Shown here piece by piece: positions 1 through 50,032 of a DNA stretch of 50,032 nt. The notes beneath the pieces are model-generated. The model did no database searches. It was given only the letters and a program-made list of their open reading frames with translations, and was not told where the DNA came from. The position numbers were made by a program, and so were the translations under genes. Source of the stretch: Klebsiella pneumoniae. Lineage in GTDB: Bacteria > Desulfobacterota > Binatia > UBA12015. How positions within the stretch are numbered: the stretch's first letter is position 1; every line of letters starts with the position of its first letter. The DNA lies in assembly GCA_945872365.1 (NCBI GenBank), contig CAMBZJ010000023.1, forward strand, positions 1-50,032, read 5' to 3'.

Positions 1-293
1 TCGCCGGAGTCGATCGCCACCCCCTGCTGGTCTGGTCTTCAAGGACGGTGCCGCCTCCCCGGCCCGGCTCGCGCCCGGTGACCGTCGTATCGCCGGGGCG
101 CACGCGCGGCGCCGTCGACCCCTCGCCGCGCGATATGCTCGACCGCGGGCGACGCCTAGCACGATCGGCTTCGCGCGGGAACGCCTTCGGCATGCGGCCA
201 AGGCAAGTCGCGCGGGGCCGCCGGTCGCCCCTGCCGAGCCGCCGCCTCCCCGGCCGGCTTGAGGGGGCGGGCAGGGGCGGGTAGCGTCGACCC
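1..293. other. left-edge stretch without a supported gene
   Basis: All six frames were considered. The open frames here are rich in Arg, Pro and Gly, show no recognisable family, and look like by-products of high GC. It could hold the end of a gene that lies mostly outside the window, but nothing in the visible part supports that. Confidence 0.4.
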
Positions 294-791
294 GTGGCGA
301 GCCGGCGCGCATTCCTGCAGATCGCGACGGCGGCGTTGAGCGCGCTGCTCCTGCCGCAGCGCGCGAACGCGGCCGAACTTCCGCCGGACGTCGCATCTCG
401 GCTCCGCGAGTCGTCGCTCATTTACGTCGCGACGCGGCGCAAGAGCGGCACGCGCAGCACGATCGCGCCGATCTGGTTCTACTACGAGGGCGGCGACGAA
501 CTCTTCTTCACCACGTCCCCGAAGAGCTGGAAGGCGCGCCGCCTGCGCCGCGGCAGCCCGCTCTACGTCTGGGTCGGGGACGAGCAGGGACCGTTTCTCC
601 TCGGCGAGGCCCGGCCGGAGACCGACCCCGCCGTCACCGCTCGCATGGGGGAGGCCTACGCGAAGAAGTACTGGATCGCGTGGCTCGGCTTCTTTCGGCC
701 CCGGCCTGAGCGGGTCGCCGACGGGCGCACCGTCGCCTACTCGGTCCGGCTCACACCGGGCGCGGCGCCGCCACCGCCTCCGGTCCCCTGA
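294..791 (+). CDS. Tat-exported PPOX-like (pyridoxamine-phosphate-oxidase-related) protein
   Basis: The 165-residue protein starts at GTG 294. It opens with a near-ideal twin-arginine signal: SRRAFLQ at about residues 3-9, a hydrophobic Ala/Leu stretch, and an ANA-A cleavage site near residue 26. The mature part matches the split-barrel PPOX/F420-type flavin family: a strand ending in YVATRRKSGTRS, then APIWFYYEGGDELFFTT and SPKSWKARRLRRGSPLYVWV. This is the usual layout of small proteins that bind FMN, F420 or heme. Family members are normally cytoplasmic, so the export signal is unusual. The substrate and cofactor cannot be read from sequence. The C-terminus is proline-rich. It stands alone on the plus strand, convergent with an enoyl-CoA hydratase gene. 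Confidence 0.75.
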   Translation: MASRRAFLQIATAALSALLLPQRANAAELPPDVASRLRESSLIYVATRRKSGTRSTIAPIWFYYEGGDELFFTTSPKSWKARRLRRGSPLYVWVGDEQGPFLLGEARPETDPAVTARMGEAYAKKYWIAWLGFFRPRPERVADGRTVAYSVRLTPGAAPPPPPVP

Positions 792-812
792 ATCCGCCGG
801 GTCGCCGAAGCC

Positions 813-1634
813 TCAGCGGCCGGTGAAGCGCGGCGCGCGCTTGGCCGCGAACGCCGCCTGGCCTTCTGCGAAGTCGGCGCTCGCGAGAGCCTCGTTGCGC
901 GCCTCGGTGAATCGCTCGATCTCGGCTGCGTCGAAGGCGCCGCGCCGCGCGACGAGCGAGAGCATCTCCTTGGTCGTGCGCAGCGTGCGCGGTGCCAGCG
1001 CCGCGATCTCCCCGGCGAGTCCCAGGACCGCGGCTTCGAGCTCCTCGGCTGGGTGGAGTCCGTTCAGGAGGCCCAGGTCGTGCGCTCGTTCCGCGGAGAC
1101 GGTGCGAGCCGTGAAGAGCAGCTCGGCGACCAGTGTTCGGCTCGTGCGCGAGGCGAGGCGCGCCACGCCCTCGGCGTCGTAGACGACCGAGAGCTTCGCC
1201 GCCGGTACGGCGAAGCGCGCCCGCGTCTCGGCGAAGCGGAGATCGCAGGCGGAGAGCAGTTCGACCGCCGCTCCCCAGGCCCCTCCGAACACCATGCCCA
1301 GCACCGGGTAGGGAAAGTTCTCGATCGCACGCATCGCGCGGCCGAGCGGGTGTCGCGAGGCCTCTTCGCCCTTGCCGCCACGGATCGCGCCGATGTCGTA
1401 GCCGGAGGAGAAGATCGCATGCCCGCTGCCGCGCAGGACGACCGCGCGAACACCTGCGCGTGCGGCGCGTTCGAGCGCCGCCTCGAGCGCGAAGAGCAGG
1501 TCGGGGTGGAGGGCGTTGCGCTTGGTCGGGTTCGAGATCGAGAGCACGGTGACGCCGTCGCGCTCGTCCTCGAGCAGGCGCGGCGCGTCGGTCGGATCCG
1601 GCCCGTCCGGCCCGGTGGGGCGCGTCCCGCTCAT
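813..1634 (-). CDS. enoyl-CoA hydratase/isomerase family protein
   Basis: This 273-residue crotonase-superfamily enzyme likely hydrates or isomerises an unsaturated acyl-CoA in the cytoplasm. The N-terminal strand (VTVLSISNPTKRNALHP) is typical. The first oxyanion-hole segment is SGHAIFSSGYDIGAI and the second is FGGAWGAAVELLSACDLRFA. The usual catalytic acidic position lies in the stretch AKLSVVYDAEG and is not clearly conserved, so the exact reaction is open. The start is ATG 1634, which overlaps the stop of the upstream dehydratase gene as ATGA and implies translational coupling. A longer reading upstream is possible but would run through that neighbour. It is the last gene of a four-gene minus-strand acyl-CoA cluster. 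Confidence 0.85.
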   Translation of the reverse strand: MSGTRPTGPDGPDPTDAPRLLEDERDGVTVLSISNPTKRNALHPDLLFALEAALERAARAGVRAVVLRGSGHAIFSSGYDIGAIRGGKGEEASRHPLGRAMRAIENFPYPVLGMVFGGAWGAAVELLSACDLRFAETRARFAVPAAKLSVVYDAEGVARLASRTSRTLVAELLFTARTVSAERAHDLGLLNGLHPAEELEAAVLGLAGEIAALAPRTLRTTKEMLSLVARRGAFDAAEIERFTEARNEALASADFAEGQAAFAAKRAPRFTGR

Positions 1635-2041
1635 GACCAGCCGAGCGTCGCGGTGCCGATCACCAGGCGATCGCCCTCGGCGCTCTCCATCCACAGGTCG
1701 CACTCGACGCTGCGGCGCTCCTCGTCGCGTTCGGTCACCGCGGCGTGGACGGTCGCGGTCGTGCCGGCCAGCGCGATGCCGCGGAAGGTCGTGCCGAGGC
1801 GGAGCAGCCGGGCACCGTGGGCCCAGGCGAGCAGCTCCCGGGCGAGCAGCGCGAGCGACATGTTGCCGGGCGTGATCTGCCCAGGGAGCCCCTCGCGCCG
1901 AGCCCCCTCGTCGTCGGAGAAACGCGGGAAGGGCATGCCGAGGAAGCCGGCGTGGCCGGCGACGAAGGCGCGCTCGAGCGGGATCTCCGCGGGCGGCATC
2001 TCGTCCCCGACGTCGAGGGCGTCGAAGCCGGTGGCGCTCAA
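1631..2041 (-). CDS. MaoC/hotdog-fold dehydratase, C-terminal-half type subunit
   Basis: This is a 136-residue hotdog-fold protein. It contains GQITPGNMSLALLARELLAWAHGARLLRLGTTFRGIAL, a layout seen in the smaller partner of two-subunit MaoC-like hydratases, including a central helix and the beta-sheet edge. The best start is TTG 2041, because it overlaps the stop codon of the preceding gene (TTGA) and gives a protein beginning SATGFDALDVG. No better start exists near it. It probably forms a heterodimeric enoyl-CoA hydratase with the product of the upstream gene. The catalytic Asp/His pair of classical MaoC proteins is not obvious, so its partner may carry or complete the active site. Confidence 0.7.
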   Translation of the reverse strand: MSATGFDALDVGDEMPPAEIPLERAFVAGHAGFLGMPFPRFSDDEGARREGLPGQITPGNMSLALLARELLAWAHGARLLRLGTTFRGIALAGTTATVHAAVTERDEERRSVECDLWMESAEGDRLVIGTATLGWS

Positions 2042-2517
2042 CGGCCGCTCCCTTCGCCGGGGCCTTGCCCGCGCTGCATCATCCGGGAGTCGACGTTCGC
2101 GACGAGTTTCCCGCGCTGGTTGCGCAACTCCTGCCGGTAGACGACGAACCACATCGAGCCGCTGCGGCCCGTCTTCTCGTAGAGGTCGACGATCGAGGAT
2201 CGCGCGACGATCGCGTCTCCCGGTCGGATCGGAGCATGGAAGTCGATGTCCTTGCCGGCGTCGAAGCCGCCCGCCGTCATCGCGCGCGCGACGATGTCGG
2301 GCATGTGCTTGCCGCCGCGCAGCTTCACGACGTAGGTCGGAAACGCAACGAGGCCGCCCCACGGGCCGCTGCGCGCCGCCTCCTCGTCGAGGTAGATCGG
2401 GTTGGTGACGCCAAGGCTGCGGGCGTAGCCGACGAGCTCCTCGGCGGCGACCGGCGGGTACTCGTGGTGGTCGTACTCCTGGCCGAGGACCGAGCGCGGG
2501 ATGTCTGCGAACGACAT
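2038..2517 (-). CDS. MaoC-like dehydratase, N-terminal (FAS1-like) domain protein
   Basis: The 159-residue protein has the MaoC_dehydrat_N (FAS1-like) signature. YARSLGVTNPIYLDEEAARSGPWGGLVAFPTYVV sits at about residues 31-63, followed by the DIDFHAPIRPGDAIVARSSIVDLYEKTGRSG strand region typical of this hotdog half-domain. Many actinobacterial and proteobacterial examples work as heterodimers encoded by two adjacent genes. Here the downstream neighbour overlaps its stop codon, so the two are most likely made together. Predicted role: hydration of an enoyl-CoA intermediate. The start is ATG 2517. It lies 112 bases downstream of the CoA-ligase gene on the same strand. Confidence 0.8.
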   Translation of the reverse strand: MSFADIPRSVLGQEYDHHEYPPVAAEELVGYARSLGVTNPIYLDEEAARSGPWGGLVAFPTYVVKLRGGKHMPDIVARAMTAGGFDAGKDIDFHAPIRPGDAIVARSSIVDLYEKTGRSGSMWFVVYRQELRNQRGKLVANVDSRMMQRGQGPGEGSGR

Positions 2518-2629
2518 GGGCCCCGGCTTTAACGACCCGCCCCGGGTCGTGCACGGGCCTCTTGAAGGCGCTCGGACGGCGCAGGCGTCGCGAGAGCCAC
2601 CCTGCCGTCGAGCCGTCCGTCCATCGCCT

Positions 2630-4270
2630 TCACCTCCGCCCCGTAGTCTCGAGGCTCTCGCGCAGCAGCCGCTTGTTCACCTTGCCGCTCGGGGTGCGCG
2701 GAAACGCTGCGACGATCTCGAGACGCTCGGGCAGCTTCTGCGCCGCGAGCCGCGCGCCGCGCAGGAATGCGACGACCTGCCCGAGGGTCGGCGCGGGCAC
2801 GCCCGCGCGCATCTGCAGGCAGGCGCAGGCGCGTTCGCCGGTCGCCGGATCGGAGACCGGTACGACCGCGGCCTCGACGAGCCCGGGCCAGGCCGCGAGC
2901 AGGTCCTCGATCTCCCGCGCGCTGATCTTCTCGCCCTTGCGCACGACGATGTCCTTGATCCGGCCGGTGACGCGCAGGTAGCCGGCATCGTCGAGTACGC
3001 CGAGATCGCCGGTGCACAGGAAGTCCTCGGCGTCGAAGGTGCCGGTGTCGAGCGCAGGATCTGCATACCCGACGAAGCAGTCCGGGCCGCGCGCACGGAT
3101 CTCGCCCTCGGCCCCCGCGGGCAGCGAATGGCCGCTCTCGTCGCAGACGCGGAGTTCGACGCCCTCGAGGGCGCGTCCCTCGGTGTCGCGGCCGCGTGCG
3201 AGCGCGTCCTTGGCGGTGGTCGTCGCGATCGTCGGGAACTCCGACGACCCGTAGGCGCGCTTGGCGACCATCGCGGGAAGGCGCGTCGCGGCCGCGCGCA
3301 GCAATTCGGGCGGAACGCTCGCCCCGCCGCAGGAGAACAGTCGCAGGCTCGACAGGTCACGCGCGGGCAGGTCGGGATGCGCCAGCATCTCCTGCAGGAA
3401 TGTCGGCGCACCGACCATGTACGTCACCCGGTGGCGTTCGATCGCGGAGAGCCCGGCGCCCGGCTCCCAGCGGTCCATGAGGACGGCGCTCGTGCCGAGC
3501 AGCGCCGGCCCGAGGATGCCGTGGACGATTCCCGAGACGTGGGTGAGCGGCGACGGCATCAGGACGCGGTCCATGGTGCCGAGTCCGTGCGCCACGACGA
3601 GGCTCGCGAGCTCTGCGACGAGCGTTTCGTGCAGGTGGAGCGCCCCCTTGGGCGCCGCTGTCGATCCGGAGGTGTAGACGATCGCGGCGAGGCTCTCGGG
3701 CTCGACCCGGGGTGGAGACGTGATCCCGGGGGTGGCGAACAGGTCGCGCGCATCGAGCACGCCGTCGTCGAGGGGGCCGTCGCCGCGCACCGCGACGATC
3801 CGCGGCGCAGCGACGCCCGCCGCCTCGGCCGCCGCCCGCACCAGCGCGACGTGGTCGACGCCGCGCAGCGACGCGGGGACGAACACGATCCGCGGCCGGG
3901 CCTCGCGCAGGATGAAGCCCACCTCGCGCTCGCGCAGGATCGGGACGATCGGGACCGCGTGTCCGCCGACGAGCGTGGTGGCGAGGAAGACCGCGGCCGC
4001 CTCCCACCAGTTCGGGAGCTGGTAGGCGACGCCGTCGCCCGGCCCGATCCCCAGCGACGCCAGCGCGCCGGCGAGGCGCAGCGTGTGGTCGCCGAGCCGT
4101 TCGAAGTCGATCGCACGGTCGGCGTCGAAGAGCGCCGTCGCGTCGCCGAGCGCGGCGCTTGTTTCGAGCCAGGCCTCCCCGATCGTCCGCCCGCGCCAGA
4201 GGCCGGCGGCGCGCAGTCGGGCGGAGCGGGCCGCCACCCGCTCGGGATCCGGTGCCACGCGCCGCGTCAT
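2630..4270 (-). CDS. AMP-dependent acyl-CoA synthetase/ligase
   Basis: This 546-residue ANL-superfamily ligase activates a carboxylic acid with ATP to an acyl-adenylate and then to the CoA thioester. The motifs appear in order: the P-loop-like YTSGSTAAPKG, the HVSG stretch of the A4 region, YGSSEFP (A5), the TGDLG aspartate motif, GRIKDIVVRKGEKIS, and the C-terminal TPSGKVNKR with the catalytic lysine. ATG 4270 (MTRRVAPD) is chosen because the region upstream lacks family similarity; an in-frame start at 4306 is possible. The downstream dehydratase pair and enoyl-CoA hydratase suggest a short degradative or processing route for one acid. The acid is not identifiable. Confidence 0.88.
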   Translation of the reverse strand: MTRRVAPDPERVAARSARLRAAGLWRGRTIGEAWLETSAALGDATALFDADRAIDFERLGDHTLRLAGALASLGIGPGDGVAYQLPNWWEAAAVFLATTLVGGHAVPIVPILREREVGFILREARPRIVFVPASLRGVDHVALVRAAAEAAGVAAPRIVAVRGDGPLDDGVLDARDLFATPGITSPPRVEPESLAAIVYTSGSTAAPKGALHLHETLVAELASLVVAHGLGTMDRVLMPSPLTHVSGIVHGILGPALLGTSAVLMDRWEPGAGLSAIERHRVTYMVGAPTFLQEMLAHPDLPARDLSSLRLFSCGGASVPPELLRAAATRLPAMVAKRAYGSSEFPTIATTTAKDALARGRDTEGRALEGVELRVCDESGHSLPAGAEGEIRARGPDCFVGYADPALDTGTFDAEDFLCTGDLGVLDDAGYLRVTGRIKDIVVRKGEKISAREIEDLLAAWPGLVEAAVVPVSDPATGERACACLQMRAGVPAPTLGQVVAFLRGARLAAQKLPERLEIVAAFPRTPSGKVNKRLLRESLETTGRR

Positions 4271-4426
4271 CACGGATCTTCGGTGGCGCGCCGGGGCAGG
4301 CGGCATGCAGTAGCTTCGCGTCGCGGCGTCATCGGCGTTCCCAGAGGAGTGGACTTCGCGTCGAGGCGAGGCTCATTAGGTCGCTCCGGGAAGCAAGATC
4401 AAGCCGCCCTTCGCCCACCATCGAGG

Positions 4427-4456
4427 TTGACACCCTTTTCCGGGCGACCCTATAAC
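4427..4456 (+). promoter_or_regulatory. sigma-70-type promoter of the YCF48-RND operon
   Basis: TTGACA at 4427-4432 is separated by 18 bases from TATAAC at 4451-4456, a close match to the housekeeping consensus. Transcription would begin near 4463, leaving a leader of about 45 bases before the ATG at 4507. The region is also upstream of the divergent CoA-ligase gene (start 4270). Confidence 0.75.
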
Positions 4457-4506
4457 CGGCGCCTCACGCAGCGAAACCTCCCCCATCCCGGATCGAGCGA
4501 CTCTCC

Positions 4507-5622
4507 ATGCAGCTTCACCAAGTTCCACCCTCTCGACGGGCTTCCTCGGCGCGCCCGACCGGGCGGTTCCGGGCCGCCGCCTCGGCCGGGGCCCTCGTCC
4601 TGTCGCTTCTCCTCGGCCCTGCCTTGTCCCGCGCGCTCGACGCCGGCTCGCCGTCGGCGGAAGCGAACGCCCACGTCGTCGAGAACCTCTACGGCGCCAA
4701 GTTGCTCGATGCCGACCACGGCTACGCCGTGGGAGCCTTCGGCGCCGTCTTCCGCACCTCGGACGGCGGCCGCACCTGGCAGGCGCAGGAGGCGCCCACC
4801 CGGGAATACCTCTTCTCGGTCGACTTCGATTCCCCGCAGTCGGGGATCGCCGTCGGCAAGGCGGGGGCCGTCGTCACCACGACGGACGGTGGCGTCACCT
4901 GGACGAAGCGCGACGCCGGCACCGACCGCAACCTCTTCTCGGTCGCCTTCGCGGAGCCCCGCCATGCGTGGGCGATCGGCGACTGGGGCACCGTCCTCGA
5001 ATCGACCGATGGCGGCGCGACCTGGACCAACCGCTCGCTGAAGGACGACGTCGTGCTGACGTCGCAGAGCTGGCCCGACGGGAAGCACGGCTTTCTCGCC
5101 GGTGAGTTCGGCATGGTGCAGAAGACCGAGGACGGCGGTGCGACCTGGAAAAAGCACGCAACCGGCACCGACAAGACCCTCTTCGGCGTCGCCTTCACCT
5201 CGGCGCAGGACGGCTGGGTGGTCGGCATCGACGGACTCGTGCTGCGCAGCCGCGACGGCGGCGAGAACTGGACCCTCCAGCGCGGCCGCATGGGCATCGA
5301 GTCGCTCGAAGCTCTGGGCTTCATGGAGGCGCTGCGCAACCCGAGCCTCTACGACGTCCGCTTCTCCTCGGGCCGCGGCTACATCGTCGGCGACATCGGC
5401 ACCATCCTTCTAAGCGAGGACGGTGGCGACACCTGGAAGGAGACCAGGCTCGCTTCGGGCCAGAACATGAACTGGCTGCGCGGCCTCGCGGTCGCGCCGG
5501 GTGGACGGGCGCTGGTCGTGGGCTCGAACGGGTTCATCGCGGTCGGGCAGGACGGCGACTTCCGGGCTGGCGCCGCGACGGACGTCGCGAAGGCCCGCGG
5601 CGGGGAGAGTGCGCATCCATGA
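4507..5622 (+). CDS. YCF48/Hcf136-like beta-propeller protein
   Basis: The 371-residue exported protein has a signal peptide (positive N-terminus, hydrophobic core ending SRALDA near residue 46). It is followed by six Asp-box/BNR motifs of the type S/T/E-D-G-G-x-x-W, the first at residues 85-91, then roughly every 42 residues: TDGGVTW, TDGGATW, EDGGATW, RDGGENW, EDGGDTW. This is the YCF48 propeller known from the photosystem II assembly factor. In non-photosynthetic bacteria it is often encoded next to RND exporters. Here its stop overlaps the start of an RND gene, so it is probably a periplasmic partner of that exporter. There is no sign of photosynthesis genes in the window. Confidence 0.85.
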   Translation: MQLHQVPPSRRASSARPTGRFRAAASAGALVLSLLLGPALSRALDAGSPSAEANAHVVENLYGAKLLDADHGYAVGAFGAVFRTSDGGRTWQAQEAPTREYLFSVDFDSPQSGIAVGKAGAVVTTTDGGVTWTKRDAGTDRNLFSVAFAEPRHAWAIGDWGTVLESTDGGATWTNRSLKDDVVLTSQSWPDGKHGFLAGEFGMVQKTEDGGATWKKHATGTDKTLFGVAFTSAQDGWVVGIDGLVLRSRDGGENWTLQRGRMGIESLEALGFMEALRNPSLYDVRFSSGRGYIVGDIGTILLSEDGGDTWKETRLASGQNMNWLRGLAVAPGGRALVVGSNGFIAVGQDGDFRAGAATDVAKARGGESAHP

Positions 5623-8084
5623 TTCCGAGGAGATGGATCGAGGCTTATCTCTTCTTCCTGCTGCGCCACAAGCACGCGGTCTCGGCGATCATCACGCTTC
5701 TCACCGGTTTCTTCGTTTACTACATGTATGCGCACATGTCGGTGACGACGAACTTCTTCGACCTCTACCCCCCGAATCATCCCTACATCCAGCTCTACAC
5801 CAAGTACCGCTCGATGTTCGGAACGGCGAACGTCCTGCAGATGGTGGTCGAGAAGCCCAACGGCACCATCTTCGACGACCCCTCCACGCTGCAGAAGGTG
5901 GACAGGATCACCGTCAAGCTGCTGCACGACGTCCCCGGCGTGAACGGCGAGCAGGTGCTCTCGCTCACCCACCCCAAGCTCAAGACGACGCTCACGGCCG
6001 GCACCGGGATCAAGGTGGTGCCGCTCACGTACCCGCGATTGCCGGAGAACGCCGAAGACCTCGAATTCATGAAGATGAAGGTCTCGACGACCGAGGGCGT
6101 GCGCGGGCTCTTCGTCTCCCCGGACGACAAGGCGACGATGATCGTCGCCGGCTTTTGGGAGGAGTACTTCGACCTCGAAGGCATGCTGAAGCAGCTCGAG
6201 GAGATCGTCTCGAAGGAGCAGGTGGTCGACGCCAACGGGGGCTGCGAGGGGCTCGCGAATCCCAAGGACTGCACGAAAATCTATGTGACCGGCTTCCCCG
6301 TCCTCTACGGCTACTTCCTGTCGATGAAGAAGCCGATGCTGTGGGTGCTCTTCGCCAGCATCGGCACGATGATCGCGATTCTCTGGTTCGAGTTCCGCAG
6401 CTGGCAGGGTGTGGTCATCCCGATCATCTCAGGCGCGCTGAGCGCGATCTGGGGTCTCGGCTTCGGCGGGCTCTGGGGCTACCACCTCGACCCCCTCGTG
6501 CTGGTGGTGCCGCTGCTGCTCTCTGCGCGCGCGCACTCGCACTCCGTCCAGTCGATGGAGCGCTTCCACGAGGAATACGAGAGGCTCGGCGACAAGCGCG
6601 CGGCGATCGTCAAGTCGTACACCGAGATCTATGCGCCTGCGATGGTGTCGATCGCCGCCGACTCGCTCGCGATCCTGACGCTCATCGTCGCGCGGATCCC
6701 GCTGATCCAAAACCTGGCAGTTCTCTGCACCTTCTGGATCCTGAGCATCTTCGTCTCGGTGGTGACGCTCCACCCGATCATCCTCGACTTCATCCCGCCG
6801 CCCAAGCATCTCGCGACACACCACGAAAAGGGTATCTTCGCCCGCGGCTACGACCGGTTCGAGCGCCTGCTCATCTGGCTGTCGACCGGGAACCGGCGCA
6901 TCGGCATGGCGATCTCGCTGGTCTTCATGCTGACTTTCGGCCTGTATTTCTCGCGGCTCGTGAAGCCCGGGGATGCGACCCCGGGCGCGGCGCTCCTTTA
7001 CGAAGACCATCCGCACAACGTCGCCTTCCGCAAGGTCAACGAGAACTTCATCGGTGCCTCGCAACTCGTCATTATCGCCGAGGGCAAGAAGCCGGAGGCC
7101 CTCAAGGACGCCAAGACGCTCAACCAGCTCGACGAGTTCGCCCGCTACATGAAGCAGACTGACGAGACGGGGGCGATCGGCGGGACGGTCTCGGCGACGA
7201 CGATGCTCAAGCGCATCTTCCGGACCTTCCACGAGGGCGACCCCAAGTGGGAGATCCTGCCGGCCTCCACCGAACACGTCGGCCAGCTCTTCTTCCTCCT
7301 CACCTCGAATACGGCCCGCGGCGAGATGGACCGGTTCTTCGACATGGGGATGACGAACGCGACGTTGACCATCTTCTACAAGGACTACAACCACGAGGTG
7401 ATCCGAAACTCGATCGCCAAGGCGAAGGAGTTCATCGCGACCCGCACCTCGCCGGACGACTCGGTCCGCTACCTCCTCGCCGGCGGCCTGCTCGGCATCC
7501 TCGCGGCCACGAACGAGGAGGTCGAGTGGTCCTACAGGGTCAACCTGATCCTCATCCTCATCACGATCTTCCTGCTCTCCTACCTGACCTACGTGTCGGT
7601 CATGGGAGCCTTCATCGTGATGCTGCCGTCGCTCATCGCCCAGCCGCTCTCGGAGGCGATGATGTACTTCCTCGACATCGACTTCAACATCAATTCGCTG
7701 CCGGTCGCCGCGGTCGGCATCGGCATCGGCATCGACTACGGCTACTACGTCCTGAGCCGCATCATCGAGGAGTATCCCAAGGACCGCGACTTCGACGCCT
7801 CGATCATGCGGGCCTTCAACACGACCGGCAAGACGGTTCTCTTTACCGGGCTCTCGCTCACGGCGAGCGTCATCTACTGGTGCTTCTTCCCGATGAAGTT
7901 CCAGGCGCAGATGGCCATCCTGCTCGTCTTCCTGCTCGCCTTCCACCTGATCGGCGCGCTCATGTTCATTCCGCCCCTAGTCTCCTTGCTGAAGCCCAAG
8001 TTCGCGATCCAGTACGCCGACGAGCGTGAGCGACGCATCCTCGAGCAGGGGATCCATGGTGACGAGGAGCCCTCGGGGGCATGA
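5619..8084 (+). CDS. RND/MMPL-family exporter
   Basis: This is an 821-residue inner-membrane transporter of the RND superfamily (COG1033/MMPL type). It has a first membrane segment near residue 20-40, a large periplasmic loop, a six-helix block at about 225-400, a second loop, and a second block from about residue 640 to 800. The second block carries GIGIGIDYGYYVLSRI, the conserved Asp-Tyr motif of helix 10. The first block has the family's ARAHSHSVQSMERFHEEYER segment instead. The likely cargo is a hydrophobic or lipid-like molecule, as for relatives that move lipids or hopanoids, but this is inferred from family only. It is coupled (ATGA) to the preceding propeller gene. Confidence 0.88.
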   Translation: MIPRRWIEAYLFFLLRHKHAVSAIITLLTGFFVYYMYAHMSVTTNFFDLYPPNHPYIQLYTKYRSMFGTANVLQMVVEKPNGTIFDDPSTLQKVDRITVKLLHDVPGVNGEQVLSLTHPKLKTTLTAGTGIKVVPLTYPRLPENAEDLEFMKMKVSTTEGVRGLFVSPDDKATMIVAGFWEEYFDLEGMLKQLEEIVSKEQVVDANGGCEGLANPKDCTKIYVTGFPVLYGYFLSMKKPMLWVLFASIGTMIAILWFEFRSWQGVVIPIISGALSAIWGLGFGGLWGYHLDPLVLVVPLLLSARAHSHSVQSMERFHEEYERLGDKRAAIVKSYTEIYAPAMVSIAADSLAILTLIVARIPLIQNLAVLCTFWILSIFVSVVTLHPIILDFIPPPKHLATHHEKGIFARGYDRFERLLIWLSTGNRRIGMAISLVFMLTFGLYFSRLVKPGDATPGAALLYEDHPHNVAFRKVNENFIGASQLVIIAEGKKPEALKDAKTLNQLDEFARYMKQTDETGAIGGTVSATTMLKRIFRTFHEGDPKWEILPASTEHVGQLFFLLTSNTARGEMDRFFDMGMTNATLTIFYKDYNHEVIRNSIAKAKEFIATRTSPDDSVRYLLAGGLLGILAATNEEVEWSYRVNLILILITIFLLSYLTYVSVMGAFIVMLPSLIAQPLSEAMMYFLDIDFNINSLPVAAVGIGIGIDYGYYVLSRIIEEYPKDRDFDASIMRAFNTTGKTVLFTGLSLTASVIYWCFFPMKFQAQMAILLVFLLAFHLIGALMFIPPLVSLLKPKFAIQYADERERRILEQGIHGDEEPSGA

Positions 8085-8139
8085 GCGGGGGTCGCGGCAC
8101 GCTCCGCGACCCGGCACGGCTGAGTGCCGAGCAGTGACC

Positions 8140-9327
8140 ATGGATTTCACCCGAACGCCCGAAGAGGAATCGTTCCGCGCGACCGTGCGCGGCTGGCTCT
8201 GCGCGAACCTGCCGCCGGGCTGGGGCACCGATAGCTCGGTCCGGCCTGGGACGGTGCCCGAGCGGATCGCGTTCGCCCGGACCTGGCAGCGCAAGCTCCA
8301 CGAGGGTGGCTGGGCGGGGATTTCCTGGCCGCGGGCCTACGGTGGCCGGGATCTCGACGCGCTCCAGCAACTCGCCTTCAACGAGGAATACGTCGCCGCA
8401 GGCGCTCCCGACATGATCGACATCGGGGTCGGCCCGGGGCTCACCGGTCCGACCCTGATCCACCACGGCACGCCCTGGCAGAAGGAGCGCTTCCTCGAGC
8501 CGATCCTGCGCGGCGACGAGGTCTGGTGCCAGGGCTTCAGCGAGCCCGGTTCGGGTTCCGACCTGGCCTCGTTGCGCACCCGCGGTGAGCTGGACGGCGA
8601 CGACGTCGTCATCAACGGCCAGAAGGTCTGGACGAGCTACGCGCGCTTCGCCGACTGGTGCATCCTGATCGTCCGGACGAATCCGACGGCACCCAAGCAC
8701 AAGGGCCTGACGTTCCTGCTCCTCGACATGAAGACGCCGGGAATCACGATCCGGCCGCTCGTCGAGATGACCGGCGTCGCCTGGTTCAACGAGGTGTTCT
8801 TCGAGAACGTGCGCGTGCCCCGCGCCATGGTCGTCGGGGAGATCGACCGTGGCTGGGACATCACGATGACGACCCTCTCGCACGAGCGGGTCGGTTCGGT
8901 GCCCTACCAGCGTCTCCGCCAGCAACTCGAGGGTGCGATCGGGCTCGCGCGGCGGGCCGAGGGGCTAGCGACCGGGACGCAGGACGCGACGACCCGCCAG
9001 CAACTCGCGCAGATCGCGATCGAGATCGAGGCGCTGCGCCTCTCGGCCTACCGCAGCGTCTCGGCGATCATGCGCAAGGGCCAGCCGGGCCCGGAAGGCT
9101 CCATGCTCAAGCTCGTCTGGAGCGAACTCGAACAGAAGCTCATGGAGACGGCGGCGCGCCTCGAAGGGCCGTGGGCGACGCTCGCCGAGGAGGCGCCGCA
9201 GGCGCTCGACGCGGGTCGCTGGCGCTACGGGCTGCTCTGGTCGCGCGCCGCGACGATCTACGCGGGCACCTCGGAGGTGCAGCGCAACATCATCTCGCAG
9301 CGCGTGCTCGGGTTGCCCCGTGGCTGA
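8140..9327 (+). CDS. acyl-CoA dehydrogenase
   Basis: This is a 395-residue flavoenzyme that introduces an alpha,beta double bond into an acyl-CoA, passing electrons to ETF. The domains are in normal order. The N-terminal helical part includes WPRAYGGRDLDALQQLAFNEE. The middle beta-domain carries the FAD-binding signatures GFSEPGSGSDLASL and GQKVWTSYA. The C-terminal four-helix bundle ends IYAGTSEVQRNIISQRVLG. ATG 8140 (MDFTRTPEEE) is chosen over an earlier in-frame start inside the exporter gene because it matches the family N-terminus. It lies 55 bases after the exporter and in the same orientation, so it is probably co-transcribed. Confidence 0.92.
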   Translation: MDFTRTPEEESFRATVRGWLCANLPPGWGTDSSVRPGTVPERIAFARTWQRKLHEGGWAGISWPRAYGGRDLDALQQLAFNEEYVAAGAPDMIDIGVGPGLTGPTLIHHGTPWQKERFLEPILRGDEVWCQGFSEPGSGSDLASLRTRGELDGDDVVINGQKVWTSYARFADWCILIVRTNPTAPKHKGLTFLLLDMKTPGITIRPLVEMTGVAWFNEVFFENVRVPRAMVVGEIDRGWDITMTTLSHERVGSVPYQRLRQQLEGAIGLARRAEGLATGTQDATTRQQLAQIAIEIEALRLSAYRSVSAIMRKGQPGPEGSMLKLVWSELEQKLMETAARLEGPWATLAEEAPQALDAGRWRYGLLWSRAATIYAGTSEVQRNIISQRVLGLPRG

Positions 9328-9353
9328 GCCCGCGCGAGAACCGCCCCGCCGGG

Positions 9354-9381
9354 GCGCGTGCCGGGTACCCGCCCGGCGCGC
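9354..9381 (+). other. intercistronic stem-loop
   Basis: GCGCG and CCGGG (separated by a two-base TG bulge) pair with CCCGG and CGCGC around a six-base loop. A smaller stem, CGCCCC/GGGGCG, lies just upstream. The ribosome-binding site AGGAGG of the next gene begins directly after the structure. It could stabilise or separate message ends between the two genes. There is no T-run, so it is a poor intrinsic terminator. Confidence 0.35.
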
Positions 9382-9397
9382 AGGAGGGTGATCCGCG

Positions 9398-10198
9398 ATG
9401 GCGGACTACGGCATCATCGATGTCTGGACGCAGTTCATCTCGCCGACCCCGCCGGGGACGAACCCCGCCGGCGAGAACGTCTTCCGCAACTACGGGATGC
9501 TCGACGTCTACCGCGACGGAACCGACGTGGACCGGATGATCGAGGCCATGGACCAGGCGGGCGTCGAGATCGCGCTCATGGCGGGCGACAACGAGTCCGT
9601 CGCCCGCGCTGCATCCCGGCATCCCGGGCGGATCTTCGGCGAATACCATGCCGATCCGACCGACATCATGGCGGCGGTTCGTGGCCTCGAACGCTATGTG
9701 AAGGAGCACGGCTTCAAGGCGCTGCGCATCGAGCCGTTCCTGTGGCGCAAGCCGCCGACCGACCGGGTCTACTACCCGCTCTACGCGAAGTGCGTCGAAC
9801 TCGACGTCGCTTTCCAGACCCAGGTCGGGCACACCGGACCGCTCTTCCCCTCGGAGACTGGGCGGCCACTCTACATCGACGAGGTCGCGCTCGACTTCCC
9901 CGAATTGCGCATCGTCTGCGGCCACATCGGCTGGCCCTGGACCGAGGAGATGATCGCGGTCGCCTGGAAGCACCGCAACGTCTTCATCGACACCTCGGCC
10001 CACCTGCCCAAGCACTTCCCGGAGCGCTTCGTGTACTGGATGCAGCGCAACCTGCAGGACAAGGTTCTCTACGCCTCGGACTACCCGCTCGTGCCCTTCC
10101 AGCGGATTCTCGGCCAGGTCGACGAGCACCTCGGACTCGCTCCGGAGATCAAGCGCAAGTTCCTGCGCGAGAATGCGCGACGCGCCTTCAAACTCTGA
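9398..10198 (+). CDS. amidohydrolase-2 family protein with altered N-terminal metal motif
   Basis: This is a 266-residue TIM-barrel protein of the amidohydrolase_2 (ACMSD-like) family. Supporting segments are GFKALRIEPF, TQVGHTGPLFPSE, RIVCGHIGWPWTEEMIAVAWKHRNVFIDTSAHLPK and the C-terminal VLYASDYPLVPF, whose Asp is the usual catalytic or metal residue. The first strand reads IDVWTQF where the family usually has a His-x-His or Asp-x-His metal motif, so metal binding may be changed. The start ATG 9398 is preceded by AGGAGG. It lies between an acyl-CoA dehydrogenase and an enoyl-CoA hydratase, suggesting a hydrolase or decarboxylase step on a CoA-linked substrate. The reaction is unknown. Confidence 0.78.
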   Translation: MADYGIIDVWTQFISPTPPGTNPAGENVFRNYGMLDVYRDGTDVDRMIEAMDQAGVEIALMAGDNESVARAASRHPGRIFGEYHADPTDIMAAVRGLERYVKEHGFKALRIEPFLWRKPPTDRVYYPLYAKCVELDVAFQTQVGHTGPLFPSETGRPLYIDEVALDFPELRIVCGHIGWPWTEEMIAVAWKHRNVFIDTSAHLPKHFPERFVYWMQRNLQDKVLYASDYPLVPFQRILGQVDEHLGLAPEIKRKFLRENARRAFKL

Positions 10199-10217
10199 AA
10201 CCCCCGCGGAGGGCTCC

Positions 10218-11015
10218 ATGGCCGACGTCGAATTCCAGCTCGAGAATGCCGTCCTCTGGATCACGCTGAACCGTCCCGAGGCGATGAACGCGATGACCGC
10301 CGCCATGCGCGACGCGATCATCGATCGCCTGACCGCGGCGCGTAGCGACCTTGGCATCCGGGCCGTCGTGCTCACCGCGACGGGCAAGGGTTTCTGCACC
10401 GGGGCGGACCTCTCCCGTCCCCCCGGGGCGGCGGCGCCGACCGAGCCGCCGCCGGTCGGCGCGACCCGGGAAGTCCTGCGCAGCGGATCGCAGCGCCTGC
10501 TGCGCGCGATCTGGGAACTCGAGAAGCCGGTCGTCGCTGCGGTGAACGGCACGGCCGCGGGACTCGGTGCGCACCTGGCACTCGCGAGCGACCTGATCCT
10601 GGCCGCCGAATCGGCGCGCTTCATCGAGGTCTTCGTGCGCCGCGGCATCGCGATCGACGCGGTCGGGGGATTCCTCGTCCCGCGCTCGATGCCTCTTTGC
10701 CGGGCCAAGGAGATGGTGTTCTTCGGCGACAACGTTTCCGCCGCGGACGCGTTCGCGATGGGCATGATCAACCGGGTGGTGCCCGACGCCGAGTTGCCGG
10801 CCCTGGCGCGCGAGTGGGCGGAGCGCCTCGCGCAGGGGCCGACGTTCGCTATCGGGGTCTCCAAGCGCCTGTTGAACCGCGGTACCGAGGTCGGCCTCGA
10901 GACGAGCCTCGAGGAGGAGGCCTGGGCGCAGACCCTGGTCGCGCAGTCCGACGACGCGAAGGAGGGCCTTGCCGCTTTCCGGGAGAAGCGCAAGCCGGCC
11001 TTCCGCGGCCGCTGA
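10218..11015 (+). CDS. enoyl-CoA hydratase/isomerase family protein
   Basis: The 265-residue crotonase-fold enzyme shows LENAVLWITLNRPEAMNA at the N-terminus, the first oxyanion-hole motif GKGFCTGADLS, and the second in NGTAAGLGAHLALASDLILA. The downstream stretch RRGIAIDAVGGFLVPR has Asp at a site where many members carry Glu. That pattern is seen in PaaG-type isomerases and related hydratases. ATG 10218 follows a good GGAGGG ribosome site five bases away; an earlier in-frame codon would overlap the previous gene. It is 19 bases from the amidohydrolase gene, so an operon is very likely. It probably acts after the acyl-CoA dehydrogenase. Confidence 0.88.
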   Translation: MADVEFQLENAVLWITLNRPEAMNAMTAAMRDAIIDRLTAARSDLGIRAVVLTATGKGFCTGADLSRPPGAAAPTEPPPVGATREVLRSGSQRLLRAIWELEKPVVAAVNGTAAGLGAHLALASDLILAAESARFIEVFVRRGIAIDAVGGFLVPRSMPLCRAKEMVFFGDNVSAADAFAMGMINRVVPDAELPALAREWAERLAQGPTFAIGVSKRLLNRGTEVGLETSLEEEAWAQTLVAQSDDAKEGLAAFREKRKPAFRGR

Positions 11016-11058
11016 GTCGCGCGGTGCGCGCGCGGGGGATCGTGCAGCGGAGTCGCCG

Positions 11059-12990
11059 GTGAGCGGGCGGCCCGACGCAAGCGGCGCGCGGCTCCTCGCG
11101 CTCGCCCTCGCCGTCGCGGCGCTGCTCGTGGCGTTGCGCGGTCTCGAACGGCGCAACACTTGGTACCTCGCGAGCGACCAGTTCGCGTTTCTGACGCTTG
11201 CCTCGGACATGGCGCATGGCCGGGTCTTGCACTCGCCCGACGCGCTCGGGCGTCTCGGCGCCGCGCGTCCGGCTGGCGGCGTCCGCGACGCCCTCTACCA
11301 GACCTACTTCTGGACGGGCGAGCGCCTGTACTCACGCTACCCCCCGGGGTTTCCGGCGCTGCTCGCGCTCGCCTCGCGGTTGGGCGGCGCGCGCGCGCAG
11401 CACCTGCTCAACCCGGCACTCTTCGTGGCCCTGCTCGCCCTGCTCGCGACGCTGCTCTGGCGCTTGCTGCGGGCCGGGGATCGCCGGCTGGCTGCGGGTA
11501 CGGCCCTCGCCGCGACCTGGCTCGCCCTCGTGCTGCCGACCCAGATCCACCTGTGGGGGATCACGGTGGCGCGCGACCTGCCCGCGCACCTCCTCGGACT
11601 CGCCAGCGTACTCGCCGCGACCGACGGCACCGCGGCCGCCGCCGGCGGACTTCTCGGACTTGCCTGCCTCGTCCGGCCCGACGCGGTGCTGTGGGGCGCG
11701 TCGGCCGCGACCCTCCTTCTGCTCCGCCGCGTCGGGCCGGGCGGGTTCCTGCGTTTTGGTGCGATGCTCGCGCTCGGTCTCGTTCCGCTCCTGGTCTACA
11801 ACCGGGCGACCCGTGGATCGCCGTTCGCCTTTGGCCAGGGTGGCGAGTTCGACCGCCTGCTCTCGTCGTGGGGGGGGGCGCGCTTCGTCGTTCTCGCCCA
11901 GGCGATTCCGCTTCCGTCGGGCGGCGGCTTCCGGCTCGGGCACTTCGCCGAAACCTTCCCGGGCAATCTGCGACTGCTCGCGCGGGCCTTTTCTTGGACC
12001 GCGCTCGCCTCGGCCTTCGGTCTCGCCTGGTCGGCGCGCGAACGGCCGCGCCTGCTGGCCGCCTTCGCGCCCTATGCTTTGCTCGCGACCGGGTTCTACG
12101 GGTTCTGGTCGCATCCCGACGCGCGCTATCTCGCGGGCATCTGCCTCGTCGGCATCGCGTTTGCCGCAATCGGGGCGGCGGTCGCGTGTCGCTGGGCGAG
12201 CCGGACGCAGGCCAGCGCCGCGCGCGCGGTCGCGGTCGCGCTCGCTGCGATCGTTGCAACGGCAGTCGCCTGGTCGGCGCGCGCGGGCATCGCACGCAGC
12301 GCCGCCTGCCCGGGTGCTCCCGAGGCCGCTCTCGCCGCGGCCCTCGTCGCAGCCGCCATGATCCCGCGCCGCGGGCGCGGCGGGCGCGGCGGGCGCGGCG
12401 ACCGCGGCGACCGCGGCGGGGAGGCGCGTGCGCGCGTCGCGAGCTCCGCGACGCTCGCCCCCCTGTTCCCGGCCATCGCGCTCTCCGGCCTGGTGTGTGT
12501 GCGCCTGCTCGGCAGCCCGGGCGAGCGCGACCCCTTCCAGCAGGAGCAGGTCGAGCGTGCCCGCGCGACGATCGAAGCGGTCGTCCCGGCGGGCGCCCTC
12601 GTGCTCGTCGGCGACGGACTGGGGCGTCCGTCGGAGAACATCGCCCACTACACGCACGCCGAGTCCCAGTACGCGTCCGAACTCGCACTTCTCCGGACGC
12701 ATCCGGCGCGGTCGGCGCTCGGTTACGCGCTCGAAGGGCGATCCGTGTTCGCGCTCGTCGGCGACCCGGACGGCAGCCTCGTCGACGCCCTCGGTGCGGT
12801 CGGGAAGCTGCGAACGGTCGAACACCGCGCCGGCCCGTCCCTCCTTTCCTGGTTCGTCGATCCGGCGGCTGCACCGCGCGGCGCCACGCTCTACGAGGTC
12901 TCGGTTTCGGCTCCGGTTCTCGACCTCGCCCGGCGACTGCGCGCTAAGGCGGGCCAGGGCGCGCAGGACGGTGCGCCACCCGGTCGGTGA
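11059..12990 (+). CDS. multi-spanning GT-C-like membrane glycosyltransferase (putative)
   Basis: The 643-residue integral membrane protein has about ten or more hydrophobic segments. The first (ALALAVAALLVAL) is followed by a loop with SDQFAFLTLASDMAHG. A further loop reads YSRYPPGFPALLALASRLGG, a pattern common in PMT/ArnT-type GT-C transferases that use polyprenyl-phosphate sugars. The second half has an Arg/Gly-rich insert (residues 439-454) and a soluble C-terminal domain from about residue 500. GTG 11059 is chosen because GGAG lies seven bases upstream. A run of nine G at 11870-11878 lies inside the gene. It closes the plus-strand series and is convergent with the next gene. Donor and acceptor are unknown. 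Confidence 0.6.
   Translation: MSGRPDASGARLLALALAVAALLVALRGLERRNTWYLASDQFAFLTLASDMAHGRVLHSPDALGRLGAARPAGGVRDALYQTYFWTGERLYSRYPPGFPALLALASRLGGARAQHLLNPALFVALLALLATLLWRLLRAGDRRLAAGTALAATWLALVLPTQIHLWGITVARDLPAHLLGLASVLAATDGTAAAAGGLLGLACLVRPDAVLWGASAATLLLLRRVGPGGFLRFGAMLALGLVPLLVYNRATRGSPFAFGQGGEFDRLLSSWGGARFVVLAQAIPLPSGGGFRLGHFAETFPGNLRLLARAFSWTALASAFGLAWSARERPRLLAAFAPYALLATGFYGFWSHPDARYLAGICLVGIAFAAIGAAVACRWASRTQASAARAVAVALAAIVATAVAWSARAGIARSAACPGAPEAALAAALVAAAMIPRRGRGGRGGRGDRGDRGGEARARVASSATLAPLFPAIALSGLVCVRLLGSPGERDPFQQEQVERARATIEAVVPAGALVLVGDGLGRPSENIAHYTHAESQYASELALLRTHPARSALGYALEGRSVFALVGDPDGSLVDALGAVGKLRTVEHRAGPSLLSWFVDPAAAPRGATLYEVSVSAPVLDLARRLRAKAGQGAQDGAPPGR
12373..12417 (+). repeat. 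9-base tandem repeat coding an Arg/Gly/Asp-rich insert
   Basis: Three copies of GGGCGCGGC are followed by two of GACCGCGGC, in frame, encoding Gly-Arg-Gly x3 and Asp-Arg-Gly x2 within the membrane protein. The strong positive charge suggests a cytoplasmic loop. Copy number may vary between strains. Confidence 0.8.
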
Positions 12991-13009
12991 GCCGCCGCAT
13001 CGAGCCGGA

Positions 13010-14200
13010 TCAGCGACCGGGCGGCCGTCGCGCCTCCGCCATCGCCTGGGCCGGCGTCACGATGAGCGACGAGCGCGACTCCTCGCTGGCGCGTTTCGCG
13101 CGTGCCTCGAGCGCGAAGGCGAGGCTCAGCCGCGTCATCTCGTCGACGGCCGGGATCGACGACACGGGCCTTCCCGCCTCCAAGGCGAGCGCGCAGGCCC
13201 AGAGCGAGCGCGCCCGGCTCTCCTGTCCGCGTCGCGACGCGATCCAGGCCGATTCGGAGAAGCGTCGCGCAAAGAGCGCGCGTCGTTCGGGCACGGTGAA
13301 GATCTCTTCGCGCGCGTTCTCGAGCGCCGTGCGCACGCGCTCCTCCTGCTGCGCCGGACTCACGACGACGAGCGATTCGCGCGCCGCGGCGACGGCGTCG
13401 GCGGCGGCTTCCAGCCACTCGAAGGGGACGAGCCAGCCCGGCCCTTGGCCCTCGTGCCGGACGGCCGGTGATTGCACCAGGGCATCGAGGTCTGCCAAGA
13501 TCGCGGCGCGATCGAGGATCGCACCGATCGGCGGGTCGATCGCGCCGCGCTCGCCGGGGGGCAGGATGGCCTCGCGCGCGCGGGCGACATCGGCGTTGCG
13601 AGTTTCGTCGGGCGAAAGCGCGAGCGCCGCTTCGAGTACTCCGTCGACGTGCCGCCACGGCGCCTCGACCAGCGCGAGGCCGGTCTTGGCGGTGAGGCTC
13701 CTGTGCGCGTCGCGGATCGCCTTGCGCCGGGTTTCGCCCGCGTTGAGTTCGAGGACGCCGCGCAGGTCGTTGACGACGGCCGACAGGCTCGCCACGGCCT
13801 CGCCCCTGCGTCGGGCGAGCCACAGCAACCGGGTGCCGCCCGGGTCGATCTCGGTCAGCCAGGCTTCGGGTTCGCCTTCGGAAGCGCCGAGGAGCGCGCT
13901 CGTCTTCGGGGGAGCGGGCGTGGCCGGGCGGTTCCAGGTGCCGCGTTGCTCGAGTCGGTAGAGCGCACGGCGGACCTCCCGCCGGACGGCCTTGTCCACC
14001 GTCACCGCTTCGAGTTCGAGCAGTCGCGTCGCCGCCTGCGCGTCGGTCGCCTCGGCCCCGACCCAGGCAGCGACGCCGGCGGCGAGTTCGGGATCGGCGG
14101 CCGGGCGCCCGAGGACGATCGCGAGCGCGACGAGGGGGTCGACCGTACCGAGGCGCTCCGCGAGCGCTCGCCACCCGGGCGTGTCCTCGCGCCGACTCAC
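13010..14200 (-). CDS. hypothetical protein, mostly helical
   Basis: I do not recognise a family for this 396-residue protein. It has no signal peptide or membrane segment, is rich in Ala, Glu, Arg and Leu, and looks helical throughout. The N-terminal third (LERLGTVDPLVALAIV-type helices, then TRLLELEAVTVDKAVRREVRRALYRLEQRG) resembles helical-repeat proteins in general character. The start GTG 14200 overlaps the stop of the M23 peptidase gene (GTGA), which implies coupled translation and a linked function. Codon usage matches its neighbours. It could be an envelope-linked adaptor, but that is only a guess from context. Confidence 0.6.
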   Translation of the reverse strand: MSRREDTPGWRALAERLGTVDPLVALAIVLGRPAADPELAAGVAAWVGAEATDAQAATRLLELEAVTVDKAVRREVRRALYRLEQRGTWNRPATPAPPKTSALLGASEGEPEAWLTEIDPGGTRLLWLARRRGEAVASLSAVVNDLRGVLELNAGETRRKAIRDAHRSLTAKTGLALVEAPWRHVDGVLEAALALSPDETRNADVARAREAILPPGERGAIDPPIGAILDRAAILADLDALVQSPAVRHEGQGPGWLVPFEWLEAAADAVAAARESLVVVSPAQQEERVRTALENAREEIFTVPERRALFARRFSESAWIASRRGQESRARSLWACALALEAGRPVSSIPAVDEMTRLSLAFALEARAKRASEESRSSLIVTPAQAMAEARRPPGR

Positions 14201-15699
14201 GGCGCGGCCGCCGGCTTCGCCTCGCCGCAGCCCGCGGGCGTGCTTGCGGCGGGGTCGGGGTCGCTCGCGTCGGGCAGCGCGCCGCCCGCCACCGGCGCTG
14301 CCGCGAGTTGCGGGGCGATCCGATCGCGGAACCACTTCCCGTCCCACCATTCGACCGGGTCGACGTGGATGCCGTCGATCATGGTGCTGTAGTGGAGGTG
14401 GTCGCCACCGGCGAGTCCGGTCTGTCCCGAGCGTCCGACCACCGCCCCGCGCGCGACCATCTGGCCCGGGGTGACCGCGGTGTCGGTGAGGTGCGCGTAG
14501 AGGCTCTCTAGACCGAGCCCGTGGTCGAGCACCACCGCGTTGCCGTAGATCCCGAGGTCGCCGGCCCAGAGCACGCGGCCGGCGTTCGACGCGATCACCG
14601 GTGCCAGCCGTGTCGAGGCGAGGTCGGTGCCGAGGTGCGTCTGCTCGTCGATCGGGCGGCCGCCGAAGGAATAGTGGCGCCGCTCGGCGAAGCGCGATCC
14701 CACCGCCGTGTTCGGCTGCTGCACGAAGGCGCCGTCGAAGAGCAGGCGCGGCGTGGAAACCTGGGCGATCTCGCGGAGCTTCTCCTCGGTGCGCTTGCGC
14801 AGGTCGCGGTTCACCATGAGGTACGCCTCGACCGGGTCGGTCGGCGGCTTCATGCCATTGCGCTCGAGGAGCTCGGGGATCTTCACGTTGAGGAAGGTGC
14901 TGGTGACCTCGATCTGCTCCGAGGGAAACTTGCGCTCCTTGATCGGCATGGCGATCGCGGCCCGGGCGCGATTCCCCGCCGCATCCTCCGCGTAGACCTG
15001 CGGCTGGATCGGAGCCTCGGCGTCCTGCGGGATCGCGAACAGCGCGACCGCGAGCGTCGGGTCGGCGAAGAAACCGGTCCGGCCGGGGAAACGCTTGCCG
15101 CCGACCTCGACGCCGGAGCGGACGGCCTCGGCCGCGACCCGGTAGACCACGACCGCGCTCCCGCCGCGCTGCGCCATCGACGTGCTCACGACGGGGGTCG
15201 CCGCGGGCGCCGTCAGGTCGACCGTCACCGGCACCGAGAGGATCTCGCTCGGGCCGCGCAGGCGACCGAGTGGCGACCAGTCCGAGGCGAGGACGACGAT
15301 GCGGGCGTCCCCCTCGGCGACGCCCGCGGTCGATCCGTCGAGGACCATGTCGAGGCATTCGCTGCGCACGCCGCTTCCGAGGAACCCGTCGGCCGGGATC
15401 TCCTTCTCGAAGAGTCGCCCTGCTCCCGCCGCACCTTCGAGGCGCACGATGATCGAGCGCAGGCCGGCGCGACCACCGTCGATGCGCACCGAGAACGGCG
15501 TCTGGCGTCCGATCACGGTCGCCGGGCGCACCACCTCGGCGCGCGGCTTGCCCGATCCGGCCCATGCCGCGAAGGCGAGCGACCCGAGGCCGACGGCGCC
15601 GAGCAGGAGGGCGAGCGCCCGTCCCGGCGAACTGCCCCCGCCGCCGGGGCGGGCGCTACCGGCCAGACCGGAGAAACGGTCGCGGCGGGCGCGGCTCAC
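14197..15699 (-). CDS. M23-family metallopeptidase (LytM domain), membrane-anchored
   Basis: The 500-residue protein begins with a positively charged N-terminus and one hydrophobic segment (about residues 27-47), so it is probably anchored in the inner membrane with its domain in the periplasm. The long middle part is beta-rich. The C-terminal LytM domain carries the zinc motifs His355-x3-Asp359 (HLGTD) and His434-Leu-His436 (DHLHYS). YAHL and GQMVARGAVVGRSGQTG lie between them, as in active endopeptidases. All expected zinc ligands are present, so it may cut peptidoglycan cross-links, in contrast to degenerate EnvC/NlpD-type activators. It is followed, with overlap, by a gene of unknown function and preceded by a DciA-like gene. 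Confidence 0.88.
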   Translation of the reverse strand: MSRARRDRFSGLAGSARPGGGGSSPGRALALLLGAVGLGSLAFAAWAGSGKPRAEVVRPATVIGRQTPFSVRIDGGRAGLRSIIVRLEGAAGAGRLFEKEIPADGFLGSGVRSECLDMVLDGSTAGVAEGDARIVVLASDWSPLGRLRGPSEILSVPVTVDLTAPAATPVVSTSMAQRGGSAVVVYRVAAEAVRSGVEVGGKRFPGRTGFFADPTLAVALFAIPQDAEAPIQPQVYAEDAAGNRARAAIAMPIKERKFPSEQIEVTSTFLNVKIPELLERNGMKPPTDPVEAYLMVNRDLRKRTEEKLREIAQVSTPRLLFDGAFVQQPNTAVGSRFAERRHYSFGGRPIDEQTHLGTDLASTRLAPVIASNAGRVLWAGDLGIYGNAVVLDHGLGLESLYAHLTDTAVTPGQMVARGAVVGRSGQTGLAGGDHLHYSTMIDGIHVDPVEWWDGKWFRDRIAPQLAAAPVAGGALPDASDPDPAASTPAGCGEAKPAAAP

Positions 15700-15855
15700 G
15701 GCCGGCTCCGACCGGGGACGAAGGGCCCGTCGGCGCCAAGGGGCCGCGTGGAGCGTCCCGACCCATTCCTTCGACGACAGCAGCCCATCACCCGGTCCCC
15801 CCTCGCGCCGCGGGCCGCCGGTGGGCGGAAGGCGGAACGCGCGGATCGGCTTGTA

Positions 15856-16299
15856 TCATCCCCGTCGGCGCGTGTCCCGATCCCCGTTGCGACCCTTCGA
15901 TCCGCGGCCGCCGGTCGCCGACTCCGCGTTGGGTGGCGCTGCGGCAGGCCCGCCCGCAGGCCGCGCGCCGTCGGCGCCCTCGCTGCGAACCTCGGGCTCG
16001 GAGCGCGGCGCCGCGGGCCCGGCGATGATTCGCACCCGCTGCACCACGTCGCGGCCGAGTGCGCGATTGATTTTCATCTTGATTTCGGGTGCGAGCAGCG
16101 CCAGTTCCTGGCGCCATACGGCGTCGGGCGCCGCCACCAGGAGTTCCCCGCGGACCAGCCCGGCCGGGGCCGCATGCGCGGCGACGGTCGGACCCACCGC
16201 GGCCTCCCAGGCGTCCCCGACCTTCCAGGCATCGCCCGTGGCCTCGAGTCCGGCGCTCTGGAGGGCCTTTCCGAGCAGGTCGCGCAGGGACTCGATCAT
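15856..16299 (-). CDS. DUF721/DciA-like protein
   Basis: This 147-residue protein has the DUF721 domain in its first 90 residues: MIESLRDLLGKAL, then WEAAVGPTVAAHAAPAGLVRGELLVAAPDAVWRQELALLAPEIKMKINRALG. This pattern is shared with DciA, which loads or guides the replicative helicase DnaB in bacteria lacking DnaC. The last 50 residues are low-complexity, rich in Gly, Arg, Ala and Ser, and probably disordered. It is transcribed divergently from nrdJ, so both genes of this intergenic region relate to DNA synthesis. The start ATG 16299 is at the family's N-terminus. Confidence 0.8.
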   Translation of the reverse strand: MIESLRDLLGKALQSAGLEATGDAWKVGDAWEAAVGPTVAAHAAPAGLVRGELLVAAPDAVWRQELALLAPEIKMKINRALGRDVVQRVRIIAGPAAPRSEPEVRSEGADGARPAGGPAAAPPNAESATGGRGSKGRNGDRDTRRRG

Positions 16300-16326
16300 G
16301 CCCGGACCCCGGACCGCAGGCTGCCC

Positions 16327-16350
16327 TTGACAGCACTACAGGTGGTGTGG
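16327..16350 (+). promoter_or_regulatory. putative nrdJ promoter with NrdR-box-like palindrome
   Basis: TTGACA at 16327-16332 is directly followed by the imperfect palindrome CACTACAGGTGGTG at 16334-16347 (10 of 14 positions symmetrical). This resembles GC-rich versions of the NrdR box. It would sit between the -35 and -10 regions, where repressor binding would block transcription. No good -10 is visible at the expected spacing. A weaker palindrome, CCAAGATGCTGG at 16367-16378, is centred 32 bases further on, close to the usual spacing of paired NrdR boxes. Confidence 0.4.
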
Positions 16351-16485
16351 CAGATGCGGCGCCCACCCAAGATGCTGGACCCGACGCGGGGGCGCGCCGG
16401 GGACGACCGGAACCGGGTGGCGGCGGCCGGGGAGGCCGACGCGGGCGAAACGAAGACGAAGGGGGGGCGAGGCGTGGAAAGGTCT

Positions 16486-19287
16486 ATGCAGGCAAAGGTT
16501 TCCGACGAGGTGGAGGGGGTGGCGACGACTCCCGCGACCGGCGCGAAGGGGCTGCACGTGCAGCGACGCTTCACGCTGCCCGACGAGGCCGCGCTGCGCG
16601 CCGGCCGGGATCGGATCGACCCGATCGAGAGCGAGACCTGGGAGCGCCGCAGCGCCGTGATCAGCGGCGAGGGCGGCGAGGTCGTCTTCGAGCAGAACGA
16701 CATCGAGGTGCCCGCCGCATGGTCACAACTGGCCACCAACGTGGTCGCTTCGAAGTACTTCCGCGGCTCGCCGGGCACCCCGGAGCGCGAGACCAGCGTG
16801 AAGCAGCTGGTCGGTCGGGTCGTCCGCTCGATCAGGTGCTGGGGCGAGGAGCAGGGATACTTCGCGACGCCGGGAGACGCGGACGTGTTTGCGGACGAGC
16901 TCACGCATCTCCTCGTCAAGCAGAAGGCCTCGTTCAACTCCCCGGTCTGGTTCAACGTCGGCGTCGAGGAGAAGCCGCAGTGCTCCGCCTGCTTCATCCT
17001 CTCCGTCAACGACACGATGGACTCGATCCTCGACTGGTATCGTCGCGAGGGGGTCATCTTCAAGGGCGGGTCCGGCTCCGGGGTGAACCTCTCGGGTATC
17101 CGCTCCTCGAAGGAGCGCCTCGGCGGCGGCGGCACGGCCTCCGGGCCGGTGTCGTTCATGCGCGCGGCCGACGCCTCGGCCGGAGTCATCAAGTCGGGCG
17201 GCAAGACGCGGCGCGCGGCCAAGATGGTCGTCCTTAACATCGACCATCCCGACGTGACCGACTTCATCCAGTGCAAGGCGGAAGAGGAGCGCAAGGCCTG
17301 GGCTCTGATCGACGCGGGCTACGACGGTTCGCTCGACGGCCCGGCCTACAGCTCGATTTTCTTCCAGAACGCGAACAACTCGGTGCGCGTGACCGACGAG
17401 TTCATGCGGGCGGTCGAGGCCGACGCCGAGTGGCAGACCCGCTACGTCACCTCGGGCGAGACCGCGCAGACCTTCAAGGCCCGCGAACTCATGCGCATGA
17501 TCGCCGGCGCCGCGCACTTCTGCGGCGATCCGGGCATGCAGTTCGACACGACGATCAACGCCTGGCACACCTGCCCGAACAGCGGTCGGATCAACGCGTC
17601 GAACCCCTGCAGCGAGTACATGCACCTCGACGACTCAGCCTGCAATCTCGCGTCGATCAACCTCATGAAGTTCGTGTCGGAAGCGGGCGAGTTCGACACG
17701 GCGGGCTTCCGTCACGCCGTCGACGTCCTCATCACCGCGCAGGACATCGTCGTGGACGCCTCGAGCTACCCGACGCCGGAGATCGGGCGCAACGCCCACG
17801 CCTTCCGCGAACTCGGCCTCGGGTTCGCGAACCTCGGTGCCCTGCTCATGGAACTCGGCATGCCGTACGATTCCGAGGCGGGCCGCCAGTACGCGGGAGC
17901 GGTCACGGCGCTGCTCTGCGGCCAAGCGTATCAGCAGTCCGCCCGCCTCGCCACGGTGCTCGGACCCTACGAGGGCTACGAGAAGAACCGCGAGCCGATG
18001 CTCGGCGTGGTCGAGAAGCACCGCAACCAGGCGATGAAACTCTCGCCGACGCTGGTGCCGCTCGACCTGCTCCACGCGGCGCGCTCCTCTTGGGACCAGG
18101 CGCTCTCGCTCGGGCGCGAGGCCGGGTTCCGCAACTCGCAGGCCACGGTGCTCGCGCCGACCGGCACGATCGCCTTCATGATGGATTGCGACACGACCGG
18201 GGTCGAGCCCGACATCGCGCTGGTGAAGTACAAGAAGCTGGTCGGCGGCGGCATGCTCAAGATGGTGAACCGCACCGTGCCGGGCGCGTTGCGTCGGCTC
18301 GGCTACAACGAGCGCGAGGTCGAGGCGATCGTCGACTACATCGACCAAGAGGACACGATCGAGGGTGCGCCCGCCCTGCGCGACGAGGATCTCCCGGTCT
18401 TCGACTGCGCCTTCAAGGCGGCCAAGGGTTCGCGCACGATCTCGCCCTCCGGGCACCTTCGCATGATGGGTGCGGTGCAGCCCTTCCTGTCGGGCGCGAT
18501 CTCGAAGACGATCAACATGCCCGCGACCACGACGGTCGAGGACGTCGAGAACGCCTTCCTGCTCGCCTGGAAGCTCGGACTGAAGGCGGTCGCCATCTAC
18601 CGCGACGGCTGCAAGCGCATCCAGCCGCTCAACACCTCCAGGGGGGAGACCAAGACCAAGGCCGTCGAGGCGCAGGCTCCCGCCGAGGCGCCGGTCGCCG
18701 AGTTCCGCCCGGTGCGCCGTCGCCTGCCGGCGGATTGCCGCTCGATCCGCCACAAGTTCGACGTCGCAGGCCACGAGGGATACATCCACGTCGGCTTCTA
18801 CGACGACGGCACGCCCGGCGAGATCTTCATCAAGATGGCCAAGGAGGGCAGCACCATCTCCGGCTTGATGGACACGATCGCCACGCTGACCTCGATGTCG
18901 TTGCAGTACGGCGTCCCGCTCGACGCGCTGGTTGCCAAGTTCGGCCACGTGCGGTTCGAGCCGTCCGGGTTCACCAAGAACCCGGAGGTTCCCTTCGCCA
19001 AGTCGCTCACCGACTACATCTTCCGCTTCCTCGGTGTGCGCTTCCTGACCGCCGAGAGGCGCAGCCTGGTCGGCCTTTCCTCGGACGACGGCGGTGCTGC
19101 GCAGGAGGAGCCCTTCCCGGGCGCGGAGGTGGTGTCGGGGGCCGCTTCGCGCCGCACGACGGGTGCCACGATCACCTTCAGCCCGCAGGCGGACGCTCCG
19201 AGTTGTCCCGACTGCGGCTCCATCATGATCCGCAACGGGTCCTGCTACCGATGCTCGAATTGCGGGGCGACCAGCGGCTGCTCCTGA
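16486..19287 (+). CDS. nrdJ: adenosylcobalamin-dependent (class II) ribonucleoside-diphosphate reductase
   Basis: The 933-residue class II ribonucleotide reductase makes deoxyribonucleotides without oxygen dependence, using a B12-derived radical. Visible features are CSACFIL (active-site Cys region), the FKGGSGSGVNLS loop, and N373-P374-C375-S376-E377 of the active site followed by MHLDDSACNLASINL. There is also a long C-terminal extension with a zinc-ribbon-like end (CPDCG, then CYRCSNCG and a final GCS). Length and tail fit the large NrdJ subgroup. ATG 16486 follows GGAAAGG closely; GTG 16474 is an alternative. No other RNR gene is in the window. A G7 run lies just upstream in the leader. 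Confidence 0.95.
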   Translation: MQAKVSDEVEGVATTPATGAKGLHVQRRFTLPDEAALRAGRDRIDPIESETWERRSAVISGEGGEVVFEQNDIEVPAAWSQLATNVVASKYFRGSPGTPERETSVKQLVGRVVRSIRCWGEEQGYFATPGDADVFADELTHLLVKQKASFNSPVWFNVGVEEKPQCSACFILSVNDTMDSILDWYRREGVIFKGGSGSGVNLSGIRSSKERLGGGGTASGPVSFMRAADASAGVIKSGGKTRRAAKMVVLNIDHPDVTDFIQCKAEEERKAWALIDAGYDGSLDGPAYSSIFFQNANNSVRVTDEFMRAVEADAEWQTRYVTSGETAQTFKARELMRMIAGAAHFCGDPGMQFDTTINAWHTCPNSGRINASNPCSEYMHLDDSACNLASINLMKFVSEAGEFDTAGFRHAVDVLITAQDIVVDASSYPTPEIGRNAHAFRELGLGFANLGALLMELGMPYDSEAGRQYAGAVTALLCGQAYQQSARLATVLGPYEGYEKNREPMLGVVEKHRNQAMKLSPTLVPLDLLHAARSSWDQALSLGREAGFRNSQATVLAPTGTIAFMMDCDTTGVEPDIALVKYKKLVGGGMLKMVNRTVPGALRRLGYNEREVEAIVDYIDQEDTIEGAPALRDEDLPVFDCAFKAAKGSRTISPSGHLRMMGAVQPFLSGAISKTINMPATTTVEDVENAFLLAWKLGLKAVAIYRDGCKRIQPLNTSRGETKTKAVEAQAPAEAPVAEFRPVRRRLPADCRSIRHKFDVAGHEGYIHVGFYDDGTPGEIFIKMAKEGSTISGLMDTIATLTSMSLQYGVPLDALVAKFGHVRFEPSGFTKNPEVPFAKSLTDYIFRFLGVRFLTAERRSLVGLSSDDGGAAQEEPFPGAEVVSGAASRRTTGATITFSPQADAPSCPDCGSIMIRNGSCYRCSNCGATSGCS

Positions 19288-19293
19288 GCGCGG

Positions 19294-19323
19294 GCCCGGG
19301 GGCGCAGCGTCGCGCCCCCGGGC
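19294..19323 (+). terminator. strong hairpin after nrdJ
   Basis: A perfect 12-bp stem (GCCCGGGGGCGC with GCGCCCCCGGGC) encloses the six-base loop AGCGTC, seven bases after the nrdJ stop. There is no U-tract, so it may stop transcription together with other factors or protect the 3' end. Confidence 0.65.
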
Positions 19324-19650
19324 TGCCCTCGCCGAGGATGCGCGCCGTCGTCGATCCGACGACGCGCGTCGCACACGATCAGGATCCGCCGCGCCCAGCG
19401 TCCGGGGGCGCGGCGAACCGGGGAGGAGAAGCGGGGGCCGTGTGGTGTGGGGGCTTCTCCTCGGCGGGTGGGGTGGTGGCAGGGCCGGACGGTCCAACGG
19501 GGCGGGGTGACCATGTCTCGGGGCGCCCCGCCCCGGAGGACATCGGCCTCCGTGGTTCGAAAAGATGCCGATGGCTGGCTTGACTAGCCGAGCGCTCGAT
19601 CTTAGGACCCCTCGAAAGTTGCGGCGAGGGTGTTGCTGCGAGGGTGCTTC
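19324..19650. other. hairpin-rich gap without a gene
   Basis: No coding frame looks real here. Two further perfect stems are present: CGTCGTCG/CGACGACG with a three-base loop at 19346-19364, and GGGGCGGGG/CCCCGCCCC with an 18-base loop at 19499-19534. A weak promoter (TTGACT at 19580-19585, 17 bases, TAGGAC) lies before the GcvH-like gene. The region could hold a structured leader or a small RNA, but GC richness alone also favours such stems. Confidence 0.4.
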
Positions 19651-20040
19651 ATGGCCGACAAGACGAAATACTCCGATGAGCATCTCTGGGTGCGGATCGA
19701 CGGCGAGTCCGCCTACATCGGGCTGACGGACTTCCTGCAGGAGAAGCTCGGCGAGCTGGTTTCGGTCAACCTGCCGGAGGCCGGCGAGGAGATCGAACGC
19801 GGCGAGCCGCTCGGCGAGGTGGAGTCGGCCGGAGAGTTGCGCGAGCTGATCGCCCCGGTGACCGGCATCGTGCTCGCGACGAATCCCGACGTGGAGGATC
19901 AGCCCTCGCTGATCAACGAGGATCCGATGCGCGAAGGCTGGCTGCTCGAGATCGAGTTGCGCGACGAGGAAGAACTCGGCGAACTCATGGATCTCGAAGA
20001 GTACAACGAACTCACCGCGGGAGAGCAGGACGAAGACTGA
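19651..20040 (+). CDS. GcvH-like protein lacking the lipoyl lysine
   Basis: This 129-residue protein aligns along its length with the glycine-cleavage H protein: KYSDEHLWVRIDGESAYIGLTDFLQEKLGELVSVNLPEAGEEI, then ESAGELRELIAPVTG, and the C-terminal GWLLEIELRDEEELGELMDLEEY. In true GcvH the segment is ESVKAASD-x-x-APVSG, and the Lys carries lipoate. Here that position is Gly61 (codon GGA at 19831), so the protein cannot carry lipoate at the normal site. No gcvT or gcvP is nearby. It may have a structural or regulatory role, or act as a degenerate paralogue. The acidic tail AGEQDED is unusual. ATG 19651 (MADKTKYSDEH) is the family N-terminus. Confidence 0.85.
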   Translation: MADKTKYSDEHLWVRIDGESAYIGLTDFLQEKLGELVSVNLPEAGEEIERGEPLGEVESAGELRELIAPVTGIVLATNPDVEDQPSLINEDPMREGWLLEIELRDEEELGELMDLEEYNELTAGEQDED

Positions 20041-20076
20041 GCCGCGGGCAGGTTCCTTTGCCGCGGAACTCGCGGG

Positions 20077-20565
20077 TCAGCGGTGCTTCGTGTCGGCGCG
20101 AGCCCGTCGCTGCGCGGCATCGGCGAGCTGGTAGAGCGTTTCGCCGTCGCGCACCAGCAGTTGCTTGCGCGCGAGTCGCTCGAGTTCGGCGTCCGTCTCG
20201 AGTCGATCGAGTTGCGACTGCAGCCGGTTCGCCGACTGCATGAGGTCGAAGTTGTGCCCGTCGACTTCCCGCAGTTCCTCGCGCAGGGCATGGATGCGCA
20301 CGAGTCCGCGGTCGCCGGTGATCGCCGACGCGAGCATGAAGAGCGCCACCGCGACGAGCCCGCGCGCGATCCAGCGCCCCCGCCGAATCGGGAGCCGTTC
20401 CCAGGCCTCGCCCGCCCAGCTCCGAACCTTGTTCCCCCACCACCCCACGGTCGAGGAATAGCGCGTCTGCCAGCGCGCCTGCAAGCGCACCTGCAAGCGC
20501 ACCCGGTTCGCAGCCGAGAGCATAACGAGGTTCTCGGGTCTGCCGCCCATACTCGGAAACGTCAT
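20077..20565 (-). CDS. FtsB/DivIC-type septum formation initiator
   Basis: The protein has up to 162 residues: a basic N-terminal part, one membrane helix (WIARGLVAVALFMLASAI, about residues 65-82) and then a coiled coil. The coiled coil (IHALREELREVDGHNFDLMQSANRLQSQLDRLETDAELERLARKQLLVRDGE) matches the FtsB/DivIC pattern of a heptad helix followed by a conserved LARKxLxxRxGE-like end. Its expected role is in the FtsBLQ divisome complex. The membrane and coiled-coil part is normally about 90-110 residues, so the first 55 residues are an extension. They include a tandem 12-base repeat coding VRLQ/ARWQ. The start is uncertain: ATG 20565, 20550 or 20523, none with a clear ribosome site. Confidence 0.7.
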   Translation of the reverse strand: MTFPSMGGRPENLVMLSAANRVRLQVRLQARWQTRYSSTVGWWGNKVRSWAGEAWERLPIRRGRWIARGLVAVALFMLASAITGDRGLVRIHALREELREVDGHNFDLMQSANRLQSQLDRLETDAELERLARKQLLVRDGETLYQLADAAQRRARADTKHR

Positions 20566-20627
20566 TATGAGTGGGGAAAGCCATCGGAGTTTTCGAGGGT
20601 CGATTTTAAAAAGTCATTCTCAAGCTA

Positions 20628-20657
20628 TTGACATGAGCCCCGTCTTCGGCGTACAAG
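20628..20657 (+). promoter_or_regulatory. promoter of the KKAPA small-protein gene
   Basis: TTGACA (20628-20633), 18 bases, TACAAG (20652-20657). Transcription should begin near 20664, giving a leader of about 64 bases. The leader is G/T-rich at 20667-20690, with several GG and GGGG tracts that could in principle form a two-layer G-quadruplex. Confidence 0.65.
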
Positions 20658-20727
20658 CCTGTCATTGGTTGTGGGGTGGGGTGGTGGTTGAGGACTCGCC
20701 TGAGAAGGAATGACGAAGGAGGCACTC

Positions 20728-20841
20728 ATGCCAGTTGCGAAGAAGAAGACGACTGCGTCGAAGGCTAAGAAGAAGGCTCCGGCCAAGAAGGCTCCGGCCA
20801 AGAAGGCTCCGGCCAAAAAGGCTCCGGCCAAAAAGAAGTAA
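20728..20841 (+). CDS. 37-residue Lys/Ala/Pro-repeat basic protein (histone H1-like)
   Basis: ATG 20728 to TAA 20841 encodes a 37-residue protein that is almost half lysine. A lead-in (MPVAKKKTTASKAKK) is followed by four exact KKAPA units and a final KKK. The ribosome site GAAGGAGG five bases before the ATG is one of the best in the window. Together with the TTGACA promoter and a downstream intrinsic terminator, it supports a real, monocistronic, well-expressed gene. Such KKAPA or KAAPAKKA tracts occur in histone-H1-like tails and bacterial nucleoid proteins, so DNA or RNA binding is likely. The protein has no folded core and could act with another nucleoid factor. Confidence 0.8.
   Translation: MPVAKKKTTASKAKKKAPAKKAPAKKAPAKKAPAKKK
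20770..20829 (+). repeat. four 15-base tandem repeats (KKAPA)
   Basis: Four copies of the 15-base unit AAGAAGGCTCCGGCC. The third begins AAG-AAG and the fourth begins AAA-AAG-like because of a single A/G change. Near-identity at the DNA level suggests recent expansion. Confidence 0.9.
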
Positions 20842-20866
20842 TTCCGTCCCGTAGTATCTGCAGTAC

Positions 20867-20892
20867 CCGGGCCGGCAGAGAGGCCGTCCCGG
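20867..20892 (+). other. stem-loop in the 3' region of the KKAPA transcript
   Basis: CCGGGCCGGC pairs with GCCGTCCCGG (9 of 10 pairs) around AGAGAG. It lies between the stop codon and the terminator and may stabilise the message. Confidence 0.5.
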
Positions 20893-20958
20893 AATCAGTC
20901 AAGACCGTTTCGAACGACCTTTCGTCAGGCGAGTGGGTCGCAAGGCCCAAACCAAGAG

Positions 20959-20993
20959 AAGAGCCCTCGGTCTCAGGACACGGGGGCTCTTTT
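20959..20993 (+). terminator. intrinsic terminator of the KKAPA transcript
   Basis: AAGAGCCC pairs with GGGCTCTT, giving a stem of at least eight base pairs, and the right arm runs straight into TTTT. This is the most classical terminator in the window. It lies just 23 bases before the GTG of the next gene, so that gene needs read-through or a promoter inside this stretch. Confidence 0.8.
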
Positions 20994-21015
20994 CGTTGCG
21001 GGAGGGCACGAGTCG

Positions 21016-21813
21016 GTGACGGAGACCCCTCACCTCTCTTCGATCGAGCCCGAGAGCCCGCGCTACGCGACCGATCTGGTCTTCGTGCATGGGCTCTGGG
21101 CCGACCCCGGGCTCTGGGCACGCGTCGCCGGTGCCATGGCCCACCGCGGGTGGCGATGCCATCTGCTCGACGTCCGCGCTGCGGCCGCCGCCGGGGAGGC
21201 GACCCGGGGATCGGGCCGCAACCGGGGGCTGTCGGGTTGGAGCGCCGCCGTGGCGGGAGTCCTGCGCGGACTGCCGGCGCCGGCGATCCTGGTCGGCCAT
21301 GACGTGGGTGGGCTCGTGGCCCTGGCCCTCGCTGCGGGCGGTGGCCTCCGGGCCGCGGTTGCGGTGGCGCCGCTCGTGGATGGCGCCCGCGCGGTCGCCC
21401 CGCCTGTCGAGCGACTTCGGCTGCGACTCTTCGGGGGCGTGCTTCCCCCGCCGGCTCCGGGGCACCCCAGCTTCGCTGGTCTCTCGACCGAGGCCGTGGC
21501 GCGGTTGGGCGCATCCCTGCGACCGGAGCCCGCGAGGCTACTCGCGTCGCTGCGCGGCGCCATGCTCGCCCCCGGGGAGCCGGTCGTGCCGACGCTGGTC
21601 GTCGCCCAGCAGGCCGATGCGCTGGTGGCTCCGTTCGCGGCCGAGGTTCTGGCGCGCGGGATCGGCGCGGATTTCCTCCTCCTAGAGGGCGGCCACTGGC
21701 CGATGGCGGGGGAGCGCAGCGACGCCTGGGCTTCCCGCATCCACCGCTGGATCATCCAGCGGGTCGGTGGGCTGCTCCTTCTCTCCGGCGACGAGGACCT
21801 GCGCGAGGAGTGA
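21016..21813 (+). CDS. alpha/beta hydrolase with Asp at the nucleophile elbow
   Basis: This 265-residue alpha/beta-hydrolase-fold protein has the oxyanion-region motif VFVHGLW, the nucleophile elbow ILVGHDVGGLVALAL, and a C-terminal catalytic His in LLLEGGHWPM. The elbow is Gly-His-Asp-Val-Gly. Asp in place of Ser is the arrangement of epoxide hydrolases and haloalkane dehalogenases. The cap domain is short, so the substrate is unclear and loss of esterase activity is also possible. The acid residue may be in VVAQQADALVAP. The GTG start at 21016 has GGAGGG ten bases upstream. The leader overlaps the preceding terminator. It is convergent with cysH. Confidence 0.78.
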   Translation: MTETPHLSSIEPESPRYATDLVFVHGLWADPGLWARVAGAMAHRGWRCHLLDVRAAAAAGEATRGSGRNRGLSGWSAAVAGVLRGLPAPAILVGHDVGGLVALALAAGGGLRAAVAVAPLVDGARAVAPPVERLRLRLFGGVLPPPAPGHPSFAGLSTEAVARLGASLRPEPARLLASLRGAMLAPGEPVVPTLVVAQQADALVAPFAAEVLARGIGADFLLLEGGHWPMAGERSDAWASRIHRWIIQRVGGLLLLSGDEDLREE

Positions 21814-21913
21814 CTTCAGGGGGACGGGCCGGTATCTTGCCAGCGCGCCACCCTTGCTCGCTTCGCCGGGGATTCGACCGGTGGTCACGCGGCGCGGGCG
21901 CGCCGGTCGTCGG

Positions 21914-22657
21914 TCACTCCTCGGGTTCGGACTCGGCTTCGGACTCAGGATCGAGAAAGGTGTGGAGCCCGCACTCGACCTTGCCGCGGCCCGCCCAACG
22001 GCCGGCCCGCTCGTCCTCGCCGGCGAGTACCGGGCGCGTGCAGGGGGCGCAGCCGATCGAGGTGTAGCCCTGCTCGAAGAGAGGGTGGGTCGGGATCTCG
22101 TGGAGCGACATGTAGCGCCACGTGTCGCGCGAGTTCCAGTTGGCGAGCGGGTTCACCTTGACGATCCCGCCGCCCAGACGTTCGACGATCGGCATCCGGG
22201 TGCGGGTCGACGCCTGATCGCGTCGCCGCCCGTTGATCCAGGCGCGCACCCCGACGAGCGCGAGTTGCATCGGTTCGACCTTGTTGATCTTGCAGCAGAG
22301 GTCGGGGTCGCGGTCGTAAAGGTCGTCGCCGTGCCGGGCGACGAACTCCTCGCGCGGCATCGCCGAGCGGAGGTTGCGCACCGGGAACCCGAAGCGCGCA
22401 ACGAGGCCGTCGCGGTACGCCAGCGTCTCAGGGAAGTGGTAGCCGGTGTCGATGAACAGGATCGGCGTGCCCGGGGCGACCTCGCGCAGCATGTGCGCGA
22501 TGACGACCCCCTCGTGCTGGAAGGACATCGTCAGTACCGCGTCGGGCGCGAAGGACCCCACGGTCCAACGGAGGATGTCCTCCGGGGATGCGGTCTCGAA
22601 TCGATCGTTCAGGCCTGACAGGTCGATGGATTCCGGCACGGCGTCCGGCGGATTCAT
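21914..22657 (-). CDS. cysH: adenylyl-sulfate (APS) / PAPS reductase
   Basis: This 247-residue assimilatory sulfate-activation enzyme reduces activated sulfate to sulfite with thioredoxin. The PP-loop part (DAVLTMSFQHEGVVIAHML) and FIDTGYHFPET are typical. The paired cysteines C121-C122 (DLCCKINK) and C203-x2-C206 (CAPC) form the [4Fe-4S] site that marks the APS-reducing type. The catalytic Cys229 lies in ECGLH. The acidic C-terminal tail (PESEAESEPEE) is short and unusual. ATG 22657 is the only good start. No cysD, cysN or cysI is nearby, so the gene stands alone in this window. Confidence 0.93.
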   Translation of the reverse strand: MNPPDAVPESIDLSGLNDRFETASPEDILRWTVGSFAPDAVLTMSFQHEGVVIAHMLREVAPGTPILFIDTGYHFPETLAYRDGLVARFGFPVRNLRSAMPREEFVARHGDDLYDRDPDLCCKINKVEPMQLALVGVRAWINGRRRDQASTRTRMPIVERLGGGIVKVNPLANWNSRDTWRYMSLHEIPTHPLFEQGYTSIGCAPCTRPVLAGEDERAGRWAGRGKVECGLHTFLDPESEAESEPEE

Positions 22658-22720
22658 GCTTCCACGGCGCTAGCACGGTGGGTTCGGCTCGGCAATTCGC
22701 CGACCGTCCACCTGCCGGTG

Positions 22721-22740
22721 CCGGGGCAACCTCGCCCCGG
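22721..22740 (-). terminator. stem-loop after murU
   Basis: A perfect seven-base-pair stem (CCGGGGC/GCCCCGG, loop AACCTC) lies 14 bases after the murU stop and before the cysH start. No T-run follows, so termination is possible but not proven. Confidence 0.45.
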
Positions 22741-22754
22741 AGGCCGGGCCCGGT

Positions 22755-23549
22755 TCAGCCGGTTGCGGGAGCCGTCCCTCGCCCCATGTAGGAGGGTAGT
22801 CCGCGGCCGAGCGCCGCCGAGGTCGCGGCGAGATCGGCCGCGGTGTCGGCCGTGTACCAGGGGCCGCGGTAGACGAAGCCCTCGAAGCGGCCGCCCTCGC
22901 GGAAGAGGGTGGGGTAGAGGTCGCGCATGGTGCCGAAGGCCACGCCGGCCGGCATCCGGTCGATCACCGAGGGGTCGATCACGTGGAGCGATGCGAACAT
23001 CATCTCGCGCAGCGACGGGTCGTCGGATCCCTCGCCGAGGAAGCGCCGGATGCGGCCGGCCTCGTCGATGCCGAAGAGGCCGTAGCCCGCGGCTCGCGGA
23101 TCCGGCCGCAGCACCATCGTCACGAGCGCGCCGCGCTCGCGGTGCATCCGGACGACGTCGGAGACCGGGATTTCGGAGATGACGTCGCTGTTCGCGATGA
23201 CGATCGGGCCGCGCGGATCGCCGCGCTCGCGGCCGATCTGCTCGAAGAGCGGGGCCGCCTGGCGGATGCCGCCACCGGTGTCGAGCAGTTCGGTCTCGAG
23301 CGAGTAGTGCAGCCGGACGCCGAGCGACGCGCCATCCCCGAGCGCGCGAACGACCTGCTCGCCGAGGTGGTGCAGGTTCACGACGACGTCCTCGATGCCG
23401 TGGCTGCGCAGGAGCCCGATGCCGTAGGCGATGAGCGGGTGGCCGGCGACCTCGACGAGCGGCTTCGGCGTCCGCACGGTGAGCGGGCGCAGCCGCGTGC
23501 CGAGACCAGCTGCGAGGATCATCGCGCGCGGCGGCGGAGGCGTCGGCAT
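22755..23549 (-). CDS. murU: sugar-1-phosphate nucleotidyltransferase, MurU-like
   Basis: This 264-residue nucleotidyltransferase shows the pyrophosphorylase signature GLGTRLRPLT-x3-PKPL (residues 15-31). It is followed by HHLGEQVVRAL, the ETELLDTGGGI motif and the ANSDV metal-binding region. The size and the tandem placement with an AmgK-like kinase match MurU, which makes UDP-MurNAc from MurNAc alpha-1-phosphate. This pathway recycles peptidoglycan sugars and bypasses de novo MurNAc synthesis, which is known to confer fosfomycin tolerance in pseudomonads. The preceding gene is 11 bases away on the same strand, so the two form an operon. Confidence 0.82.
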   Translation of the reverse strand: MPTPPPPRAMILAAGLGTRLRPLTVRTPKPLVEVAGHPLIAYGIGLLRSHGIEDVVVNLHHLGEQVVRALGDGASLGVRLHYSLETELLDTGGGIRQAAPLFEQIGRERGDPRGPIVIANSDVISEIPVSDVVRMHRERGALVTMVLRPDPRAAGYGLFGIDEAGRIRRFLGEGSDDPSLREMMFASLHVIDPSVIDRMPAGVAFGTMRDLYPTLFREGGRFEGFVYRGPWYTADTAADLAATSAALGRGLPSYMGRGTAPATG

Positions 23550-23560
23550 CCGTGCATTCC

Positions 23561-24631
23561 TCAGGCGAAGGCCGGCTGGCGCGCTGCGACCAGGTCGAGC
23601 AGTTCGCGGCGTCCCGTCGCGAGCAGGGCGCGCCGGGTCTGGCGGGCCATCGGCTCGAGGAAGCGCAGGTAGCCCGGCTTGTCGCGCTCGATGGCGAGGA
23701 AGCCGAAGCGGCCGATTACGCGCAGGGTGCGGTAGGCGACCGCGGTGAAGTAGGCGTCGCGCAGGACCGGCCCGGTGCCGAGGTCCGGGCCGCCGAGTTC
23801 GCGCAGGCGCTGCGCGTAGCGCTCGACGAGTTCCGCCTCGACCGCGGGAGCGACGAAGCGATGGCTGTCGCGGTCGGTGAAGAGACTCGCGAGGTCGTAG
23901 AGCGCCGGCCCGAGCGTCGCGTCCTGGAAGTCGATGACGACGAGCCGGTCGCCGGGCGCGAGATGCAGGTTCCAGGCGTGGAAGTCGCGGTGCATCAGCA
24001 CGCTCGGCAAGGCTGCGACCGCGTCGCCGAGCCGGGAGAGTTCGGACTCCAGTGTCGGGTCGTCGCCGGGTCGTCGCGGCGGTCCGCCGGGCAACGGCGC
24101 GAAGCCGTGCGTGTGGACCACCTCGAGTTCGCGGCCGATGAGCGCCCGGTCGTAGCTCGTCCGGAAGGCACGACAGGCTGGATCGGGGGACGAGCCGAGT
24201 GCCGAAAGTCGCGCGAGCAGGTCGACCGCCCGGCGCAGCGGCACCGGATCGTCGCCGAGCCCCTCGGCAAGCGGCAGGTCGCCGATGTCCTCGAGCAGCA
24301 GGACGCCCTCGTCGACTGCGGCTGCGTGGATCGCGGGTACGGGCAGGCCGCGCGACTCGAGAAAGCGTCCGACGTCGACGAACGGCAGATCCGCCGGCGC
24401 CTCGTCCGCCCCCGAGAGTTCCTCGGAAGCGTGCGACTCTCCGGGCGGCAGGAGCATCGCGACGGTCGTCTCGGGCCCCGCGCCCTCGAGCCGGAGCCGG
24501 ACGTAGCGGCGAGCCGAGGCATCGCCGGCGAGCGGCTCGACCGCGACGACGCGCGCCCCGGGCCAGGTGCGGCCGACCAGGGCGCCAAGCCGGTCGGACG
24601 TCGCGTCGCGGGAGGCGGACGGCGTCGTCAT
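23561..24631 (-). CDS. amgK: aminoglycoside-phosphotransferase-family kinase, AmgK-like
   Basis: This 356-residue kinase of the APH/ChoK fold carries the catalytic HxDxxxxN motif in HRDFHAWNLH, followed by VVIDFQDATLGPALYDLASLF, whose DFQ Asp binds magnesium. The N-terminal lobe has VAVEPLAGDASARRYVRLRL. Its partner downstream is a MurU-like nucleotidyltransferase, so the best assignment is the AmgK sugar kinase, which phosphorylates MurNAc (and GlcNAc) at C1 for wall recycling. The family also contains antibiotic kinases, but the pairing makes recycling more likely. It is divergent from nuoA. Confidence 0.82.
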   Translation of the reverse strand: MTTPSASRDATSDRLGALVGRTWPGARVVAVEPLAGDASARRYVRLRLEGAGPETTVAMLLPPGESHASEELSGADEAPADLPFVDVGRFLESRGLPVPAIHAAAVDEGVLLLEDIGDLPLAEGLGDDPVPLRRAVDLLARLSALGSSPDPACRAFRTSYDRALIGRELEVVHTHGFAPLPGGPPRRPGDDPTLESELSRLGDAVAALPSVLMHRDFHAWNLHLAPGDRLVVIDFQDATLGPALYDLASLFTDRDSHRFVAPAVEAELVERYAQRLRELGGPDLGTGPVLRDAYFTAVAYRTLRVIGRFGFLAIERDKPGYLRFLEPMARQTRRALLATGRRELLDLVAARQPAFA

Positions 24632-24699
24632 GCCGCGCGCCTATCAGCGGCGGCGTTCGTTCGCCAGAGTCCGACCGCCGGCAGCGGCCGATGGGAAGT

Positions 24700-24728
24700 T
24701 TGACACCGGGGGGCGCTTTCCCTAGCTA
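24700..24728 (+). promoter_or_regulatory. putative promoter of the nuo operon
   Basis: TTGACA at 24700-24705 is followed by 17 bases and TAGCTA at 24723-24728. The -35 is perfect and the -10 is weak. It lies 56 bases before the chosen nuoA start, between that gene and the divergent amgK. Confidence 0.45.
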
Positions 24729-24784
24729 TTCGCGAGTTGCGGCGGACGCGTGCGGCGCCCGCCCGAGCTCGCGGGGCCGGCCTG

Positions 24785-25144
24785 GTGGAAGACTCATACC
24801 TTGCGGTGCTGATCAGCGCCGGACTCTGCGCCTTGGTCGTCGCGATCATGGTGGGGGCCAGCTGGGTCCTCGGCCGTCGCTCTCCCAACCGCGCCAAGGC
24901 GGCGGTTTTCGAGGCGGGCAACCGGGCGGTCGGCGAGGTGAAGACGCACCGCTTCCCGGTCAAGTTCTACCTCACGGCGATCCTTTTCATCGTCTTCGAC
25001 GTGGAGGTGGTGTTCATGTACCCGTGGGCTGTCGTCTTCCGGCGCCTGGGGTGGTTCGGGCTCGCTGAGATGGCGGCCTTCGTCCTCGTCCTCGCCGTGG
25101 GCCTCGCCTACGTCTGGAAGGTCGGGGCCCTGGAATGGGACTGA
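24785..25144 (+). CDS. nuoA: NADH-quinone oxidoreductase subunit A
   Basis: The 119-residue membrane subunit has three hydrophobic segments and the hallmark FDVEVVFMYPWAV in the second. The first segment is followed by a basic loop (RRSPNRAKAAVFEAGNRA), as in most NuoA proteins. It forms part of the quinone-channel end of complex I together with NuoH, J and K. Start GTG 24785 gives the usual family length. The other candidate codons upstream would add residues without similarity. The next gene in order is nuoH, not nuoB, which is unusual. Confidence 0.92.
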   Translation: MEDSYLAVLISAGLCALVVAIMVGASWVLGRRSPNRAKAAVFEAGNRAVGEVKTHRFPVKFYLTAILFIVFDVEVVFMYPWAVVFRRLGWFGLAEMAAFVLVLAVGLAYVWKVGALEWD

Positions 25145-25175
25145 GCGCCCCGACGCGCGACCTGGAACCCCCCCG

Positions 25176-26282
25176 ATGGACCTGCTGATCATCTTCACCA
25201 AGTGCCTGGTGGCCCTCCTGCTCGTTCTCCAGGTGGGCATTCTCCTGCTCTGGGTCGAGCGCAAGGGCTCGGCGCTCATCCAGGACCGGGTCGGGGCCAA
25301 CCGCGCCAACCTTTTCGGCGGGATCCTCCCGTTCAATCTCGGCATCGTCAACACGCTGATGGCCGATCCCCTGAAGCTCTTCACGAAGGAAGACATCGTG
25401 CCCGAAGGCGCGGACCACTTCCTGCACTGGCTCGCCCCCTTCCTCGCGCTCTTTCCGCTCTTCCTCACCTTCGCGGTGATCCCGTTCGGCGACGTCCTCG
25501 AAGTCGGCGGCCGGACGATCAACCTGCAGGCGGTCGACCTGAACGTCGGCATCCTCTTCGTGCTCGCGCTGGTCTCTATGGGCGTCTACGGCGTCGTGCT
25601 CGGCGGCTGGGCCTCCAACTCGCGCTACGCGCTGCTCGGGGGAATCCGCGGCTCCGCGCAGATGATCTCCTACGAGATCGCGATGGGCCTCGCGCTGGTC
25701 GCCGTCGTGCTCACCTTCGGCACGCTCGACCTGCAGCAGATCGTGCGCGCACAAGGGCAACTCATGTGGGGTGTGATCCCCGCCTGGGGGGTCTTCTACC
25801 AGCCGGTCGCGCTCGTCATCCTCTTCATCGCCGGCATGGCGGAGTCCAAGCGGGCGCCCTTCGACCTGCCCGAAGCCGAGTCGGAACTGATCGCCGGCTT
25901 CTTCACCGAGTACTCCGGCTCGAAGCAGTCGGTCTTCATGTTGGCCGATTTCGTCGAGGTCGCGATTGTCGCGGCCCTGGTGACGACGCTCTTCTTCGGC
26001 GGCTGGCAGGTGCCGTGGCTGCAGCGCGACGGGTTCCACTTTCCGGGTGGTCTCTCGCTGGCACTTCCCTCTCTGCTCGTGACCCTGCTGCAGGTACTCT
26101 CGTTCCTGCTGAAGCTCTTCCTGTTCTGCTGGCTGCAGATCCTGATCCGCTGGTCGCTGCCGCGCCTGCGCTACGACCAGCTGATGAATCTCGGCTGGAA
26201 GCGTCTCCTGCCGATCGCTCTGGTGAACGTGGCGATCAGTGCCGTGCTCGCCCTCGCCCTGCAAGGATGGACCGTGCGATGA
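25176..26282 (+). CDS. nuoH: NADH-quinone oxidoreductase subunit H
   Basis: This 368-residue subunit has about eight to nine membrane helices. The N-terminal helix ([23 protein letters not shown]) shows the conserved WxERK motif that lines the quinone chamber. The glutamate-rich loop [29 protein letters not shown] is diagnostic. It connects the quinone site to the proton-pumping arm. The stop overlaps the nuoJ start by ATGA, so the two are co-translated. Start ATG 25176. Confidence 0.95.
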
Positions 26283-26761
26283 TCGCCTTCTGGCTGCTCG
26301 CCATCCTGTCGGTCGTCTCCGCGCTCGTGGTGATCCTGCACCGCAGCCCCGTCTACTGTGCGCTCGCGCTGGTGAACACCCTGTTCCTGATCGCGGCGAT
26401 GTTCGTGATGCTCGACGCGCACCTGGTCGCCTTCCTGCAGGTCATCGTCTACGCGGGCGCGATCATGGTGTTGTTTCTTTTCGTCATCATGCTGCTCTCG
26501 GCCGGCGACGAGGCGCGCCTCGAGGGGCGCGGGGGCCTCCGGCTCGCCGCGACCCTGACCGCGGCTGTGCTCGCCTTCGAACTCGGCGCACTCGTCGTCG
26601 CCAAGCGCGGCGAGAACGTCGCGCTCCCGGCCTCCTTCGGCTCGACCGAAGCGCTCGCCGAGCGGCTTTTCACCCGGCACGTCCTGCCGTTCGAGATCAC
26701 GAGCCTCCTGCTCATGGTCGCGGTCGTCGGAGCGGTCGTACTCGCGCGGCGGAAAGCCTGA
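26279..26761 (+). CDS. nuoJ: NADH-quinone oxidoreductase subunit J
   Basis: The 160-residue protein has five predicted helices. The NuoJ signature appears in the third ([19 protein letters not shown]), with the conserved Tyr-Ala-Gly-Ala-Ile stretch. The final helix is [16 protein letters not shown]. It forms part of the junction between the quinone module and the antiporter-like chain. ATG 26279 overlaps the nuoH stop; an upstream in-frame ATG at 26267 is less likely. Confidence 0.92.
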
Positions 26762-26766
26762 GAGCG

Positions 26767-27072
26767 ATGGGCGTCCCGGTCGGCCACTACCTCGCACTGT
26801 CGGCGGTCCTCTTCTCGATCGGGGCCCTCGGCGTGCTCCTGCGCCGCAACCTGATCGTCGTCTTCATGGCGATCGAACTCATGCTGAACGCGGTCAACCT
26901 CACGTTTGTCGCACTCGCCCGCCAGCAGCAGTCGATGGACGGGCAGGTAATCGTCTTCTTCGTGATGACGGTCGCCGCGGCGGAGGCGGCCGTGGGGCTC
27001 GCGATCATCCTGGCGAATTTCGCGCAGCGGCGGACGCTCGACGCGGACGAGATCGACGACCTTCGGGGCTGA
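26767..27072 (+). CDS. nuoK: NADH-quinone oxidoreductase subunit K
   Basis: This 101-residue three-helix subunit carries the two membrane glutamates essential for proton transfer, in [12 protein letters not shown] (second helix) and [11 protein letters not shown] (third helix). The length is exactly that of the family. The ATG is five bases after the nuoJ stop. Confidence 0.94.
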
Positions 27073-27112
27073 ACCCCGCGGCTGTCGAAGAGGAAAGACC
27101 GGGTCGATCCCC

Positions 27113-29068
27113 ATGACCGAGTTCGAAACCCCGCTGCTCCGCCTGATCCCGCTGCTGCCGCTGCTCGGCGCGGCGATCTGCATATTTGCGGCGAGCACCG
27201 ACCGGCGCCCGCTCGCGAAGATCGTCGGCCCTGGCTCCGTGCTGGTCGCCTTCCTGCTCGTGCTCTTCGCCATCGCCCGTTTCTGGCAACTCGAGGAGGG
27301 GCATTCGCTGGTCGACCTGGTGTCGACCTGGATCGACGTCTCGCCTTTGCGGGTGGACCTGGCCTTTCGTCTCGACGCCCTGACCAGTGTCATGCTCCTC
27401 GTGGTCGCCGGCGTGGGGTTCCTGATCCATCTCTACTCGCTCGGGTACATGCACGACGACCCGGATCTGCCGCGCTTCTTCGCCTACCTGAACCTCTTCA
27501 CCGCGGCGATGCTCGTGCTGGTGCTCGCCGACTCCCTGCCGGTGCTCTTCATCGGCTGGGAGGGCGTCGGCCTCTGTTCCTACCTCCTCATCGGCTTCTG
27601 GTACTCCGATCCCGCGAACGCCGACGCCGGCCGCAAGGCCTTCGTCGCGAACCGGGTCGGCGACGCCGCGTTCCTGACCGGCCTGTTCCTGCTGTTCTGG
27701 AGTCTCGCCGCGGCGGGTTCGCCGACGCTCGCGTTCACGGACGTGAACCGGCTCGCGCCGGAACTCGCGCTGCGCTCGCCCGGGATCGTGACGGCGATCT
27801 GCCTGCTGCTGCTCGTCGGCGCCACCGGCAAGTCGGCCCAGATCCCCCTCTACGTATGGCTCCCCGACGCGATGGCGGGTCCGACTCCGGTCTCCGCGCT
27901 GATCCATGCGGCGACCATGGTCACCGCCGGCGTGTACATGATGGCGCGGCTCTCGCCCCTGTTCGTCGAGTCGCCGACCGCCATGCAGGTGGTGGCGACG
28001 ATCGGCGCGGTCACGGCGGTCTTCGCCGCGTCGATCGCGCTCGTGCAGCGCGACCTCAAAAAGATCCTCGCCTACTCGACGATCTCCCAGATCGGCTACA
28101 TGGTCCTCGGCGTCGGCGTCGGGGCCTTCGCCGCGGGTGTCTTCCACCTGATGACGCACGCGTTCTTCAAGGCGCTGCTCTTCCTCGGTGCGGGCAGCGT
28201 CATGCATGCGCTCCACGGCGAACTCGACGTCTTCAAGATGGGCGGATTGAAGCGCCACCTGCCGATCACGTCGAAGACGTTCCTGGTCGGAACGCTCGCG
28301 ATCGCCGGGGTCCCGCCGCTCGCCGCCTTCTTCTCGAAGGACATGGTCCTCGAGGCGGCCTTCATGCACGGCCACCCGGTCCTCTGGCTGCTCGGGGTGA
28401 TCGCGGCCGGTCTCACCGCGTTCTACATGTTCCGCGCCTACTTCCTCGCCTTCGAGGGCGAGAGCCGCATGGACCACGAGGTCGAGGCGCACGTCCACGA
28501 GTCGCCGTCGACGATGACGATCCCGCTCGTGATCCTCTCGGTCCTCTCGATCGTGGGCGGCTGGGTCGGTCTTCCGCACGGATTTCTGTGGGGCGATCGC
28601 TTCGGGCGCTACCTCGAGCCGGTACTGGCGCAGGCCGCGCACGGGGCGCACGCCGAGGGCCATGCGGTAGAGGCCGGCGGCGCGACCCCGCTCCTGCTCA
28701 TGCTCGTGACCACGGCGGTCGCATTCGGCGCGATCTTCGCAGCATGGAAGATGTACGCCCGGCCTTCGACCGTTCCCGACGAGATGCAGGCGCGGTTTCC
28801 CAGGATCTACGATCTCCTGTGGGGCAAGTACTGGGTGGACGAGATCTACGACACCTTCATCCTGCAGCCCTACGCCGCGGCCTCGCGCTTCTTCTGGAAG
28901 GTCATCGACGCCTCGGTCATCGACGGGACGGTCAACGGAGTGGCCAGCTTTTTCGGTGGAGCAGCGAGCGCCGGCCGCCGGCTGCAGACCGGGAACGTCC
29001 AGCACTACGCCTTTGCGATGCTGCTCGGCGCAGTATTCACAGCCGGCGTCTACTGGCTGTGGCGGTGA
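27113..29068 (+). CDS. nuoL: NADH-quinone oxidoreductase subunit L
   Basis: This 651-residue antiporter-like subunit is the distal proton pump of complex I. The conserved Glu lies in IGWEGVGLCSYLLIGFWY. The pump Lys is in ATGKSAQIPLYVWLPDAMAGPTPVSALIHAATMVTAGVYM, and a further Lys/His region follows with the MTHAFFKALLFLGAGSV helix. The long C-terminal part includes the lateral helix region and a final membrane anchor. No obvious ribosome site is seen close to ATG 27113, so translation may depend on the upstream genes. Confidence 0.95.
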   Translation: MTEFETPLLRLIPLLPLLGAAICIFAASTDRRPLAKIVGPGSVLVAFLLVLFAIARFWQLEEGHSLVDLVSTWIDVSPLRVDLAFRLDALTSVMLLVVAGVGFLIHLYSLGYMHDDPDLPRFFAYLNLFTAAMLVLVLADSLPVLFIGWEGVGLCSYLLIGFWYSDPANADAGRKAFVANRVGDAAFLTGLFLLFWSLAAAGSPTLAFTDVNRLAPELALRSPGIVTAICLLLLVGATGKSAQIPLYVWLPDAMAGPTPVSALIHAATMVTAGVYMMARLSPLFVESPTAMQVVATIGAVTAVFAASIALVQRDLKKILAYSTISQIGYMVLGVGVGAFAAGVFHLMTHAFFKALLFLGAGSVMHALHGELDVFKMGGLKRHLPITSKTFLVGTLAIAGVPPLAAFFSKDMVLEAAFMHGHPVLWLLGVIAAGLTAFYMFRAYFLAFEGESRMDHEVEAHVHESPSTMTIPLVILSVLSIVGGWVGLPHGFLWGDRFGRYLEPVLAQAAHGAHAEGHAVEAGGATPLLLMLVTTAVAFGAIFAAWKMYARPSTVPDEMQARFPRIYDLLWGKYWVDEIYDTFILQPYAAASRFFWKVIDASVIDGTVNGVASFFGGAASAGRRLQTGNVQHYAFAMLLGAVFTAGVYWLWR

Positions 29069-29081
29069 GCGGGGAACGGTG

Positions 29082-30674
29082 ATGGAACACTCGATCCTCT
29101 CCGCCATCGTCTGGACGCCGCTGCTCGCGGCCCTCGTCGTGCTGGCGATGCCGACCCGCAGCGAGAACGTCCTGCGCTCGGTCTCATTCGCGCTGTCGCT
29201 GGTGCCCTTTCTCCTGTCCCTGCGGATGCTGCAGCTCTTCGACCCGACGGTCGGCACCCTGCAGCTGAACGAGCACGCCTCGTGGATGCCGAGCCTCGGC
29301 GTCTCCTACTCGCTCGGCGTAGACGGCTTCTCGCTCTGGCTGATCGTGCTGACGACCTTCCTCACGCCGATCATCCTGCTCGCTGGCTGGCACGACATCG
29401 AAAAGCGCCTGAAGGAGTTCCTCTTCTTCATGCTGCTCCTCGAGTGGGGCATGCTCGGCGCCCTCGCCTCGACCGATCTGTTCCTGTTCTTCATGTTCTG
29501 GGAACTCATGCTCTTCCCGATGGCCTTCGTGATCGGCATCTGGGGCGGGCCGCGCCGCCGCTACGCGGCGATCAAGTTCGTCCTCTACACGATGGCCGGC
29601 AGCGCCCTGATGATGGTCGCGATGGTCTACGTCGTGCTTCGGCAGGCCGCGGCGACCGGCAGGATGAGCTTCGACATCCTCTCGCTCTACGGCACGCCGC
29701 TCACCTACACCGAGCAACTCGCCTGCTTCGCGGCCTTTGCGGTCGCCTTCATGATCAAGGTGCCGATGGTGCCGCTGCACACCTGGCTGCCCGACGCGCA
29801 CACCGAGGCTCCGACCGGCGGCTCGGTCGATCTCGCGGGCGTGCTGCTGAAAATGGGCGCCTACGGATTCCTGCGCTTCGCGCTCCCGATGTTCCCGGTC
29901 GCGGCACAGGATGCGTTTCCCTACATCATCCTGCTCGCGGTCATCGGCATCATCTACGGCGCCATGGTCGCCTTCCCGCAGCCCGACATGAAGCGGCTCG
30001 TCGCCTACTCCTCGGTGAGCCACCTCGGGTTCATCATGCTCGGGCTCTACACCTTCAACACGATCGGGATCACCGGCAGCGTCCTGCAGATGGTGAACCA
30101 CGGACTTTCGACCGGCGCGCTCTTCATCCTTGTCGGCTACATCTACCACCGCCGCCACACCCGCCAGATCGCCGAGTACGGCGGGTTGTGGAGCCTGATC
30201 CCGGTATTCTCGGCGCTGTTCCTGGTCGTGACCCTGTCGTCGATCAGCCTGCCGGGGACCAACGGCTTCGTCGGCGAGTTCCTGATCCTGCTCGGGGCCT
30301 TCCGCGCTCATCCCTGGGCCGGCTCGATCGCGACGATCGGCGTCGTGCTCGGCGCCGGCTACATGCTGACCATGTACCAGCAGGTTGTTTTCGGTCCGGT
30401 CACCAACGAGGCGAACCGTTCGCTCCACGACCTGGACCTGCGTGAGGTCGGGGCGCTCCTGCCGATCCTGGTGCTCATCTTCTGGATCGGGCTCTACCCC
30501 AAGCCGTTCCTGCGTCGGATCGAGCCTACCGTGCACGTCCTGCTCGATCGGCTCCACCGGGCGGGCGCCAGCCGCTACATGGCGGGCGAGGACTCGCACC
30601 CGTCGCAGTCGCTCGGGATCGAGGCCCCCGTCGGGCCGCGGGCGGCCGACGCGGCCGGGACGGTGCACCCATGA
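29082..30674 (+). CDS. nuoM: NADH-quinone oxidoreductase subunit M
   Basis: This 530-residue antiporter-like subunit has FFMFWELMLFPMAFVIG with the conserved Glu and FMIKVPMVPLHTWLPDAHTEAPTGGSV with the conserved Lys and proton-channel residues. It has about fourteen helices. The ATG at 29082 begins MEHSILSAIVWTP, a usual NuoM opening. Its stop overlaps the nuoN start. The C-terminal 40 residues are hydrophilic and rich in Gly, Pro and Ala. Confidence 0.95.
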   Translation: MEHSILSAIVWTPLLAALVVLAMPTRSENVLRSVSFALSLVPFLLSLRMLQLFDPTVGTLQLNEHASWMPSLGVSYSLGVDGFSLWLIVLTTFLTPIILLAGWHDIEKRLKEFLFFMLLLEWGMLGALASTDLFLFFMFWELMLFPMAFVIGIWGGPRRRYAAIKFVLYTMAGSALMMVAMVYVVLRQAAATGRMSFDILSLYGTPLTYTEQLACFAAFAVAFMIKVPMVPLHTWLPDAHTEAPTGGSVDLAGVLLKMGAYGFLRFALPMFPVAAQDAFPYIILLAVIGIIYGAMVAFPQPDMKRLVAYSSVSHLGFIMLGLYTFNTIGITGSVLQMVNHGLSTGALFILVGYIYHRRHTRQIAEYGGLWSLIPVFSALFLVVTLSSISLPGTNGFVGEFLILLGAFRAHPWAGSIATIGVVLGAGYMLTMYQQVVFGPVTNEANRSLHDLDLREVGALLPILVLIFWIGLYPKPFLRRIEPTVHVLLDRLHRAGASRYMAGEDSHPSQSLGIEAPVGPRAADAAGTVHP

Positions 30675-32125
30675 TCCAGGTTCCGTTCGGCGCGGCCGAG
30701 TGGCAGTCGATCGCACCCTTCGCGATCGTGGCGCTCGGCGGGATGGTCGCGCTGCTCTACGCGGTGTTCGCCGAGGAGCGGCCCGACACGACGTCTGTCA
30801 TGTGGATGTCGCAGGCCGGTGTCTTTGCGGGGCTGGTTGCGACGCTGATGCTGTGGGGCAGCGACCGGTCGTCCTTCGGGGCGACCTTCGCGCTCGACGG
30901 CCTCGCGCTCTTCTCGAACCTGGTCTTCCTGCTAGCCGCCTCGATGTCGATGTTCATGGCGCAGGGCTATCTCGAGATGATCGGGGTGCGCGCCCGCGAG
31001 TTCTACCCGCTGGTTCTCTTTGCGACCGCGGGCATGATGATCATGGCCGCCTCGCGCGACCTGGTCCTGCTGTTCCTCGGCATCGAGGTCATGTCGCTCT
31101 CAGCCTACGTGCTGGCGGGCATCCATCGACGCGACCGTGCGTCGGGCGAGGCCGCTCTCAAGTACTTCATCTTGGGGGCATTCGCGACCTGCTTCCTGCT
31201 CTACGGTATCGCCGCTTTCTACGGCGCGACGGGGGCCACGAGCTACGACGGCATCCGCGCCGGGCTCGGTACCGCACCGCGGGTCGCGGTCCTCGGCGGC
31301 CTCGCGTTGCTCATCGTCGCACTCGGCTTCAAGGCGGCGATCGTTCCGTTCCAGTTCTGGACGCCCGACGTCTACCAGGGGGCGCCGTCGGCGGTCACCG
31401 CCTTCATGGCGGTCGGCGTGAAGGCGGCGGCCTTCGCCGGGATCGCCCGTCTCTTCCTCACCGCACTCGCGCCGCTCCACCTCGACTGGCAGAAGGTCCT
31501 CTGGGTACTCGCGATCGCAACGATGACCGTGGGCAACGTGCTCGCCCTCGTGCAGTCGAACGTGAAGCGTATGCTCGCGTACTCGAGCATCGCGCACGCC
31601 GGGTATCTCCTGACGGGGGTCGTGGTCGGGACCTCCCGAGGCGGTGCAGCCCTCCTGTTCTACCTGCTCACCTATGCCTTCACGACGCTCGGCGCTTTCG
31701 GAGGGGTGATCGCCCTCGGCGTGCGCGGCGACACCAACGAGAACCTCGAAGACTGGCGGGGACTGGCCGATCGCCGGCCGCTCCTCGCGGGCGCCATGAC
31801 GATCTTCCTGCTCTCGCTCACCGGCATTCCGCCGCTTGCGGGCTTCGTCGGCAAGCTCTACCTGGTCGAGGCCGCCGTGAATTCCGGCTGGTTCTGGCTC
31901 GCGATCCTGCTCGTCCTGAACGGCGCGATCGCCGCCTACTACTACCTGGGTGTCATCATCGCGATGTGGATGCGCGACCCCGTGAAGGACGTTCCCGCCT
32001 GGGAGTCGCGGCCGTACCTGAACGCGGCTCTCCTGGTGGCGGCGCTCGGCACTCTGTTGCTCGGCATCTTCCCGTCGGGTGCGCTCGACTTCGCCCGGCA
32101 CGCCTTCGCCTCGATCGTGCGTTAG
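30671..32125 (+). CDS. nuoN: NADH-quinone oxidoreductase subunit N
   Basis: This 484-residue antiporter-like subunit has LFLGIEVMSLSAYVLAG with the conserved Glu, GFKAAIVPFQFWTPDVYQGAPSAVTAFM with the channel Lys, and a C-terminal membrane set. It ends the membrane-arm operon and starts at ATG 30671, overlapping the nuoM stop. No terminator with a U-tract is clear in the next 100 bases. Confidence 0.95.
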   Translation: MIQVPFGAAEWQSIAPFAIVALGGMVALLYAVFAEERPDTTSVMWMSQAGVFAGLVATLMLWGSDRSSFGATFALDGLALFSNLVFLLAASMSMFMAQGYLEMIGVRAREFYPLVLFATAGMMIMAASRDLVLLFLGIEVMSLSAYVLAGIHRRDRASGEAALKYFILGAFATCFLLYGIAAFYGATGATSYDGIRAGLGTAPRVAVLGGLALLIVALGFKAAIVPFQFWTPDVYQGAPSAVTAFMAVGVKAAAFAGIARLFLTALAPLHLDWQKVLWVLAIATMTVGNVLALVQSNVKRMLAYSSIAHAGYLLTGVVVGTSRGGAALLFYLLTYAFTTLGAFGGVIALGVRGDTNENLEDWRGLADRRPLLAGAMTIFLLSLTGIPPLAGFVGKLYLVEAAVNSGWFWLAILLVLNGAIAAYYYLGVIIAMWMRDPVKDVPAWESRPYLNAALLVAALGTLLLGIFPSGALDFARHAFASIVR

Positions 32126-32228
32126 GCGGGCCCCGCGGTAAGCACCCGTCCGCGTCGTCGCCGAGAAAACCGGTCGCCGCCGCGACCGACCGCATGCTAG
32201 CGTCGTCGCGCGCGAGCGCGCTCGAGCG

Positions 32229-33605
32229 ATGGACCCACGCGAAACCACCACCGTGACGCGCGGCCGAGGGCCCCGAATCCCGCGCCGCACCTTCGTGCGC
32301 CGCGGCGGCCTCCTGGCCCTCGTTCTGGCATCGCTCGCCGCGGGTTGGGCGGCTCGTCCGAAGATTCCCGTCCCCGGCGACGTCGTCCTCGTCGTCGTGG
32401 ACACGCTGCGCGCCGACCATCTGCCGACCTATGGCTACCACCGCCTGACGGCCCCCTCGATCGAGCGCTTCGCGCGTGACGCCGTCGTCTACGACCGGGC
32501 CATCTCTCCCGGCACCTGGACCGTGGCCTCGCATGCCTCGATGTTCACCGGCCTCTGGCCGTCCTTCCACGGCGCCGAGCGGATGCCCGGTCGGGAGATG
32601 ACGGCGCGGCCGATGCGCAAGGGGGCGCGCACGCTCGCGGAGATCCTGCGCGAAGCCGGCCTCCACACGGCGGGCTTCGTCGGCAATAACGCCTTCGTCG
32701 CGCGCTCGTTCGGCTTCGGCCGTGGCTTCGAGCAATTCGAGAACGACGTGGGCCTCTCCTTCCCGCCGCTGCTCGCCCGCGAGGTCGCGGACTGGATCGA
32801 GCGGCAGACCGACCGGATCTTCCTGTTCATCAACATCCTCGATCCGCACGAACCCTACGCGCCTCCCGTACCGCTCGACACCATGTTCCCGACCAAGCAG
32901 CCGGATCTCGGGGACTCGATGACGGTCGCGGTGGACGGCGGCATGAAGGTCGAACCGCGCATGCAGGAGCACTTCGTCTCGCAGTACGACGGCGAGATCG
33001 TGCTCGCCGACCGCGCCGTCGGTGCGATCGTGCAGACCCTCGTCCGCACGGGCCGATACGACGACGCGCTCATCGTCGTGACCTCCGACCACGGCGAGTT
33101 TCTGGGCGAGCACGGCTGGGCCGGCCATGGGCAATTGCCCTTCGAGCCGGAGGTTCACGTCCCGCTGGTCGTGAAGTATCCCGGACAGTGGCGCGCGGGC
33201 GAGCACGTGGCGCGCCGCGTGTCGACGCGCCGCCTGTTCGGGACGATCCTCGGATCGCTCGGTATCCGGTCGCCGGCGGACGTCGATTCCGGGGGACTCG
33301 ACGATCCGCACCGGGTGTGGGTGGAGGATCTCGACTCGAACGGCCACCGGGTCCTCTCGGGCTATGGCCGGGACGACAGCAAGTTGATCGACGTGACCAC
33401 GCCCGACGGTCTCTTCTCCAGTCTCTACGACCTGCGCGCCGCCCCCGACGAATTCGATGCGGTCGAGGACGACGGCTACTCCGGCGCCCTGCGCGCCGAG
33501 GCGCGGGCGTTCGCGGCACTTCCCCGGCCGTCGAACGACCAGGCCGCGTCGGAGGTCGATGCGGAGCGAGAGGCCCAACTGCGGGCGCTCGGTTACCTGC
33601 GCTGA
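32229..33605 (+). CDS. sulfatase-superfamily hydrolase
   Basis: This 458-residue member of the alkaline-phosphatase/sulfatase superfamily has an N-terminal signal of the twin-Arg kind (RRTFVRRGGLLALVLASLAAG, about residues 20-40), so it is probably exported. Metal-site motifs are VLVVVDTLRADHL and IVVTSDHGEFLGEHGWAGHG. The nucleophile region reads SPGTWTVASHASMFTG. It lacks the C/S-x-P-x-R sequence needed for formylglycine, so Thr is probably the nucleophile, as in phosphoglycerol-transferase and other phospho-hydrolase members. It may therefore act on phosphate or alkyl groups. The C-terminal EREAQLRALGYLR is typical for these proteins. Confidence 0.82.
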   Translation: MDPRETTTVTRGRGPRIPRRTFVRRGGLLALVLASLAAGWAARPKIPVPGDVVLVVVDTLRADHLPTYGYHRLTAPSIERFARDAVVYDRAISPGTWTVASHASMFTGLWPSFHGAERMPGREMTARPMRKGARTLAEILREAGLHTAGFVGNNAFVARSFGFGRGFEQFENDVGLSFPPLLAREVADWIERQTDRIFLFINILDPHEPYAPPVPLDTMFPTKQPDLGDSMTVAVDGGMKVEPRMQEHFVSQYDGEIVLADRAVGAIVQTLVRTGRYDDALIVVTSDHGEFLGEHGWAGHGQLPFEPEVHVPLVVKYPGQWRAGEHVARRVSTRRLFGTILGSLGIRSPADVDSGGLDDPHRVWVEDLDSNGHRVLSGYGRDDSKLIDVTTPDGLFSSLYDLRAAPDEFDAVEDDGYSGALRAEARAFAALPRPSNDQAASEVDAEREAQLRALGYLR

Positions 33606-33607
33606 GA

Positions 33608-33648
33608 CCCGGAGGGGGTCGGCGGGCCGGGCCCTCCGCCCCTCCGGG
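33608..33648. terminator. bidirectional hairpin between sulfatase-like gene and pckG
   Basis: CCCGGAGGGG pairs perfectly with CCCCTCCGGG around a 21-base loop. It lies between the stops of two convergent genes. An alternative inner pairing CGGAGGG/CCCTCCG is also possible. No U-tract is present. Confidence 0.5.
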
Positions 33649-33702
33649 ACGAGCGACGGTCCGCCCGGAGCGGGCTGCGATCGCTCGCGGCCCGGAGCGG
33701 CG

Positions 33703-35481
33703 TCAGACCCGCGACATCAATAGTTCGCGCTGCAGGACGAGCGTCGGCGGCATGGTCGCCGCATGCTTCTCGAAGAGTTCCTTCTGCAGCTCGAATTCCT
33801 GCTTCCACTCCGCATGGTCGATCGCCATCGCCGCGTCGATCTGCGCCGGTGTCGCGTCGAGGCCGGTCGTATCGATCTGGCCCTTCTCCGGCACCCAGCC
33901 GAGCGCGGTCTCCTTTGCGGTGGCGCGGCCCTCCGCGCGATCGACGATCCACTTCAGCACCCGCATATTGTCGCCAAAGCCCGGCCACAGGAACTTGCCG
34001 TCCTTGTCCTGGCGGAACCAGTTGACCTGGAAGATCCGCGGCGGGTTGGGGATCTTGTGCTGCATGTCGAGCCAGTGCTGGAAATAGCGACCCATGTCGT
34101 AGCCGCAGAAGGGAAGCATGGCCATCGGGTCGCGGCGCACGACGCCGACCTGGCCGATGGCGGCCGCCGTGGTCTCGCTGCCCATCGTCGCACCGAGATA
34201 GACGCCGTGGGTCCAGTTGAAGCTCTCCAGCACCAGCGGGACCGTCGTCGAGCGACGACCTCCGAAGATGATCGCGGAGATCGGAACGCCCTGCGGGTCG
34301 TTCGCCTTGGGCGACAGCACCGGGTTGTTCGACATCGGCGCGGTGAAGCGACTGTTGGGGTGGGCGGCCTTCTCCTTGGAGCCCCGCTGCCAGGGGCGCC
34401 CCTGCCAGTCGGTGAGTTCGGCGGGCACCTCGCCGTCCATTCCCTCCCACCAGACGTCGCCGTCGGGCGTCAGGGCGACGTTGGTGAACAGCGTGTCGCG
34501 CTCGACGCAGCGCATGGCGTTGGGGTTCGACTTGTTGCTCGTGCCGGGGGCAACCCCGAAGTAGCCGGCTTCCGGATTGATCGCCCAGAGTCGACCGTCC
34601 GTGCCCACGCGCATCCAGGAAATATCGTCGCCGACCGTCCAGATCTTCCAGCCCTTGTACTGCGCGGGCGGGATCAGCATCGCGAAGTTCGTCTTGCCGC
34701 AGGCCGACGGGAACGCGGCGGCGACGTAGGTCGTCTCGCCCTGGGGGTTCTCGACGCCGAGGATGAGCATGTGCTCGGCGAGCCACCCCTCGGTTCGGCC
34801 GAGGTAGGAGCCGATGCGAAGCGCGAGGCACTTCTTGCCGAGCAGCACGTTGCCGCCGTAGCCGCTGCCGGTGGACCAGATCGTGTTGTCCTCGGGGAAG
34901 TGGCAGATGAAGCGCTTCTCGGGGTCGAGGTCGAGGGTCGAGTGCAGTCCGCGGTTGAAGTCGTTCGAATCGCCGAGCATATCGAGCGCCGCCGTGCCCA
35001 TGCGCGTCATGATGCGCATGTTCAGCACCACGTAGGCGCTGTCCGTGAGTTCGACGCCGATCTTCGCCATCGGCGAGCCGACCGGGCCCATCGCGTATGG
35101 AATCACGTACATGGTGCGGCCCTTCATGCAGCCGGCGAAGAGCTTGCCGAGCTTGCCGTAGGCCTCCTTCGGATCCATCCAGTTGTTGTTCGGACCCGCC
35201 TCGACCTTTGAGCGCGTGCAGATGAAGGTGAGGTGCTCGACGCGTGCGACGTCGTTCGGATTGGAGCGGTGGAGGTAGCAACCGGGACGCTTGCGCTGGT
35301 CGAGCGGGATCAGGATGCCTTGGTCGACCGCCTCCTGCGTGAAGCAGGCCCGCTCCGCCTCCGAGCCGTCGCACCAGTGGATGCGATCGGGCTGGGTGAG
35401 CTTCGCCATGTCGGCGACCCAGGCCTCGAGATGGGGGTTGCGGACCGAGGGAGTGGTGGCTTGGGCTGGCGGATTGCTCAT
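33703..35481 (-). CDS. pckG: phosphoenolpyruvate carboxykinase (GTP)
   Basis: This 592-residue GTP-dependent PEPCK makes phosphoenolpyruvate from oxaloacetate for gluconeogenesis. Motifs are [24 protein letters not shown] at the N-terminus, the [18 protein letters not shown] lysine/nucleotide region, and the P-loop-like [12 protein letters not shown] with the reactive Cys261. The C-terminal part has [20 protein letters not shown]. Length and motif order match the GTP type, not the ATP type (pckA). Its own promoter was not found; TetR lies 129 bases upstream on the same strand, so partial co-transcription is possible. Confidence 0.96.
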
Positions 35482-35610
35482 GCGCGCTCGTCCTTGGCGT
35501 CTGGCACGACGTCCTGCTCTCGACCGTGGATTGCTGCCGGGGACCCGGCGGATTGGTCCCTCGCTATAACGTCCTGATCCATCCGGGGCCAGCGATCATT
35601 AGCGCAGCCG

Positions 35611-36330
35611 CTATAGCCGCGGGTTGGTCGGCCCGTCTCCGCGCAGGAAAGTTCGCCTGACCACCCGGAGGAACCCTTCGAGGAGATCCTCGCGCGAGCC
35701 CTTCATGCCGGTGGCCACCCAGTGCGAGAGGTGGGCCTGGTCGATCCCGGTGAACAGGACCGAGAGATAGGCCGGGTTCTCGTCGATGAAGACCCGGGCC
35801 GCCACGCCCCGGGCGAAGATCCCCGCCTGGAGGTCGTGGATGCGCTGTGAAAGCGCCCGTCGCTCCGCGTCGCTGCCTGGCTCGAGAGCCCAGGAGGCGC
35901 CGGTGCGGATGTGCATGCGCAGGAAGTCGGGGTGGGCGAAGAAGTACGTCACATAGGCCCGCGAGAGCGCTTCGAGGGTGGCCACCGGGTCGGCCTCGTC
36001 GGCGACCACGGCCGCGACCAGGTCGCGCAACTCCCCGCCCCGGCGCTCGACGAGCGACTGGAACAAGTGCTCCTTGCTCGGAAAGATGGCGTAGATGGAG
36101 CCCATCGACAGTTCCGCCTTGCGGGAGATGTCCTGGACCTTGGCCGACTCGAAGCCCTGCTCGGCGAAGACGGCTTCGGCCGCGATCAGGATGTGCTCCC
36201 GGTAGAGGCTCTCCCGCGCTAGGCGGGCTACCTCTCGCGGGCCGTCGCCCGGCTTCGCGCGCCGGCTCCGTGCCGGCCCCGGGCGCCCCCGGGCGGCGGG
36301 TGCGCGAGCGGTCGTGCGAGGCCCGGCCAT
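35611..36330 (-). CDS. TetR-family transcriptional regulator
   Basis: The 239-residue protein begins with a long basic tail, then a TetR helix-turn-helix: ILIAAEAVFAEQGFESAKVQDISRKAELSMGSIYAIFPSKEHLFQSLVERR at about residues 45-95. A C-terminal ligand-binding domain of variable sequence follows. The start ATG 36330 fits this domain layout. An extended -10 promoter (TGC-TAGGTT) lies only a few bases upstream, so the message may be nearly leaderless. It is divergent from a four-gene oxidative operon. A perfect palindrome between them is the probable operator, and the regulator is likely both self-controlled and the local repressor. Confidence 0.88.
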   Translation of the reverse strand: MAGPRTTARAPAARGRPGPARSRRAKPGDGPREVARLARESLYREHILIAAEAVFAEQGFESAKVQDISRKAELSMGSIYAIFPSKEHLFQSLVERRGGELRDLVAAVVADEADPVATLEALSRAYVTYFFAHPDFLRMHIRTGASWALEPGSDAERRALSQRIHDLQAGIFARGVAARVFIDENPAYLSVLFTGIDQAHLSHWVATGMKGSREDLLEGFLRVVRRTFLRGDGPTNPRL

Positions 36331-36340
36331 CGAAGCGGCG

Positions 36341-36369
36341 AACCTAGCATTGGCGATTTCGATTGACAA
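36341..36369 (-). promoter_or_regulatory. promoter of the TetR gene
   Basis: On the minus strand, TTGTCA (36369-36364) and, 17 bases on, TAGGTT (36346-36341) preceded by TGC form an extended -10 promoter. Its -35 box overlaps that of the divergent promoter. Confidence 0.55.
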
Positions 36370-36390
36370 GTCGAGTTTCCGAATGATAAT
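36363..36390 (+). promoter_or_regulatory. promoter of the LLM-ALDH-ADH-amidohydrolase operon
   Basis: TTGACA at 36363-36368, 16 bases, GATAAT at 36385-36390 (5 of 6). It is about 65 bases before the first gene of the operon. Confidence 0.75.
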
Positions 36391-36394
36391 TCGG
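36379..36394. promoter_or_regulatory. perfect palindromic operator candidate (TetR site)
   Basis: CCGAAT-GATA-ATTCGG is a perfect inverted repeat that covers the -10 box of the divergent operon. This is the classical position for repression by steric block. The size of each half (6 bases with a 4-base centre) is within the range of TetR-family operators. Confidence 0.7.
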
Positions 36395-36454
36395 TAATTC
36401 TGTTTCAAGGCCACTGCTCGGCGCCGGCCGAGCCTGCGGATCGGAGAATCGACC

Positions 36455-37576
36455 ATGGAGTTCGGCATTTTCTCGCAGATGCACGTCCCGCCCGGCGAGG
36501 ACGAACACAGCCGCTTCCTGCGCGAGGTGGACGTCGCCATCGCGACCGATGCTGCGGGCTTCAAGTACAACTGGGCGCCGGAGCACCACTTCCTGGAGAA
36601 CTATTCCCACCAGCCGGCTCCGGAGGTCTTCCTTTCCTTCATCGCGGCGCGGGCGCCGCGCATCCACGTGGGCCACGCGATCGTGAACATCACGGCAGCC
36701 GTGAACCACCCGGCGCGCGTCGCCGAGCGCATCGCGACCCTCGATCACCTGACCGAAGGTCGGGTCGAGTTCGGCACCGGTCGTGGCTCGTCGTCGGCCG
36801 AGTGGGGCGGATTCGCCATCCCCGATGCGCCGATCACCAAGGATATGTGGCAGGAGTCGATCGAGCAGATCCCGCGGATGTGGAGCGACGAGCCCTACGA
36901 GTACGAGGGGCGGTTCTTTCGCATGCCCAACCGCAACGTGCTGCCCAAGCCGTTCTCCAAGCCGAACCCGCCGATTTGGCTCGCCTGCGCGAGTCCGCCG
37001 ACCTTCGCCATGGCCGGCGAGATGGGACTCGGGGCGCTCTGCTTCGTGAACGGCACGATGGACGACATCCGCCCGCTCGTGAAGGCCTACAAGGACGGCA
37101 TCGCGCGCTGCAAGAAGCCGGTCGGCGGATTCGTGAACGACAACATCGCGGTGACGAGCCAGATGTTCTGCCTCGAGGACGGCGACGAGGCCCGCCACCA
37201 CTTCAGCAAGGCGAAGACCGGGAAGTTTCTGGAGTTCTTCTTCAAGTGGCTCGACTCGGTGCCGCGCCCCAAGGGAATGCCGGCGACCGGACCGGTCACG
37301 ATCCCCGAGCCGACCGTCGCGGCGCTCGAGCAGCGCACCAAGGCCGGCGGCTACATGATCGGCTCGCCCGAAGAGGTCGCCTCGTCGATCCAGCAGTACG
37401 AGGAACTCGGCGTGGACCAGCTCATCTACGCGCCGCTCACGATGGTGATGGACCAGAAGCTCGTGCTCAAGTCGGTCGAGACCTTCGGCAAGCATGTCCT
37501 GCCGCGCTTCGACAAGGACCCGGTGCACCGCACGCGCCGGCTGCGCGAGGCGGCCCTCGCGTCGCGGGCGGCCTGA
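36455..37576 (+). CDS. luciferase-like flavin monooxygenase
   Basis: This 373-residue protein of the bacterial-luciferase (LLM) fold has EFGIFSQMHVPPGED at the start, the EHHF barrel segment, RVGHAIVNI-type strand VGHAIVNITAAVNHPARVAERIATLDHLTEGRVEFGTGRG, and the C-terminal IGSPEEVASSIQQYEELGVDQLIYA. LLM enzymes use reduced FMN (or F420) and oxygen to hydroxylate or split ketones and aldehydes, alkanes or aromatics. The substrate is not predictable. It is the first gene of the operon, 65 bases after a TetR-controlled promoter, and is likely the committing oxygenase. A GGAG site precedes ATG 36455. Confidence 0.88.
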   Translation: MEFGIFSQMHVPPGEDEHSRFLREVDVAIATDAAGFKYNWAPEHHFLENYSHQPAPEVFLSFIAARAPRIHVGHAIVNITAAVNHPARVAERIATLDHLTEGRVEFGTGRGSSSAEWGGFAIPDAPITKDMWQESIEQIPRMWSDEPYEYEGRFFRMPNRNVLPKPFSKPNPPIWLACASPPTFAMAGEMGLGALCFVNGTMDDIRPLVKAYKDGIARCKKPVGGFVNDNIAVTSQMFCLEDGDEARHHFSKAKTGKFLEFFFKWLDSVPRPKGMPATGPVTIPEPTVAALEQRTKAGGYMIGSPEEVASSIQQYEELGVDQLIYAPLTMVMDQKLVLKSVETFGKHVLPRFDKDPVHRTRRLREAALASRAA

Positions 37577-37604
37577 GGCGCCTCCCGCGCCGAACCCCGA
37601 GCCG

Positions 37605-39080
37605 ATGGCCCCGAGCGTGCCCGTCTTCGACCGCGTCCTGATCGGAGGCGAGTGGGTGCCCGCCGAGCGGGGAACCTACGACATCGTGAACCCGGCGACC
37701 GAGGAGGTCGCCGGACGGGCCCCGGAGTGCTCGACCGCGCAAGTGGCCGCCGCGGCGCGCGCAGCGCGCCGTGCCTTCGAGCAGGGGCCTTGGCGTTCGA
37801 TGACCGGGGCCGAGCGCGGCGCCTGTCTGCGCGATGCCGCGGAGAGGTTTCGCAAGGCGATCCCCGGTCTCGTCGATCTCACCGTGGCGGAGACCGGGGC
37901 CCTGCGGCCCATCGCGGAACGGCTGCAGGTCGCCGAGGTCGTGCAGCGGCTCGCGAAGTATGCCGATCTCGCCACCGCCCCGGTCGAGCAGGGCCTGCCG
38001 CCGCTCGAGCGGGCGGGTGTCGCCGGTGGGCCGGCGACGGTCGCTTCCGGATTCGTCGTGCGCGAGCCGGTCGGCGTCGTCGCCTGCATCAGCCCCTTCA
38101 ACTTCCCGATGACGAACTGTGCGGGCAAGATCGCGCCGGCGCTCGCCTGCGGGAACACCGTGGTCGTCAAGCCGCCGCCGATCGACCCGATGGGCGTCAT
38201 CGAGCTGACCCGCATCGTCGCCTCGGCGTTGCCGCCGGGGGTCGTCAACCTTGTGTCGGGAGCCGGCCCGGAGATCGGGGAGGCGCTCGTCGCCTCGCCC
38301 GACGTCGACATGATCTCCTTTACCGGCAGCACCGCGGTCGGCGAACGTATCGAGGAGGTCGCGGCGCGCGGGCTGAAGCGCACGCTCCAGGAACTCGGCG
38401 GCAAGTCGGCGAACCTGGTCTTCGCGGACTGCGACGTCGAGAAGGCGTTGCGCAGCTCGATGAGCGTCTGGACGTTTCACTCCGGGCAGATCTGCATCGC
38501 ACCGACGCGCCTGCTGGTCGAGGCGTCGATCTACGACGAGTTCACGACGCGCATGGCGAAGGCGGCCCCGGCTCTCAGGATCGGCGATCCGAACGAGCCC
38601 GGGGTGGTGCTCGGGCCGCTCGTCTCGCGGGCGCAGCTCGAGCGGGTGGAGCGCTACGTGGCGCTCGGGCTCTCCGAGGGCGCGCACCTCGCGTGCGGCG
38701 GGCGGCGGCCGGCGCAGCCCGCCCGCGGCTTCTACTTCGAGCCCACGCTCTTCACCGGCGTGCGCAACGACATGCGGATCGCGCGCGAGGAGATCTTCGG
38801 CCCTGTGATCGCGGCGATTCCGTTCCGCGACGAGGCGGAGGCGATCGCACTCGCCAACGACTCAGACTTCGGACTCTACGGCTACGTCTGGACCAAGGAC
38901 GCCGGCAAGGCGCTGCGGGTCGCGCGCTCCCTGCGCACCGGCACGGTCCAGATCAACGGCAGCCCCCCGAATCCCGACGCGCCCTTCGGCGGCTTCAAGC
39001 GCAGCGGTATCGGCCGCGACGGCGGGGCTTTCGCCCTTCAGACCTACACCGAGATGAAGTACATCGGCTGGACAGCGTGA
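37605..39080 (+). CDS. aldehyde dehydrogenase (NAD(P)-dependent)
   Basis: This 491-residue aldehyde dehydrogenase oxidises an aldehyde to a carboxylate. It contains the general-base Glu263 in LQELGGKSANLV and catalytic Cys297 in FHSGQICIAPTRL. The cofactor-domain FTGSTAVGERI is also present, and the C-terminal GGFKRSGIGRDGG is typical. ATG 37605 is chosen from the family N-terminus (VFDRVLIGGEWVPAERG), as the in-frame codons upstream lie inside the previous gene. It is 28 bases after the monooxygenase gene. It is expected to remove an aldehyde produced by the monooxygenase or the alcohol dehydrogenase. Confidence 0.94.
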   Translation: MAPSVPVFDRVLIGGEWVPAERGTYDIVNPATEEVAGRAPECSTAQVAAAARAARRAFEQGPWRSMTGAERGACLRDAAERFRKAIPGLVDLTVAETGALRPIAERLQVAEVVQRLAKYADLATAPVEQGLPPLERAGVAGGPATVASGFVVREPVGVVACISPFNFPMTNCAGKIAPALACGNTVVVKPPPIDPMGVIELTRIVASALPPGVVNLVSGAGPEIGEALVASPDVDMISFTGSTAVGERIEEVAARGLKRTLQELGGKSANLVFADCDVEKALRSSMSVWTFHSGQICIAPTRLLVEASIYDEFTTRMAKAAPALRIGDPNEPGVVLGPLVSRAQLERVERYVALGLSEGAHLACGGRRPAQPARGFYFEPTLFTGVRNDMRIAREEIFGPVIAAIPFRDEAEAIALANDSDFGLYGYVWTKDAGKALRVARSLRTGTVQINGSPPNPDAPFGGFKRSGIGRDGGAFALQTYTEMKYIGWTA

Positions 39081-39105
39081 GCCGGTCCCGCGCAGCGAGG
39101 AATCC

Positions 39106-40179
39106 TTGAAGGCAGCCGTCTTCCACGAAGTGGGCAAACCCGTGTCGGTCGAGGACGTTTCCGTCCGCGCTCCCGGCGAAGGCGAGGTTCTGGTCGCGAT
39201 CCGCGCCGCCGGCCTGTGCCATTCGGACGTGAGCGCGATCAACGGCACCTACCCGACACCGCGTCCCACCGTGATGGGGCACGAGGGCGCGGGCATCGTC
39301 GAGGCCGTCGGGCCGGGCGTCCGTACCTTGAAGGAGGGCGACGCGGTCGTCCTCTCGACGCTCGCCCACTGCGGTCAGTGCCCGGAGTGCGACGTCGGCC
39401 ACCCGACGATGTGTTGGAACGCCCCGCGGCCCTCCACGCCGTTCACGGTCGGCGGCAAGCCAGCCTGGAACTTCGCGAACGCCTCCACGTTCTCCGAACG
39501 CACAGTGGTGCGCGCTTCGAGCGCGATCAGGATCCCGGCGCGGATGCCCATGCCCCAGGCGGCCCTCATCGGTTGCGGGATCATCACCGGGGTGGGCGCG
39601 GTGCTGAATCGGGCGAAGGTCGAGGCCGGCCGCACGATGGCGGTCTTCGGCACCGGCGGCATTGGGCTCAACGTCATCCAGGGCGGCGTCCTGGCGGGTG
39701 CGGGGCGGATCATCGCCGTGGACCTCGTGCCGGCCAAACTCGACTGGGCCCGTCGTTTCGGCGCGACCGACGTCGTCGACGCACGGGAAGTCGATCCGGT
39801 CCTGGCGATCAAGGACCTCACCGGCGGACGCGGCGTGGACTACGCCTTCGAGGCGGTCGGCCACCTCAAGGCCATCGAGCAGGCGTTTGCCTCGCTCGCG
39901 CCCGGGGGTAGTCTCGTCATCGTGGGTGTGCCGAAACTCGATGCCCGCGCCGATTTTCTCGTGAACGCACTCCGCCTCGACCGTGCGATCCTCGGCTGCC
40001 GCTACGGCACGGCGAGGCCGCAGAACGACTTCCCCATGCTCGCTGAACTCTATCTCGGCGGGCGCCTCAAGATCGACGAACTCATCACGCGGCAATACGC
40101 ACTCGACGACGTCAATCACGCGATCGAGGACCTCGAAAAAGGCGAACTCGCGCGCGGCGTGTTCGACATGACCGCCTAG
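39106..40179 (+). CDS. zinc-dependent alcohol dehydrogenase
   Basis: This 357-residue medium-chain alcohol dehydrogenase has complete zinc sites. The catalytic zinc is bound by Cys38, His59-Glu60 and Cys157. The structural zinc site is Cys89, Cys92, Cys95 and Cys103 (C-x2-C-x2-C-x7-C). The Rossmann motif is GTGGIG (182-187). The family with an intact structural zinc and an IGCGIITGVGA segment includes class III-like and mycothiol- or NDMA-linked alcohol dehydrogenases. The start is TTG 39106, preceded by GAGGAATCC. It lies between aldehyde dehydrogenase and amidohydrolase genes and likely interconverts the alcohol and aldehyde of the pathway substrate. Confidence 0.92.
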   Translation: MKAAVFHEVGKPVSVEDVSVRAPGEGEVLVAIRAAGLCHSDVSAINGTYPTPRPTVMGHEGAGIVEAVGPGVRTLKEGDAVVLSTLAHCGQCPECDVGHPTMCWNAPRPSTPFTVGGKPAWNFANASTFSERTVVRASSAIRIPARMPMPQAALIGCGIITGVGAVLNRAKVEAGRTMAVFGTGGIGLNVIQGGVLAGAGRIIAVDLVPAKLDWARRFGATDVVDAREVDPVLAIKDLTGGRGVDYAFEAVGHLKAIEQAFASLAPGGSLVIVGVPKLDARADFLVNALRLDRAILGCRYGTARPQNDFPMLAELYLGGRLKIDELITRQYALDDVNHAIEDLEKGELARGVFDMTA

Positions 40180-40209
40180 AAGGCTCTTCGAAAAGCCAGG
40201 GAGAAGACG

Positions 40210-41268
40210 ATGGGACGCTTCAACTACCAGGTGATCGATGCGGACGGCCACGGCGGCGAGTTCGCCAACTGGCAGGAGACCGTCGGCGAGAAGTGGATGC
40301 CGACGCTCGCCGCGTATCGCGAGAAGATCAAGAAGCATTACAGCCGGTTGCCGATCCCCGGGGGCGGCCAGTCGCGCCCGGGCGACAAGTTCGACATCCG
40401 TCCGGGCATGAACGACCCGCAGAAGCGGCTCGAGGACTTGGACCTCGAGGGCATCGACATGACGATCACCTTCCCCGGCGGCGCCGGAGAAGAGTGGGCG
40501 ATGCTCGACCCCCAGTTCTCGCTCGCGCTCTGCCAGGCGGTGAACAACTCGAAGGCTGCGTTCTCCAAGCAGTGCAACGGCCGCGTGTTCGGGGTCGCAA
40601 AGCTGCCGATGATCGACCCGCCGACGGCCGCCAAGGAGCTGCGTCGGGCCATCACCGAACTCGGCCTCAAGGGCATGGTCTGCACGCAGCACGTACGCGA
40701 CAAGAACCTCGACCATCCCGACTTCGACGTCGTCTGGGCGGAGGCCGAGCGGCTGAATATTCCCGTCTGCGTCCACGGCGGCGGGCAGGCGCCCGACCAG
40801 TACCCGGTCTGCGTGGACCGCTTCAACACGCGACTCGAGGTCCACGCGATCACCCACCCGGTCGGCAACATGATCGCCCTCGACTCCTTCTGCGTCGGCG
40901 GGATCTTCGAGCGCTTCCCGAAGCTCCGGGTCGCCTTCATGGAGTCCGGCTGCGGCTGGCTGCCGTTCTGGCTGTGGCGGCTCGACGAGCACTACGAGAA
41001 GATGCCGGAGCAGGCACCGAACATCCGTCGCAAGCCGAGCGAGTACTTCCACTCGAATTGCTGGATCTCCTGCGATCCCGACGAGAAGATGATTCCCGAG
41101 GTCGTCAAGCTCTGCGGCGACGAGCGGATTCTCTACGCCTCGGACTACTACCACTGGGACTGCGCCTTCCCGGAGACGGTCAAGTTCATCGTCGATCGCA
41201 ACGACCTCTCCGAGGCCACCAAGCAGCGCATCCTCGGCGGCAACGCGAAGAAGTTCTTCGCGCTCTGA
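40210..41268 (+). CDS. amidohydrolase-2 family protein
   Basis: This 352-residue TIM-barrel protein is related to the ACMSD/amidohydrolase_2 group. The N-terminal motif VIDADGHGGEFANW has the Asp-x-x-His type of metal site. Further conserved parts are VCVHGGGQAPD, HPVGNMIALDSF, FMESGCGWLPFWLWRLDEHYEK and the C-terminal ILYASDYYHWDCAFPE. Similar proteins hydrolyse or decarboxylate aromatic or ring-cleavage products. ATG 40210 follows AGGGAGAAG. It is the last gene of the TetR-linked operon, before a strong terminator stem. The product would be a small acid feeding central metabolism. Confidence 0.86.
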   Translation: MGRFNYQVIDADGHGGEFANWQETVGEKWMPTLAAYREKIKKHYSRLPIPGGGQSRPGDKFDIRPGMNDPQKRLEDLDLEGIDMTITFPGGAGEEWAMLDPQFSLALCQAVNNSKAAFSKQCNGRVFGVAKLPMIDPPTAAKELRRAITELGLKGMVCTQHVRDKNLDHPDFDVVWAEAERLNIPVCVHGGGQAPDQYPVCVDRFNTRLEVHAITHPVGNMIALDSFCVGGIFERFPKLRVAFMESGCGWLPFWLWRLDEHYEKMPEQAPNIRRKPSEYFHSNCWISCDPDEKMIPEVVKLCGDERILYASDYYHWDCAFPETVKFIVDRNDLSEATKQRILGGNAKKFFAL

Positions 41269-41289
41269 GCAGTTCCCAAGGAAAGCACG

Positions 41290-41326
41290 GGGGGTCTCCG
41301 GGCATGAGCCGGGCCCGGAGACCCCC
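41290..41326. terminator. 14-bp terminator stem between convergent genes
   Basis: GGGGGTCTCCGGGC pairs perfectly with GCCCGGAGACCCCC around a nine-base loop. It lies 22 bases after the amidohydrolase stop and 40 bases from the stop of the convergent acyltransferase gene, so it can serve both strands. No U-tract follows. Confidence 0.7.
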
Positions 41327-41365
41327 GCGGTTGGCGAACCTCGAGGCCTGAGACGTTCCGAGGGG

Positions 41366-42199
41366 TCAGCCGTTCGACGGAGCCGCCCCGTCGCGCCGGA
41401 CGAGGTTTCCCGGGATGTGCTGGCCCAGGTCGACGTAACTCTGGCGGGCGAGCTCGACGAGTTCGTTCTCGATCTCGACCGTGAAGCGCTCGAGTCCGTC
41501 TTCCGTGGCAGCGCTCGCCGGCACCTCGAAGGGGCCCCGAAGGTAGTAGCGGATCACGTTGAAGGGCAGGGGGACGGCCATCCGGTCCCAGGTCGGGAGC
41601 CGCAGGCAGCGCTTGTACCAGGTGCGAGCGAGGATGATCGGGCGGTCGCATTCCCGGGCGATCACGACCCCGCCGGTCTTCATGCGGTAGGCCGGTCCCT
41701 TCGAGCCGTCCACCGTGATGCCGTAGATCACGCGGCGATGGCTGCGCATGTGGTCGATCATGTCGCGCAGCACGCCCTCGCGACGCCTCGACTTGCCGGT
41801 CGTCGATCCGCCGCGGAAGACGACGAAGCCGCACATCGCGAGCATCCGGGCGATGAGATCGCCCGACTCGCCGAGGCTCGCGAGCGTCTGCGCGGGGAAA
41901 CCGACCCAGCAGTAACCGAAGGCGACGGTCATCACCTCCTCGTGCCAGAGAAGTCCGACCGCGCCGTCGCGGTCCTCGATGATCGAGCGCAGGCGGGCGA
42001 ACTCGTCGATGCCCTCGACCCGGCTCGTGCTCCAGACGAACCGCATGTACCCCATGTAGAGGTGCGGGACCAAGATGGTCGCCAGTCGAGAGAGCCGCCG
42101 CGAGAAGACCGGCCGGATGCGCTCGCGCCAGAAGTTCGCGACCGGACCGCGCTGTCGTGGCGGGCGTCGTCGCGCCGTCGGATCCGGTGCCTCGTCCAT
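41366..42199 (-). CDS. DUF374/lysophospholipid-acyltransferase-like protein
   Basis: The 277-residue protein matches the DUF374 acyltransferase family: LLWHEEVMTVAFGY near the start (H-x4-D-like site as WHEE), VVFRGGSTTGKSRRREGVLRDMI and GITVDGSKGPAYRMKTGGVVIAREC. The N-terminal half has a hydrophobic region at about residues 40-55. DUF374 members are inner-membrane-associated enzymes that transfer acyl groups, some to lipid A-related lipids, but the substrate here is unknown. The start is ATG 42199. It lies downstream of a carotenoid-oxygenase gene on the same strand, about 55 bases away. Confidence 0.85.
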   Translation of the reverse strand: MDEAPDPTARRRPPRQRGPVANFWRERIRPVFSRRLSRLATILVPHLYMGYMRFVWSTSRVEGIDEFARLRSIIEDRDGAVGLLWHEEVMTVAFGYCWVGFPAQTLASLGESGDLIARMLAMCGFVVFRGGSTTGKSRRREGVLRDMIDHMRSHRRVIYGITVDGSKGPAYRMKTGGVVIARECDRPIILARTWYKRCLRLPTWDRMAVPLPFNVIRYYLRGPFEVPASAATEDGLERFTVEIENELVELARQSYVDLGQHIPGNLVRRDGAAPSNG

Positions 42200-42254
42200 C
42201 GTTCGTCTCGCCGGGGCCGGATCGAAGGCCGGACCCGGCGGGGTCGCCGTTTCC

Positions 42255-43748
42255 CTAAGCGCCGCCCCCCGGTACCCAGACCCCGTGGAAACCGTAGGGA
42301 ATGCGCCGTGGCAATTCGATCTCGGCCACCGGGCCGCCGTTCAGATCGAGGGCGGGCAGGATCGCGAGCGTGCTGCGACCGTCGCGATGGTCGTAGACGT
42401 AAGTGAACAGCCAGCCGTTTCCCTCGCCCTCGCCGCCCGGCACGAAGAAGGGCTCGCCCGCGTGCCGGGTCGCGCCGGGATCCCAGAGCGACACCCGCCC
42501 GGTCTCGTAGTCGATGCAGCCGGTTCCGCCGAAGTCGACGGTGTTCGGGTTCGTGCGGGTCACCGAGTACCAGCCGTAGCGGTGGCGGCGCCCGGTGAAA
42601 CGCCGGTCGCCCTGGGGCAGTTCGAAGGGCTCGGTGGTGACGACTTCGTCCCGGAAGCTCATCGGGCTGCTACCGGTATCGATGCGCCAGCGCCGCAGGT
42701 CGCCCTGGCTGTCCTTCAGGTCGTCGTTCGTGAACATGTCGGGGTGGCGGCAGACGTCGACGACCACCTCGTTGCCGTCGCGGTAGGCGTTGAGCGAGTG
42801 GAACACGTAGCAGTTCTCGATCTCGACCCAGCGGATGTCCGAGGTGCGGCCGCCGAGCGGCATGATGCCGACGCGGGTGCCGTAGTCGGGCTGCCAGTGG
42901 AACGGGTTCAGCGCGCCGGCGATCGCGTCGTCGAGCGAGAAGAGCACCGGGCACTCCCAGAAGACGACGTCGCGCTCGGTGATCGCGAAGGAGTGCATCA
43001 TGGTGGTCGCGCGAACGTCGACCTTCTCGCTCGAGATCACCCGGCCGCTCGCGTCGGCGACCGAGTAGGTGAGAAAGGGGTCGAAGAACCAGTAGCCGAA
43101 GTAGTGCAGGTGCCCGGTCGTCGGGTCGACCTGGGGGTGTGCGGTGAAGGAGGTCTTCAGGCGCCCACCGAAGTCGTAGACGCCCTTGGTCGACAAGTCC
43201 CTCGGGTCGATCTCGTAGGGAAAGCCGACCTCGCCCGACGTCAGCAGCTTCCCGCCGTGCCAGATGGTGCTCACGTTGCTCTGGTTCGCACCGCCGACCG
43301 GCGGCGTGCTTGGGTCGCCGAAGCTGATGCCCTGCTGGTAGAGCAGCGTCTGGACGTAGCGGTTGCGATACCAGAGCGCCTTGCCGTCGGCGATGCGCAC
43401 GCCGTGGATCATGCCGTCGCCGAAGAACCAGTGCGGCGAATCCGCCTTCTGCGGGTTTGACCCGTTGCGCACGTAGAGGCCGTCGAGTCCGGCAGGGATG
43501 CGGCCGCGGATGCGCAGGTCGAAGGCGTCGATTTCGTCGGCGACCGGCGCGTAGTCGGCCTGGAGCCACCAGGGCCTCGCCGGATCATGGGCCTCGACGG
43601 CCGAGCCGCTCGACGTGTCGCCGCACGCGGCCATCAGCCCCGAGGGCAGGGCTACGCCGGCCGCGAGCAGCGCCGAATGCTGCAGGAAGGCCCTGCGCCC
43701 GAGAGGCGGGCCAGGGAGCGGGGCGTTGAATCTGGGGCTGCGCTGCAT
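42255..43748 (-). CDS. Tat-exported carotenoid-oxygenase family lipoprotein
   Basis: This is a 497-residue carotenoid cleavage oxygenase of the beta-propeller fold. All four iron-binding histidines are present: His204 (TAHPQ), His252 (MMHSF), His317 (VFHSL) and His488 (GFHGVW). The first 42 residues contain a twin-Arg motif (GRRAFLQ) and a hydrophobic core. They end LMAAC-GD, a Tat signal and probable lipoprotein anchor at Cys42. Most such enzymes are cytosolic, so a membrane or periplasmic location is notable. Possible substrates are carotenoids or, as in related enzymes, stilbenes. ATG 43748 is preceded by GGAGG. It is divergent from rnr. Confidence 0.86.
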   Translation of the reverse strand: MQRSPRFNAPLPGPPLGRRAFLQHSALLAAGVALPSGLMAACGDTSSGSAVEAHDPARPWWLQADYAPVADEIDAFDLRIRGRIPAGLDGLYVRNGSNPQKADSPHWFFGDGMIHGVRIADGKALWYRNRYVQTLLYQQGISFGDPSTPPVGGANQSNVSTIWHGGKLLTSGEVGFPYEIDPRDLSTKGVYDFGGRLKTSFTAHPQVDPTTGHLHYFGYWFFDPFLTYSVADASGRVISSEKVDVRATTMMHSFAITERDVVFWECPVLFSLDDAIAGALNPFHWQPDYGTRVGIMPLGGRTSDIRWVEIENCYVFHSLNAYRDGNEVVVDVCRHPDMFTNDDLKDSQGDLRRWRIDTGSSPMSFRDEVVTTEPFELPQGDRRFTGRRHRYGWYSVTRTNPNTVDFGGTGCIDYETGRVSLWDPGATRHAGEPFFVPGGEGEGNGWLFTYVYDHRDGRSTLAILPALDLNGGPVAEIELPRRIPYGFHGVWVPGGGA

Positions 43749-44000
43749 CGAAGACCTCCGTGTCCGTTTCCGTCGGCGTCCCGCAGGTGGGACCGGCGCA
43801 AGATCGGCCGAGGTGCCGGCCCCTGTCAAGCCGGAGGATTCCCGGGGCGTCTGGCGGCTGCGTCGCCGGCGCCGGCAGCAGGGCGGCTGGGCGGTGCCCC
43901 GTGCGCCTTCGGCCTGCCCGCTCGGAGGGTCGCGCTCGATAGCCCACCCGTGCCGACCTGCGCGTCGCGAATGCGATGGACGGTTGCTAGGAAGCGACGC

Positions 44001-46514
44001 ATGCGGCCGCCGCGCGCATCCGATCCCCCCGCGGTCGCCATGCTCGCCGTTCTCGAGCGGGCGGCGCCGCGACCGCTCTCGCTGCGCGAGATCGCCGAGA
44101 GGCTGGGGCTCGAGCGCTTCGATCCGCGTCTCCTGCAGGCGGGGCTCGACGTGCAGGTCGCCGAACGTCGGCTGCGTCGCATCGGCAAGAACCGCTACCA
44201 GTGGCTCGCCGAGCGCCTGCCGCGGGACCGAGGCGGCTTCGTCCCCGATCGGGGCGTTCGTCCGCGGGGTGACGCCCTGCGTGCCGACCGCGACCGGGTC
44301 GATCGCCGGCGGGTCGCCCCCGCCGATCCCGCCGGGCCCCGCGGCCGGATCGAGCGTCGGGGGCCGATCGCCCCGGCCGCCGCCGCCGGTCCGGCCGCGC
44401 CTTCGGTGACCGGGCGCTACTCTCGGGTGAGAGCGGGCTTCGGTTTCGTCGCGCCCGAGGGGGCAGCGCGGGAGCGCTTCCCGACCGACGTGTTCGTGCC
44501 CGAGGGGATGGAGGGGAGCGCGCTGCACGGCGACCGGGTCCGGGTCGAGGTGCTGCGCCTCGATCCCGGCACGTCGCGTGCGAGCGGCCGCATCGCCGAG
44601 GTCGTCGAGTCGGGCGTCGACCGCGTGATTGGCGTCCTGGAGAATGGACGGCACGGAAGTGCCGCGGAGCCGGCGGCGCGCCGCGCGCGTCGTGCGGCGC
44701 GACCCGGTCCCGAACCGGAGCGCCGCTGGTGGCTAGCCCCGCAGAGCGACCTGCTGCCGGTGGTGTCGATCGAAGGCGGTATGGAACCGAGCGCCTTCGA
44801 TGCGGGAAAACTCGCGGTGGTGCGGCTGACGCGCCGCCCCGGTCCCGTGCGCGGTGCGGCCGGCGAACTTGAGCAGGTGCTCGGCGATGCCGAGGATCCC
44901 GACGTGCAGTTTCTCACGATCGCGCTCGAGCACGGACTGCGGATCGACTTTCCGCCGGAGGTCGAGGCGGAGTGCTCCGGTCTCCCGGCCGACCCGCACC
45001 CCGAGGACCTGCGCGACCGCGAGGACCTGCGCGACCTGCCCTTCGTCACGATCGACGGCGAGAGCGCGCGCGACTTCGACGACGCGGTCTGCCTCGAACC
45101 CGCGCCCGGCGGCGCCCACCGGCTGCGGGTGGCGATCGCGGACGTGGCGCACCACGTCCGGCCCGGCAGCGCGCTCGACGCCGAGGCTCGTGCGCGCGGA
45201 ACCAGCGTCTACTTCCCCGACCGTGCGATCCCGATGCTGCCGGAGGCCCTCTCGAACGGCCTGTGCTCCCTCGTGCCGGGCCGCGACCGGCTGGTCCTGG
45301 TCGCCGACCTGCTGCTCGACCGGCGCGGTCTCAGGAAATCCGCGCGCTTCCACCGCGGCGTGATTCGCAGCCGTGCACGCCTCACCTACGGCCAAGTCGC
45401 GGCGGTCCTGTCCTCGACCGACACCCGGGAAATCGAGGAGCAGCGCGAGGCGCTCGCCGACCTGCTGCCGCAACTGCAGCGGATGCGCGACCTGATGCGC
45501 GTCCTCTACCGCCGTCGCATCGACGCCGGCTCGCTCGACCTCGACCTGCCCGAAGCGCTCGTCGACCTCTCGGAGGAAGGACGCAGCGTCGGCGTGCGCC
45601 TCTCGGTGCGCAACGACGCGCACCGGATCATCGAGGAGATGATGCTCGAGGCGAACCAGGCGGTCGCCCTCCACCTCGGCGAGGCGGGCCTGCCGTTCCC
45701 CTACCGGATCCACGAGCCTCCCGACGCAGTCGACGTCGTCGAGTTGAACGAACTGCTGGGCGCTTTCGGGGCGAGCGTCGAGTTCGACGAGGAGGCGGGG
45801 CCACGCCCACGCGACGTGCAGCGCGCGCTCGTCGCGCTCGACGGCCACCGGCTCTCGCGCGTGCTTTCCCGGCAGGTGCTGCGCACGCTCAAGCAGGCGG
45901 AATACTCGACCGTGAACCGCGGGCACTTCGGGCTCGCGTTCGCGACCTATTGCCACTTCACCTCGCCGATCCGCCGCTACCCGGACCTGTTGGTGCACCG
46001 TCAACTCGGAGCGCTGCTCGACGGAGCGGCCGAGGACGCACGCGGGCTCGGTGCCGAGATGGCGGAGAGCGCTCGCACGAGTTCCGAGCGGGAGCGCGCG
46101 GCCGTGGCCGCCGAGCGCGCCATGCTCGATCTGAAGAAGGCCGAGTTCATGCTCGACCACCTGCTCGAACCGGCGGATGCGACCGTCGTCTCCGTCGCCC
46201 GGGCGGGGGCCTGGGCGGAACTCGACGCCTGGCCGATCGAGGGCCGCATCGACACGGAACGGCTCCCGGAACCCTTCGAATTCGATCCGCGCAGCCGCGC
46301 CCTCGTCGGCGTGCGCACCGGGGCGCGCCTGCGGCTCGGCGACCGGCTGCGCGTCGAGGCGACCGACGTCTCCCTGCGCCGCCGTCGGATCGGCTTCGCC
46401 GTGCTCGAGCACCTAGGGCCGCCGGGCGGGATCGAAGGCGCCGGGCCATCCGAGCAGGGCCGCGGCGGCGTGCGGCGGCGCGCCGGGCGACGCCAAGCCG
46501 GCCGAGGGCGTTGA
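44001..46514 (+). CDS. rnr: ribonuclease R (3'-5' exoribonuclease)
   Basis: This 837-residue RNase R has an N-terminal winged-helix-like part (LSLREIAERLGLERF), a basic linker, a cold-shock-like domain (GRYSRVRAGFGFVAPEG), the RNB catalytic domain and an S1 domain. The active-site acids are in GESARDFDDAV (Asp358-Ala362), and RIHEPPD and YCHFTSPIRRYPDLLVHRQLG mark the RNB core. It degrades structured RNA. ATG 44001 (MRPPRASD) follows AGGAAG at a good distance; ATG 43971 is an alternative without a ribosome site. The long Arg/Pro linker after residue 70 is richer than in many RNase R proteins. Confidence 0.93.
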   Translation: MRPPRASDPPAVAMLAVLERAAPRPLSLREIAERLGLERFDPRLLQAGLDVQVAERRLRRIGKNRYQWLAERLPRDRGGFVPDRGVRPRGDALRADRDRVDRRRVAPADPAGPRGRIERRGPIAPAAAAGPAAPSVTGRYSRVRAGFGFVAPEGAARERFPTDVFVPEGMEGSALHGDRVRVEVLRLDPGTSRASGRIAEVVESGVDRVIGVLENGRHGSAAEPAARRARRAARPGPEPERRWWLAPQSDLLPVVSIEGGMEPSAFDAGKLAVVRLTRRPGPVRGAAGELEQVLGDAEDPDVQFLTIALEHGLRIDFPPEVEAECSGLPADPHPEDLRDREDLRDLPFVTIDGESARDFDDAVCLEPAPGGAHRLRVAIADVAHHVRPGSALDAEARARGTSVYFPDRAIPMLPEALSNGLCSLVPGRDRLVLVADLLLDRRGLRKSARFHRGVIRSRARLTYGQVAAVLSSTDTREIEEQREALADLLPQLQRMRDLMRVLYRRRIDAGSLDLDLPEALVDLSEEGRSVGVRLSVRNDAHRIIEEMMLEANQAVALHLGEAGLPFPYRIHEPPDAVDVVELNELLGAFGASVEFDEEAGPRPRDVQRALVALDGHRLSRVLSRQVLRTLKQAEYSTVNRGHFGLAFATYCHFTSPIRRYPDLLVHRQLGALLDGAAEDARGLGAEMAESARTSSERERAAVAAERAMLDLKKAEFMLDHLLEPADATVVSVARAGAWAELDAWPIEGRIDTERLPEPFEFDPRSRALVGVRTGARLRLGDRLRVEATDVSLRRRRIGFAVLEHLGPPGGIEGAGPSEQGRGGVRRRAGRRQAGRGR

Positions 46515-46515
46515 C

Positions 46516-47310
46516 CTAGCGCTTGGGCACGTCGCGGAAGGTGTTGACCACGCTCTCGAGTTCGACGGTCCCGCGCCGCACCGCCTCGACATGGGCGCGC
46601 AATCGGTCGGCGACCCCCGCGAGCGCATCGATGGAACCCGCGGAGTCCGTACCCACCGTCGAACGCAGCCGCCCGAGTTCGGCCGTCATCTCGGCCAGAT
46701 CGGCGTCCGCGGCCGTGGTCTCGGCGAGGATCCGGTGCGAGTGATCGAGGGCGCTCGTGGTGAACTTCTGTGCCTTCAGACGGGCACGGTACGCGGTGAC
46801 TGAGCGGCCGAGCAGGTCGGCCACCGCCGCGGCGAAGGCCGCTTCCTCGCTGCTCCAGGCCCGTGCTGGTCCGACGTGCTCGGCACAGATGATGCCCACC
46901 ATCCGGCCGTGCTGGCGGATCGGGACGTCGAGCATGGCGGTGATGCCGAGCGGCTTCAGGTAGCCCTCGGTGAACTCGGAGGTCTTGGGGTCGGATCGCG
47001 CGTCGTCCGCCACGACGGCGCGTTCGGTGTCGAGCGCCGCGAAGTAGCGCGGATAGGTCGCGCGGTCGAGTGTGATCTCTTCCCCTTCGTCCGGATGGAT
47101 GCTGTCGACGAGCTTCCGGCAGCGGACCGCCTGCCGGTCGGCTTCGAACATCCAGACTCCGGCGCGCGCGACGCGCAGGCCGTCGACGACAGCCTTGAGC
47201 GCGATGCGTTCGCTCTCCTCGAGGGCACCATCGTCGATCGACGGGCTCGTCGACACGTCGAGAAGAAGCGCTTCGAGTCGCGCCGGGAGCATGAGGCGCC
47301 GGAGGGGCAT
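46516..47310 (-). CDS. GAF-domain sensor protein
   Basis: The 264-residue cytoplasmic protein has a GAF domain at about residues 15-165. Supporting segments are VARAGVWMFEADRQAVRCRKLVDSIHPDEGEEI, YFAALDTERAVVADDARSD, PIRQHGRMVGIICAEHVGPARAWSSEEAAFAAAVADLL. The C-terminal half is helical and may be a coiled coil (ALDHSHRILAETTAADADLAEMTAELGRLR). There is no output domain such as kinase, GGDEF or helix-turn-helix, so it may report to a partner protein. The coil's size hints at dimerisation. It stops two bases after rnr ends on the opposite strand. A good promoter lies upstream. Confidence 0.78.
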   Translation of the reverse strand: MPLRRLMLPARLEALLLDVSTSPSIDDGALEESERIALKAVVDGLRVARAGVWMFEADRQAVRCRKLVDSIHPDEGEEITLDRATYPRYFAALDTERAVVADDARSDPKTSEFTEGYLKPLGITAMLDVPIRQHGRMVGIICAEHVGPARAWSSEEAAFAAAVADLLGRSVTAYRARLKAQKFTTSALDHSHRILAETTAADADLAEMTAELGRLRSTVGTDSAGSIDALAGVADRLRAHVEAVRRGTVELESVVNTFRDVPKR

Positions 47311-47356
47311 GATGGGGTTACTTCGTTCGAAGAGGAGAGGTTGCGTACGGATAGGA

Positions 47357-47386
47357 AGTTTAGAGGGCCGAGGTCGCCGATGTCAA
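47357..47386 (-). promoter_or_regulatory. promoter of the GAF-domain gene
   Basis: On the minus strand, TTGACA (47386-47381), 18 bases and TAAACT (47362-47357). It lies about 50 bases before the ATG at 47310 and is the third TTGACA-N18 arrangement in this window. Confidence 0.6.
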
Positions 47387-47535
47387 CGAAATTACGACGG
47401 ATTTCGGCTGTCACCGTGCTCGATTCGAAGGCATGAACTCCGTCCCGGATACGGTATGTATCGTCCGCGTTTCGCTCTGTTTCCTCCGCATCCGCAGGGG
47501 GCACCGACGTGGTCGGTCGGACCTCGCGCTCACCG

Positions 47536-48765
47536 TCACGCTGGTCGCTTCGGGGTGCTCCGCGGCGCGCGAATCCGCGCGGGGACGCGCGTGCGCGTGG
47601 TGGATCGCCCGGGCGAGTCGCGGCCCGTCGGCGGAACATTTGCCTCCTGGGCATCGAGGCAGAGCAGGTCGAAGGGCGCGTGCGCCGGACGTGCGAGCAG
47701 CCGCGCGCGCGCGATCTGCACCGCATGCGATCCGAGATCGCAGCCGATCCAGCGCCGGCCGAGCTGTTCCGCGACGGCGAGCGTCGTGCCGGAACCGCAG
47801 AAGAAGTCGGCGACCAGGTCCCCTTCCTCCGAAGACGCGGCGAGAATGCGGCGCAGCAACTTCTCCGGCTTCTGCGTCGGGTACCCGGTGGATTCGGCGA
47901 TGATCGGCGAGTTGGCGGCCATCGAGGGGCAGTCGGTCCAGACGCTGCCGACGAGCCTTCCTTGGTCGGCCCAGTAGACGTAGCGCCGCCCGTTCACGAT
48001 CCGCTCGCGGAACCGGCGGCCGCCCTCGTCGGTGCGGTCGAAGTGCATCGCGCGGCTCGTCGCCGCAAAGGGCTCGCGCATTTCCGGCACTTTCGGGTGG
48101 AACGCGAAGTGCGGACCCTTGGCGTAACAGAGCAGGTCGTTGTGCTGCTGGCTCCAACGCCGCCGCCCCTTGGCGCCTGACCCGGTATGCCAGACGAGCC
48201 AGCCGCGCATCGCGTCGGCGCCGAAGATCTCGTCGAGGAGCAACCGGAGGTGCGCGACGGTGCGATGGTCGACGTGCACATAGAGGCTCCCGCGGTCGCT
48301 GAGCAGGGCCCGCATGAGTTCGAGGCGCGGCAGCATCATGTCGAGCCAGGACGCGATGGCGGAACCGCTCGTGGTCCCACCCCACGTGTCGCGGTACGCC
48401 GTACCTTGCGGCTTGGGTCCCCGTTGGACGGCGGCGCGCGAGAACCCGAACACGTTCCCGGTCGCAAACGGCGGGTCGAGGTAGATCAGGTCGATGCGCC
48501 CCGCGAACTCGCCGAGCAGTGCCGCCATCGCGGGAAGGTTGTCGCCGTGAATCAGCCGGTTGCGCCAGCGCCCGGGCGGATTGCGGCGGCGACCTTCGCC
48601 CGGGCGCGTCGCGCCGGCGGACGTGCGCTTCGCATCGCGAGCGAGGGTCCCGGACAAGCGTTCGACGGGGCGCAGCGGTTGCGCCTCGTCGATCGCCGCC
48701 TGCGCTCGTGCCCGGGCCGCGACTCTTCCCGGCCAGACGAGTTCGGGTCGCCCGGAATCGTTCAT
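47536..48765 (-). CDS. site-specific DNA methyltransferase (beta-class order)
   Basis: This 409-residue S-adenosylmethionine-dependent DNA methyltransferase has the catalytic motif DPPF at residues 97-100 (LIYLDPPFATG). The AdoMet-binding motif DFFCGSGTT follows, at about 320-328. This order (motif IV before motif I) and the DPPF variant fit an N6-adenine or N4-cytosine enzyme of the beta group. A preceding TYPTQKP-like stretch (STGYPTQKPEKLL) is typical. No restriction endonuclease is encoded beside it, so it may be an orphan epigenetic enzyme. The first 65 residues and the C-terminal 35 residues are extensions. It shares the minus strand with a GAF-domain gene and a PhyH-like gene. Confidence 0.85.
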   Translation of the reverse strand: MNDSGRPELVWPGRVAARARAQAAIDEAQPLRPVERLSGTLARDAKRTSAGATRPGEGRRRNPPGRWRNRLIHGDNLPAMAALLGEFAGRIDLIYLDPPFATGNVFGFSRAAVQRGPKPQGTAYRDTWGGTTSGSAIASWLDMMLPRLELMRALLSDRGSLYVHVDHRTVAHLRLLLDEIFGADAMRGWLVWHTGSGAKGRRRWSQQHNDLLCYAKGPHFAFHPKVPEMREPFAATSRAMHFDRTDEGGRRFRERIVNGRRYVYWADQGRLVGSVWTDCPSMAANSPIIAESTGYPTQKPEKLLRRILAASSEEGDLVADFFCGSGTTLAVAEQLGRRWIGCDLGSHAVQIARARLLARPAHAPFDLLCLDAQEANVPPTGRDSPGRSTTRTRVPARIRAPRSTPKRPA

Positions 48766-48798
48766 CCCGGCCGCCCGCCGCGATGCGGGCGGCTAGGG

Positions 48799-49689
48799 TC
48801 AGCGGTCCGCATCGCCCTTGTCCCCGCGGGTACCGCCGCGGCTGCCTGCGGCGGCGAGGTCACCGAGTCCGACGCTGGCTTCGGGGCCGGTTCGCCCGAG
48901 CAGGACGTCGAGCGGATCGCGCATGTCGTCGACGTAGCCCAGTGCGTAGGCACCGCGCGCGTAGCCCATCAGGCGCAGCAGGTCCTCGGGCAGGCCGCGC
49001 GCGACATCGGCGGGAACCGAGAGGTACTGGTTCTCCTCCTGGCGCAGCCAGCTCACGGCGTAGGTCAGGTTGAGTCCGCAGCGCGTCGCCTGCGACCGAT
49101 TGGCGCCGGCGCCGTGGTAGAGCGACCCCGTGTAGAGCAGCACCGACCCGCGCGGCATGGTCGCCGGCATCGTTTCCGCCGTTTCGAAGGCGAGCCCGTC
49201 CTCGCGGCGATGACTTCCCGGAACGAGGCGCGTTGCTCCGTTCTCCTCGGTGAAGTCGTCCATCGCCCAGATCGTGTTGCACTGAACCTCGTAGCCGTTC
49301 GGAAACGGAAAGAAGTCGAAGGCCCACTGGTCGCGGTGCACCGGCTGGGCCGGCTCCCCGGGGCCGATGGCGATCATCTGGGTCAGGTGGAGTTGCAGGC
49401 TCACCGCATGCGATAGGACGCGGCGGGCGGCATCGAGGACGAGCGGGTGCGTCACGAGTTCGCGCGACGCGGGCGAGCGGGCGACGAGTCCCCCCGTGCG
49501 CCGGGTGCGCTGGCCTGCGAAGTCGTCGGGTCCGACGGGTGTCGCACGCATCCACGGATCGAGTTCCGCGAGGATCCTCGCGATCAGTTCCGGGGGGGCG
49601 AGCCGCTCGACGACCGCGCAGCCAGCCTCGGCGAGCGCTGCCGCGACTTCCTCCCCGGAGGTGCTCGACGACAAGTGGGGGACGTCCAT
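48799..49689 (-). CDS. phytanoyl-CoA dioxygenase (PhyH) family protein
   Basis: This 296-residue Fe(II)/2-oxoglutarate-dependent oxygenase has the iron triad His118-x-Asp120 (VHRDQW) and His192 (GSLYHGAG). Arg203, in ATRCGLNLTY, is a likely 2-oxoglutarate contact. PhyH proteins hydroxylate a wide range of substrates, so the role is open. The C-terminus is Gly/Arg-rich and acidic. ATG 49689 follows AGGAG at a reasonable distance. The DNA methyltransferase gene follows on the same strand, 33 bases after its stop, so the two may be transcribed together. Confidence 0.86.
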   Translation of the reverse strand: MDVPHLSSSTSGEEVAAALAEAGCAVVERLAPPELIARILAELDPWMRATPVGPDDFAGQRTRRTGGLVARSPASRELVTHPLVLDAARRVLSHAVSLQLHLTQMIAIGPGEPAQPVHRDQWAFDFFPFPNGYEVQCNTIWAMDDFTEENGATRLVPGSHRREDGLAFETAETMPATMPRGSVLLYTGSLYHGAGANRSQATRCGLNLTYAVSWLRQEENQYLSVPADVARGLPEDLLRLMGYARGAYALGYVDDMRDPLDVLLGRTGPEASVGLGDLAAAGSRGGTRGDKGDADR

Positions 49690-49814
49690 CTCACGACTCC
49701 TTTCGCACCGGTACTCTTCGCGGATTGCGAGCGCCGCGCCAAGGGCGTAGCGTCGCGGCATTGCTGCTGTCGCCGATCGGCTCCATCTTGGCACCGACCG
49801 AGCACCGCGTGAGG

Positions 49815-50032
49815 ATGGCCATCGTGTATTCGAAGACGAGTTTCGGTTTCGCCGGTTCTGTCCTGATGCTCGCCCTCGCGGCGACGACAGCGTCCGCACA
49901 GGTCGGCTTCCGCCGTGCCGCGCCCGGCGTGGGTGCGCCGGGGGCCGGGGCGCTGCCGGGTGCGGGCGTCGGTGCACCGGGTGCGGGCGTGGCGCGCGGC
50001 GTGGGTGCGCCGGGGGCCGGCGCGCTGCCGGG
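49815..50032 (+). CDS. secreted Gly/Ala/Pro-repeat protein (runs off the right edge)
   Basis: The partial protein starts at ATG 49815; GTG 49809 is also possible. Its signal peptide (GFAGSVLMLALAATTASA) ends near residue 27-28. It then has a repetitive Gly/Val/Ala/Pro sequence, with GVGAPGAGALPG units alternating with GVGAPGAGVAR. It is cut off by the window end, so only 72 residues are visible. The composition resembles elastin-like or structural envelope proteins, but no folded domain is seen. The gene is divergent from the PhyH-like gene. The rest of the gene is needed to judge it. Confidence 0.65.
   Translation, partial: MAIVYSKTSFGFAGSVLMLALAATTASAQVGFRRAAPGVGAPGAGALPGAGVGAPGAGVARGVGAPGAGALP
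49926..50032 (+). repeat. 72-base-period repeat in the edge gene
   Basis: The 35-base segment at 49926-49960 recurs at 49998-50032 with one change (G to C). The two copies are 72 bases (24 codons) apart, so the frame is kept. Further copies may lie beyond the window. Confidence 0.85.

Follow-up and report, generated by a model that had tools for sequence, protein, structure and literature searches.

A putative TetR-controlled oxidative operon combining a luciferase-like monooxygenase with a candidate dinuclear-metal oxygenase annotated as an amidohydrolase

Results

The window (the whole stretch of DNA analysed, 50,032 nucleotides) holds what is probably a dedicated operon for catabolism, controlled locally by TetR, in which two candidate oxygenases would act on a small organic molecule; we put the probability of this reading, including the two-oxygenase route, at roughly 0.6. 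A TetR-family regulator (35611..36330, minus strand; PF00440, 6.7e-13; start codon uncertain), whose TetR_N domain scores 48.6 bits against a cut-off of 24, is divergent from a four-enzyme unit at 36455-41268 on the plus strand. This unit encodes a luciferase-like flavin monooxygenase (LLM; 36455..37576; PF00296, Bac_luciferase, 7.1e-48), an aldehyde dehydrogenase (ALDH; 37605..39080; PF00171, Aldedh, 5.5e-154), a zinc-containing medium-chain alcohol dehydrogenase (ADH; 39106..40179; PF08240/PF00107, ADH_N/ADH_zinc_N; TTG start) with a CxxCxxC...C zinc motif visible in the sequence, and a PF04909 (Amidohydro_2) 'amidohydrolase' (40210..41268) that a ligand alignment marks as a candidate dinuclear (Fe2 or Mn/Fe) oxygenase. 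Spacing between the four genes is 28, 25, and 30 bp. Open reading frames and Pfam agree with the initial annotation, which had placed tetR divergent from monooxygenase, aldehyde dehydrogenase, zinc alcohol dehydrogenase, and amidohydrolase genes.

Among 19 fetched loci from relatives, TetR was divergent from the same genes at 16 and the LLM gene adjoined the ALDH gene at 17, with the relatives' TetR being 42-73% identical to the window protein. Longer gene rows were found elsewhere in the class, with up to four extra genes, including those for a second amidohydrolase (Amidohydro_3), an isochorismatase-like hydrolase, an SDR, and a CoA ligase. The PF04909 enzyme was missing from this place in three relatives and the monooxygenase in one (G008); G011 carries its PF04909 copy elsewhere in the genome, and G007 and G012 have no close copy (best-scoring match, 33%). 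Given these longer rows and absences, the proposal that the four enzymes form a logical oxidation route is incomplete. Plasmid records also contained relatives of the LLM (1176 records) and of the PF04909 protein (394 records), all below 60% identity. None of the four plasmid-record LLM neighbourhoods inspected (one record having no annotated genes there) showed the gene order of the operon; in one the LLM gene lay between polyketide synthases, and in another two AMP-binding proteins and an acyl-CoA dehydrogenase were nearby.

The fourth enzyme had been taken for an ordinary amidohydrolase, and its residues argue otherwise. All six metal-ligand residues (D-x-H, H, E, D, H) are present, and the predicted ligands D12, H14, H189, E245, D312, and H315, together with the second-shell residue D317, were invariant in 16/16 aligned sequences, the window protein included. 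H189, E245, D312, H315, and D317 align with H211, E265, D337, H340, and D342 of AibH2 (metal-ligand list from the available text of PMC7782822), while D12/H14 fall on the D-x-H motif of PtmU3 and of 8sm9. The acidic residue two positions after the last His, D317 here, corresponds to D342 in AibH2 and E313 in PtmU3. In contrast, the decarboxylases ACMSD and LigW (5-carboxyvanillate decarboxylase) do not have the E, nor the final H and D, and the residues that they carry at the positions of E245, H315, and D317 do not occur in the window protein. At these positions the window protein resembles the dinuclear oxygenases of PF04909, not ACMSD or LigW; this falls short of proof and makes the protein a candidate O2-using enzyme.

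Global similarity was less discriminating. The family profile ranked the oxygenase entries 8sm7, 8sm9, and PtmU3 first (106.7 bits for the amidohydrolase-related dinuclear oxygenases, AROs, vs 97.4), and the fold matched SfbO with Z 33.9 over 322 residues (rmsd 2.7), in a structure comparison that was tied between SfbO, AibH2 (33.6), PtmU3 (33.4), and ACMSD (33.4); the ranking given by Foldseek itself placed decarboxylases first. Such ties leave room for a mononuclear metal hydrolase or decarboxylase that, with regulation unchanged, would act after the oxidative steps and remove an amide or carboxyl group, for example during ring-opening catabolism of N-heterocycles. We consider this unlikely, though deserving serious attention: ACMSD is the best single-sequence match of the window protein (97.0 bits vs 90.7 for the best oxygenase) and the longer rows hold the further hydrolases Amidohydro_3 and the isochorismatase-like protein, but the invariant E245, H315, and D317 are replaced by other residues in both decarboxylases. 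The ligand signature is also common in paralogues, which favours the mononuclear alternative as well. Each of six genomes held 6 to 37 matches to the PF04909 protein, and 20/20 paralogues sampled from five of these genomes kept the six ligands, 18 of them with the acidic residue, so that the signature may mark a wider group. A further point on that side is that, according to the available text of PMC10401708, 90% of AibH2-like oxygenases are accompanied by a neighbouring Rieske protein. No Rieske motif (CxH...CxxH) was found in the 21 loci scanned, where the known Rieske gene of L092 was detected as a positive control, and the three Rieske matches in the window's own genome were all on other contigs; an adjacent Rieske ferredoxin is typical of AROs, not strictly defining.

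The nearest solved structures to the LLM were luciferase-type monooxygenases, among them RslO1, LuxA, and 3,6-diketocamphane monooxygenase, with which it has PF00296 in common at ~19-24% identity. An F420-dependent oxidoreductase in place of an oxygenase appears improbable. Its cofactor could be at hand, since CofG (TIGR03550, F420 synthesis) was over its cut-off in 55/58 genomes, the window's own included, but both the family profile (127.7 bits for the RslO1 type vs at most 65.8 for F420 enzymes) and the comparison of the model structure (Z 33.0 for monooxygenases vs at most 28.3) place the predicted protein nearest luciferase-type monooxygenases, and F420 dependence is accordingly the less likely. 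The LLM did not reach the curated cut-off for any of the 25 NCBIfam models shown. By Pfam there is no flavin reductase among the four operon genes, a partner that is frequent in operons of two-component FMN LLM monooxygenases, not strictly defining; one Flavin_Reduct gene lies at G000:C11.

The operon promoter pairs a -35 box TTGACA (36363..36368, plus strand) with a -10 box GATAAT (36385..36390, plus strand) across a 16-bp spacer, with 11/12 consensus matches, and was the sole hit of a sigma-70-like promoter scan of 34000-43000 (one found vs 0.5 expected from shuffles). The palindrome CCGAAT-GATA-ATTCGG (36379..36394) is perfect and covers this -10 box, as first reported, and is enclosed by a 22-bp near-palindrome (36376..36397) with 9-bp arms carrying one mismatch. 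The -35 boxes of the two promoters overlap, also as first reported: the probable tetR -35 box TTGTCA (36364..36369, minus strand) has 36364-36368 in common with TTGACA, and the A that completes it was kept in 21/22 operon sites. The tetR -10 box was weakly conserved, with single columns at 14 to 16 of the 22 sites. This regulatory layout is ordinary. The palindrome by itself is not significant, because another with 7-bp arms occurs in the same 248 bases; it is counted as real because it is conserved and fixed in position.

To assess that conservation, 18 divergent TetR regions collected via their genes, not via the operator pattern, were compared, and TTGACA-11-CGAATGNTARTTCG was kept in all of them. 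The exact 14-mer occurred in 27 of 148 class genomes, once each, and 22 of the 27 sites were located at the operon; the window's own genome has a single exact copy. Because a reversed control pattern gave 24 matches in the same genomes (our own sum), the raw count of 27 shows no enrichment. Enrichment is confined to the location of the sites and their context, with TTGACA at the fixed distance from the 14-mer at 22/22 operon sites vs 0/5 of those elsewhere. The operator was retained in G008, where the LLM gene between TetR and ALDH is absent, and L099 has the site and an LLM gene with no TetR detectable in its 3 kb. The gene set and the conserved palindrome are real, and the pattern is what a local repressor with one predicted site would give. 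TetR control over the -10 box, as first proposed, gains comparative support. That the palindrome is a mere part of a strong promoter, with TetR acting elsewhere, seems very improbable. Promoters of conserved operons can be conserved, the conserved block includes the -10 box, and L099 keeps that block, but the CGAAT and ATTCG arms reach past the -10 box and were kept in 18/18 divergent regions, they lengthen to a perfect 9 bp in two genomes (G003 and G007), and no other palindrome was common to the regions among the best four listed for each.

A hairpin 3' of the PF04909 gene (41290..41326, plus strand), with a perfect 14-bp stem and a loop of 9 bases, may act as a terminator. The initial annotation had the unit end here; the stem is as described, but the hairpin has no T-run and was not among the calls of a terminator scan. 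In four same-family relatives, other strong inverted repeats were seen by eye, unfolded, 3' of the last gene, and a transcript end in this region is plausible for that reason.

Mycofactocin-linked alcohol oxidation, suggested by TIGR03989 for the ADH (313.3 bits) and TIGR04284 for the ALDH (419.7 bits), the best NCBIfam matches and both mycofactocin-associated families, was rejected as scarcely credible, since both scores are far under the curated cut-offs (440 and 775) and MftC (TIGR03962) was over its cut-off in 0/58 genomes, a result lacking a positive control as 14 control genomes were also negative.

Discussion

In the model that follows we infer DNA binding, co-transcription, cofactor, order of steps, and substrate, whereas gene content, the conservation and uniqueness of the operator, and ligand conservation were computed. 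When no inducer is present, a TetR dimer would sit on the palindrome containing the -10 box and block RNA polymerase. Given the overlap of the two -35 boxes, the dimer would probably weaken transcription from the tetR promoter too. Binding of the growth substrate or a metabolite would release the repressor, allowing transcription of all four genes as one unit that stops near the hairpin. Two enzymes would introduce oxygen into a small organic molecule. One is the LLM, which would receive reduced flavin (FMNH2, most likely, supplied by a reductase encoded elsewhere); the other is the PF04909 protein, which is most likely not a hydrolase but an O2-activating dinuclear metal enzyme of the AibH2/PtmU3 type. 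The zinc ADH and the ALDH would next oxidize the alcohol and aldehyde so exposed, giving an acid. As the rows of other families also hold hydrolases, an SDR, and a CoA ligase, analogy suggests that the acid passes on as a CoA thioester.

Several known systems share parts of this arrangement. The dinuclear oxygenases AibH1H2, PtmU3, and SfbO (PF04909) are alike in fold, metal ligands, and the extra acidic residue, as far as the available texts of PMC7782822, PMC10811679, and PMC10401708 describe them; the window protein is only 20-24% identical to them, has LLM, ADH, and ALDH neighbours with no Rieske motif nearby, and its function is predicted. In the 4-hydroxypyridine catabolism of Arthrobacter sp. 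IN13 (KpiA-KpiC), a flavin monooxygenase likewise accompanies an 'amidohydrolase', KpiC, reported to act as a dioxygenase (available text of PMC7356986). KpiC is placed in PF01979 and the window protein in PF04909. Another of the four inspected neighbourhoods, on plasmid pNL2 of Novosphingobium aromaticivorans, encodes an adenylate-forming enzyme, an SDR, an amidohydrolase, a Rieske-domain protein, and an amidase no more than 9 kb from a distantly related LLM (29.9%); however, the order differs, genes intervene, and no ADH or ALDH is annotated there. In the Rut pyrimidine pathway, RutA is an LLM and RutB is isochorismatase-like. The longer class rows resemble it in combining an LLM with an isochorismatase-like hydrolase, but RutA is a weak match, the RutB model is far below cut-off, and a gene of the isochorismatase-like kind is absent from the window operon. 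Arthrobacter sp. 68b is said to have a pyridine pathway with an LLM, an amidohydrolase, and an ALDH, a possible precedent, although it was not found in the literature searched. The available main text of the Binatota genome paper (PMC8262859) contains neither 'luciferase' nor 'amidohydrolase' (0 occurrences). The initial annotation knew of no described pathway with this exact set, and no relevant paper describing it was found in a narrow search of mostly open-access literature.

On a broader reading, which is doubtful and offered as speculation, one substrate would be worked on both by a flavin oxygenase and by a Rieske-free TIM-barrel oxygenase of the dinuclear (Fe2 or Mn/Fe) kind, and the class would have turned its PF04909 'amidohydrolases' into a large oxygenase family. 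Should the 'amidohydrolase' prove to be an oxygenase, many O2-using enzymes of uncultured bacteria may be going unrecognized under an automatic annotation as hydrolases. With one repressor, one site, and one operon, the operator would provide a handle for finding the substrate.

Conservation of the proposed catabolic operon

The catabolic operon is real and widely kept. ORF and Pfam checks placed all five genes where the initial annotation had put them: TetR on the minus strand (35611-36330) and, on the plus strand, ORFs encoding the luciferase-like flavin monooxygenase (LLM), aldehyde dehydrogenase (ALDH), zinc alcohol dehydrogenase (ADH), and PF04909 protein, separated by 28, 25, and 30 bases. 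In a promoter scan, TTGACA-16-GATAAT was the sole sigma-70-like match across 9 kb; as had been proposed, its -10 box does lie inside the palindrome at 36379-36394 and the -35 boxes of the operon and (probably) tetR overlap; the overlap spans five bases. The proposed terminator (41290-41326) has a perfect 14-bp hairpin stem but no T run, and by eye, sequences 3' of the operon in four same-family relatives contained other strong inverted repeats. Convergent with the operon is a DUF374 (PF04028) ORF (41366-42199, minus strand), and an RPE65-family, carotenoid-cleavage-oxygenase-like protein is encoded two genes past the operon (42255-44654, minus strand; PF03055, 1.4e-116).

LLM relatives (62-92% identity) were encoded in 17 of 57 related genomes, the own genome not counted. 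We fetched 19 loci from relatives, several truncated by contig or fetch ends, and one own-genome paralogue locus. LLM was followed by ALDH at 17/19 loci; ADH was present at 16 and the PF04909 gene at 15. An Amidohydro_3 protein lay between ALDH and ADH at 7/19 (Pfam assignment from locus L052 only), isochorismatase-like and SDR genes occurred downstream at 8/19 each (both at 7), and a CoA ligase was found at 6/19 (genome G020 encodes one, and the other five share 64-78% identity with it), the last three assignments resting on L043. A PF04199 cyclase gene (assigned from L045) was upstream at 5/19. Members of the own family carry the short version of the operon. The PF04909 gene was absent from the operon position in three genomes; G011 encodes an 80% identical copy elsewhere, and the best-scoring matches in G007 and G012 were 33% identical. 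Two paralogue cassettes, G004b and G057b (L042:6476-11107 and L053:6082-9477), were arranged LLM-PF04909-PF04909 with no TetR relative, the one in L042 followed by a cytochrome P450. In the own genome, a second LLM gene (53%) diverges from one for a CoA ligase that shares 63% identity with the G020 enzyme. At L055 and L056 (genomes G019 and G052) the LLM gene is split between two frames, reflecting a pseudogene or an assembly error. No description of the operon's gene set was found in the literature searched.

Location of the probable operator across genomes

The intergenic stretch around the operator palindrome also holds a longer-armed one, hence the operator palindrome alone is not beyond chance. 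Comparison across relatives decides that it is. TetR was adjacent and divergent at 16/19 relative loci, the exceptions being the two paralogue cassettes and G019, cut by a contig end. All 18 divergent regions compared, picked via their genes (the window, 16 relatives, and locus L062), contained CGAATGNTARTTCG with TTGACA 11 bases upstream.

Since the pattern was derived from these regions, whole-genome scans were the fairer test of location. The exact 14-mer operator core occurred in 18/58 genomes, one copy per genome, always beside this operon's genes; in G008 (L088) it lies between TetR and ALDH, both kept, as no LLM gene intervenes. Across 148 genomes of the class it was found in 27, again as single copies, 22 at the operon and five (L096, L097, L098, L103, and L104) with no operon gene matched inside the 2-3 kb examined. 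TTGACA, free to vary where the 14-mer was invariant by construction, stood at the fixed distance at 22/22 operon sites versus 0/5 others. One operon site, L099, had no detectable TetR. Read backwards, the pattern gave 24 matches, summed over the same 148 genomes, so the total of 27 is unremarkable and the locations are remarkable. The own genome held one exact site and a sole one-mismatch copy (G000:C18:2687-2700). These places, and the single exact own-genome copy, suggest that TetR would govern a local, one-site regulon. TetR probably controls the catabolic operon, and the regulatory layout is ordinary.

Cofactor and metal-binding signatures of the enzymes

FMN is the cofactor of luciferase-type monooxygenases. 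The LLM profile and structure model (mean pLDDT 84.5) were nearest to RslO1 and other members of this type, making FMNH2 use more likely than F420 use, despite F420 synthesis being present in 55/58 genomes. The own genome has one Flavin_Reduct gene, on another contig.

Rankings for the fourth enzyme, annotated as an amidohydrolase, varied with the query: the family profile placed 8sm7, 8sm9, and PtmU3 on top, and the window protein as a single sequence placed ACMSD there. Structural scores were tied (SfbO 33.9, AibH2 33.6, PtmU3 33.4, ACMSD 33.4) for a model whose pLDDT averaged 81.5 and fell below 50 at residues 49-60 and 194-214. According to the AibH2 report, D25, H27, H211, E265, D337, and H340 bind its two metals, and conservation of acidic D342 is said to be limited to binuclear members (PMC7782822). 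In a HMMER alignment to the AibH2 chain, queried with the L052 orthologue and beginning at its residue 65, H189, E245, D312, H315, and D317 (window numbering) align with H211, E265, D337, H340, and D342. D12 and H14 align with the D-x-H of PtmU3 and 8sm9. All seven were invariant in 16/16 aligned sequences, including the window protein and two from paralogue cassettes, whereas ACMSD and 5-carboxyvanillate decarboxylase have different residues at E245, H315, and D317. A motif scan that recovered the annotated Rieske gene of L092 as a control found no Rieske motif in 21 loci; the three own-genome Rieske matches are all on other contigs.

In each of six genomes, the PF04909 protein had between 6 and 37 matches. 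Among 20 sampled paralogues (all five other own-genome matches and fifteen taken from the better-scoring matches in G007, G008, G011, and G012), the six ligands were present in 20/20 and the acidic residue, which completes the dinuclear-oxygenase signature, in 18/20. A signature this common may mark an expansion of oxygenases or, alternatively, a more general trait. The fourth enzyme is one possible misannotation, and one that could matter.
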